A stretch of 39,208 nt of DNA, from the NCBI GenBank assembly GCA_903789665.1, contig CAIFEX010000028.1, positions 1 through 39,208 of the forward strand, written 5' to 3'. Made by a program: the position numbers and the translations under genes. Positions 1 through 39,208 of the stretch are shown here, in pieces. Numbering within the stretch: position 1 is the first letter of the stretch; every line of letters starts with the position of its first letter. Under the pieces are notes generated by a model. The model was not told the origin of the DNA. It ran no database searches and was given only the letters and a program-made list of their open reading frames with translations. This stretch comes from an uncultured Clostridium sp. (GTDB lineage Bacteria > Bacillota > Clostridia > Clostridiales > Clostridiaceae).

Positions 1-41
1 TTAATGCTATTTTCACAAAAATCCTGTATAATATTATCCAT
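1..41 (-). CDS. partial CDS, N-terminus only (unknown)
   Basis: A minus-strand ATG at 41 opens a frame that runs off the left edge of the window, reading M-D-N-I-I-Q-D-F-C-E-N-S-I. An AAGGA ribosome binding site lies about nine bases upstream on that strand (near 50-56). Only 13 residues are visible, so no family can be named. It would be transcribed divergently from the amj gene to its right. Confidence 0.4.
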   Translation of the reverse strand, partial: MDNIIQDFCENSI

Positions 42-202
42 AAGAGACTTTCCTTACAGTAATTTTACACTAAGATAAAATTATACTGAGAATTATGTTC
101 CTTATGCTATTTATAATTTATTTATCAATTGTTTTAGAAGCAATATAGTATATACGAAATGTACTAAACATAAACCAATAAAGTTGTAAGGTGGTAAGAA
201 AA

Positions 203-1007
203 ATGACAATTCAGATATATTTAGTTTTTTATGCTAACCTTTATTATCTATTTAATAGGAACGCTAGCATATTCTACTAGAATTGTGGGAATAAGAACCG
301 GCAGAATTGCAGTATCTTTTGCTGTATTCAATGTTTTTGTGCTCATACAAAGAACGGCCAATACTATTCAAGCTCCATTATTAGCAAAAACTATTGAAAA
401 TGGTATAAACACCGGCAATTCTGGTAACTTGCTTTATATTTTCAGATGGATAATTTTTTCTATTACTTTAGCTACCATAGCTGGAGCAGTTTTAATGCCA
501 ACTTTTATAAAAGTGTTTGACAAATTAGTTACATCATTTAGTGCTTATAGATCCTTACCTAAGTTGATGATTCATGCATTTTCCAAATCGGGAATTGAGC
601 AATTTAGAAATAGCATTTCAATTCCTAAAAGAGAAAATTTATCTGAATTGAGAAACTTTAGGAAGACCCCGAAAAAGGTGATTTTATTAAATGTTATTGC
701 ATTTTCTATATCCAGCGTAAGTGTTTTATCATCACTGTATGCTGGGTGCCTGAGTCCAAATTTGAGAACTACTTGTAGCACGCTGGCATCTGTAGTTAAC
801 AGTGTTTCAACAATATTTATGGTTATATTTATTGATCCTTATTTATCTATGATGACTGATGATGTGATAAAAGGGGAGTGCACAGAATTAGAATTTAATC
901 GCTGTATAATCTTTATTGTTGCTGGATTGATTGTAGGTAGCATATTAGCACAATTTATATTAGTATCTGCTTCAAATCTAATAGTAATTATAGCAAAGTT
1001 GATTTAA
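203..1007 (+). pseudogene. amj: Amj-type lipid II flippase, frameshifted near its start
   Basis: The long frame (231-1007, 258 residues) resembles the Amj/YdaH (DUF2837) family of alternative lipid II flippases, which move the peptidoglycan precursor across the cytoplasmic membrane. Family-like features are the early R-T-A-N-T-x-Q-A-P segment, several hydrophobic membrane spans, and a D-P-Y-L-S-M-M-T-D segment late in the protein. The 231 ATG has no ribosome binding site. An ATG at 203 follows AAGGTGG with good spacing and encodes M-T-I-Q-I-Y-L-V-F, which joins the long frame only if one T is removed from the T6 run at 225-230. The gene is therefore either inactivated, slippage-dependent, or affected by a sequencing error. 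Family call is moderate; the frameshift is directly visible. Confidence 0.65.
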
Positions 1008-1059
1008 ATGGTGAAATAAAATTAATTTGTTGTAATTGACACTAGAGGAGGTTTATTAA

Positions 1060-1851
1060 GTGGCAAAAGGGGTAATACATATATGCTGTTCTGACAGTGC
1101 CTGGGCGGGTATGAGACATGCAGTTAGAACAGGGCTGCTGGAGGGTAAAAAAGTAATAGGATTTTTTGACGATCTATCCAATGGTCCTATAGATGAACTC
1201 ATTGAATTAAAAGAAAGAATTAATTGACATAAAAAAATATATATTGAAGAAAATAGCATAATTTTTGGGGAGATCCAGGAGCATTATAAAAAACTTGCTG
1301 AGGATCTGACGAAAATTAAAGATGAAGATATTTATATATGGTATAGCAACAATGTAAAGGAAATTTGTAGAATGTTGTATATTCTATCTACGATTAAAGA
1401 CAGAATTCATAATTTGTATACCATAAATGTATCAGATATTACTTATAATATCGGAAAAAGAAATGAATTTACACCAAGAGCAGTGGGAGAAGTTATTCCT
1501 GAAAGGTTGAGTGAATTTACAGGAGTAAAGGATTTAATGGGCTTTAGCAAGTGCTCCAGTTTAATGGCACTGTGGGAGAAACTGAAGAGAGAAAACTTAA
1601 TTCTGCGTATTTGTGAAGGCAATGAAGTTAAAAGTGTTCAAGTGGATTATTTTGACGACATGATCCTTCGTTATACATATAGAAATTTTATATGTAGTGC
1701 GAGAACAGTAGGGGAAGTCATAGGCAAAGCTAAAAATTATGTATCTGATATCTTTATTTTCTGGAGAATAACAGAACTGATAAAAGAGAGTAAAATTGAC
1801 TATAGAGGTAATTTAAGCCTCATGCGAGAATTAAAAATAAAAAAATCATAA
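1060..1851 (+). pseudogene. DUF1835-type protein with internal stop
   Basis: A GTG at 1060 preceded by AGAGGAGG starts a frame reading VAKGVIHICCSDSAWAGMRH, typical of the DUF1835 N-terminal domain. It is interrupted by TGA at 1225-1227 after 55 codons, and the same frame continues without further stops to TAA at 1851. The whole reading would be about 263 residues with one lost codon, most simply a Trp (TGG) turned into TGA. The downstream half (from Met at 1372) matches the rest of such proteins, with a DUF3658-like C-terminal region. Function of the family is not established. A one-base error or a genuine nonsense mutation would look the same. Confidence 0.6.
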
Positions 1852-1870
1852 AAAATGGGAGGCTTATTTT

Positions 1871-2317
1871 ATGCTAAAAGAGTCTGGAAAATTAATAATC
1901 AGATTTTCAATTGTCACATTAGGAATCATTATAATTGCTTTTGTCGTATCCTCACTTATCCAGCCGGATATCTTTAAGTTTATTAACTGGGCGGACAATA
2001 AAGGCATAGGAACCAGTAAAACACAATTAGAAAAATTTCTTCAATATGTAATCAATAATGGAGTCAAAGTTCCACTGCAAATGTTTATTTTATCTCTTGT
2101 ACCTATTCCATTTATTTACTACTTGCCTATTGCATTAACCGTAGCTGTTACAGGTTTCATTTTTTACTTACCGTTGACACCGGATTTGCAGGGCAAAATA
2201 ACAATTCCTGAGATTTTTTTAGGCATTTTACCTCATACCATAATTGAATTGTTTGCATTTCCTTTGCTTATTTTGGCTGCACTAATTGAAGCATTTATTA
2301 TACCACACATAGGATAA
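1871..2317 (+). CDS. SpoIIM/DUF95-like membrane protein, probably shortened
   Basis: A 148-residue hydrophobic protein with a good GGGAGG site before the ATG. It has an N-terminal membrane span (about residues 10-30), a central amphipathic region, two spans around 75-105, and a C-terminal segment G-I-L-P-H-T-I-I-E-L-F-A-F. That segment resembles the conserved L-P-H-G-x-x-E-L-P-A motif of stage II sporulation protein M relatives. Members of that family usually continue with more membrane helices after the motif, so this one looks C-terminally short. It follows the broken DUF1835 gene by 19 bases. The link to sporulation is not supported by anything else nearby. Confidence 0.5.
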   Translation: MLKESGKLIIRFSIVTLGIIIIAFVVSSLIQPDIFKFINWADNKGIGTSKTQLEKFLQYVINNGVKVPLQMFILSLVPIPFIYYLPIALTVAVTGFIFYLPLTPDLQGKITIPEIFLGILPHTIIELFAFPLLILAALIEAFIIPHIG

Positions 2318-2449
2318 CAAAATAAAGATAATATCTAAAGTATAATGGACGATTGATCAGTAAATGCAGTATAATTGGTTATGAATATAAGAATATGCTG
2401 GGTTATATGGTATATTTTGATATTTAATTATTAAGAAAGAGGTAAGAAT

Positions 2450-2944
2450 ATGAGAAAAAGAGACAAGTTGATAATTTCTTTGCTGGTGATAGTTGTAATG
2501 ATTGCGGGAGTAGGTATATTTTTAAATAAAGGTATTTCTTATGGTGAATTTTCTAATAGTTATTTAACGAGTACATCAGATGGTGATAGAAGTTTCTTCA
2601 GCCATACAAATGATATGGAAGCTGATTCTGGAAAAAGTTTTGATTTTGGCAAATTTGATGGAAGATGGTCATTGATGGAATTTACTTCTCCGAAAAACAA
2701 TAAGATAACTATAACCGATGATACAAAAATTAATAATGGTAAATTTATTGTTGTGATATTAGACCCGAATTATAATATTATTAGTAAAACTAGCTATAAT
2801 AACAAAACATCTTTAAATTTCACAACTTCCAAACAGGGAAAATATATAATTAGAATTGCTGGAAAAAAAGCAAGTGGCCATTTTGGTATAAAAATTGATT
2901 CAGCTAGTGGTATAGATATTAAATATAATGACTTTTTTGGGTAG
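2450..2944 (+). CDS. small membrane-anchored or exported protein, unknown
   Basis: A 164-residue protein with a basic N-terminus (M-R-K-R-D-K) followed by a hydrophobic stretch at about residues 8-25, consistent with a signal anchor or uncleaved signal peptide. The rest is polar, rich in Asn, Ser, Lys and Gly, and predicted by pattern to be beta-rich. There is no lipobox Cys and no recognised catalytic motif. AAGAAAGAGG precedes the ATG. It probably sits outside the membrane. I do not recognise the family. Confidence 0.6.
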   Translation: MRKRDKLIISLLVIVVMIAGVGIFLNKGISYGEFSNSYLTSTSDGDRSFFSHTNDMEADSGKSFDFGKFDGRWSLMEFTSPKNNKITITDDTKINNGKFIVVILDPNYNIISKTSYNNKTSLNFTTSKQGKYIIRIAGKKASGHFGIKIDSASGIDIKYNDFFG

Positions 2945-2964
2945 TATTTTGTAAGGTAAGGAGA

Positions 2965-3654
2965 ATGAAATTGAATCAAAAAATACGGGAAAAAATTTTT
3001 GAACTGTCAGATGAAAAATACAAGGAATTCAATACTAAGATATCTCCCACTGATTCCAGTATAATTGGAGTTAGAATGCCTCTCTTGAGAAAACTTGCAA
3101 AGGAAATAGCAAAAGGAGATTGGAGAGAATATCTCAAAACAGCTGAAAGTGACTACTATGAGGAAATAATGCTTCAGGGGATAGTGATAGGGTGTGTAAA
3201 GGTAGATGTAGAGGAAAGACTTCGGCTTATTGGTGAGTTTATTCCTAAGATTGACGGCTGGGGTATTTGTGACAGCTTTTGTAATGGACTTAAATTCATA
3301 AAGTTAAATAAAGAAAGAGTTTGGAATTTTATACAGCCCTATTTGAAATCAGATAAAGAATTTTATATTCGTTTTGGAGTAGTGGTTCTGCTGGATTTCT
3401 ATATAGATGAAGTTTATATAAATCCTGTGCTTGATATTTTGGATAAGGTAAAGAAAGATGACTATTATGTAAAAATGGCAGTTGCCTGGGCTGTGTCAAT
3501 TTGTTATATAAAATTTCCCCAAAGCACAATGCTATATTTAAAGAATAATTCTTTAGATGATTTTACATATAATAAATCACTTCAGAAAATAGCGGAATCT
3601 TACAGGGTTGATGATGGGACAAAGTTAATTATTAAAAACATGAAACGTAAATAA
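2965..3654 (+). CDS. AlkD-like DNA alkylation repair protein
   Basis: A 229-residue all-helical protein matching the AlkD/DUF-HEAT-like DNA glycosylase family, which removes alkylated bases such as N3- and N7-alkylpurines by binding DNA with stacked HEAT-like helix pairs. Family-like features include the early G-V-R-M-P-x-L-R-K-L-A-K segment, the acidic-aromatic Y-Y-E-E-I-M-L-Q-G-I-V-I-G segment near residue 65, the D-x-W-x-I-C-D segment, and a late Y-Y-V-K-M-A-V-A-W-A-V-S helix. Length fits the family. It starts at ATG 2965 with AAGGAG, 20 bases after the preceding stop, so the two genes may be co-transcribed. The exact substrate cannot be read from sequence. Confidence 0.75.
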   Translation: MKLNQKIREKIFELSDEKYKEFNTKISPTDSSIIGVRMPLLRKLAKEIAKGDWREYLKTAESDYYEEIMLQGIVIGCVKVDVEERLRLIGEFIPKIDGWGICDSFCNGLKFIKLNKERVWNFIQPYLKSDKEFYIRFGVVVLLDFYIDEVYINPVLDILDKVKKDDYYVKMAVAWAVSICYIKFPQSTMLYLKNNSLDDFTYNKSLQKIAESYRVDDGTKLIIKNMKRK

Positions 3655-3897
3655 CCATAGGAATATGCATAAGTGTTCAAAAAAATATTTATATGCTAGC
3701 TTCAGGTATTGTTTTGGAAGGTTTTAGTTATTTGCTATTTGTTCTTTTTACAGGAAGACTGAATCCAGGAAGACAAGCGCATTTTTTCTCCCTAATTTAA
3801 ATATATTAGTATAATGTTTCACTGTGTAGTTAAAAGTAATAAGAGTGTTGCATGAAAATAATAAGTATAATAATAATATTAAAGAAAAGGAGAAAAT

Positions 3898-5325
3898 ATG
3901 AGTCAAGGATTAATTTCTTTATTTATACCAATTGTAGTTATTATATTAGCGATGATTACAAAAGAAATTATATCTGCACTTGTTGTGGGTATTTTAGCCG
4001 GGGGTATATTTTTAGCAAATGGAAATATAATTAATGGGTGCATTATAGCTGTTGAACATCTTGTTAAATCGGCAGCAGGTGAAGAGAGCATATATATAAT
4101 AATGTTTTTATTCATATTTGGAGCTTTTGGAGAAATTATGAAATTATCCGGCGGAATAAAAGGATTTTCAGAGATTGCAAGCAAATATGTAAAAACTGAA
4201 AAAGGAGCTTTGGGAAGTGTATGGCTGGTATCTATTTTCACTTTTATTGATTGTTGTTTTCATGCCATCTCTTCAGGAACTATCGGCAAGGTACTGATAG
4301 AGAAAACGAAAGGCAGCAGGGATAAATTAGCTGTAATAGTGAATATAACCTCCTGCCTATTAATTATTTTAATTCCATTTGGAACTACCTACGTAGGCTA
4401 TATAGTAGGGGTCATTAATTCATCCTTGAGTAAAGTAGGAGTTAATCAATCAGCTTATAATTTATATATTAGGAGCATACCATATAATTTCTATGCTATT
4501 ATTATAATACTCATAAGCATAGGTATAATATTTTTTAACATGAAATTTGATAAAATGGTTGATAGAATTAATGATTCAAAAGAAACTAGTCAAAAAAATG
4601 TACACGATCATGAAGCACATGAACAGTGTGAATTTGAAGAAAAAGCTCCACCAAGGCCACTTAATTTAATTTTTCCATTAATAATACTTATTTTAACTAC
4701 ATTTTTTTTCTTTTGGTATACTGGAAAAGGCAAAGGACAGGGATTTTTAGGGGCTGTAATGAATGCAGAATTTGAGAAATCTATTTTAATATCAGGTGCA
4801 GTCTCACTTGTTGTTACAACGATATTTTATCTAATTCAAAAAATTCCCATGGATGAAATAGAAAGTCACTTTTTAATAGGTGGAAATGAAATGATGCCTC
4901 CTATAATAGTTTTGATTTTAAGTTGGGGATTATCAAGTATAATAAAAGATTTAGGATTCACAAAATTTATTATCAATACAATTGGACCGCAAATACCAAT
5001 TGTACTAATACCAGTTATGATATTTTTAATAGGGTGTGCAGCATCCTATTTTATGGGTTCTGCCTGGGGAACATGGGCATTATTAATGCCGATAGCTATA
5101 CTTCTTGCAATGACCACCAATTCCAGTTTGCCATTAGTTATCGGAGCCGTACTTACTAGCGGTTCTCTAGGTGACAATGCTTCACCTCTTGGTGAAACTG
5201 CAATACTATCATCTACAATAGCTGAAGTTCCCTTAATGAAGCATGTCAAGACAATCTTACCGTATAGTATCATATCCATAATAATCTCTTCCATATTATT
5301 TATAATATTTACATTTCTAGTTTAA
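3898..5325 (+). CDS. NhaC-family Na+/H+ antiporter-type transporter
   Basis: A 475-residue integral membrane protein with roughly eleven to thirteen hydrophobic spans and a central hydrophilic loop (about residues 225-250) rich in His, Glu and Lys. The C-terminal S-L-G-D-N-A-S-P-L-G-E-T-A-I-L-S-S motif and the earlier G-S-A-W-G-T-W-A segment are hallmarks of the NhaC/ArsB-like ion transporter superfamily. Members exchange Na+ (or couple a carboxylate) against H+. The ATG at 3898 has AAAAGGAG upstream. No partner gene is adjacent, so whether it moves Na+ or an organic anion is open. It is monocistronic by spacing. Confidence 0.8.
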   Translation: MSQGLISLFIPIVVIILAMITKEIISALVVGILAGGIFLANGNIINGCIIAVEHLVKSAAGEESIYIIMFLFIFGAFGEIMKLSGGIKGFSEIASKYVKTEKGALGSVWLVSIFTFIDCCFHAISSGTIGKVLIEKTKGSRDKLAVIVNITSCLLIILIPFGTTYVGYIVGVINSSLSKVGVNQSAYNLYIRSIPYNFYAIIIILISIGIIFFNMKFDKMVDRINDSKETSQKNVHDHEAHEQCEFEEKAPPRPLNLIFPLIILILTTFFFFWYTGKGKGQGFLGAVMNAEFEKSILISGAVSLVVTTIFYLIQKIPMDEIESHFLIGGNEMMPPIIVLILSWGLSSIIKDLGFTKFIINTIGPQIPIVLIPVMIFLIGCAASYFMGSAWGTWALLMPIAILLAMTTNSSLPLVIGAVLTSGSLGDNASPLGETAILSSTIAEVPLMKHVKTILPYSIISIIISSILFIIFTFLV

Positions 5326-5471
5326 GAAGATAAAATTTTTATGCTTTATTCTCAAAATATATGTGATACACCAAGAAGAATTTAAACATATCATCAGGAT
5401 TATGCTATAAAATGGAAATACTAAATGAGCAAATTTATTTAATATTCAGAAACAGAAAGTATCGAAAATAA

Positions 5472-6059
5472 TTAATTTGGAATATACCAGTAAGCATCCG
5501 TCCCGTCACCTTGTATGACTGCCCCTTCCGGCACTTCCTTCAGTGCGTGAAATATAGTATCGTAGTCAGCAGTTGACATACCCAGGCTGCACCATGCAAA
5601 TATAAATACTATGGTATTTAATGTAGGGTGAGTTAAAGGGATGAATAACCAAAGGATGAATGGTATAACTCCCAGTACAAATGATGGAAAGAAACCTATA
5701 AATATATACCTCCATTTTGGAACTGGGTAAGTTGACATTACACCCAGCCCGGCATAGGAATAAAACATTTCCACTTCAGCTTCTGACGGATAGGCAATGG
5801 CATGAAGAAATTCGTGAATTATTATGGAAGAGAATCCTAATATAATTTCCAAAGTCCTTCCCAAATACGTAAATATAAGTCCGTGTGTAATAAATTTGGA
5901 TTTTATAAATAGAAGAAATACTCCCAATAAAAGAATTGGAACGATAGCAATGTAGGATTCCCATATAAACTTTATATCATAAAAATAAGCTGCATTTTTT
6001 GGTATGTCACTTTTCAATAAGTTTTCAGATTTAAATTTTCCCTTCCACGATAATTTCAT
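5472..6059 (-). CDS. DUF3267-type membrane zinc metalloprotease
   Basis: A 195-residue membrane protein with four or more hydrophobic spans and an H-E-F-L-H-A motif (HExxH zinc site) inside the membrane region, about residue 85. This fits DUF3267 (putative zincin peptidase) proteins, whose substrates are unknown. The start at 6059 (M-K-L-S-W-K-G) is chosen because GGGAGG lies just upstream; an in-frame start at 6074 lacks such spacing. It converges with the antiporter gene and its 5' side faces the thiamine operon terminator. Confidence 0.7.
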   Translation of the reverse strand: MKLSWKGKFKSENLLKSDIPKNAAYFYDIKFIWESYIAIVPILLLGVFLLFIKSKFITHGLIFTYLGRTLEIILGFSSIIIHEFLHAIAYPSEAEVEMFYSYAGLGVMSTYPVPKWRYIFIGFFPSFVLGVIPFILWLFIPLTHPTLNTIVFIFAWCSLGMSTADYDTIFHALKEVPEGAVIQGDGTDAYWYIPN

Positions 6060-6156
6060 ATATAATCCTCCCAAATAATAATAAATACTTATAAAAATAT
6101 TTCTAAATTATATATTTTCAACATTATTTTAACACTTTTTATAAATATTTGTGAAA

Positions 6157-6190
6157 AAGTTCTACATAAGAGGTGAACAGTGTAGAACTT
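6157..6190. repeat. perfect 10-bp inverted repeat
   Basis: Arms AAGTTCTACA and TGTAGAACTT are exact complements around a 14-base loop. Reading the minus strand, the second arm runs into TTTTTCAC, so it could act as a weak terminator. Its place upstream of the metalloprotease gene also permits an operator. Nothing in the sequence settles which. Confidence 0.45.
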
Positions 6191-6279
6191 CTATAATTTA
6201 TTTAGATCAGTAAACATTATAAATATTATGTAAATTAAAATAAAATGTAAACTTAAACCTACCAAAATAGATAAAAAAC

Positions 6280-6330
6280 ATTGTATATAGAAAAGGCCCG
6301 GCAATTCAACATTACCAAGCCTTTTCTATA
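6280..6330 (-). terminator. intrinsic terminator of the thiamine operon
   Basis: Twelve-base perfect arms TATAGAAAAGGC and GCCTTTTCTATA (6286-6297 and 6319-6330) flank a 21-base loop just after the thiE stop. On the minus strand the stem is followed within a few bases by a T run (near 6274-6279). Confidence 0.65.
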
Positions 6331-6345
6331 ATAAATGAGGAAAAT

Positions 6346-6957
6346 TCAATTATTGATTTTTCCAAAATGCTTTTTTAAATTACAGGTTGTAAGATAGGGA
6401 TTGTTCGAACACATTACAAAGGACATTACGGCAGCACCACAAACACCAGTTTTTAGGACTTCGTCTATATTTGTTTCATTTATACCGCCTATTGCTATAA
6501 CCGGAATTGAAACTTCATCCAGTATATCCTTTAAAAATGCAATTCCTCTGGGTTTTAACCCTTTTTTACAATCTGTTTTGAAAATATGCCCTGCAAGGAG
6601 GTAGTCTGCACCTTTTTCCTGTGCTTTTACTGCCTCCAAAGTGCTGTGGACAGATACTCCCAAAATACCGTTAAACTTGAAATGTCCGTTCATATAATTT
6701 AAATAGCTTGTATGAAATCCTTCGGCATTTATCTTCAAGGCAGCTTCCATATTGCTGTTTATTATAAGAGGTACATTTTGGGGTTCTGTTATCTTTTTAA
6801 TATTTTCAGCAATTGGGATTATTTTATCGGAATTCAAATCTTTTTCCCTCAGGATTACGGCATCTGCGCCTGCAAGTACGGATTCTCTTATTATATCCAG
6901 CATGTTTTTATTTTTTACGAGCTTTCTATTTGTCACTAAAAATAAATTTTGTTTCAC
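6346..6957 (-). CDS. thiE: thiamine-phosphate synthase ThiE
   Basis: ThiE joins HMP-pyrophosphate and thiazole phosphate to form thiamine phosphate in the cytoplasm. The TIM-barrel motifs are present: L-R-E-K-D-L for pyrophosphate, G-H-I-F-K-T-D-C-K-K-G-L-K-P-R-G for the thiazole side, and I-P-V-I-A-I-G-G-I near the C-terminus. The GTG at 6957 is chosen because it overlaps the thiH stop as GTGA, a translational-coupling arrangement; this gives 203 residues, normal for the family. A TTG at 6975 is the in-frame alternative. It is the last gene of the operon. The helix after the early barrel reads H-T-S-Y-L-N-Y, a little divergent. Confidence 0.88.
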   Translation of the reverse strand: MKQNLFLVTNRKLVKNKNMLDIIRESVLAGADAVILREKDLNSDKIIPIAENIKKITEPQNVPLIINSNMEAALKINAEGFHTSYLNYMNGHFKFNGILGVSVHSTLEAVKAQEKGADYLLAGHIFKTDCKKGLKPRGIAFLKDILDEVSIPVIAIGGINETNIDEVLKTGVCGAAVMSFVMCSNNPYLTTCNLKKHFGKINN

Positions 6958-8063
6958 AGTGCCAAAGGCTCCCAATCCTTCATTACAGGGAAATATCCCT
7001 TTTTGATTATGGCCTGTTTTACTTCTTCCAGACTTCTTTTATCGGAGTTGTCGAATTGCATTTCACCTGGATTCTTTAGCGTGTGGCCTCCAACTTCCGT
7101 AGTCACGCCCGCAGACATTTTTGTTACCCCGAGAGGTATGAGATTGTCTCTTGTCTCTCTGGATTCCCTTGTAGTTATGTTGGTACCTGATCTTGGAATA
7201 AATAGTTTGAGTGCAAGAAGTATCTGAACCATATTTTTATCGTTTATTTCATGCAGATCGTTGAAGGAGCCGGCATGGGGTCTTATTCTCGGAACCGAAA
7301 AGTTTACATCAACTCCGGGGAATTTTTTCTGGATATATGCACCGTGCAGTCCGCCAAAGAAAGCTTCCTGTCTCCAGTCATAGAGGCCGTACAGCGGACC
7401 CAGTCCTACTGAATATATACCTGCTTCACAGGCTCTTTCTGGAGTTTCAAGCCTATATCTGTAGTTTTTCTTTGGACCTCCAAGATGAACCTTTGAATAT
7501 ACCTCCTGGTTGTAAGTCTCCTGGTACATGGTCAGACTGTCTGCACCAGCTTTGACAAGTTCTTCGTATTCTTCCTCTTTGAGTGAATATATTTCGAGAC
7601 ATATCGAACTGAAATACTTGTTCATTATTTTTACACAATCTCTTATATAGGAGACAGGCGAATATTTTCTGGATTCCCCCGTTAAAATTATTACATGTCT
7701 GAATCCCATATCGTGTACAGCTTTTGATTCTGTGTCAACTTCATCGAGAGTAAGCACTTTTCTGTTTATTTTATTTGTACAATTATATCCACAATAAGCA
7801 CATTTGTTTGAACAGTAGTTGGCAACGTACATCGGAGTGTACATGACCACATTTTTCCCAAAGTATTTAAGTGAAAGCCTGTGGGATTTCTGTGCCATTT
7901 CTTCCATATGCTTTTCGGCAGTAGGGGAGAGAAGGGCCAGAAAGTCCCATTTATCCAGTTTTTCTTTGTCAATTATTTTTTCAATCTGCCTATCTGTCAC
8001 TTTTTCAAAGAAGTCCTGGTAATCAAAGTCTTTGAATTTTTGTACTACATCATAAAAAGTCAT
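6954..8063 (-). CDS. thiH: 2-iminoacetate synthase ThiH (radical SAM)
   Basis: ThiH is the radical SAM tyrosine lyase that supplies dehydroglycine for the thiazole ring. The cluster motif C-S-N-K-C-A-Y-C gives C84, C88 and C91 (CX3CX2C), followed by the family's G-Y-N-C. The R-I-R-P-H-A-G segment and the conserved E-T-Y-N-Q-E-V-Y are also present. The ATG at 8063 is preferred to 8072 since AGGAG directly abuts the latter; the result is 369 residues, standard for ThiH. It lies 17 bases after thiG and overlaps thiE by four bases. Use of ThiH rather than ThiO fits an anaerobe. Confidence 0.92.
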   Translation of the reverse strand: MTFYDVVQKFKDFDYQDFFEKVTDRQIEKIIDKEKLDKWDFLALLSPTAEKHMEEMAQKSHRLSLKYFGKNVVMYTPMYVANYCSNKCAYCGYNCTNKINRKVLTLDEVDTESKAVHDMGFRHVIILTGESRKYSPVSYIRDCVKIMNKYFSSICLEIYSLKEEEYEELVKAGADSLTMYQETYNQEVYSKVHLGGPKKNYRYRLETPERACEAGIYSVGLGPLYGLYDWRQEAFFGGLHGAYIQKKFPGVDVNFSVPRIRPHAGSFNDLHEINDKNMVQILLALKLFIPRSGTNITTRESRETRDNLIPLGVTKMSAGVTTEVGGHTLKNPGEMQFDNSDKRSLEEVKQAIIKKGYFPVMKDWEPLAL

Positions 8064-8080
8064 TTTAAACATCTCCTATT

Positions 8081-8851
8081 TTATCTTAAAAACCCTGTAA
8101 GTGGGGATGAGGCACTGGCGGTTTCTTTTTCGGCACCGGGTCTTGAAAGAAAAGCTTTTCTCCCTGCCTGTATTGCAAGTTTGAATGCATCAGCCATAAG
8201 TACTGGATCTCCTGCTGTTGCAAGGGCCGTATTTGCAAGTACCGCATCTGCACCCATTTCCATGGCTTCTGCAGCGTGGGAAGGTTTGCCTATACCTGCA
8301 TCTATTACAATGGGAATATCTATTTCATCAATTATAATTTTCAAGAGTTCTTTGGTTTTAAGTCCTCTGTTTGTGCCTATGGGAGCACCAAGCGGCATCA
8401 CTGCAGCAGCGCCGGCATCTACCAATCTCCTTGCATCCATTAAATCTGGGCTTATGTAGGGAAGCACAACGAATCCTTCTTTTACAAGAGCTTCAGTAGC
8501 CTTTAAAGTTTCATAATTGTCGGGAAGAAGATATTTGCTGTCCGGAATAACTTCTATTTTAACCCAGTTGCCGCAGCCGATTGCTTTGGCCAAATGTGCC
8601 AGCCTTATGGCTTCCTCTGCATTTCTTGCACCGGATGTATTTGCCACGAGTATGCAGCTTTTATCTATGAAATTCAATATATTGTCATCCGGGTCCGTAG
8701 CATGGATATCTACACGTCTCAGCGCTACAGTTATAATCTGTGCACTGGAGCTTTTTATGATGTCAGGCACTATTTTGTTTGAAGTAAATTTACCAGTTCC
8801 AATAAAAAATCTGCTTTTTATCTTTTTATTTGCTATTGTAAGTTCATCCAT
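8081..8851 (-). CDS. thiG: thiazole synthase ThiG
   Basis: ThiG builds the thiazole phosphate from deoxyxylulose phosphate, dehydroglycine and ThiS thiocarboxylate. The 256-residue barrel shows the Schiff-base lysine segment W-V-K-I-E-V-I-P-D, the [12 protein letters not shown] loop and the [10 protein letters not shown] phosphate site. All are typical. AAAGGAG precedes the ATG at 8851. It lies between thiS and thiH, its biochemical partners. Confidence 0.95.
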
Positions 8852-8908
8852 AAATTAAAATCTCCTTTTATTTGATCTGTTTGTATGACAATGTAACATA
8901 TAAAATAT

Positions 8909-9103
8909 TTAACCACCTCCAACATAGCGTATAATTTCCACCTTGGAGCTGCTTGAGAGCTTTTTGGATTTATACTGCTCTTTGTCTACCAGTTCCAAAT
9001 CCACTTCAACTGCTACTGTTTCCGCATTTATGTTTAATTTATCAAGTAATTGAGATACAGTCATACCTGAAGCAAGATCCATCTTTTCTCCGTTTACAAA
9101 CAT
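8909..9103 (-). CDS. thiS: sulfur carrier protein ThiS
   Basis: A 64-residue ubiquitin-fold sulfur carrier ending in V-G-G-G, the C-terminal Gly-Gly that is adenylated and thiocarboxylated. The start at 9103 (M-F-V-N-G-E-K) follows GAAGGTGG at correct spacing and gives the usual family length. An upstream in-frame ATG at 9142 would overlap thiC and add an atypical tail. The activating enzyme ThiF is not in the operon and must be supplied elsewhere. Confidence 0.92.
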   Translation of the reverse strand: MFVNGEKMDLASGMTVSQLLDKLNINAETVAVEVDLELVDKEQYKSKKLSSSSKVEIIRYVGGG

Positions 9104-9131
9104 TTTTCCACCTTCTTTCCAAAAGCAGTTT

Positions 9132-10445
9132 TTAGTCGTCATCCCGAAGTATATTTATGTTTTTACCTTCCATGACTTTGTTCATATTTCTTACGGCACA
9201 CATTTTACCGCACATGGTGCAGGTTTTTTTATCTTCTGGCATTGAACTTTCCCTATATTTTTTGGCTTTTTCAGGATCTATTGAAACAGCAAATATCTTG
9301 TCCCAATCAAGCTTTCTCCTGGCTTGAGCCATTTCATTGTCCCAGTCTCTTGCACCTTTGATTCCATTTGCAATATCTGCGGCATGTGCAGCTATTTTTG
9401 CAGCTATGATTCCGTCTTTCATATCTTGAAGGTCGGGAAGCCTCAAGTGTTCAGCAGGGGTTACATAACACAGGAAATCCGCCCCGTGAGCCGCCGCAAT
9501 GGCACCACCTATGGCACTTGTAATGTGATCGTATCCAGGAGCTATGTCCGTCACTATTGGACCGAGTACATAAAAGGGGGCATCATGACACAGCTTTTTT
9601 TCAAGCTCCATGTTGGCTTCTATTTCGTTTAATGCCATATGACCCGGACCTTCTATCATTACCTGTACATTTCTTTTCCAGGCTCTTTTTGCAAGTTCGC
9701 TTAAAGTCATTAGCTCCTTTACCTGGCTTGGATCCGTAGAATCTTTTATACATCCGGATCTGCATGCATCTCCCAAACTTATGGTCACATCGTATTTCTC
9801 ACATATGTCAAGAACTCTGTCAAAGTATTCATAAAAGGGGTTCTCTCTGTTGTTCAAATTCATCCAGGCATAGAGTAAACTTCCCCCTCTCGATACAAAA
9901 TTCATAAGTCTTGGATTTCTCTTGAATACTTGTGCAGTTTCTCTGTTTATTCCAGCATGGATAGTCATAAAATCAACGCCGTCTTTTGCATGGGTTTCTA
10001 TTACGTTAAGGAGTTCTTCAGCAGTTATGTCTTTCAATTCTTTGTCATAAAAACCAACTGCATCATAAATCGGGACAGTACCTATCATGGCAGGGGACAT
10101 GGCTATTAATTTACTCCTGAATTCTCTTGTCTTTCCAAAGCAGCTGAGATCCATGATGGCTTCGGCCTTCATGTCTATTGCTTTTTTTACTTTGTCAAGT
10201 TCCAGGTTTACATTGGAGCAGTCTTTTGAAATGCCGAGGTTGACATTTATTTTCGTCTTCAGTCCTTTTCCCACACCTTCTGCACTTAATTTTTTGTGGT
10301 TTTTGTTGGCAGGGATGACAACTCTGCCCCTGGACATGCGATACATGAGATCACTCACATCCATCTTTTCTTTCTTGGCTACAGTTTGTATTTCCTTGGT
10401 GGCTATACCTTTTTTAGCTGCATCCATTTGAGTTGTATAATTCAT
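9132..10445 (-). CDS. thiC: phosphomethylpyrimidine synthase ThiC (radical SAM)
   Basis: ThiC rearranges aminoimidazole ribotide into HMP phosphate, the pyrimidine half of thiamine. At 437 residues it is the short Firmicute/anaerobe form without the long N-terminal domain. Core motifs [14 protein letters not shown] and [10 protein letters not shown] are intact. The C-terminal cluster reads C-T-M-C-G-K-M-C (C409, C412, C416), that is CX2CX3C, one residue shorter than the CX2CX4C usually quoted. AAAAGGAG precedes the ATG. It is the first gene of the operon and sits directly under two TPP riboswitches. Confidence 0.95.
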
Positions 10446-10471
10446 TTTTTATCATTCTCCTTTTAATTTAA

Positions 10472-10503
10472 TATATAAAAAATGAGAAGCAAAATGCTTC
10501 TCG
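10472..10503 (-). terminator. terminator of the proximal TPP riboswitch
   Basis: Arms GAGAAGC and GCTTCTC (extended by A-T pairs) at 10484-10502 form a hairpin on the minus strand followed by ATTTTTTATAT. The CGTAGGGATAATT end of the aptamer can pair with AATTACCCTACG just before the hairpin, giving a likely anti-terminator. It lies 27 bases upstream of the thiC start. Confidence 0.8.
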
Positions 10504-10543
10504 TAGGGTAATTAAAACTTTACATGTTTTAAGACGGCATAAA

Positions 10544-10630
10544 TTATCCCTACGTTGGCATTATCCAAATCAGGTTATGAGGGTAAAAGATAACATCTTA
10601 TTCTCAGCCCATTGATACAGGCTCCCCTAT
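10544..10630 (-). ncRNA. TPP riboswitch, proximal copy
   Basis: On the minus strand the THI-box pattern is clear: GGGGAGCC, then GGGCTGAGA, ACCC, ACCTGATTTGGATAATGCC and AACGTAGGGA. These are the conserved parts of the TPP aptamer (pyrimidine-binding CTGAGA loop and pyrophosphate-binding arm). With the downstream terminator it should shut off thiCSGHE when TPP is plentiful. Confidence 0.93.
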
Positions 10631-10650
10631 AACATAATATTTGATTTTTT

Positions 10651-10682
10651 AAAAAAAGGAGTGTTTGCATGCAAACACTCCC
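10651..10682 (-). terminator. terminator of the distal TPP riboswitch
   Basis: A perfect palindrome with arms GGAGTGTTTGCA and TGCAAACACTCC (10658-10681) is followed on the minus strand by TTTTTTT. It lies between the two TPP aptamers, so the upstream aptamer has its own off-switch. Confidence 0.85.
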
Positions 10683-10699
10683 TGAATATACATATTAAG

Positions 10700-10785
10700 C
10701 ATTTGATTCCTTACGGTAGTGTTAACTACATCAAGTTCAAAGAGTCAGGTTCAACCTTCTCAACCATATTGGTTCCTCCACAAAC
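10700..10785 (-). ncRNA. TPP riboswitch, distal divergent copy
   Basis: On the minus strand: GGAGGAACC, GGTTGAGAAGG, CTTTGAACTTGATGTAGTT, AACACTACCGTAAGGAA. This follows the clostridial TPP aptamer layout (TGAGA, then TTTGAACCTGATCTAGTTA-like, then CGTAGGGAA) but with substitutions: TTGAGA for CTGAGA, ACTTGATG for ACCTGATC, CGTAAGGA for CGTAGGGA. It starts about 20 bases after the predicted transcription start. The match is good in architecture and imperfect in detail, so ligand affinity may differ from the proximal copy. Confidence 0.75.
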
Positions 10786-10810
10786 AATTTTATTTTCTTT
10801 TATTGACTTT

Positions 10811-10839
10811 AATATAACATAAATTACATGTGAAATCAA
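10811..10839 (-). promoter_or_regulatory. sigma-A promoter of the thiamine operon
   Basis: Minus strand TTGATT (10839-10834), 17-base spacer, TATATT (10816-10811). It lies right upstream of the distal riboswitch and only about 20 bases beyond the stop codon of the peptidase gene. Confidence 0.7.
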
Positions 10840-10857
10840 GATATATGTCACAGAATA

Positions 10858-11796
10858 TTAATAGCCAACTGCTGACGATGGTTGTCTGAAATTAGGATAA
10901 CCACCTGGGTGTCTAGAAATATGCCTTGGAAAATCAATAGATCTGCGTCTGAAATTTTGAGCGTTATTGTTATAGCTTGAATTGGTAGTTGTGGTAAATG
11001 ATTCGCCGTCTGTGCCAATTTCAGAAGGATAGATCGCGATGTTTCCACTGCCTGATATCATGGCAACAGGATGGACGTTGTTGCTGGAATTTTTCAAAGA
11101 GTTTTCATTGACTTTGGCCGATTGATATTTTACCGTATCGGTATTTGCCAATGGAAGCAGCTGGTTGTACTGGTTAGAAGGATCTTCGCTTATCCATTCT
11201 GCCGATGTACCAATTCCCTGTTCATAGGAAGAATCGAGTTCTGTGGATATGGTCTTAGTTTCTACCTTACCATCGGGTTCAGCTGCAGTAAATGTTAAAT
11301 TCCATGTGGAATCTGAAACTTTGGATATACTTACATTAATGACTGATCCCATGGGAATGCTCAGTATATTTTGAGCAGCATACGGAAGCTTTTCCCAGAA
11401 AACTTCTGCAGTAGGTTGTCCATTTTTTATTTCCTCTATAGTTCCAATCTGGAGAAGATCTTCAGAATTTACCCCTCCAAGACCTATCCACTGTGCAGCT
11501 GAAGCACTTTGCCTGCTGCTTGAAATTCCAGGTACTGTCCAACTTCCGGAAATACTTGTATAGCTGCTGCCTTTAGACATAGGTACAGATATATATCCTG
11601 CCCAATTACCGGATTTTTCAGTATTGGATGGAAGATTCGCGGTATTTACAGCACCGCGTTGCTGGTAGTCCTGAATCGAATGGATTGTAATACCATTGTT
11701 GAATTGTTCTTTTGCAATTACAGGACCGGGTACACTTCCCAATATCATAAATAATGCCAGCAGCAGGATCTGCAGCCTTTTTAAAATATTCTTCAT
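10858..11796 (-). CDS. secreted G1-family glutamic endopeptidase
   Basis: A 312-residue exported protein with a signal peptide (basic start, hydrophobic core about residues 9-22, likely cleavage after A28). The mature part carries the eqolisin (peptidase G1) pattern: N-W-A-G-Y at 64-68, S-W-T-V-P at 85-89, the catalytic Gln in A-A-Q-W-I-G-L-G-G (Q102) and the catalytic Glu in T-S-A-E-W-I-S-E (E200). This family uses a Gln-Glu dyad and works best at acid pH. The tail beyond residue 270 is rich in Asn, Arg, Pro and Tyr and looks unlike the family core. The minus-strand ATG follows a GGGAGG site. It is transcribed toward the thiamine operon but probably separately. Confidence 0.85.
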   Translation of the reverse strand: MKNILKRLQILLLALFMILGSVPGPVIAKEQFNNGITIHSIQDYQQRGAVNTANLPSNTEKSGNWAGYISVPMSKGSSYTSISGSWTVPGISSSRQSASAAQWIGLGGVNSEDLLQIGTIEEIKNGQPTAEVFWEKLPYAAQNILSIPMGSVINVSISKVSDSTWNLTFTAAEPDGKVETKTISTELDSSYEQGIGTSAEWISEDPSNQYNQLLPLANTDTVKYQSAKVNENSLKNSSNNVHPVAMISGSGNIAIYPSEIGTDGESFTTTTNSSYNNNAQNFRRRSIDFPRHISRHPGGYPNFRQPSSAVGY

Positions 11797-12002
11797 TAGA
11801 TGGTTTTCCCTCCCTTTATATTTATATCAAATTTATTTACTATTTATAGTTTCTCGCTGGCATATTACAAAACCGTGTTAATAATATTGCCATATTGTAA
11901 ATTTTTTTGAATGAATATGATACTGCGGGATTATGCTATAATAAATTTAATGATGGATATAAGACTCAATGGATGAGAATAAATTTTGAAGGAGGAGTTA
12001 CC

Positions 12003-13247
12003 GTGATAGCTGATAAATTTGATGTGTTTTTATTTGATTTGGATGGGGTCATTTACATAGAGGGTAGTCCTCTTCCGGGAGCAGTGGAATCCCTTAAGAT
12101 CCTTCGTGAAATGGGAAAGACAATTAGATTTTTGACAAACAATCCCTGCACGACGCAGAAAAAAATGGTAGAACGTCTGAAAAAAATTGGGATAGAGGCA
12201 CATATTGAAGAGATAATTACTGCGGGCCAGGTGACGGCCCAGTATCTAGAAAGGGAGAATATAAAAACTGCATTTATCCTTGGAGATGAGAATTTAAAAT
12301 GGGAATGCAAACAGGCAGGTATTGAAATTGACAGTATAATTAACGCAGAGGCGGTTGTAGTTGGGTGGGACGATTCACTGTGTTTTGGGGATATTAAAAA
12401 GGCAGTACAATTGATTGATAACGGTGCAAAATTTATTGGGACAAATATCGATAGAAATTTTCCAGGTAAAAAGGGTCTGCTTCCAGCAGCCGGGGCAATT
12501 GTGAAGGCTGTTTGGACGGCGTCGGAAAAGAAACCTATAATTATAGGAAAACCCTATCCATATATGTTTAGAAAAGCTCTTGAAGATTTAAAGGCATCCT
12601 CCAAAACAATAATGATAGGGGACAACTATTTTAGTGATATTTTAGGAGCCCATCAGACGGGAATATCAGCTGTCTTAATATCTGAAGGGAAAGCGAATAA
12701 ATTCCCTTCAGCCAGAGATTTCCGTAATCCAGATGCTGCTATTCCGAATTTAAAAGGACTGTTTGACGATGATGTAACAGTACGGAAGTGGATTTTGCCT
12801 CACTTTCCATGGCCGAATGATGGTGTCAAGGCAGGTGTTGCAGGCGTCATATTTGATAAATCAAGAAAAGTACTTCTTATGAGACGTGTGGATAATGGAT
12901 TGTGGGGAATTCCTTCAGGTCATGTGGAACCCGGAGAAACGGTAGAAGAGGCAATTGTCAGGGAAATCAGGGAAGAAACCGGTTTAAAAGTAAAGATAAA
13001 CCGTTTGATTGGAATTTATTCCGATCCGATTTCACAGGTTTTCTCTTATCCTGACGGTAAGATAGATCACTTTATTACAACTTGTTTTGAATGTGAAACT
13101 GTAGGGGGAAAGTTAATTAAAAGAGGTGAAGAGACACTGGATGTGAATTATTTTGATCTCAGCCATCTGCCTAAAAACCTTTTGCCGATGCATCCAACTT
13201 GGCTCAGGGACGCCATTCATAAAGAAAAAGGTTCCTATGTACGTTAA
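12003..13247 (+). CDS. HAD phosphatase-Nudix hydrolase fusion
   Basis: A 414-residue two-domain protein. Residues 1-260 form a NagD-type HAD phosphatase: motif I F-D-L-D-G-V-I-Y (D12, D14), motif II T-N-N, the G-K-P-Y-P-Y-M-F lysine motif and M-I-G-D-N-Y-F-S-D-I with the acidic pair. Residues about 285-410 form a Nudix domain with a perfect box at 306-328 (G-x5-E-x7-R-E-x2-E-E-x-G). Start GTG 12003 is chosen for GAAGGAGG; an earlier in-frame ATG at 11907 has no site. A TGCTATAAT extended -10 lies at 11934-11942. One chain may hydrolyse a nucleotide-type diphosphate and dephosphorylate the product, but the substrate is unknown. Confidence 0.88.
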   Translation: MIADKFDVFLFDLDGVIYIEGSPLPGAVESLKILREMGKTIRFLTNNPCTTQKKMVERLKKIGIEAHIEEIITAGQVTAQYLERENIKTAFILGDENLKWECKQAGIEIDSIINAEAVVVGWDDSLCFGDIKKAVQLIDNGAKFIGTNIDRNFPGKKGLLPAAGAIVKAVWTASEKKPIIIGKPYPYMFRKALEDLKASSKTIMIGDNYFSDILGAHQTGISAVLISEGKANKFPSARDFRNPDAAIPNLKGLFDDDVTVRKWILPHFPWPNDGVKAGVAGVIFDKSRKVLLMRRVDNGLWGIPSGHVEPGETVEEAIVREIREETGLKVKINRLIGIYSDPISQVFSYPDGKIDHFITTCFECETVGGKLIKRGEETLDVNYFDLSHLPKNLLPMHPTWLRDAIHKEKGSYVR

Positions 13248-13371
13248 AAGGTTATGTTATCCGGAACTTTGCCGATAATATAATTATGAAGAATCTAATA
13301 TATGGTTGTATATTTCGATTGTATGCGGTATGAGTATGTAATAATTATTTTATAAGTAGGAGATGTTTAAT

Positions 13372-14202
13372 TTGGATGAAAAATATGTAGAGTTTGCTAA
13401 GGCCACATTGGATTATTTGCCGGATTTTTTTGATGAACAAGTGTCTGTTGCCCTTACTGACACGGAAAAGATCTTGAAGTTCAAGGAAAATGATAAACTG
13501 CCGGTGAAATTACATGAAGGTGATCCCCTTCCGGAATATGCCGCCCAGGTAGTCAAGGAGGGTAAATCTCTGATAAAATACATGAATGAAAAAGGTGAGG
13601 GGATACCATTTATGGTATATGTGATCCCAATAAAAAACAAAAATAATGAGATTGTCGGAACTTTCCTGCTGGCAAAGAATTTTGAAATGAATAAGAAAAT
13701 TGGAGATCTAACCAAGGAACTTTCTGAATCACTTGAAAGTATATCGGCTGCTATAGAAGAGTGCACCGCCAGTGTCCAATCTGAAACGGAAAATAATAAT
13801 AATGTGATTTCTGAACTGTCCAAGACGGATGAAAACATGAAAGGCACCAATGAAATCATAAAAATCATAGATGAAGTATCAAGTCAAACAAATCTTCTGG
13901 GACTAAATGCCGCCATAGAAGCCGCCAGGGCAGGCGAAGAGGGACGGGGCTTTAATGTAGTCGCACAGGAAATAAGGAAGTTATCCAACAGGAGCTCTGA
14001 ATCTACAAAGCGCATAAGAGAAATACTGGATAACATAACTAAATCTGTTCAACTCATCAACAGCAAAATAAAGGAATCCAATAAATCTTTTGAAAGTCAG
14101 GCGGCAGCTTTTGAAGAAATTTCTGCCTCTATTCAGGAGATAGCACATAATTCCGGCGTACTGAAAGAATTAACTGATTCGAAACTTCATAATGCCATAT
14201 GA
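13372..14202 (+). CDS. soluble methyl-accepting chemotaxis-type receptor
   Basis: A cytoplasmic protein of about 276 residues with no membrane span or HAMP domain. Residues 1-105 form a small sensory domain of the type found in other clostridial soluble receptors. The C-terminal half is a coiled-coil signalling hairpin with the conserved tip region ([18 protein letters not shown]). It should bind CheA/CheW. The TTG at 13372 sits nine bases after AGGAG, whereas the in-frame ATG at 13363 is directly against it, so TTG is preferred. The signalling domain is short on the C-terminal side. No other chemotaxis gene is near. Confidence 0.8.
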
Positions 14203-14235
14203 AAAGCCCTCATATATATAATATATAATAAAATG

Positions 14236-14276
14236 AAGCGTACCAGCTTGTATAAATTCTGGTACGCTTTTTCTTT
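14236..14276. terminator. intrinsic terminator after the chemoreceptor
   Basis: Arms AAGCGTACCAG and CTGGTACGCTT flank a 12-base loop and run into TTTTCTTTATT on the plus strand. It sits between convergent genes and could serve both, though the T run is on the plus side. Confidence 0.85.
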
Positions 14277-15576
14277 ATTCCAATATCTCGTTTATAATTT
14301 TTCCGTCAGCGTCTTTTAGCTCGATTCCCAGTAATTTTGCTATAGTTGGTCCTTCATCAACAAGGTTCATGCTGTCTATAACTGCTCCATTTTTTATTCC
14401 CTTACCCCTCGCCATAAAAACTGTTGTATAATTTTTCCTATAGGGCAAATATCCGTGGGTGGCCCTTGTAATATTGTGAAATCTGTCTTCTTCCCCTGGT
14501 TTTATGTGTCTTATGATGTCCTGATCTATATCGTCCAGAAAATAAAATCCTTTTTTTGCTTCAAGCATGAAGGTACAGTTGGGATCGGCTCCCAACCTTA
14601 TTACAGCATCTTTCCTGTATATTTTTTCAATGCATTGAATTTTTCTGTTGAAATTATATATTAGGGAATAGACTTCATCTGCCAATAATTTATCATCTCT
14701 ATTTTTTAAATAAATATAGGCACATCCGTCACAATTTTTTGCTATTGCCTGGTAGCTTTTTATTTTTCCTTTTTTATCTACGTCAATGTATCCTTTGTTT
14801 TTCAGCAGTACATTCAAGTCTATAATCTTGTCCTCGTCCATACTGCTGTGATCACCTAAAATTATTACTGTACTGTCTTTTATATCATTTTCCTTTAGAA
14901 CATCTATTATTTCGCCGAGCCTTTTATCATGCCTTAGGAGTGCATCTTTTGCCTCTTTGGAATAAAATCCGCTGCAGTGCCGCATGGAGTCAAGATCAGA
15001 GTAGTGGACAAATACTATGTCGGTTTTTTTATTTTTTATAGTGTATAAAAATGACTGATGGGTAAAATCATCTAATTCAGGTTCTTTTATACCATTTCTT
15101 ATAAAACCGAATTTTCGATTCAGCTGAAATTGAAATAGGGGGCTCCCGTTTAACATGGATACGGTGGCTTGATTCTGCCAGGATCTATTGGCAAAGACCT
15201 CCGGCATATTGTATTGTATTCTGGAATTTGCTGTAACCGGCCAAAGGAGAGCTGCCACTGTCATTCCCCGATCTATTGCCAGATCATATATAGTACTTCC
15301 CTTTATATATTTTCTACTCCAGTACCAATCCGGTGATTTTCTGTTTGGCTGCAGCAGGGTATTGTTCACTATTCCGTGATTTTTAGGGTATTTTCCTGTC
15401 ACAATACTGGTGTGGGCTGGATAGGTCAAAGAGGGATAAACACTATATACATTTTTACAGTAAGAAGCCCGGGAGAGAAATCTTTTAAAATTAGGCAGGG
15501 AAGAAATATAGTCAAAATCTAAAGTAGAAAGTCCGTCGAAGGATATTATATATAAGTGCTTTGTAAGTCTTTCCAT
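14275..15576 (-). CDS. type I phosphodiesterase/nucleotide pyrophosphatase family
   Basis: A 433-residue alkaline-phosphatase-superfamily enzyme. Metal and nucleophile motifs are visible: S-F-D-G-L near residue 14, Y-P-S-L-T-Y-P-A-H-T-S-I-V-T-G-K-Y-P with the Thr/Ser nucleophile region, H-Y-S-D-L-D-S-M-R-H, I-L-G-D-H-S-S-M-D and a late T-H-G-Y-L-P. These proteins hydrolyse phosphodiester or diphosphate bonds. There is no signal peptide, so it is likely cytoplasmic or peripheral. An AGGAGG-like site precedes the ATG. The physiological substrate is not evident from neighbours. Confidence 0.85.
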   Translation of the reverse strand: MERLTKHLYIISFDGLSTLDFDYISSLPNFKRFLSRASYCKNVYSVYPSLTYPAHTSIVTGKYPKNHGIVNNTLLQPNRKSPDWYWSRKYIKGSTIYDLAIDRGMTVAALLWPVTANSRIQYNMPEVFANRSWQNQATVSMLNGSPLFQFQLNRKFGFIRNGIKEPELDDFTHQSFLYTIKNKKTDIVFVHYSDLDSMRHCSGFYSKEAKDALLRHDKRLGEIIDVLKENDIKDSTVIILGDHSSMDEDKIIDLNVLLKNKGYIDVDKKGKIKSYQAIAKNCDGCAYIYLKNRDDKLLADEVYSLIYNFNRKIQCIEKIYRKDAVIRLGADPNCTFMLEAKKGFYFLDDIDQDIIRHIKPGEEDRFHNITRATHGYLPYRKNYTTVFMARGKGIKNGAVIDSMNLVDEGPTIAKLLGIELKDADGKIINEILE

Positions 15577-15730
15577 CCAGAAATTCCTCCTGATAATAAT
15601 GATTTTTGGATACTAACAATTTTACTATATCACTTGTACGTTATAATTGTATTGCATATTTATTAAGAAATATTAATAATGCAATTTATAAATATAATAT
15701 ATAATATATAATAGCAGTATGGTCTTGTAA

Positions 15731-15747
15731 TCTTTATAAAATCTTCA
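15731..15747 (+). promoter_or_regulatory. candidate response-regulator box before the glycosyltransferase
   Basis: TCTTTA (15731-15736) and TCTTCA (15742-15747) form a direct repeat 11 bases apart, the spacing favoured by OmpR-family regulators. The same arrangement is kept in front of the decayed copy at 35529-35545. The nearby gene order suggests the regulator at 17089 as the binder. This is inference from conservation. Confidence 0.4.
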
Positions 15748-15821
15748 TATGTTTTATAGTTAATTCTTTAAAAAAATTTTTTAAAATAGAACTTGAGATG
15801 AAAATCAAGAGGAGGATTATT

Positions 15822-17054
15822 ATGGAAAAATATTACAGAAAAGCTGCCTTTCTTGGAATTTTAATTAGCGTACTCTGGGTGATTTTTGTAAACACACAGC
15901 CATTTTCAGATTTTGCCTATTATGATGGACTGGCAAGACAGATAGCACTTGGAGGGCCCTGGGGTGATACCTATACTTCTGTGGGATATCCTATTGTGCT
16001 GGGGTTTGTATATAAAATTTTTGGCAGCAGTTTGGTATCAGCAAAAATCTTTAATTTAACACTTACATTTATAAACTACATACTTTTTTATAAAATACTG
16101 AAAAAAGCAGACCTTGCTGAAAAGAAGCGTAGATTCATATACGGCTTATTTGTTGCCTTCCCCAGCAATATATTTTACAATAGTGTTCTGGCGGTGGAAA
16201 TACTGTTTACTACCATACTGCTTCTAATGACATTCCTGTACTTTTATGATGTCAGATACAAGTATATCCTGATTGGCATATTGACAGCTGCAGGTGCCAT
16301 GGTGAAACCATTTTTCATAGTTTTTCCATTTCTGATCTTTATGGTTGAATTGTGTCTCAAAATGAAGTTTTGGGTGGTATTGAAACATTCAATCACCGTA
16401 TTTATAATAAGTGCCATAGCCATATCACCGTGGCTGTATAGAAATACCAAGCTTTTAGGACAGTTCACATTTATATCCAATAATAGTGGAATAGTACTTT
16501 ATGTAAATAATAATTCCCAAAATAAATACGGCATGTGGATGGATGCCAGAAATGTGCACGATTCCATTGTAAAAAAGACCGAGTATATAAATGCAAATGC
16601 CACGGAGAAAAACAGGATGCTTTCCAGTGCGGCACGAAAATGGATAGGGTCACATCCTGCAAAATTTGTTCAGCTCGGGTTCAAACGACTTTTTATTACC
16701 TATATTGGTTTTAGTGAAATAGACTACAGTTTCAACGGTGCAAACATAAACCCCGTTTTCAAATTCATATTTTCATTTTATGCCTATGCTGCAAGATATC
16801 TGGTGTTTATTCCTGCACTGATCATGATTGCTGTATACAGCGTAATAGTGATTAAAAAATTTTTTAATAAGAAGCCTGTGGATCGATACTTAATATACAA
16901 TCTTATTTGCTTTTACATGTTTGCCGTTGTGTATTTTGTTTCCGAAGGTCAGCCCCGCTATTCATTTCCCTGTACATTTACATTGGTTTACTTTTTCTCC
17001 TGTTTTATGGAAAGAACCAATTTTGTCAGATCTGTAAAAAACGTAAAATTATAG
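15822..17054 (+). CDS. GT-C fold membrane glycosyltransferase (ArnT/PMT type)
   Basis: A 410-residue protein with about ten membrane spans and an early acidic motif (F-S-D-F-A-Y-Y-D-G-L) in the first external loop, as in GT39/GT83-type enzymes that move a sugar from a polyprenyl phosphate carrier to a surface acceptor. The ATG at 15822 follows AGGAGG and matches the start of the second copy at 35620; an in-frame ATG at 15798 is upstream of that site and is rejected. It lies 34 bases upstream of a two-component pair, likely in the same transcript. The sugar and acceptor are unknown. Confidence 0.8.
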   Translation: MEKYYRKAAFLGILISVLWVIFVNTQPFSDFAYYDGLARQIALGGPWGDTYTSVGYPIVLGFVYKIFGSSLVSAKIFNLTLTFINYILFYKILKKADLAEKKRRFIYGLFVAFPSNIFYNSVLAVEILFTTILLLMTFLYFYDVRYKYILIGILTAAGAMVKPFFIVFPFLIFMVELCLKMKFWVVLKHSITVFIISAIAISPWLYRNTKLLGQFTFISNNSGIVLYVNNNSQNKYGMWMDARNVHDSIVKKTEYINANATEKNRMLSSAARKWIGSHPAKFVQLGFKRLFITYIGFSEIDYSFNGANINPVFKFIFSFYAYAARYLVFIPALIMIAVYSVIVIKKFFNKKPVDRYLIYNLICFYMFAVVYFVSEGQPRYSFPCTFTLVYFFSCFMERTNFVRSVKNVKL

Positions 17055-17088
17055 AACATGTTATAATAAAATCAAGGGGGACATTTGT

Positions 17089-17784
17089 ATGAAGGGACAT
17101 AGTGTGCTGGTAGTAGACGATGACGAGGACATTCTGGATATAATAAAAATTTATCTGCAGAATGACAAATTTGAAGTAATTACTGCCTGTGACGGAAGAT
17201 CGGCAATAGAAAAGCTGAAAAAACAGGATGTGGATTTGATAATATTGGATATAATGATGCCGGGGCTGGATGGACTGCATACCTGTCTTGAAATTAGAAA
17301 AGAGAAAAAAATACCCATAATAATGCTTTCTGCGAAAGATGATCCAAGCAGCAAGATACTGGGTCTTGATATAGGTGCTGACGATTATGTTACCAAACCC
17401 TTCAACCCGCTGGAACTGGTGGCCAGGGTAAGATCTCAAATCAGGAGATATTCGGATTTCAATAGCGGCAAACTCCGGGAGAAAAATAAAATTGTTATAG
17501 ATGACCTTACAATAGATACTGAATCGCATGAGGTGTTTGTCGGAGAAAATTCAGTTGAGCTTACTCCAATTGAGTTTTCTATTTTGAAGGTGCTTGCTGA
17601 AAACAGGGGAAGAGTACTCAGTACGGAAACTATATATGAAAATGTGTGGAGTGAACCTTTTTACAATTCCAAGAATACGGTGGCAGTTCACATAAGGAAT
17701 ATAAGAGAAAAAATAGAGATAAATCCGGGAAAACCCAAATATATAAAAGTGGTCTGGGGAGTAGGTTATAGAATTGATAAGTAA
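17089..17784 (+). CDS. OmpR-family response regulator
   Basis: A 231-residue regulator: receiver domain (acidic pocket D10-D12, phospho-acceptor D54 in L-D-I-M-M-P-G, conserved Lys in V-T-K-P-F) followed by a winged-helix DNA-binding domain with L-T-P-I-E-F-S-I-L and V-W-G-V-G-Y-R at the end. ATG at 17089 has AAGGGGG upstream. It overlaps the kinase gene by 11 bases, so the pair is translationally linked. The glycosyltransferase gene upstream is the most likely target, implying control of surface modification. Confidence 0.93.
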   Translation: MKGHSVLVVDDDEDILDIIKIYLQNDKFEVITACDGRSAIEKLKKQDVDLIILDIMMPGLDGLHTCLEIRKEKKIPIIMLSAKDDPSSKILGLDIGADDYVTKPFNPLELVARVRSQIRRYSDFNSGKLREKNKIVIDDLTIDTESHEVFVGENSVELTPIEFSILKVLAENRGRVLSTETIYENVWSEPFYNSKNTVAVHIRNIREKIEINPGKPKYIKVVWGVGYRIDK

Positions 17785-19138
17785 AATAAAGGAATTTTTT
17801 CCTAAAAGCATATCAAGGGAACTTATTATGATCAACATGTTCAGTTTTATAGTGCTTGTAATTGGAATAACTGTTTCTGTCCAAATCATAATTTCTGATA
17901 AAAGTAACACCCAGAATTTTATCAATGCATCAAATGATACTTATGTGCAGGTTGTAAGATATGTTAAGTCCACTGATCCTCAAAATAATTATTATATAGA
18001 CGATCTTGCAAAATTGAATAATGTAAATATAGCAGTTGCTGATCTGAAGGGCAATGTAGTTCTTAGATCAAATGGGGTAAAAGACAGTTATATGGATTTG
18101 AACTCCCATACTGGAAAAACAGTACGTGAATTATATGATTTGAATATATCAGGAAATAAATACGTACTTGTTACGTGGAAAGTTCCAGGAAACTACCATA
18201 AAATATTCAAACACATATTTGTAATAGCATTTCCAATTGTGATCTCACTTGGAATTATTTATTTCTGGTCTTATAGAAAAGTTGGGTATATAAAATATAT
18301 CTGCAGAGGCATAGTAAAAATTTCCCAGGAAAATTTGGACTGCAAACTTGAGAAAAGAGGCAGTGATGAACTGGGAATTCTGGCAGAAAAAATAAATGAG
18401 ATGTCCTTTAATCTGAAAAATATGATTGATCGTGAAAAATCTCTTCAAAGGTTTAAAAATGAACTGATAACTAACATGTCACATGATTTGAGGACGCCTC
18501 TCACTTCTCTGATTGGCTATCTGTATCTGTTAGATGACAAAAGCACTTCTGCAAAAGACAAAAAAATTTACAGTGAAAAATCTCTGGAGAGGGCAGAAAA
18601 ACTCAAGCTTTTGATAGACAACCTGTTTCAGTATTCAAAATTGGAAAGCGGTGAAGTGAAACCTGAAATACACAATGTAAATATTGTTGAGATCATAGAA
18701 CAGATCATAGGGGAGATGTCCATTCTGGCGGATAAATCGGAAATTGAACTTGTGAAAAAATACAATATGGCGGAGCTGAAATTAGATGTTGATCCCTACC
18801 TTATGAGCAGAGTTTTTCAGAATATATTATCCAATGCCATAAAGTACAGTAAAAAAAACAGCTGTGTATACATTTATATAACTTCAGATGAAGAGAATAC
18901 AGAAGTGAGTTTTGAAAATGAACCTGCTCAGAATCTGTCAAATGGGCAAATGAAAAAGATATTTGAAAGATTCTATATGGGTGATAAGTCGAGAAATTCC
19001 CATGAAAATAATTCAGGCCTTGGGCTTGCCATAGTCGAAAATATTGTAAAGCTGCATAGAGGAGAGGTATGGGCGGAAAACGGGGATAATTCCTTTATAA
19101 TATATGTGAAATTGAGAAACAACCTGGATTTGATCTGA
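17774..19138 (+). CDS. sensor histidine kinase
   Basis: A 454-residue membrane kinase with spans at about residues 17-40 and 145-170, a roughly 100-residue extracytoplasmic sensor between them, and a HAMP-like linker. The H-box N-M-S-H-D-L-R-T-P-L has H237; the N-box is F-Q-N-I-L-S-N-A-I-K-Y-S and the G-box G-L-G-L-A-I-V. Both the order and the overlap mark it as the partner of the preceding regulator. A nine-residue stretch after the second span (K-L-E-K-R-G-S-D-E, near 18350-18370) reappears almost unchanged at 36260-36285. Confidence 0.92.
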   Translation: MISKIKEFFPKSISRELIMINMFSFIVLVIGITVSVQIIISDKSNTQNFINASNDTYVQVVRYVKSTDPQNNYYIDDLAKLNNVNIAVADLKGNVVLRSNGVKDSYMDLNSHTGKTVRELYDLNISGNKYVLVTWKVPGNYHKIFKHIFVIAFPIVISLGIIYFWSYRKVGYIKYICRGIVKISQENLDCKLEKRGSDELGILAEKINEMSFNLKNMIDREKSLQRFKNELITNMSHDLRTPLTSLIGYLYLLDDKSTSAKDKKIYSEKSLERAEKLKLLIDNLFQYSKLESGEVKPEIHNVNIVEIIEQIIGEMSILADKSEIELVKKYNMAELKLDVDPYLMSRVFQNILSNAIKYSKKNSCVYIYITSDEENTEVSFENEPAQNLSNGQMKKIFERFYMGDKSRNSHENNSGLGLAIVENIVKLHRGEVWAENGDNSFIIYVKLRNNLDLI

Positions 19139-19203
19139 CGCTTGACATTTTTCTATATACAAGTTATTCTGGCGTTATGCGATATTTTTAAGGAGGAGAT
19201 AAT

Positions 19204-19551
19204 ATGGATTTTTGCTGGATAACATTAAATGTAAAAAATATGGAGGAATCTTTGAAATTTTACAACGGACTGCTGGGAATCAAAATTTTCAGGAGATTTA
19301 GCCCTAATCCGGGAGTAAATATTGCCATGGTTGGAGAAAAATACGGTCCTAAAATTGAATTGATATGCAGTGAAAATAATAATTCAAAAATTCAAAGCAG
19401 GGGAATTTCTATTGGATTTGAAGTGAAATCACTGGATAAGGCTGTTGCCATAAAGAAAGGACCTGTTTCACCCTCACCGAAAGTTAGGTTTTTCTTTATA
19501 GAAGATCCAGATGGAGTTGAAATTCAGATAGTTGAAAATATGAGAGAATAA
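19204..19551 (+). CDS. VOC-family (glyoxalase/dioxygenase-like) protein
   Basis: A 115-residue single vicinal-oxygen-chelate domain, with paired beta-alpha-beta-beta-beta modules. N-terminal W-I-T-L-N-V-K-N-M-E-E-S-L-K-F-Y and C-terminal F-F-I-E-D-P-D-G-V-E-I-Q-I-V-E are typical. Such proteins act as lyases, dioxygenases or antibiotic-binding proteins; sequence does not distinguish. AAGGAGGAG precedes the ATG. It lies 65 bases after the kinase gene. Confidence 0.85.
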   Translation: MDFCWITLNVKNMEESLKFYNGLLGIKIFRRFSPNPGVNIAMVGEKYGPKIELICSENNNSKIQSRGISIGFEVKSLDKAVAIKKGPVSPSPKVRFFFIEDPDGVEIQIVENMRE

Positions 19552-19571
19552 AATGGAGGGGTTAGCTCAAA

Positions 19572-20120
19572 GTGCAAAGAATACTCAAATTTATACCAAA
19601 CATCATTACGGCATCGAGAATAATCATGTCTGCTTTATTCGTATCAAATGTTTTGAAGCAATTTAGGTATGGACAGGAAAAAATTCTCAGCATTGCAATT
19701 ATATTTTTTTTAATATGTTTGTCGGATCTTATTGATGGCTATATTGCGAGAAAATCCAATTGTACTTCAAGAATGGGTGCTAAATTGGATATTTTTGCAG
19801 ATCTATTTTTTATAGTTTCATCTTATGTGACTTTGGTAATTTTACGGATAATGCCTTTGCGGTTTTTGGTATTTGTCTGCTTGAAATTTATAGAATTTTT
19901 ATATACATCAAATTTTATAAGAAAATGTGACGAAGTATCGGCGCATCCTTTTATTTTTGATAAACTGGGAAGAATTGTATCAGCTATGTTTTTTATCGTT
20001 CCAGGCATAATATGTTACAGCAGATTTTCCTGCACGGTAAATTTTTTATTGTACATAATTTTGATACTGGGAGTACTGTCTTCATACCTGAGAATAAAAG
20101 AGTGTTTCGAATGGAATTAA
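19572..20120 (+). CDS. CDP-alcohol phosphatidyltransferase
   Basis: A 182-residue membrane enzyme with about five or six spans. It carries the family signature D-x2-D-G-x2-A-R-x8-G-x3-D-x3-D, seen as D-L-I-D-G-Y-I-A-R then G-A-K-L-D-I-F-A-D near residues 55-80. The family condenses CDP-diacylglycerol with an alcohol to make phospholipid headgroups. The start is GTG 19572 with GGAGGGG upstream. Exact product (phosphatidylglycerol phosphate or other) cannot be decided. Twenty bases separate it from the VOC gene. Confidence 0.8.
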   Translation: MQRILKFIPNIITASRIIMSALFVSNVLKQFRYGQEKILSIAIIFFLICLSDLIDGYIARKSNCTSRMGAKLDIFADLFFIVSSYVTLVILRIMPLRFLVFVCLKFIEFLYTSNFIRKCDEVSAHPFIFDKLGRIVSAMFFIVPGIICYSRFSCTVNFLLYIILILGVLSSYLRIKECFEWN

Positions 20121-20214
20121 GTTTCCCTGAGGTTAACTTTTTCTACTAAAGTCAACTGCAAATCCATTTACAGCAAAGATACGAACACGTAAACTATTTA
20201 TTGGGGGTGGTTAT

Positions 20215-21339
20215 ATGAAAGTGCTGAATATAGGAAAATGTATTGTTCAGATGAGAAAAAAGAAGGGAATAACGCAGGAGCAGCTGGCGGATTATATTGG
20301 AGTTTCCAAAGCATCTGTCTCCAAGTGGGAATCCGGACTGTGCTACCCAGATATTTTACTTCTTCCTGAGCTTGCATCTTATTTTAACATTTCAGTAGAT
20401 GAATTGCTGGGATATTCTCCACAGCTTACAAAGAAAGACATAAAAAAAATCTACAATAAACTCTCGCATGAATTTACCGTTAAGTCTTTTGATGAAGTGT
20501 TGGATAAGTGCGGCAAACTGATAAAAAAGTATTATTCCTGTTTTCCCTTCCTGCTTTCCATGATTCAACTTCTATTGAATTATTCCATCCTGGCAAAAAA
20601 TATGGCAGTAAAAAAGCAGATTTTTCAGCGGTGTATAATGCTGTGCATGAGAGTAAAAGAAGAATCAGGCAGCATTTCTGACATAAAAGATGCAAATACC
20701 AAGGAAGCAATTGCAGAGATGGCATTGGGAAACAGTGAAGAAGTTATCCGACTGCTGGGCGGCGAGCTAGCTCCATACAGCGGGGATGACGTCATACTTG
20801 TCAATGCATATAGGATGCAGGGGAAGACTGACCAGGCAAAGCTTGTGAATCAGATACTTCTTTTCAACAATGTAATAAACACACTGACACTTTTAAACAA
20901 TTATCTTTCTCTTAATATGGATAAGCCGGTTTTATTCGAGAAGATATATTTTCAGGGACTTCAGATTATCGATTCTTTTAAGCTCAAGGATATTTTGACA
21001 AATGATGTTTTTAGAATTCATATCACTGCAGCCCAGGGGTATTTGTCGGAACAAAAAAAGGAAGAGGCTGTAGATGCCTTGGAGCGATATGTGGATACTG
21101 CCTGCAAAGTTCAGTTTCCATTGAGCTTCAAAGGAAATGAATATTTTAACCGGGTGGCTGAATGGTTTGAGGATAATAACTGCATTGGAACGAATATTCC
21201 TGTAGACGAGACAACGGTCAAGAAAAATTTTGTTGATACAGCTGCTGAAAATCCTGCATTTGCATCCTTGAAAGGGGATAAACGGTACAATTTGCTTATT
21301 GAAAAATTGAAAGAGAAATTGGGTGAGACAGACAAATGA
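20215..21339 (+). CDS. XRE-family regulator with helical repeat C-terminus
   Basis: A 374-residue protein. Residues about 8-62 are a Cro/C1-type helix-turn-helix (I-T-Q-E-Q-L-A-D-Y-I-G-V-S-K-A-S-V-S-K-W). The remaining 300 residues are helical and resemble TPR-like sensor regions of similar clostridial regulators. GGGGGTGG precedes the ATG. Its stop overlaps the start of the ABC ATPase gene as ATGA, so it is in the same operon and probably regulates that transporter. Confidence 0.85.
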   Translation: MKVLNIGKCIVQMRKKKGITQEQLADYIGVSKASVSKWESGLCYPDILLLPELASYFNISVDELLGYSPQLTKKDIKKIYNKLSHEFTVKSFDEVLDKCGKLIKKYYSCFPFLLSMIQLLLNYSILAKNMAVKKQIFQRCIMLCMRVKEESGSISDIKDANTKEAIAEMALGNSEEVIRLLGGELAPYSGDDVILVNAYRMQGKTDQAKLVNQILLFNNVINTLTLLNNYLSLNMDKPVLFEKIYFQGLQIIDSFKLKDILTNDVFRIHITAAQGYLSEQKKEEAVDALERYVDTACKVQFPLSFKGNEYFNRVAEWFEDNNCIGTNIPVDETTVKKNFVDTAAENPAFASLKGDKRYNLLIEKLKEKLGETDK

Positions 21340-22229
21340 ATGCTGTAAATATAGAAGATCTTAAAAAGTCCTATGACGGAAAAGTCAATGTTTTAAACAA
21401 TGTGAGTTTGAGCATACCCAAAGGTGAAATATTCGGTTTTCTCGGTCCGAATGGATCAGGGAAGACCACTACAGTCAGAATTTTAAACGGGGTTCTTTCT
21501 GCAACATCGGGGCATGCTGAGATTTTGGGGATGCCTGTGGGAGAAAATAATATTGAAATCCATAGGTTGTGCGGAGTTATGACCGAAAGCGCCTCCTGTT
21601 ACGAAAATCTTACTGCCAGGCAGAATCTTATATTCTTCGGAAAAATGCATGAGATGGATGAAAAACTGCTTGACAAACGGGTGGACTTTATATTAAAGAG
21701 GCTGGAGCTGTCAGATGTAGGGGATAAGAAAGTGAAATCTTTCAGTACAGGAATGAGAAAGAGAGTTTCACTGGCTGTAGCACTGGTTCACAATCCTGAG
21801 ATTTTGTTCCTTGACGAACCCACTTCCGGTCTTGATCCGGAAAATGCACTCAATGTTACGAAGCTCATAAAAGAACTTGCCGAAGAAAACAAGGTTACAA
21901 TATTTCTCTGCACCCATCAGTTAAAATATGCTGAAGATATTTGTACGCTGTATGGTTTTATAAATAATGGGCATGTCCTTGGACTGGGCACATTTGAGGA
22001 ACTTGCTTCAAGAAAAAATGCAGCTCTTCAATTGAAAATAAGGGGAAAAAATATTTCAAGAAAATCCGGGTTTGTTTATGAAGGCAATGGCATATACATT
22101 AAGTCTATTTCAGGAGATGAAGATGCAAATACTCTAATAAAAAATGTACTAGCAAACGGTGGGGAAATCTATGAGGCAATACAGAAAAAATGGTCCTTGG
22201 AACAGCTGTACTTTAAATATATAATTTGA
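21336..22229 (+). CDS. ABC transporter ATP-binding protein
   Basis: A 297-residue ABC ATPase with Walker A G-P-N-G-S-G-K-T-T (near residue 36), signature S-F-S-T-G-M-R-K-R (a diverged LSGGQ), Walker B I-L-F-L-D-E-P-T-S-G-L-D and switch His in C-T-H-Q. The C-terminal extension is typical of drug/lantibiotic-type exporters. It is translationally coupled to the XRE gene and is followed by its permease. Confidence 0.92.
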   Translation: MNAVNIEDLKKSYDGKVNVLNNVSLSIPKGEIFGFLGPNGSGKTTTVRILNGVLSATSGHAEILGMPVGENNIEIHRLCGVMTESASCYENLTARQNLIFFGKMHEMDEKLLDKRVDFILKRLELSDVGDKKVKSFSTGMRKRVSLAVALVHNPEILFLDEPTSGLDPENALNVTKLIKELAEENKVTIFLCTHQLKYAEDICTLYGFINNGHVLGLGTFEELASRKNAALQLKIRGKNISRKSGFVYEGNGIYIKSISGDEDANTLIKNVLANGGEIYEAIQKKWSLEQLYFKYII

Positions 22230-22242
22230 GGTGACTGGAAAA

Positions 22243-23040
22243 ATGATAAATAAGAGCGAAAAAGCATTGATATGCAAAGATATAAATGAAATAACAAGTT
22301 CAAAGCGTGTTTTTATTCCCATGACTATTGTGCCCGTTGTCCTGATTGTAATCATACCTTTTGCAGTACTTATCGGTGCAAATTTTATTGGAAGTGATTC
22401 AAGTACTTTCACAAAAATGGCTCCTCTTTTGAAAAAGCTGCCTTCGGAATATAGTGCATATACCCCTGCTCAGCTTTTGATAATGGTATCGCTGAATTTT
22501 ATGTTTTCGTCATATTTCCTTATAATTCCGATAATGTGTTCAGGAGTTATCGGAGCCAGCAGTTTTGTGGGAGAAAAAGAACACAAGACCATGGAATCCC
22601 TGCTTTATACTCCAATATCAATGGAACAGCTGCTAAGGGCCAAGATTTTAGGTGTCTTTGTGCCATCTTACATAATTACCTTTATTTCATTTGTAGTTTT
22701 TGGCATAATATTTGATGTAGGCGGCTTCATCTATTTTGGAAAACTTATTTTCCCGGATGTAAAATGGCTCATAATCATATTCTGGATTACACCTGCAGTC
22801 AATTTATTGTCATTGACATTTACTGTCATGGTATCTGCAAAATCGGAAACTTTTCAGGAAGCACAGCAGGTGAGCGGCTTTCTTCTCATCCCGGTAATTA
22901 TTTTACTGGTGGGCCAGATGACAGGGGTACTTTTGCTAAACAAAGCTATAATGCTTGCAGGAGGCGGAATTCTGATGATAATTGACTACCTACTTATAAA
23001 GAAAATTTCCTCCAAATTTGTTCCTGAAGAGCTGATTTAA
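22243..23040 (+). CDS. ABC-2 type permease
   Basis: A 265-residue membrane protein with about six spans, including the conserved F-V-G-E-K-E-H-K-T-M-E-S-L-L-Y-T-P-I-S segment of ABC-2 permeases between spans 2 and 3. ATG 22243 is chosen because GAGGTG lies nine bases upstream; a GTG at 22231 is inside that site. It completes the XRE-ATPase-permease operon. Substrate is likely an antimicrobial or other toxic compound by analogy, without direct evidence. Confidence 0.88.
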   Translation: MINKSEKALICKDINEITSSKRVFIPMTIVPVVLIVIIPFAVLIGANFIGSDSSTFTKMAPLLKKLPSEYSAYTPAQLLIMVSLNFMFSSYFLIIPIMCSGVIGASSFVGEKEHKTMESLLYTPISMEQLLRAKILGVFVPSYIITFISFVVFGIIFDVGGFIYFGKLIFPDVKWLIIIFWITPAVNLLSLTFTVMVSAKSETFQEAQQVSGFLLIPVIILLVGQMTGVLLLNKAIMLAGGGILMIIDYLLIKKISSKFVPEELI

Positions 23041-23189
23041 ATCCATATTAGATAATATTGCCAACTGAATGTGGTGTCTCTGGCCGCTGCTTTTACAGAA
23101 ATAGCGGTATCTCCAAGATTTATTTATGATTTAATACTATAAATTTATATAACCTTGAAGATACTCACAGGCATATTCTATTAATAAAA

Positions 23190-23333
23190 TTAACGCATAA
23201 ATTCTTTTCCAATTTCATGAGCGACAGGCAACACCTCTTTGTTAACAAAATCTCTAACTTCCATTCTGATTTGTTGTGTTTCATCTGTCATAATTGAATC
23301 GTGGTAAATTTTTGGCATCAGTCTTGAAGTCAT
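23190..23333 (-). pseudogene. acyl-CoA dehydrogenase N-terminal remnant
   Basis: A minus-strand frame of 47 codons with a strong GGGGG site before its ATG at 23333. The product begins M-T-S-R-L-M-P-K-I-Y and contains T-D-E-T-Q-Q-I-R-M-E-V-R-D-F-V-N-K-E-V-L-P, the first helix of an acyl-CoA dehydrogenase (family length about 380). It then stops. No further homologous sequence is visible to the left, so the rest of the gene was lost by deletion. The remaining bases of this 544-base gap (23041-23189 and 23334-23470) show nothing recognisable. Confidence 0.65.
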
Positions 23334-23507
23334 TTTTAATCCCCCTTAAAATTTTATTGTTTTATATTGATATCATTTGAGTAAATGTTAACAGCAAAAG
23401 AATACTATATTTAAAATATTTGTGTTTATAGAAAAATAACATGTTAGACTATTCTGTACTTTTTAAGGCTTATTGTATATATGAAAATGTATGCAGTCAA
23501 TCGAATA

Positions 23508-23524
23508 ATTGTATGTAATACAAT
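23508..23524. promoter_or_regulatory. MocR-type operator before the M20 peptidase
   Basis: The palindrome ATTGTAT-GTA-ATACAAT has perfect 7-bp arms. The same palindrome occurs at 24646-24662 and 28480-28496. An extra half site ATTGTAT lies at 23472-23478, 36 bases upstream in direct orientation. It is placed about 60 bases before the peptidase start. The third copy lies in the mocR promoter, so MocR is the probable binder. Confidence 0.65.
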
Positions 23525-23584
23525 ATTCCAGTACAGGCCTTATTAAATACGAGTTAAAATAAATATTGCTGGGAGGTTTTATAA

Positions 23585-24646
23585 ATGGATTGTATAGAAA
23601 TTACAAAGGAACTTATTAAAATTGATAGTTCAAATTTAGAGGGAGCAAATGATGCCGTAAATTTTTGCAATAACATATTATCATCAAGTGGATTAAAGAC
23701 TGAAATAATTGAGAATGATGGATTTAAAATTTTAATATGCACTATTGGAAATGGGCATAAGAGAATAATATTAAATGGACATCTGGATGTTGTCCTTGGA
23801 AAAAATAAGCAGTTTATGCCCTATATTGAAGGTGGAAGGCTCTATGGAAGAGGTAGTGCTGACATGAAATCTGGGGCTGCAGCTATGCTTAGTACAATAC
23901 TAAAGCTCAAGAATAAAAGCTTGACCTGCCAAGTTCAGCTTCAATTAGTTACAGATGAGGAAACTGGAGGCTTTAATTGTTCGAAATATCTAGCTGATAA
24001 TGGTTTTGTGGGAGATTTTGTGATTTGTGGAGAGCCTACTCAATTAGAAATAGGTATACAAGCAAAAGGTATATTGCAGATTTATTTAGAGTTTATCGGA
24101 AAATCCGCTCACGGCAGCAGACCCTGGCAGGGAGATAATGCCATAGTTAAAGCCTATGAAGCTTATAAAACAATTACAAGTTTACCTTTTACTAAAGAAA
24201 AATCTGAATTTTATAGTTGTCCATCCGTTAATTTATCTAAAATTGAAGGTGGAGATGTTTATAATAAGGTACCTGACTATTGTAAAATGTATCTCGATAT
24301 AAGATTTCTGCCGGAGCAAGATCCTAAAGAAATAATAAGACAAATTAAAGAGTCTGCTGGTGTTGAAGTAAATGTTCATTCTAGAGGAGATGCTGTAAAA
24401 ACCAAGATTGATGATATGAATGTAAAAAAATTGAAGAAATCAATTAGCAGGATAACTAATGGTAAATCTGAGATATTTGGCCAGCATGGTTCTGCAGATA
24501 CTAGGTTTTATTCAAAATATAATGTACCTTCTGTAGAATTTGGACCTATAGGGAAGAACTGGCATGGTGATGATGAATTTGTGATTATAGACTCAGTATA
24601 CTTATATGAACAAATTCTTATGGATTTTATAAAAAATAACCAGTAA
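23585..24646 (+). CDS. M20-family metallopeptidase/deacylase (ArgE/DapE type)
   Basis: A 353-residue cytoplasmic zinc amidohydrolase. Expected metal ligands and catalytic residues are present: H66 and D68 in N-G-H-L-D-V-V, D93 in G-R-G-S-A-D-M-K, E125/E126 in D-E-E-T-G-G, E150 in C-G-E-P-T, and H327 in W-H-G-D-D-E. A dimerisation (lid) domain lies between about 158 and 270. The family removes acyl groups from amino acids or trims dipeptides. GGGAGG precedes the ATG. Its TAA overlaps the operator in the 81-bp repeat. The operator upstream ties it to the MocR regulon. Confidence 0.88.
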   Translation: MDCIEITKELIKIDSSNLEGANDAVNFCNNILSSSGLKTEIIENDGFKILICTIGNGHKRIILNGHLDVVLGKNKQFMPYIEGGRLYGRGSADMKSGAAAMLSTILKLKNKSLTCQVQLQLVTDEETGGFNCSKYLADNGFVGDFVICGEPTQLEIGIQAKGILQIYLEFIGKSAHGSRPWQGDNAIVKAYEAYKTITSLPFTKEKSEFYSCPSVNLSKIEGGDVYNKVPDYCKMYLDIRFLPEQDPKEIIRQIKESAGVEVNVHSRGDAVKTKIDDMNVKKLKKSISRITNGKSEIFGQHGSADTRFYSKYNVPSVEFGPIGKNWHGDDEFVIIDSVYLYEQILMDFIKNNQ

Positions 24647-24723
24647 TTGTATTACATACAATTATAGCATTGAAAGCATATAATTTCAATGCTATAATTT
24701 TACTAATGTATGTATTATATGCA
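24643..24723. repeat. 81-bp regulatory repeat, copy 1
   Basis: Direct repeat of 28477-28557 with only a few mismatches. It holds the operator palindrome (24646-24662), then a 38-bp palindrome (24661-24698) with 15-bp perfect arms ATTATAGCATTGAAA and its complement. That palindrome encodes promoters on both strands: plus TTGAAA (24670)-17 bp-TATAAT (24693-24698), minus TTGAAA (24689)-17 bp-TATAAT (24666-24661). A further AATGTATGTATTA site follows. The plus promoter points at ridA; the minus one points antisense into the peptidase gene. Confidence 0.8.
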
Positions 24724-24765
24724 GAAAAGTTTTATTGATAAAGACAAAAATGGAGACAGGGAGGA

Positions 24766-25044
24766 ATGAGGCCTGAAGATGGTTCCGTAGTTGAAGGAGA
24801 CATTAAAGCACAAGCGGAACAGGCCATAAAAAACTTAGGTGAGCTATTCAAAGCAGCTGGAACAGATTTTACAAAAGTAATTAAGACAACTTGCTTTCTT
24901 GCAGATATGTCTTATTTCAGTGCATTTAATGCAGTGTATGCAAAGTATTTCACTGAAAAGCCGGACAGAACTTGTGTTGCAGTAAAACAACTCCCACTTG
25001 GTGTTTTATGCGAAGTTGAGGCAATTGCCTATTTAGAAGATTAA
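24766..25044 (+). pseudogene. RidA-family deaminase, N-terminally truncated
   Basis: 92 residues matching the C-terminal three-quarters of RidA/YjgF proteins (usual length about 125), which hydrolyse reactive enamine/imine intermediates released by PLP enzymes. The late motifs D-R-T-C-V-A-V-K-Q-L-P-L-G-V-L-C-E-V-E-A-I-A are intact, including the Arg and Glu of the active site. The first 35 or so residues, including the G-P-Y-S-Q segment, are absent; the frame begins at what would be P-E-D-G-S-V-V-E-G-D. GGGAGG precedes the ATG closely (two bases), so a short product might still be made. Folding of the trimer is doubtful. Confidence 0.75.
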
Positions 25045-25058
25045 AGGAGGAAATTAAA

Positions 25059-25832
25059 ATGAGACAATATATAGTAGATGCTTTTTCAGACAAGGTATTT
25101 GGGGGAAACCCTGCAGCAGTATGTGTTATGAATAAATGGCTTCCTGATGAAATTATGATGAAGATAACAAGAGAAAATTGTCTGTCGGAGACAGCTTTTG
25201 CAGTAAAAGAAGGATCAGATTATAAATTAAGGTGGTTCACTCCCGGCGGCGAAATTGACTTATGCGGACATGCTACTCTTGCAACAGCATACATTATAAC
25301 CAGGTTTATTGAGCCTGAAGTAACAGAAGTTCATTTTCAGACACTCAGCGGACTTTTATTAGTTGTAAAAAAAGGTGATCTTCTTAAAATGGACTTTCCA
25401 TCATATGATTTAAAAAAAGTAGACGTAACTGAAGCGATGACTGAAGCCATAGGGGTCAGACCTCTAGAAGCATATATGGGTAGGGATCTGCTCTGCGTTC
25501 TTGAATCTGAAGAAGAAGTCAGAAATCTAAATCCGAATCAGGAGAAGGTAAATACACTGGATGGACTACTTTTACATGTTACAGCCAAAGGTAAAGAGTT
25601 CGATTGTGTATCCAGATCATTTGCACCAAAATGCAATGTACCAGAAGATCCGGTATGCGGTTCAGGACACTGCCATATTATTCCGTTCTGGGCTAAAAGG
25701 TCGGGAAAGAATAACCTAGTTGCCTACCAGGCTTCACCGAGAGGCGGCATATTATATTGTGAATATCAGGGAGAAAGAGTAAAAATGAGCGGCAAAGCAG
25801 CTTTATATTCCACTGCAGATATTAATTTCTAA
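25059..25832 (+). CDS. PhzF-family isomerase
   Basis: A full-length 257-residue PhzF-fold protein (two similar half-barrels). The catalytic Glu of the family is at E44 in N-C-L-S-E-T-A-F, with D-x-C-G-H-A-T-L in the first half and E-D-P-V-C-G-S-G-H-C-H in the second. PhzF catalyses a proton shift in phenazine synthesis; most relatives have unknown substrates, often amino-acid derived. AAAGGAGG precedes the ATG, 14 bases after ridA. Its stop TAA overlaps the ATG of a second PhzF fragment. Confidence 0.88.
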   Translation: MRQYIVDAFSDKVFGGNPAAVCVMNKWLPDEIMMKITRENCLSETAFAVKEGSDYKLRWFTPGGEIDLCGHATLATAYIITRFIEPEVTEVHFQTLSGLLLVVKKGDLLKMDFPSYDLKKVDVTEAMTEAIGVRPLEAYMGRDLLCVLESEEEVRNLNPNQEKVNTLDGLLLHVTAKGKEFDCVSRSFAPKCNVPEDPVCGSGHCHIIPFWAKRSGKNNLVAYQASPRGGILYCEYQGERVKMSGKAALYSTADINF

Positions 25833-26053
25833 TGTATTTTGAATTTATGACTGGGAATTCTCGGTTGAGAATTTTTACACCTCATCACGAGCTGCCTTTT
25901 GCAGGGCATACAACTATTGGTTCCGCCTTCGCCGCACTGAAACATGGTATAAAACTCCAAAATATAACTTATTTGGTTCAAGAATGTGACAGTGGAATTA
26001 TACAGAGCATAATCAAGATTGTTATTTATGGACAAATTTATTGGGAAAACTAA
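25832..26053 (+). pseudogene. second PhzF-family remnant
   Basis: 73 codons of which about residues 10-45 match the first half of a different PhzF protein: R-L-R-I-F-T-P-H-H-E-L-P-F-A-G-H-T-T-I-G-S-A-F-A-A-L, followed by L-V-Q-E-C-D-S-G-I-I. The N-terminal catalytic Glu segment and the whole second half are missing. There is no clear ribosome binding site. Since the preceding PhzF gene is complete, this is the trace of a neighbouring paralogue and not a frameshifted end of it. Confidence 0.7.
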
Positions 26054-26095
26054 ATTATATTTGTTAAGTTGGGAATTTATGGAGGGGGCATAGAC

Positions 26096-26788
26096 ATGAA
26101 AAAACTAGGTTTAATTGGCGGAATAGGGCCAGAATCAACAATCCCATATTATCATGATATTGTATATGGAGTTCAAAGCAAGGTTGGGGGAAATTTTTTC
26201 CCTAATTTAACTATTGAGAGCTTGAATGTTTTTGATGTTCTTGGTATGTGTGACAGAAAAGAATATGAAGCACTCGTCAATTATTTAATGAGTGCAATCA
26301 ATAATTTGAAAGCCAGCGGAGTGGATTTTATAGCTTTAACTGGTAATACACCACATATTGTTTTTGACGAGTTGCAGGAGCGTTCATCTATTCCCATCAT
26401 AAGTATTATTCAGGCCACCTGTGATGAGACAAAGCGACGCAATATATCTAAAGTAGGATTACTGGGGACAATCTTTACTATGGATGGAGAATTTTTTAAA
26501 AAGCCATTCGAAAATAATAATATAGAAGTAGTAATACCAAATGATGAAGAAAAGAGATTTGTTAATCAAAAAATTTCACAAGAGTTAGAATTAGGTATTG
26601 TCAAGGAAGAAACTTTATCGTCATTTCTGAAAATTGTGCAGAGAATGAAAGACGAAAATGGAATACAGGCAATTGTTTTAGGTTGTACTGAATTGCCTTT
26701 ATTGTTTAAAGGGGTTAGAACACCGGTAGATTGTTTGGATACAATGCAGATCCATATTCAGACGCTTATTAATATGATTGTAGGTTAG
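26096..26788 (+). CDS. Asp/Glu racemase-family protein, single catalytic Cys
   Basis: A 230-residue member of the PLP-independent aspartate/glutamate racemase family. N-terminal K-L-G-L-I-G-G-I-G-P-E-S-T and C-terminal V-L-G-C-T-E-L-P-L (C197) are typical. The first catalytic position, normally Cys in C-N-T, is glycine here (G83 in L-T-G-N-T-P-H). In E. coli YgeA this position is Thr. ATG 26096 follows GGAGGGGG; an earlier in-frame start at 26069 lies before that site. It may racemise an amino acid in one direction only or bind without catalysis. It is the last intact gene before mocR, which converges on it. Confidence 0.85.
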   Translation: MKKLGLIGGIGPESTIPYYHDIVYGVQSKVGGNFFPNLTIESLNVFDVLGMCDRKEYEALVNYLMSAINNLKASGVDFIALTGNTPHIVFDELQERSSIPIISIIQATCDETKRRNISKVGLLGTIFTMDGEFFKKPFENNNIEVVIPNDEEKRFVNQKISQELELGIVKEETLSSFLKIVQRMKDENGIQAIVLGCTELPLLFKGVRTPVDCLDTMQIHIQTLINMIVG

Positions 26789-26816
26789 ATCCTATAGGGT
26801 TAATAAAGCTTCAGAA

Positions 26817-27059
26817 TTGAGAATTGTGACTACACAAGAAGCAAAAGAATTAGATATAGTTTATCAAGTTACAACAGTGGATAAACTAGAGGAAGCAACT
26901 ATGAAATTAGCGAAAAAACTTGCATGCGGGCCTTCGATAGCTTATTCATACATGAAGGACATGTTATATCAAACCTCATTTAATGATTTTGAAGAATTTT
27001 TGAAAATGGAGACTGACGCAGCGAAGTGTATTTTTCAAAATTTCCTATATTATCAGTGA
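26817..27059 (+). pseudogene. enoyl-CoA hydratase/isomerase C-terminal remnant
   Basis: About 70 residues matching the C-terminal part of crotonase-family enzymes: R-I-V-T-T-Q-E-A-K-E-L-D-I-V-Y-Q-V, then A-K-K-L-A-C-G-P-S-I-A-Y-S-Y-M-K and F-L-K-M-E-T-D-A. The N-terminal oxyanion-hole half is missing, there is no proper start codon, and the last residues diverge from the family. The fragment is therefore truncated on both sides. It may derive from the same lost acyl-CoA pathway as the dehydrogenase remnant at 23.2 kb. Confidence 0.65.
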
Positions 27060-28463
27060 ATTTATATTTGTTTTATCAGTTTTTCCCGACAGGATATTTT
27101 TTAATATAGCTAAACCTTTTCCCAATTCATCAGAATTATTGGCAGATGATAATACTACACGTAAAAATTGTTTTTCCTTATAATTTCCAACTAAGAAACG
27201 ATCTGAATGATAAATATGAATCCCCTGTTCCAGGGCATCTTTTTCAAATTGATTTGCATTAAACTTCTGTTTTAGTGGAAGCCAGCGGAATAAACTCACA
27301 GGGTTTTCGTTTGAATTTTCTATTTTGAAATACCTTTTATAGATTTGATTCCGTTCTTTTGAAGCAGATATTTTATCTTCAACTATTTGGTCTGCTATAC
27401 CGGTATTGATCATTTCAGCGATAATTTCTACATTTAATGCAGAAGTCTTTAAATTTATATTGTATATTCCACGCGTTATATTTTCAGAATATTTTCCGGG
27501 GTATACTATAAAAGCTACTCGTATTCCAGAACACAGGGACTTGGAAATACTGTTGATATAAATGGATTGTTCGGGTACAAAAGAAGTAATGGAAATATAA
27601 TTTTCAGGATTGAGGAAATAATAAATGTCATCTTCTATTAAGAGAAGGTTATTTTTTTTTATGATTTCTGCAAGTTCCTGTTTGCGTTCCATGTTCATTA
27701 AAGTTCCGGTAGGGTTGCTACAAGAAGGCATGAGATATATACCTTGTATGTTGTTCAGCTTGCATTGTGCATCCAGTTCTTCAGGTTTCATTCCTACATT
27801 GTCTCCCTTTATTGGAATCAATTGAATATCAAGCATATTTGCCAGTTCAATAAAATTAGGGTATGTGTATACGTCAACTGCAATTTTATCTCCTGAATGA
27901 AAAAGAGAAATCAAGATAACTGCAAGGGCATTTTGAGCACCTGATGTAATTGCAATATTCTCAATGTCTGCATCTATGTTATATTTTTTAAGCCATTTTT
28001 TAGCAGCGCTTTTGTGATAGGGGGTACCCAGCGGATAAGTGTAGTCTAATAATTTTTCTGCATATCCCTTTGATAAAACGCTCTTTGCTGTATTTACAAC
28101 AAGTGAATTGTTTTGGTCGAAGGGTTTTATAATCCCCATTTCTATGTAGCTTTTTTCTGTTCTGCAGTCTGATATTGAAATTATCGAACCTGCATTTGGT
28201 GAAACAAAAGTCCCTCTTCCGGTTGTACCATAAATTAATCCTTTTAGCTCACATATTTTAAATGCCCTTGTTATGGTGCTGAGGTTAATATCCAGATAAT
28301 CCGCCAGCTCTCGCTGAGGTGGCAATTTTGTGTTTGGGGCGAGGTATCCGTTTACAATATCATATTCCAGCAGATTTGCAATGGAAAGGTATATTGGTGT
28401 TTTAAGTTGAGTTTTATTGGGTTTCCATGACATTGGATAATTTTCAAAAGAATTTATTGGCAT
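27045..28463 (-). CDS. MocR/GntR-family regulator with aminotransferase domain
   Basis: A 472-residue regulator. Residues about 20-88 form a GntR-type winged helix (P-P-Q-R-E-L-A-D-Y-L-D-I-N-L-S-T-I-T-R-A). Residues 110-460 form a class I aminotransferase fold with the PLP-binding lysine at K308 (S-I-S-K-S-L) and the S-N-P-T-G-T segment. MocR proteins sense PLP or an amino-compound adduct with PLP. The ATG at 28463 has AGGAGG upstream. Its promoter (TTGTAA-17-TATAAT, minus strand) overlaps the operator palindrome, pointing to autoregulation. It most likely controls the M20-RidA-PhzF-racemase genes. Confidence 0.9.
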   Translation of the reverse strand: MPINSFENYPMSWKPNKTQLKTPIYLSIANLLEYDIVNGYLAPNTKLPPQRELADYLDINLSTITRAFKICELKGLIYGTTGRGTFVSPNAGSIISISDCRTEKSYIEMGIIKPFDQNNSLVVNTAKSVLSKGYAEKLLDYTYPLGTPYHKSAAKKWLKKYNIDADIENIAITSGAQNALAVILISLFHSGDKIAVDVYTYPNFIELANMLDIQLIPIKGDNVGMKPEELDAQCKLNNIQGIYLMPSCSNPTGTLMNMERKQELAEIIKKNNLLLIEDDIYYFLNPENYISITSFVPEQSIYINSISKSLCSGIRVAFIVYPGKYSENITRGIYNINLKTSALNVEIIAEMINTGIADQIVEDKISASKERNQIYKRYFKIENSNENPVSLFRWLPLKQKFNANQFEKDALEQGIHIYHSDRFLVGNYKEKQFLRVVLSSANNSDELGKGLAILKNILSGKTDKTNINSLII

Positions 28464-28476
28464 AGTAGAGCCTCCT

Positions 28477-28557
28477 GTAATTGTATTACATACAATTATA
28501 GCATTGAAAGCATATAATTACAATGCTATACTTTTACTAATGTATGTATTATGTGCA
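28477..28557. repeat. 81-bp regulatory repeat, copy 2 (mocR promoter)
   Basis: Same orientation as copy 1 at 24643. It holds the operator ATTGTAT-TAC-ATACAAT (28480-28496), 17 bases upstream of the mocR start. The mocR promoter on the minus strand is TTGTAA (28523-28518), 17-bp spacer, TATAAT (28500-28495); the operator overlaps its -10 and start region. The plus strand retains TTGAAA-17 bp-TATACT. An imperfect second site AATGTATGTATTA lies at the far end. Confidence 0.8.
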
Positions 28558-28759
28558 AACTGAAACAGATGCAGATAGTAACTTTTATCTTATTAAATCA
28601 CAAATCTTGGAGATACTCCTAGTTATATTTGTACAATGTCTAAAAGTAATTCAGCACAAAAAATTAGAGTATATTTGAATCAGGTTTAAATACATGCAAA
28701 ACTAATTAAAAATAAATATAGCAATTATTATAAATATTAATAAATTTCAGGAGGTGAAT

Positions 28760-28918
28760 ATGATGACGAAATCAGAGTTTTTAAAAAAAGCGGAAGAAAT
28801 TTGTTTAAGAGATGATTGCAGTATCTCAAATGCAATTGATGCAGTTATATATGAAAATAAAATAACCAATGCAGAATTCATTGCATTGTTCTGTAAAGGC
28901 AAAAGTAGTATAGGCTGA
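28760..28918 (+). CDS. small acidic orphan protein, 52 residues
   Basis: ATG-ATG start after a near-perfect CAGGAGGTGA site, ending at TGA 28916-28918. The product is helical, with M-T-K-S-E-F-L-K-K-A-E-E-I at the start and a single Cys pair (C15, C20 region). No family recognised. Strength of the ribosome binding site argues for real expression. The 200 bases before it include a closed frame reading T-P-S-Y-I-C-T-M-S-K-S-N-S-A-Q-K-I-R (about 28618-28680), perhaps the tail of a lost gene. Confidence 0.55.
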   Translation: MMTKSEFLKKAEEICLRDDCSISNAIDAVIYENKITNAEFIALFCKGKSSIG

Positions 28919-28998
28919 TGATATACGTTTATTATAGTAATAAAATATTATTTTTTAGCTAAAGATCTTTGACAATATTAAGTGATCATGTTACTATC

Positions 28999-29022
28999 AA
29001 AATAGTGTACATACACTATTTT
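28999..29022. promoter_or_regulatory. MarR operator upstream of its own gene
   Basis: Perfect inverted repeat with core AATAGTGTA-CA-TACACTATT and two more A-T pairs on each side. It lies 23 bases before the MarR start. A sister palindrome with the same GTGTA-N2-TACAC core lies at 29502-29521. Confidence 0.75.
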
Positions 29023-29044
29023 TAGTAATAAATGGAGATATATC

Positions 29045-29473
29045 ATGAGAGAAAAAATAAAACGTGTGAAAAGCAAATGCAATTGTATAAATTTAAGAAG
29101 AGCTTCAAATGCAATTACTGAATACTATGATAATATTATGAAGCCTAGTGGACTTACAGTAAATCAATTTTGCCTATTGAGGAATCTTAAAAGATTGGGT
29201 GTATGCAGTACAAGTGAACTAGCTGAATACGTTGGACTGGAAAGGACTACATTAGTACGTACTATCAGGCCGCTTTTCCAAAAAAATTATGTTGAAGACA
29301 TTTCCCCCGAAGGATCCAGAAATCGTCAAATTCAGGTCACGCCACAAGGTATACAAGCTTTAGAGATAAGTATTCCTTTATGGGAGAAAGCTCAAAAAGC
29401 TGTTGAATTAAAACTAGGTTCCAAAAATTTAAAATTGCTCATAAAATTTCTAGAAAAAATAGAAGAACTGTGA
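29045..29473 (+). CDS. MarR-family transcriptional regulator
   Basis: A 142-residue winged-helix repressor: dimerisation helices at both ends and the DNA-binding core about residues 45-100 (C-S-T-S-E-L-A-E-Y-V-G-L-E-R-T-T-L-V-R-T, then the wing S-P-E-G-S-R-N-R-Q-I-Q-V-T). A C-N-C pair near residue 16-18 could be redox-sensitive, although this is a guess. A GGAG site is close to the ATG. Palindromes before this gene and the next imply that it represses both. Confidence 0.88.
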   Translation: MREKIKRVKSKCNCINLRRASNAITEYYDNIMKPSGLTVNQFCLLRNLKRLGVCSTSELAEYVGLERTTLVRTIRPLFQKNYVEDISPEGSRNRQIQVTPQGIQALEISIPLWEKAQKAVELKLGSKNLKLLIKFLEKIEEL

Positions 29474-29501
29474 TTAATAGATATATGAAAATTTTTAATC
29501 A

Positions 29502-29521
29502 AATCGTGTATATACACGATT
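29502..29521. promoter_or_regulatory. MarR operator upstream of the QueG-like gene
   Basis: Perfect 20-bp palindrome AATCGTGTA-TA-TACACGATT, differing from the 29001-29020 core at one position per arm (A to C with compensating change). It lies between the MarR stop and the start at 29539, so the second gene can be controlled separately. Confidence 0.75.
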
Positions 29522-29538
29522 ATAGAGGGGGAATTTAT

Positions 29539-30678
29539 ATGTCATTTACTGAGGAAATCAAGAATTATGCGTTAGATTTGGGGTATTGTGGAGTTGGGTG
29601 CATTTCAATAGATGCAGTAGCTGACTATGTGGAAATATTGAAATCAAGAAATGAAACCTATGATTTTTTGATTAGGCAACCACAAGGTCCAATGAAAGGT
29701 GCTATTCCCAAAGTATTTATGCCTGAGGCAAAATCTATAATAGTCCTTGCATGGGATTATTTTCAGAAAGACTTTCCGAAAACTTTGACGGAAAAAATTG
29801 GACGGGCTTATCTATCGAGATCATATCATCCTTTAGAGAATAGTATTAACGGTGCTAGAGTTAAACTCATGGAAAAATTTTTAGTTTCAAAGGGATGTAA
29901 AGTCAATACAAATATAAATGTTCCAGCTCGGTGGGCATCTGCAAAAGCCGGGGTTACAACTTTTGGGAAAAATAATTTTGCTTATGTTAATGGGGTTGGT
30001 TCTTTTATTATAATCTATACAATTGTAATTGATCAGAAGCTGGATTATGATCAACCTACAATGAATTGCCAGTGTCCTCAAAATTGCAGGGCGTGTATGG
30101 CTGCATGTCCTACAGCTGCTATATATGAGCCTTTTAAACTAAATCCATATAAATGTTTGGGATTTAATGCCTGGATGAGGCAGGAAAAAAATAATATCCC
30201 TACTGTAATTCCCGAAGGAATACGAGAAAAAATGGGAACACGTGTGCATGGCTGTGATTTGTGTCAAGAAGCATGTCCCAGAAATAGAAAAAAGCTAAAG
30301 TCTCAATTTCCAAAAGATCAATTTCTTGAAAAAATATCGAGAAACTTTACACTTATTGATCTTCTGCATATCACAGATGATTTTTACAGAAAAAATGTTT
30401 ATCCAATTATGTACAACTATATAGAAGATTATAAGTATTTCAAAAGAAATGCAGCTGTTGCCATAGGCAATACCGGTGATTCAGGGATGATTCCAGAATT
30501 GGCAAAAATATTGGACAATGAAGATGAAGATGAACTGGTGAGAATACATGTTGCGTGGGCAATAGGTCATATAGGAGGGAAAAAAGCAAAACAGGTTTTA
30601 CTAAACAGGTTGGACGAAGAACAATCTATTGCAACAAAGCAAGAAATTATCTCTGCATTAAATAATTGCAGTGTATAG
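29539..30678 (+). CDS. QueG-like double [4Fe-4S] protein with HEAT repeats
   Basis: A 379-residue protein of the epoxyqueuosine reductase/reductive dehalogenase-like family. Two ferredoxin-type clusters are visible: C-R-A-C-M-A-A-C-P and G-C-D-L-C-Q-E-A-C-P with an intervening Y-K-C. C-terminal residues (about 300-379) form HEAT-type repeats as in many QueG proteins. The start at 29539 follows GAGGGGG; a longer frame opening at 29470 crosses the operator and is rejected. The QueG segment D-S-A-P-V-L-E before the flavin/cobalamin core is replaced by N-V-P-A-R-W-A-S, so a role other than queuosine synthesis is possible. It is under MarR-type control. Confidence 0.75.
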   Translation: MSFTEEIKNYALDLGYCGVGCISIDAVADYVEILKSRNETYDFLIRQPQGPMKGAIPKVFMPEAKSIIVLAWDYFQKDFPKTLTEKIGRAYLSRSYHPLENSINGARVKLMEKFLVSKGCKVNTNINVPARWASAKAGVTTFGKNNFAYVNGVGSFIIIYTIVIDQKLDYDQPTMNCQCPQNCRACMAACPTAAIYEPFKLNPYKCLGFNAWMRQEKNNIPTVIPEGIREKMGTRVHGCDLCQEACPRNRKKLKSQFPKDQFLEKISRNFTLIDLLHITDDFYRKNVYPIMYNYIEDYKYFKRNAAVAIGNTGDSGMIPELAKILDNEDEDELVRIHVAWAIGHIGGKKAKQVLLNRLDEEQSIATKQEIISALNNCSV

Positions 30679-30960
30679 GCAAATTTGATCTTATTGATTT
30701 TGGGGGTTGAGAGTATGAAGTTTCTTCTATAAATTGTTTTTCTGTGATAATTGTTAAAGTTGATATTGGTAAAATAAAATGTTATCTTCTCATAATACAC
30801 TCTTTAAAAAATTATGATGTAAATCTAACAAGATGGTAAGACGTCTAAACAATGCATCAGTACATAAGCAGAAATAAATTAGATATCATCGAAGGTTTTG
30901 CAGAGAGCTGGTTTTGTGTGAGGTTCATATATAAGAATATTTTAAAAGGAGTGAAATCAA

Positions 30961-32040
30961 ATGAAATCTTTATTTGACAAAACAGAATTAGCGGGTATGA
31001 GACTGAAGAACAGATTTATTCGTTCAGCAACTTACGATGGATTTGCTGATAAAAATGGACATATGACAAAAAAACTGTACAAAATTTATGAAAATTTGGC
31101 AAAAGGGGGAGTAGGCACAATTATCACGGGAATGACTTTTGTAAGTGATTTGGAGAATGTTTATCCAGGACAGTCAGGGATCTATGATGATACATTTATC
31201 GATGAATATCAAGTTTTGACTGAGATGGCTCACCAATACAATGTCAATATTATCATGCAACTTGCCTGTATCGGTTCACAAACTTCAGTTAACGTAAATA
31301 GTGGCAAGGCAGTGTGGGGACCAAGTTCAGTGGCAGACCTAGCTTATAAAAATACACCGAAGGAAATGACAAGGGAGGAAATCGTCTTTGTGCAAAAATC
31401 CTTTGCTGATGCAGCGTATAGGGCTAAGGAAGCAGGGTTCGATGGCATCCAGATACATGCGGCACATGGCTATTTGTTAAGTAAATTTTTAACACCTTAT
31501 TATAACCGCAGAACAGATCAATATGCCGGCAATCGGGAAAATCGTTTTAGAATGGTATTGGAAACTTTTCAAGCAATACGGGATAGAGTTGGTTCGAGCT
31601 ATCCGGTTTTTATAAAAATTAACAGCGAAGATTTTATGAAGCAGGGAATGACTTTTTCAGATTGTAAATATGTATGTCGTAAATTAGAAGAAATGGGAAT
31701 AAACGCAATTGAAATCAGCGGCGGAAGCCTTTCATCACGCCCAAATGAGGGCTTTGCCCGTAAAATTCCACCTGAAAAAAAATCCTACTACGAAAAATAT
31801 GCTGCAGAAATTGCACAGAAAATCAAAACGCCGATCATATTGGTTGGTGGAAACCGGGACGTTGGGGACATGACAAAAATTTTGAATAATACTGCTGTTG
31901 AGTATATTTCTCTTTCCAGACCGCTTATTTGTGAAAGTGATTTAATTAATCGCTGGAAAAAAGATACTGCTCCAGCAAAGTGCATTTCCTGTAATAAGTG
32001 TTTCGGTGGTACTGGAACAGTCTGTATTTTTAATCGCTAA
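30961..32040 (+). CDS. Old Yellow Enzyme-family NADH:flavin oxidoreductase
   Basis: A 359-residue single TIM barrel binding FMN. Typical elements: L-K-N-R-F-I-R-S-A-T near the start, H-A-A-H-G-Y-L-L-S-K-F-L catalytic loop, Y-N-R-R-T-D-Q-Y-A-G, and V-G-G-N-R in the phosphate site. The C-terminus C-I-S-C-N-K-C-F-G-G-T-G-T-V-C resembles the 4Fe-4S motif of the larger 2,4-dienoyl-CoA reductase type, but the following FAD/NAD domain is absent. AAAAGGAG precedes the ATG. It likely reduces activated C=C bonds. The 280-base gap before it shows nothing clear. Confidence 0.87.
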   Translation: MKSLFDKTELAGMRLKNRFIRSATYDGFADKNGHMTKKLYKIYENLAKGGVGTIITGMTFVSDLENVYPGQSGIYDDTFIDEYQVLTEMAHQYNVNIIMQLACIGSQTSVNVNSGKAVWGPSSVADLAYKNTPKEMTREEIVFVQKSFADAAYRAKEAGFDGIQIHAAHGYLLSKFLTPYYNRRTDQYAGNRENRFRMVLETFQAIRDRVGSSYPVFIKINSEDFMKQGMTFSDCKYVCRKLEEMGINAIEISGGSLSSRPNEGFARKIPPEKKSYYEKYAAEIAQKIKTPIILVGGNRDVGDMTKILNNTAVEYISLSRPLICESDLINRWKKDTAPAKCISCNKCFGGTGTVCIFNR

Positions 32041-32130
32041 AATATTATCAATAGATGCAATATTAATTAAAGAAAAGGAATTTGACAAAAATATATATAA
32101 TTAGGATATCTAAAAGGGGGTTTATCATGA

Positions 32131-33159
32131 ATGTATAGTTTTAAGAATGACTACAGCGAGGGAGCACACCCAAGAATACTAAATGCTTTAATGGAATCAA
32201 ATTTAAAACAGACTGAAGTATATGGAGAAGATTATTATACAAAAAAAGCGATTAAGTTATTAAAACAAAGAATTAAGCGTAATGATATTGATATCCATTT
32301 GCTTTCTGGAGGTACACAAACAAATCTTACTGCAATTTCTGCTTTTTTAAGACCTTATGAAGCAGCTATTGCGGCCAATACGGGTCATATATTTGTTCAT
32401 GAGACAGGGGCAATTGAAGCTACAGGACACAAAGTTATATCTATTAAAGTAAATGATGGTAAGTTAAGTCCATCACGTATTGAGCCAGTTTTAAATACAC
32501 ATGGAGATGAACATATGGTAAAACCTAGGCTAGTTTATATTTCTGATCCTACAGAAATGGGTTCTATTTATACTAAAAATGAAATACAACAATTGAGCAA
32601 GTTTTGTATAAAAAATGGACTCCTTTTATATGTAGATGGTGCACGTTTAGGATCTGCTCTATGTTCAGAAGAGAATGATATAGAACTTTCTGATTTAGGT
32701 AGGTTAGTTGACTCTTTCTATATTGGAGGAACTAAAAATGGTGCTTTGATAGGAGAAGCCCTTGTAATCTGTAAAGATTCACTTAAAGAGAATTTTCGAT
32801 TCTATATTAAACAGAAAGGGGCACTGCTTGCGAAAGGAAGGCTTCTCGGAATACAGTTTTTAGAACTTTTCAAAGACAATTTATATTTTAATTTGGCAAA
32901 GCATTCTAATGAAATGGCTAACTTATTGAAAAACGGAATCAGTAAATTGGGGTATAAGTTTTTTACATACTCATCTTCAAATCAGATATTTCCAATAATA
33001 CCTAATAAATTAATTAAAAAACTTCAGGATAAATATTCTTTTTGTATTTGGAAAAAAATTGACGACAATAATTCTTTTATTCGACTTGTAACTTCTTGGG
33101 CAACCAAAGAAGATAGTGTTTTGGCTTTTATTGAAGATATGAAAAATTTCATATCTTAG
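32131..33159 (+). CDS. low-specificity threonine aldolase/beta-eliminating lyase
   Basis: A 342-residue fold-type I PLP enzyme. Family segments: M-Y-S-F-K-N-D-Y-S-E-G-A-H-P at the start, L-S-G-G-T-Q-T-N, H-E-T-G-A-I-E-A-T-G-H-K, D-G-A-R-L-G-S-A and the PLP lysine in Y-I-G-G-T-K-N-G-A. It cleaves threonine or related beta-hydroxy amino acids to glycine and an aldehyde. ATG 32131 is chosen since the ATG at 32127 hits a stop after three codons; GGGGG lies ten bases upstream. The gap to 33403 shows only a terminator. Confidence 0.88.
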   Translation: MYSFKNDYSEGAHPRILNALMESNLKQTEVYGEDYYTKKAIKLLKQRIKRNDIDIHLLSGGTQTNLTAISAFLRPYEAAIAANTGHIFVHETGAIEATGHKVISIKVNDGKLSPSRIEPVLNTHGDEHMVKPRLVYISDPTEMGSIYTKNEIQQLSKFCIKNGLLLYVDGARLGSALCSEENDIELSDLGRLVDSFYIGGTKNGALIGEALVICKDSLKENFRFYIKQKGALLAKGRLLGIQFLELFKDNLYFNLAKHSNEMANLLKNGISKLGYKFFTYSSSNQIFPIIPNKLIKKLQDKYSFCIWKKIDDNNSFIRLVTSWATKEDSVLAFIEDMKNFIS

Positions 33160-33335
33160 AATATAGGTACGAGTGCATGATTGGATAAAATAAAAAAAGT
33201 AATGAAGTCAATTTAATTATTTGGAAGGTTAATTACGTCTACACTGCTGATGCTGTTATTTATACCGATCATCTATAAGTGAATAAGACTAAATTTCTAA
33301 TTTTTGTGTCTACTTTATTGACTTAGTTCCAGAAT

Positions 33336-33388
33336 ATATAAAAATAGAGTGCTGTAAAACTATCTTAAAAAATAGTTTTGCAGCACTC
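33336..33388 (-). terminator. intrinsic terminator of the sigma/anti-sigma operon
   Basis: Seventeen-base arms starting GAGTGCTG (33347-33363 and 33372-33388), one G-T pair, with loop CTTAAAAA. On the minus strand it runs into TATTTTTATAT. It ends the anti-sigma transcript. Confidence 0.85.
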
Positions 33389-33403
33389 CCCTTCATCTTG
33401 CTT

Positions 33404-34165
33404 TTATTTTGTATTGATAACCTGCTGCGCCATTTTAACTAAGTCATCTTTTGATACATTAGAATCAGATCCTAAAAAAGAATAATTAATTCCATCCTGC
33501 ATCCAATTTAAACATTGAACTTGAGAGATTTTTTCCTTATCAGAATCAGATCCATAACTAAATACATATTTACCGGATAATTTATCCTTCTTATCCTGTT
33601 CTGTCATTTTATAATCTGATGGTACAAATTTGTTGGTATATGAATAATAATATAAATCTATACCATTATAATTAGCAATAGCAGTCGCTCCCTTTGATCT
33701 TTCACCCAACCTTCCATTTTCCATATAAAGACTTAATTCATCATTTCCTTTTGCATAAGTAAAATCAAGTGATTTTGTTTTCCCTGCAAAATTACCTTTA
33801 TTATCAATTCCTTTGTTATTTACAATAACTCCATTTACAAAAGTATATCCATTGCCAAATTTATTGACTAATTTAGGGTTGAATTTTAAATCCTTCCTCA
33901 CTTGTTCTGCTGTAGGTATAGTAGTATATGCTGGTGTACTGCTTGAAGATGAAATTATAGAGCTTACTTTTCCTGCAGCAAATACAGTTGTTCCTATTAC
34001 CATAGTAGCTACTAATCCAACTATAATTTTTTTCTTAATTGATCCTTTTTTATATATTTTCCCATTTTCCATTTTATCCGGTAAACTATTTAATGCTGCA
34101 CTTACCTTATTTTTAAAACTTTTAGGTGTATCCGGAAAGGCATTATTCCAATCATACTTATTCAT
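33404..34165 (-). CDS. anti-sigma factor-like membrane protein
   Basis: A 253-residue protein with a cytoplasmic N-terminal 45 residues (likely sigma-binding), one membrane span at about 46-66 (K-K-K-I-I-V-G-L-V-A-T-M-V) and a 185-residue extracytoplasmic domain rich in Tyr, Asn and Lys. The gene overlaps the end of the sigma gene by eight bases, a strong sign of paired function. The outer domain is of unknown type. Regulation by cleavage or ligand binding outside the cell is inferred from such pairs. Confidence 0.75.
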   Translation of the reverse strand: MNKYDWNNAFPDTPKSFKNKVSAALNSLPDKMENGKIYKKGSIKKKIIVGLVATMVIGTTVFAAGKVSSIISSSSSTPAYTTIPTAEQVRKDLKFNPKLVNKFGNGYTFVNGVIVNNKGIDNKGNFAGKTKSLDFTYAKGNDELSLYMENGRLGERSKGATAIANYNGIDLYYYSYTNKFVPSDYKMTEQDKKDKLSGKYVFSYGSDSDKEKISQVQCLNWMQDGINYSFLGSDSNVSKDDLVKMAQQVINTK

Positions 34166-34640
34166 AATTTACCTCCATATCTTCTAACTTTATTTTCAAT
34201 AAATTTCGTCCTTTTGCCAATCTACTTTTTACAGTTCCTGCAGGTATTTCTAAAATTTCTTTAATTTCTTTTATTGAATATCCCTCTACATAATAAAGAA
34301 CAATTGTAATACGAATATGTTCCGGCAAATTCTGAACAGCCATATATAACTCACTATAATCTTTTTTATCTTTAGCTTTGGCAGATTCAAAGTATTCTTC
34401 GTAAGGTACTTGTGAACACTCTTTACGTATCAAACTATAACATTCATTTATAAGTATTCTAACTAACCATGTTTTAAAATATTGTTCTTTTTTTAATGTA
34501 TCCAATTTATTATAGGCTTTTAAAATTGCCTCCTGAACTGCATCCTCACAATCCTGCTCATGAATCAAAATTGACTTAGATACATGATATAAAGTAGATT
34601 CAGCCTCAAGAACATTGGCTATAAATGTATCTTTATTCAA
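34158..34640 (-). CDS. ECF-type RNA polymerase sigma factor
   Basis: A 160-residue sigma-70 family factor with region 2 (D-C-E-D-A-V-Q-E-A-I-L-K-A-Y) and region 4 (Y-Y-V-E-G-Y-S-I-K-E-I-K-E-I-L-E-I-P-A-G-T-V-K-S-R-L). Start TTG 34640 (then N-K-D-T-F) follows AGGA at suitable spacing and gives the family's usual N-terminus; a 34664 start adds eight residues past the site. It is co-transcribed with the anti-sigma gene. I see no certain sigma-specific promoter upstream. Confidence 0.87.
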   Translation of the reverse strand: MNKDTFIANVLEAESTLYHVSKSILIHEQDCEDAVQEAILKAYNKLDTLKKEQYFKTWLVRILINECYSLIRKECSQVPYEEYFESAKAKDKKDYSELYMAVQNLPEHIRITIVLYYVEGYSIKEIKEILEIPAGTVKSRLAKGRNLLKIKLEDMEVNYE

Positions 34641-34882
34641 TTGACTTCCTACCTTTCTTAGCAAACTGCAGCGCTACTTTTTTGCTTTACACTAGTTAGA
34701 TGGATATATCTGCTTAGTGGTTCATTTAATTTTAGCTCAAAATTAGATTTTTTATAATATATAAAACTAACTTTGAGGAAGCAGGGCTTTAATAAACAGG
34801 ATGAATATTATATAATTGTGTATAATGCTTTAATAGTATAGATGCACACAATCAAGTTTTATTATGAAAAGAGGTAAAATAA

Positions 34883-35407
34883 ATGAAAAATCCTGTAGTT
34901 ACAATTCAGATGGAAAATAACAAAACTATAAAAATAGAACTTTACCCCGATACTGCACCAAATACGGTAAACAATTTTATATCATTGATAAACAGGGGCT
35001 TTTATGATGATACGATTTTTCACAGGGTAATACCTGGATTTATGGTTCAGGGAGGAGATCATGAAGGAAATGGAATGGGGGGACCGGGTTATTCCATTAA
35101 AGGTGAATTTTCATCCAACAATTTTGAAAATAATTTAAAACATACAAGAGGAGTAATCTCTATGGCAAGAACTATGGCACCGAATTCAGCAGGTTCACAA
35201 TTCTTTATAATGACGGATGCTGCTCCTCACCTTGACGGACAGTATGCTGCTTTTGGGAAAGTCATAGAGGGAATGGAAGAGATAGATGAAATAGTATCAC
35301 AAAAAAGAGATTATAATGACAGACCTTATGAGGATCAAAAAATGAAAAAGGTAACCGTAGAAACTTTTGGAGAAAAATATGACGAACCTGAAAAGATAAA
35401 AGATTAA
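34883..35407 (+). CDS. ppiB: cyclophilin-type peptidyl-prolyl isomerase
   Basis: A 174-residue cytoplasmic cyclophilin. The catalytic and binding residues are intact: F-H-R-V-I-P-G-F-M-V-Q-G-G-D (Arg of the active site), N-S-A-G-S-Q-F-F-I and H-L-D-G-Q-Y-A-A-F-G-K-V. It speeds proline isomerisation during folding. AAAAGAGG precedes the ATG. It is transcribed away from the sigma gene. Confidence 0.93.
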   Translation: MKNPVVTIQMENNKTIKIELYPDTAPNTVNNFISLINRGFYDDTIFHRVIPGFMVQGGDHEGNGMGGPGYSIKGEFSSNNFENNLKHTRGVISMARTMAPNSAGSQFFIMTDAAPHLDGQYAAFGKVIEGMEEIDEIVSQKRDYNDRPYEDQKMKKVTVETFGEKYDEPEKIKD

Positions 35408-35528
35408 AATAAATACATATATCTGATGAAACTGCTGTTGGGATTATTGATGATATTTTTTTATTCCTTTATACATTCACCAAAGGGAAATGGTGTACAA
35501 AGAATTTCCTTGCAGCTTGTTAGTATAA

Positions 35529-35545
35529 TCTTCAGAAAATCTTCA
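35529..35545 (+). promoter_or_regulatory. conserved response-regulator box before the decayed copy
   Basis: TCTTCA (35529-35534) and TCTTCA (35540-35545) repeat at 11-base spacing, matching 15731-15747. The whole leader of about 90 bases up to the start codon aligns with the one before the intact glycosyltransferase. Confidence 0.4.
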
Positions 35546-35619
35546 TGGATTTTGTAACTGATTCTTTAAAAGCTTTTTTAAAAATGGAACCTGAGATGAA
35601 TATTAAAAGGAGGATTGTC

Positions 35620-36267
35620 ATGGAGAAATATTATAGAAAAGCTGCTTTGTTTGGAATTTTACGGGACAGCTCACCTTTATATCTAATAACGGTGGAATAG
35701 TACTTTATGTAAATAATAATTCCCAGAATAGATATGGCATGTGGATGGATGCTAGAAATGTTCACAATTATGTTGTAAAAAGCACTGAATATATAAATGC
35801 AAATGCCACTAAGAAAAACAAAATGCTTTCCAGTGCAGCCCGGAAATGGATAAAGGCACATCCAGTAGAGTTTATTCAGCTTGGATTCAAGCGGCTGTTT
35901 ATTACCTATATTGGCTTCATCGAAATAGATTATAGCTTTAACGGTGCATATGTAAATCCAATTCTCAAATTTGTATTTTCATTTTATGCCTATTCTGCAA
36001 GATATATAGTATCTATTCCAGTTGTAATCATGCTGCTTGTATACAGCATAAAAAATTGGAAGATTCCTCGCTAAAGAATCTGTAAATAATTATTTAATAT
36101 ACAATCTTACTTGTTTTTATATATTTGCCTTTGTGTATTTTATTTCTAAAGGTTAGCCCCGTTATTCATTTCCCTGCACATTTGTCATGATTTACTTTTT
36201 CTCATATTTTGCAGAGAAAATAAGTTTTATCAGATCTGTAAAAAGTACAAAAGAACTACAAAATTGA
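35620..36267 (+). pseudogene. decayed second copy of the GT-C glycosyltransferase
   Basis: The ATG at 35620 keeps its GGAGG site and encodes M-E-K-Y-Y-R-K-A-A-L-F-G-I-L as in the gene at 15822. Sequence then jumps at TTTTA/CGGGACAG to the part equivalent to codon 210 or so of the intact copy, removing roughly 600 bases and shifting frame. The C-terminal part (35664-36074 and beyond) is homologous with G-M-W-M-D-A-R-N-V-H and later segments, but carries another frameshift near 36050 and an in-frame TAG near 36153. It ends around I-R-S-V-K-S-T-K. The copy is several percent diverged, so the duplication is not recent. Confidence 0.85.
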
Positions 36268-36607
36268 AAAAAGAGGCAGTGATGATCCAGAGAAAATTGC
36301 TGATTTTTATTTGAACAAAGGGGTGAAATTGGTAATTGTAAAACTTGGAGCAAAGGGTGCTTTTGTTAAATCCAAAGAAAGAATGTATACAGTTCCTGGT
36401 TTTAAGATTGAAAAAGTAGTGGATACAGTTGGTGCAGGAGATGGGTTTGCAGTTGGAGTTATAACTGGATTGCTGGAAGGATTAGATTTAAAGGATGCCG
36501 TCAGACGTGGAAATGCAATAGGAGCCATGGCAGTAATGTCTCCTGGAGATAATGACGGATATCCCACAAGAGAAAAATTGGAAAAGTTTTTAAAGGGTGA
36601 GGCTTAG
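36260..36607 (+). pseudogene. headless PfkB-type sugar kinase (KDG kinase-like), fused to kinase remnant
   Basis: The frame open from 36242 reads K-I-E-K-R-G-S-D-D at 36260-36286, nearly the HAMP-region sequence of the histidine kinase at 17774 (K-L-E-K-R-G-S-D-E), and continues in frame into the C-terminal third of a PfkB-family kinase: G-V-K-L-V-I-V-K-L-G-A-K-G-A and the ATP/anion-hole motif D-T-V-G-A-G-D-G-F (catalytic Asp). About 200 N-terminal residues with the substrate site are missing. A TTG at 36311 could start a 98-residue remnant, but no kinase activity is expected. The stop abuts the hxlA ATG. Confidence 0.75.
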
Positions 36608-37234
36608 ATGAAGATACAGATAGCCCTGAACAGAGTGGATTTGGAAAAGAAAAAGGCTGAAAGTATTGCTGAAGAAGCTGAAGATTATATTGATATAATA
36701 GAAGTTGGAACATCCCTTATTAAAGATTATGGAAAAAAATCAGTGAGTTTTATTAGAGAAAGATTTAAGAATAGGACGGTACTGGCAGATGTAAAAACTT
36801 GTGATGAAGGGGAATATGAATTTAGAGCCATGTTTGAGGCAGGTGCTGATATTGCTACTGTCATGGGGAATTCACCGATAGAAACTATAGAAATATGCTA
36901 TAATGTTTCAAGGGAATATAACAAAGATATCATGATAGATCTTATGGAAACGAGCAAAAATAAGCTGGCGGAGTTAAAAAAGTTTGATGATGCCATATTC
37001 TTTGTTCACCTGCCCAAGGATAATAAACATGTAAATTTAATTGGCAATTTTAATAAAAATAGTGATTTATATAGAGGAATCAAGAGAATTGCAGTAGGCG
37101 GGAATGTTAGGGAAGATATCCTAAAGGATATAGTACTTATAAACCCGGAAATTTTAGTAGTTGGTTCAGCCATAACTAAATCCAGTGATATAAAATTGAT
37201 GGCTAGGCGGTTTAAGGAATTGTTGCAAAAATAA
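36608..37234 (+). CDS. hxlA: 3-hexulose-6-phosphate synthase-like (OMPDC family)
   Basis: A 208-residue TIM barrel of the orotidine-phosphate decarboxylase suprafamily. The D-x-K-x2-D motif is seen as A-D-V-K-T-C-D near residue 58, with N-terminal I-Q-I-A-L-N-R-V-D-L and C-terminal V-G-G-N-V and V-V-G-S-A-I-T. The enzyme condenses formaldehyde with ribulose 5-phosphate, or works in reverse to make ribulose phosphate. The pairing with hxlB favours this over a ketogulonate-phosphate decarboxylase. Its ATG directly follows the stop of the kinase remnant. Confidence 0.8.
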   Translation: MKIQIALNRVDLEKKKAESIAEEAEDYIDIIEVGTSLIKDYGKKSVSFIRERFKNRTVLADVKTCDEGEYEFRAMFEAGADIATVMGNSPIETIEICYNVSREYNKDIMIDLMETSKNKLAELKKFDDAIFFVHLPKDNKHVNLIGNFNKNSDLYRGIKRIAVGGNVREDILKDIVLINPEILVVGSAITKSSDIKLMARRFKELLQK

Positions 37235-37258
37235 ATTGGAGGTGAGATTATAAAAGTT

Positions 37259-37792
37259 TTGAGTAAAATATTAAATGAAGTAAATGACGTGGCAAATAAC
37301 GTTGATGAAAATCGAATGGATAATATTGTTGAGCTTATATCCAAGGAGAAAAGAATATTTGTATACGGCGAAGGAAGATCGGAATTTGTTGGAAGATGCT
37401 TTGCCATGAGGCTTATGCATTTAGGTTATGCAGTATATGTAGTTGGTGAAACAAGTACGCCGGCTATCAATGAAAATGATATAATAGTTGCTATTTCCGG
37501 TTCAGGAGAAACCTCCATGGTTTTAAATATAGCCGGGAAAGCCAGAGATAAAGATACACTTGTAATAGGAGTGAGCAGCAAAGAGAATTCATCGCTGATA
37601 AAAATTTCATCAAGTTTTCTGATAGTTCCCGGAGCTACAAAATCTGATAAGAGTGTAAAGTCCATACAACTTTTAAGCTCATTATTTGATCAAAGCTTTC
37701 ATATAGTTTTGGATGCAATTTGTTTAAAGCTCCGCTATAAAGATAAGCTTGACAATGAAGAAGCAATAAAAAATCATGCCAATTTAGAGTAA
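37259..37792 (+). CDS. hxlB: 6-phospho-3-hexuloisomerase (SIS domain)
   Basis: A 177-residue SIS-domain isomerase with V-Y-G-E-G-R-S-E-F-V-G-R, A-I-S-G-S-G-E-T and the late S-I-Q-L-L-S-S-L-F-D-Q helix, which interconverts hexulose 6-phosphate and fructose 6-phosphate. The listed start is TTG 37259, but the GGAGGTG site at 37238-37244 is 14 bases away from it and points instead to ATA 37250 (I-K-V-L-S-K), in frame. The normal ATG there seems to have been changed. It follows hxlA by 15-24 bases and forms the ribulose monophosphate module with it. Confidence 0.87.
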   Translation: MSKILNEVNDVANNVDENRMDNIVELISKEKRIFVYGEGRSEFVGRCFAMRLMHLGYAVYVVGETSTPAINENDIIVAISGSGETSMVLNIAGKARDKDTLVIGVSSKENSSLIKISSSFLIVPGATKSDKSVKSIQLLSSLFDQSFHIVLDAICLKLRYKDKLDNEEAIKNHANLE

Positions 37793-37813
37793 TGCAGACT
37801 TTTCCATGCTCAA

Positions 37814-37868
37814 AGAACATACTTGGATTTGACTTACACAAATCCAGGTATGTTCTCCTTTAGTTCTA
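37814..37868 (+). terminator. intrinsic terminator after hxlB
   Basis: Long stem: AGAACATAC-T-TGGATTTG (37814-37831) against CAAATCCA-G-GTATGTTCT (37839-37856), then a T-rich tail (CCTTTAGTTC, TATATTTTT). It lies between convergent hxlB and the flavin reductase and may serve both. Confidence 0.75.
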
Positions 37869-37891
37869 TATTTTTATGTTCTGTATTTATA

Positions 37892-38434
37892 TTACTTGTT
37901 GTCTATAAAATCTTTTCCAATGTTCCAGCACTTTCCAATAACCCTTCCAGTACTTAAGTATTGTGCGTTCTGGAATTCAAACAGGACCGGACTTACTTTT
38001 TCATAGTTGATTTTGCCTTTCTCATTCAGGTACTCCTCCTGCACATAGGTATGAACTGGTTTCAGAATATAATTAGTAAAATTTCCAACTTCAAAAGAGT
38101 CAATGACGTTGCATTCCATGGACACTGGCGCTTCATCAATGATGGGGGCAGTCTTAAGCTCTCCAAAATGATATCTGAATACACCCGATTTATCTGTGTT
38201 TGCCGCCTTTGCAATTCCACAATAATCAGCCGATTTCAGCATTGATTGATTCACAAGGCTTACAGAAACAGTTTTGTTTTCCCTGATGCCGCGGTCTGAA
38301 ATTTCATGTGCCTTGTCTATACTAATTAAAAATGTCCCATGCTCGACAATGCCAACATGTGCAATTGTAAGAAAGTTCACTTTTTCATCAACAACCACCC
38401 CGACAACTGTTACTGGTGTAGGATATAATCCCAT
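37892..38434 (-). CDS. flavin reductase (flavoredoxin) family protein
   Basis: A protein of 180 residues or more with the FMN-binding split-barrel fold: G-L-Y-P-T-P-V-T-V-V-G, A-H-V-G-I-V-E, and E-C-N-V-I-D-S-F-E-V-G in the second half. It transfers electrons via FMN. The listed ATG 38434 is 33 bases from the GAGGAG site at 38473-38468. An ATA at 38458 sits nine bases from the site and gives I-Q-K-N-I-G-S-V-M-G, matching the usual family start M-x-K-N-I-G-S. The start codon therefore seems altered. It is divergent from the HxlR-family gene. Confidence 0.82.
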   Translation of the reverse strand: MGLYPTPVTVVGVVVDEKVNFLTIAHVGIVEHGTFLISIDKAHEISDRGIRENKTVSVSLVNQSMLKSADYCGIAKAANTDKSGVFRYHFGELKTAPIIDEAPVSMECNVIDSFEVGNFTNYILKPVHTYVQEEYLNEKGKINYEKVSPVLFEFQNAQYLSTGRVIGKCWNIGKDFIDNK

Positions 38435-38548
38435 GACTGAACCAATATTTTTCTGTATATTTTCACACTCCTCATATTTTCACTGTTTAAATTTGCTTTT
38501 TATATTTTGTTATGCTATCATTTTATCATATAATTTATATATAGCAAG

Positions 38549-38570
38549 AATGTACTTTTTTGTAACATAC
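38549..38570. promoter_or_regulatory. candidate HxlR operator
   Basis: AATGTAC-TTTTTT-GTAACATA is a near-palindrome with one unpaired base, placed between the divergent flavin reductase and HxlR genes. HxlR-family sites are often of GTAC/GTAAC type around a T tract. Evidence is weak and rests on position. Confidence 0.35.
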
Positions 38571-38602
38571 TATCTAAAATGATATTTAGGAGGTTTTATT
38601 TT

Positions 38603-38926
38603 ATGATTGAACTAAAATATAGCTGTCCTGTAGAGGCTACTCTCAGTCAGATTGGCGGAAAATATAAAGCAATTATTTTATATTACTTGTTAACAGATAA
38701 AGTGCTCCGCTTTAACCAATTGCAAAAATATATTCCAAAAGCAACTCCTAAGATGATGAGTCAGCAGCTACGCCAACTGGAATCAGATGGTCTCATAAAT
38801 AGAAAGATTTATCCCGTTGTCCCTCCTAAGACAGAATATTCTCTCACTGAACGTGGAAAAACCCTTGCCCCAGTTATTAATTCCCTCTGTAATTGGGGAC
38901 ATACTTACATGGCAGGAAGATTATGA
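38603..38926 (+). CDS. HxlR-family transcriptional regulator
   Basis: A 107-residue winged-helix regulator with C-P-V-E-A-T-L-S-Q-I-G-G-K-Y-K at the start (the family's conserved Cys, C9, followed by G-G-K-W/Y-K), core F-N-Q-L-Q-K-Y-I-P-K-A-T-P-K-M-M-S-Q-Q-L-R-Q-L-E and wing T-E-Y-S-L-T-E-R-G. ATG 38603 follows AGGAGG; an earlier in-frame start at 38579 precedes that site. In Bacillus subtilis HxlR activates hxlAB in response to formaldehyde through its Cys. Here hxlAB lie 0.8 kb away with the flavin reductase in between, so either could be a target. Confidence 0.88.
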   Translation: MIELKYSCPVEATLSQIGGKYKAIILYYLLTDKVLRFNQLQKYIPKATPKMMSQQLRQLESDGLINRKIYPVVPPKTEYSLTERGKTLAPVINSLCNWGHTYMAGRL

Positions 38927-39119
38927 CATTGTAATAGAATATCAGTAATTGTGTGTAAAAATCAAATCCACTGTTACTTTTTGGCACTTCAATATAAATT
39001 TTGTGGTGCCTTTAGTTCACAATTCAAAAAATTTATATCATATGTTACCGAATTTGTTGACGTAAAATGTTATAATATCTGTACAACTTAACTTTAATAT
39101 GATATTGAAGGTGATTTTT

Positions 39120-39208
39120 TTGAAATTAATAACAATAAAAATAAATATAATTAACTATATAGAAAGTAACAAGTATATAAATATCATTCCAATAAATTCT
39201 GCAATAAG
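39120..39208 (+). CDS. partial CDS at right edge (unknown)
   Basis: A TTG at 39120 after GAAGGTGA opens a frame that stays open to the window end, reading M-K-L-I-T-I-K-I-N-I-I-N-Y-I-E-S-N-K. A TATAAT lies at 39071-39076 with no clear -35. Too short to identify. The 190 bases between the HxlR gene and this start contain only a weak hairpin (GGCAC/GTGCC at 38983-39010). Confidence 0.45.
   Translation, partial: MKLITIKINIINYIESNKYINIIPINSAI

Follow-up and report, generated by a model that had tools for sequence, protein, structure and literature searches.

In MocR divergons, the regulator gene and its target are divergently transcribed, and the regulator represses its own gene (Suvorova and Rodionov 2016, PMC5320631). 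Genes of the PhzF and RidA families appear among the MocR targets named in the main text of that study, and EnuR is described as linked to ectoine genes (PMC8739950). Here, we describe a duplicated element, originally delimited at 81 bp, in the window, a 39,208-nucleotide stretch of DNA from an uncultured Clostridium sp. (contig CAIFEX010000028.1). Judged from sequence comparison, the element is very probably the operator–promoter region of a MocR divergon with two interlocked divergent promoters. It is most likely not a new system but a new example of this known type of control.

The mocR gene (27045–28463, minus strand) encodes a protein with a GntR-type DNA-binding domain (PF00392, residues 25–87) and a class I/II aminotransferase domain (PF00155, residues 115–445), both scoring above the curated cut-offs, which is the domain architecture of the MocR subfamily. 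The other genes lie on the plus strand: an M20 peptidase family gene (23585–24646; PF01546 and PF07687), whose TAA stop codon falls at the left edge of repeat copy 1; a ridA remnant without its 5′ part (24766–25044; PF01042 positions 31–120 of 121), for which a longer ridA precedes phzF in genome G061; a complete PhzF-like isomerase gene, phzF (25059–25832; PF02567 positions 1–279 of 281); a 73-residue open frame that is a fragment of a second phzF (25832–26053; PF02567 positions 51–99 of 281, scanned without the last residue); an Asp/Glu racemase family gene (26096–26788; PF01177); and the 3′ fragment of an enoyl-CoA hydratase gene (26817–27059; PF00378, E = 4.2e-5, below the curated cut-off). 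The ridA truncation, the second-phzF and enoyl-CoA hydratase fragments, and the operator before the M20 gene described below had not been noticed in the original prediction. No divergent partner of mocR is evident in the window, and phzF has a module copy of its own.

The same 81 bp had been proposed to occur in direct orientation at 24643 and 28477. The direct repeat pair stands, but the copies are not identical: they extend over 84 nt each (copy 1, 24640–24723; copy 2, 28474–28557), share 95% identity, lie 3834 bp apart and match one another at E = 1.2e-32 in blastn within their own genome. Copy 1 is located 5′ of the ridA remnant and phzF, and copy 2, which corresponds to the upstream regions of mocR relatives, is located 5′ of mocR. 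An inverted and diverged part-copy, likewise absent from the original prediction, lies 5′ of the M20 peptidase gene (23482–23524, plus strand) and carries a promoter-like ATGAAA-17-AATAAT together with a perfect operator. All these copies fall within a single 5.1-kb locus of the draft genome, in which further matches to the repeat begin only at E = 0.005. At the DNA level, 23 of 59 genomes match the element at E 0.01; among these 59, strong matches besides that of the own genome are confined to G015 (4e-17) and G019 (8e-10). A widespread, unrelated interspersed repeat, which would have spoken against the original prediction, was searched for in the own genome and not found, and with two full copies and one part-copy at one locus of the draft genome, an interspersed repeat or MITE was rejected.

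The candidate operator of copy 1 (24646–24662) is a 17-bp palindrome, ATTGTATTACATACAAT. It is one of three perfect occurrences of the 17-mer ATTGTATNNNATACAAT in the 3.03-Mb draft genome, one per repeat copy or part-copy; the second (28480–28496, copy 2) has counterparts 5′ of mocR relatives and the third (23508–23524) lies 5′ of the M20 peptidase gene. Each of the three lies upstream of a gene or gene remnant of the locus, at a distance of no more than 140 bp. When one mismatch was allowed, the operator and its reversed control gave 7 and 4 hits, respectively, in the own genome and 14 and 17 in G150, so that a wider regulon sought through such sites gave hits at about the control level and we place weight only on the exact sites near the locus. 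Upstream of M20 relatives, which are present in nine other genomes, no operator within one mismatch was found at any of the four checked; control of the M20 gene would therefore be peculiar to this genome or accidental.

Comparison with 80 mocR relatives lends support to the original reading of a MocR operator with a two-way overlapping promoter. The 17-mer (12 of 14 matches or better) occurs within 150 bp upstream in 40 of the 44 relatives with at least 44% protein identity and in one of the 36 below this cut, which was picked after the data were seen; its background rate is 0.9% of 6262 segments. The four close relatives without an operator in the 150 bp upstream are L072, L078, L087 and L089. 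Most relatives also have a third box at a fixed distance, either direct (TTGTATG, 6 of 7 or better, at −21; 26 of 41 relatives) or inverted (CATACAA at −14; 14 of 41), and the operator thus consists of repeated boxes with fixed helical spacing upstream of mocR, as in MocR divergons. Because the mocR-side −10 and the operator share two letters, at the end of the former and the start of the latter, the presence of A2 and T6 in 45 of 45 cases is partly built in. Among the −10 letters outside the operator, A at position 2 is found in 41 of 41 relatives, T at position 1 in 37 and TG before the −10 in 34. The mocR-side −35 reaches just two to three of six matches in nine relatives of the Bacillus group (L052–L058, L062 and L088). 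This MocR group is distributed over Clostridia and Bacilli, where its neighbours are AzlC-type and other transporters, PLP-dependent enzymes and PhzF-like isomerases. The strings ATTGT, TTGTAT, AzlC and Clostridium do not appear in the main text of PMC5320631, whose supplementary tables may predict the group.

Copy 1 contains a 40-bp palindrome (24660–24699), slightly longer than the 38 bp first proposed, with 16-bp perfect arms around an 8-nt centre. It is the only perfect inverted repeat in the window with arms of at least 13 bp (loop up to 12), and none of 40 first-order Markov sequences as long as the window contained one with arms of at least 15 bp. Within it lie both predicted promoters of copy 1, each reading TTGAAA-17-TATAAT with TG before the −10, as had been expected for both strands. 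The plus-strand promoter (24670–24698) faces the ridA remnant and phzF and has a counterpart directly 5′ of phzF in G019, while the minus-strand promoter (24689–24661) is of the mocR type and faces the M20 peptidase gene in antisense direction. The symmetry is weaker in copy 2, which has a predicted mocR promoter TTGTAA-17-TATAAT, preceded by TG at the −10 (28495–28523, minus strand), and a predicted divergent promoter TTGAAA-17-TATACT facing the right flank (28504–28532, plus strand). Of 42 promoter-like sites in 23000–29100, only the two promoters of copy 1 reach 11 of 12 matches; since the total is about 2 sd above shuffles (mean 30.7, sd 5.8), the locus is remarkable for these two best sites and not for how many sites it has. 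The elements follow one another in the order minus −10, plus −35, minus −35 and plus −10, with each −35 inside the spacer of the other promoter, the −10 elements (24661–24666 and 24693–24698 in copy 1) outermost in the module and the predicted start sites about 50 bp apart. From this geometry, we infer that the two promoters would fire in a mutually exclusive manner. The copy 1 operator overlaps the minus −10, as originally proposed, by 2 bp, and covers the predicted start site of that promoter.

The palindrome might instead act at the RNA level, where its hairpin would serve as a bidirectional terminator or attenuator separating the M20 gene from ridA. The RNA of copy 1 indeed folds well (−18.3 kcal/mol, z −5.8) and is followed by a T-rich stretch, and the C. 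carboxidivorans site folds too (z −4.8). However, of the five sites, for which six folds were computed, copy 2 gave weaker folding (z −2.5 and −1.1), and the sites of Clostridium sp. OS1-26 (z −0.8) and Sporomusa (z 0.0) are not clearly above shuffles. The terminator scan did not list the hairpin, although its rule of three G–C pairs disfavours AT-rich stems, and what stays constant across the relatives is the promoter hexamers and the operator, rather than the pairing. Because folding is not conserved among the sites folded, this explanation was rejected as highly unlikely.

The interlocked promoter arrangement recurs in relatives of the locus. Among 28 dereplicated relatives, which share ancestry at these loci, 18 have their best opposite-strand promoter in the same overlapping register, and in the other 10 the best outward promoter lies elsewhere; in 500 shuffles, which preserved base composition only, the mean was 0.53 and the highest count 4. 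An opposite-strand ORF of at least 120 aa starts within 214 bp of the operator at 39 of 41 loci, compared with 280 of 820 random places in the same loci. It is nevertheless conceivable that each copy in the window combines a plain MocR operator with a single real promoter, the opposite-strand promoter being an unused leftover of the divergon. This would share its origin with the reading that we prefer and differ only on present use. In both copies one direction lacks an evident target gene in the window, since transcription from the minus promoter of copy 1 would be antisense to the M20 gene and that from the plus promoter of copy 2 would enter the right flank, and the outward −10 of copy 2 has drifted, as has the opposite −10 in G019 (TATAGG). 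On the other hand, both promoters of copy 1 match the consensus at 11 of 12 positions and have TG before the −10. We regard disuse of the opposite promoter as a serious possibility, albeit on balance a somewhat improbable one. G019 retains TTGAAC-17-TATAAT before phzF, and no operator within two mismatches was found at this promoter; 19 of the 206 family genomes have a mocR relative at E 1e-60, and G019 is not one of them. Since it has kept its phzF promoter but lacks the opposite −10, the operator and any close relative of mocR, G019 offers a natural comparison for which parts of the module matter.

Parts of the locus appear to be foreign to the genus. Neither mocR nor the M20 gene, the latter located outside the repeats, was found in any of 12 other genus members, and phzF relatives of about 49–53% identity occur in five of these 12. 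In a genus-wide DNA search that omitted the stretch 25001–28699, left-hand genus DNA stopped between 23027 and 23060 in eight of the 12; right-hand genus DNA resumed near 28685 on one genome (G010), in which the two flanks are about 735 kb apart, so that no empty site is demonstrable. A 15-mer, picked after looking, is present in inverted orientation at 23107–23121 and 28602–28616 and is perfect nowhere else in the genome; it could mark the ends of the imported piece. From these sequence boundaries, the foreign DNA seems to be larger than the cassette bounded by the repeats.

The original prediction had further suggested that the repeats bound a cassette that can be excised or amplified, either as the ends of a MITE-like mobile unit or through RecA-dependent excision of ridA-phzF-racemase-mocR. 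Two 84-bp direct repeats of 95% identity at a distance of 3.8 kb are in principle sufficient for recombination, and the foreign nature of mocR and the M20 gene would suit a mobile unit. The assembly, however, contains neither an excision junction nor a tandem copy, the foreign stretch appears to continue past both repeats, and besides the two full copies the draft genome contains just one part-copy. A Pfam scan of ten ORFs revealed no recognisable transposase, and every copy is placed as a promoter before a gene, a position that accounts for its presence. Clostridium sp. OS1-26 also has two modules, one of them separating mocR from a dehydrogenase gene and the other ilvE from a ridA remnant with phzF. 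We therefore consider a mobile or amplifiable cassette barely credible. Of 78 positions, 75 are shared by the two window copies, 62–66 by window and OS1-26 modules, and 65 by the two OS1-26 modules; these counts could result either from independent captures or from a single old capture followed by gene conversion.

Based on these comparisons, we propose the following hypothetical scheme for the MocR divergon, in which (i) MocR would bind at the 17-bp palindrome, which in most relatives is accompanied by a third half-box at a constant distance; (ii) two promoters of the sigma-A type, each with TG before the −10, would interlock beside this operator and face away from one another; (iii) operator-bound MocR would cover the −10 and start site of the mocR-facing promoter, leading to self-repression; (iv) sitting just upstream of the −35 of the outward promoter, it may activate this promoter, by analogy with other MocR divergons; and (v) lying on the same DNA, the promoters would admit one polymerase at a time. 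The module would act before mocR and before the truncated ridA with phzF, and a diverged part-copy before the M20 peptidase gene. The locus presumably arrived with the foreign DNA, and the near-identical copies would reflect duplication or gene conversion in the lineage. A bolder reading takes the palindromic promoter as an orientation switch, in which MocR picks the direction of the polymerase, and the element as a portable module that was copied before phzF and the peptidase gene and homogenised by conversion. We consider it unlikely; if true, the MocR regulon would grow by copying a whole switch instead of evolving single operator sites. The scheme provides a sequence-defined candidate operator for this MocR group of Clostridia and Bacilli, through which its putative effector becomes testable, and the interlocked promoters present a natural test case for regulation by polymerase competition at a two-way promoter.

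Compared with the described MocR divergons, mocR and phzF here each have a module of their own, and a further diverged operator precedes the peptidase gene. The EnuR/EutR operator ATTGTnnnnnnACAAT, as given in PMC8739950, has the same half-site, ATTGT/ACAAT, in a palindrome that overlaps core promoter elements, but its spacer is six instead of seven. The Pr/Pc promoters of pLS20 with the regulator Rco, as presented in PMC4207663, are likewise divergent sigma-A promoters on the same DNA, one of which drives the regulator gene, and the regulator sites overlap the promoters as they do here; their −10 and −35 boxes are proposed to coincide crosswise, whereas each −35 of the present module lies inside the other promoter's spacer. 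The bidirectional promoters described by Warman et al. (PMC12825309, PMC10268837) are also pseudo-symmetrical, and polymerase may leave them either way, one at a time. In the descriptions given there, they share a −10 and their starts are 7–25 bp apart, in contrast to the module in the window, whose two separate −10 elements are outermost and whose starts are predicted to lie about 50 bp apart.

The predicted duplication is confirmed as an 84-nt direct repeat with 95% identity, at 24640-24723 (copy 1) and 28474-28557 (copy 2) in the same orientation, with a spacing of 3834 bp. The self-complementary region proposed for copy 1 was likewise found at 24660-24699, where two perfectly matching arms of 16 enclose a centre of 8. 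No other inverted repeat in the window with a loop of up to 12 is as long, and none of 40 first-order Markov sequences of window size had arms of 15 or more. The expected TTGAAA-17-TATAAT promoters are present on both strands of copy 1, each with a TG preceding the -10, and are the top two among 42 promoter-like sites in 23000-29100 (shuffle mean 30.7, s.d. 5.8). The promoters of copy 2 read TTGTAA-17-TATAAT facing mocR and TTGAAA-17-TATACT facing outward. The element of the original prediction is a real regulatory module. Its predicted MocR operator, the 17-mer ATTGTATNNNATACAAT, overlies both the -10 of the mocR-side promoter and the start site predicted for it, adjoins the outward -35 on the upstream side, and occurs perfectly at three sites genome-wide (23508, 24646 and 28480).

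The same repeat would be expected many times over if it were an unrelated interspersed element. A blastn search with copy 1 (E up to 10) against the 3.03-Mb draft source genome (63 contigs, one of which is the window) gave 27 matches, comprising the two copies, their self-complementary matches, an inverted partial copy (23482-23524, E 1.5e-6) and a weak remainder (E 0.005 upward). This reading is ruled out, since the draft genome holds only two copies and one inverted part-copy beyond weak matches. Allowing up to one mismatch gave 7 operator sites versus 4 for a reversed control, so that single-mismatch sites elsewhere in the genome mean little. The element was matched at E 0.01 in 23 of 59 relatives, strongly (source genome aside) only in G015 (4e-17) and G019 (8e-10). 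The window contains other direct repeats, 300 nt (83%) and 190 nt (76%) long, between 16458-17040 and 35664-36244, 19.2 kb apart; a 418-aa ORF at 15798 that matched no Pfam family may recur in truncated form near 35739.

A scan of genome contigs with MocR yielded 152 relatives, the best 80 of which were retained as loci. The operator (at least 12/14, no more than 150 bp upstream) was found at 41 of these best 80, compared with a background rate of 0.9% in 6262 segments from the same loci. It accompanies 40 of the 44 MocR proteins with 44% identity or more and 1 of the 36 below, a split chosen after the first operator count was seen. Most of the 20 loci displayed have the order -10, operator and ribosome-binding site upstream of mocR. 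A further half-box lies ahead of the operator, either as direct TTGTATG at 21 bp (26/41) or as inverted CATACAA at 14 bp (14/41). The last two letters of the mocR-side -10 lie within the operator; outside it, A is found at position 2 in 41/41 and T at position 1 in 37/41, with a preceding TG in 34/41 relatives. In an alignment of 45 sites (41 relatives, three window sites and one from Clostridium sp. OS1-26), the best outward promoter falls in a single common register in 33, and in 18 of 28 relatives after removal of near-duplicates (composition shuffles: mean 0.53, at most 4/28 in 500 trials); given the relatives' shared ancestry and operator boxes partly overlapping the -35, this count is evidence of conservation rather than a strict probability. 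An opposite-strand ORF (120 aa or more, start within 214 bp) is present at 39/41 loci versus 280/820 random places. All nine outward genes scanned were assigned a Pfam family: PhzF, zinc dehydrogenase, AzlC (two), PLP-dependent enzyme, riboflavin-type ECF transporter subunit, MatE, aminotransferase and hexapeptide transferase.

In the window, an M20 peptidase gene ends with its stop codon at the left edge of copy 1, and beyond copy 1 come a ridA remnant, phzF, a phzF fragment, a racemase-family gene and an enoyl-CoA hydratase fragment; copy 2 sits immediately upstream of mocR (minus strand), which encodes a GntR and aminotransferase protein. OS1-26 has two perfect operators, one per module, the first module lying between mocR and a dehydrogenase gene and the second having ilvE on one side and a ridA remnant with phzF on the other. 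Its ilvE-like gene (aminotransferase class IV; L048 3400-3540) has its own one-mismatch operator and seems to use the second module jointly with the ridA remnant and phzF. In C. carboxidivorans, C. drakei, Paenibacillus helianthi and two Metaclostridioides/Clostridioides mangenotii records, the immediate divergent neighbour of mocR is a different phzF (52-57% identical). In G148, the mocR relative is interrupted by a stop, and its divergent ORF, as read from the sequence, resembles AzlC; a paralogous mocR (L146), its frame also broken by stops, is preceded by three one-mismatch operators (1108, 1346 and 1470).

The 5' part of ridA is missing in the window. Across loci L231, L232, L233 and L234 (including G061), ridA before phzF is truncated further in OS1-26 and G124 and gone in G019, where phzF (87% identical) directly follows TTGAAC-17-TATAAT with TATAGG as the opposite -10 and the operator absent. 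In G061, a ridA that reads as full length lies ahead of phzF and the locus contains no operator at up to 2 mismatches, so ridA-phzF is probably an older pair.

The mocR relative (E 1e-60) and the M20 relative (E 1e-50) are each absent from 12/12 other genus members; the former occurs in 19/206 family genomes, G019 not among them. Close relatives are found in another genus of the family (MocR 76-82%, M20 75-79% identity). Genus DNA ends on the left between 23027 and 23060 in 8 of the 12 other members and resumes on the right near 28685 in G010 only; from these edges, the imported piece seems to extend beyond the repeat-bounded cassette. The 15-mer GTATCTCCAAGATTT occurs perfectly at only two places in the genome, in inverted orientation at 23107-23121 (+) and 28602-28616 (-), each close to one edge of the apparently imported DNA. 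A 47-aa ORF at 23190-23333 (-) is probably a gene remnant; it matches the N-terminus of acyl-CoA dehydrogenases at E 4e-4, short of the curated cut-off. Nine other genomes have an M20 relative; in four of them (OS1-26, C. carboxidivorans, G149 and G185), the stretch read upstream of it contained no operator with up to one mismatch, so the operator ahead of M20 may be particular to the source genome.

From position, we infer a mechanism combining MocR self-repression, outward control and promoter exclusivity. By analogy with MocR divergons, as treated in the main text of PMC5320631, MocR would repress its own gene and either activate the outward gene or modulate it, and simultaneous occupation of the interlocked promoters would not be expected. 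The weight of this exclusion would depend on promoter strength, because among five bidirectional promoters tested in E. coli, competition appeared only once one direction was strengthened, according to PMC12825309. Among the literature matches listed, no title or abstract opening names the operator or module, and the main text of PMC5320631 does not contain the strings ATTGT, TTGTAT, AzlC or Clostridium; RidA is mentioned there in five regulogs, which belong to four groups. The half-boxes at fixed distance agree with the box classes of MocR regulators set out in its section 9. The module is of a kind already known, and its distinctive features are an unusually symmetrical promoter pair and its doubling in one locus.
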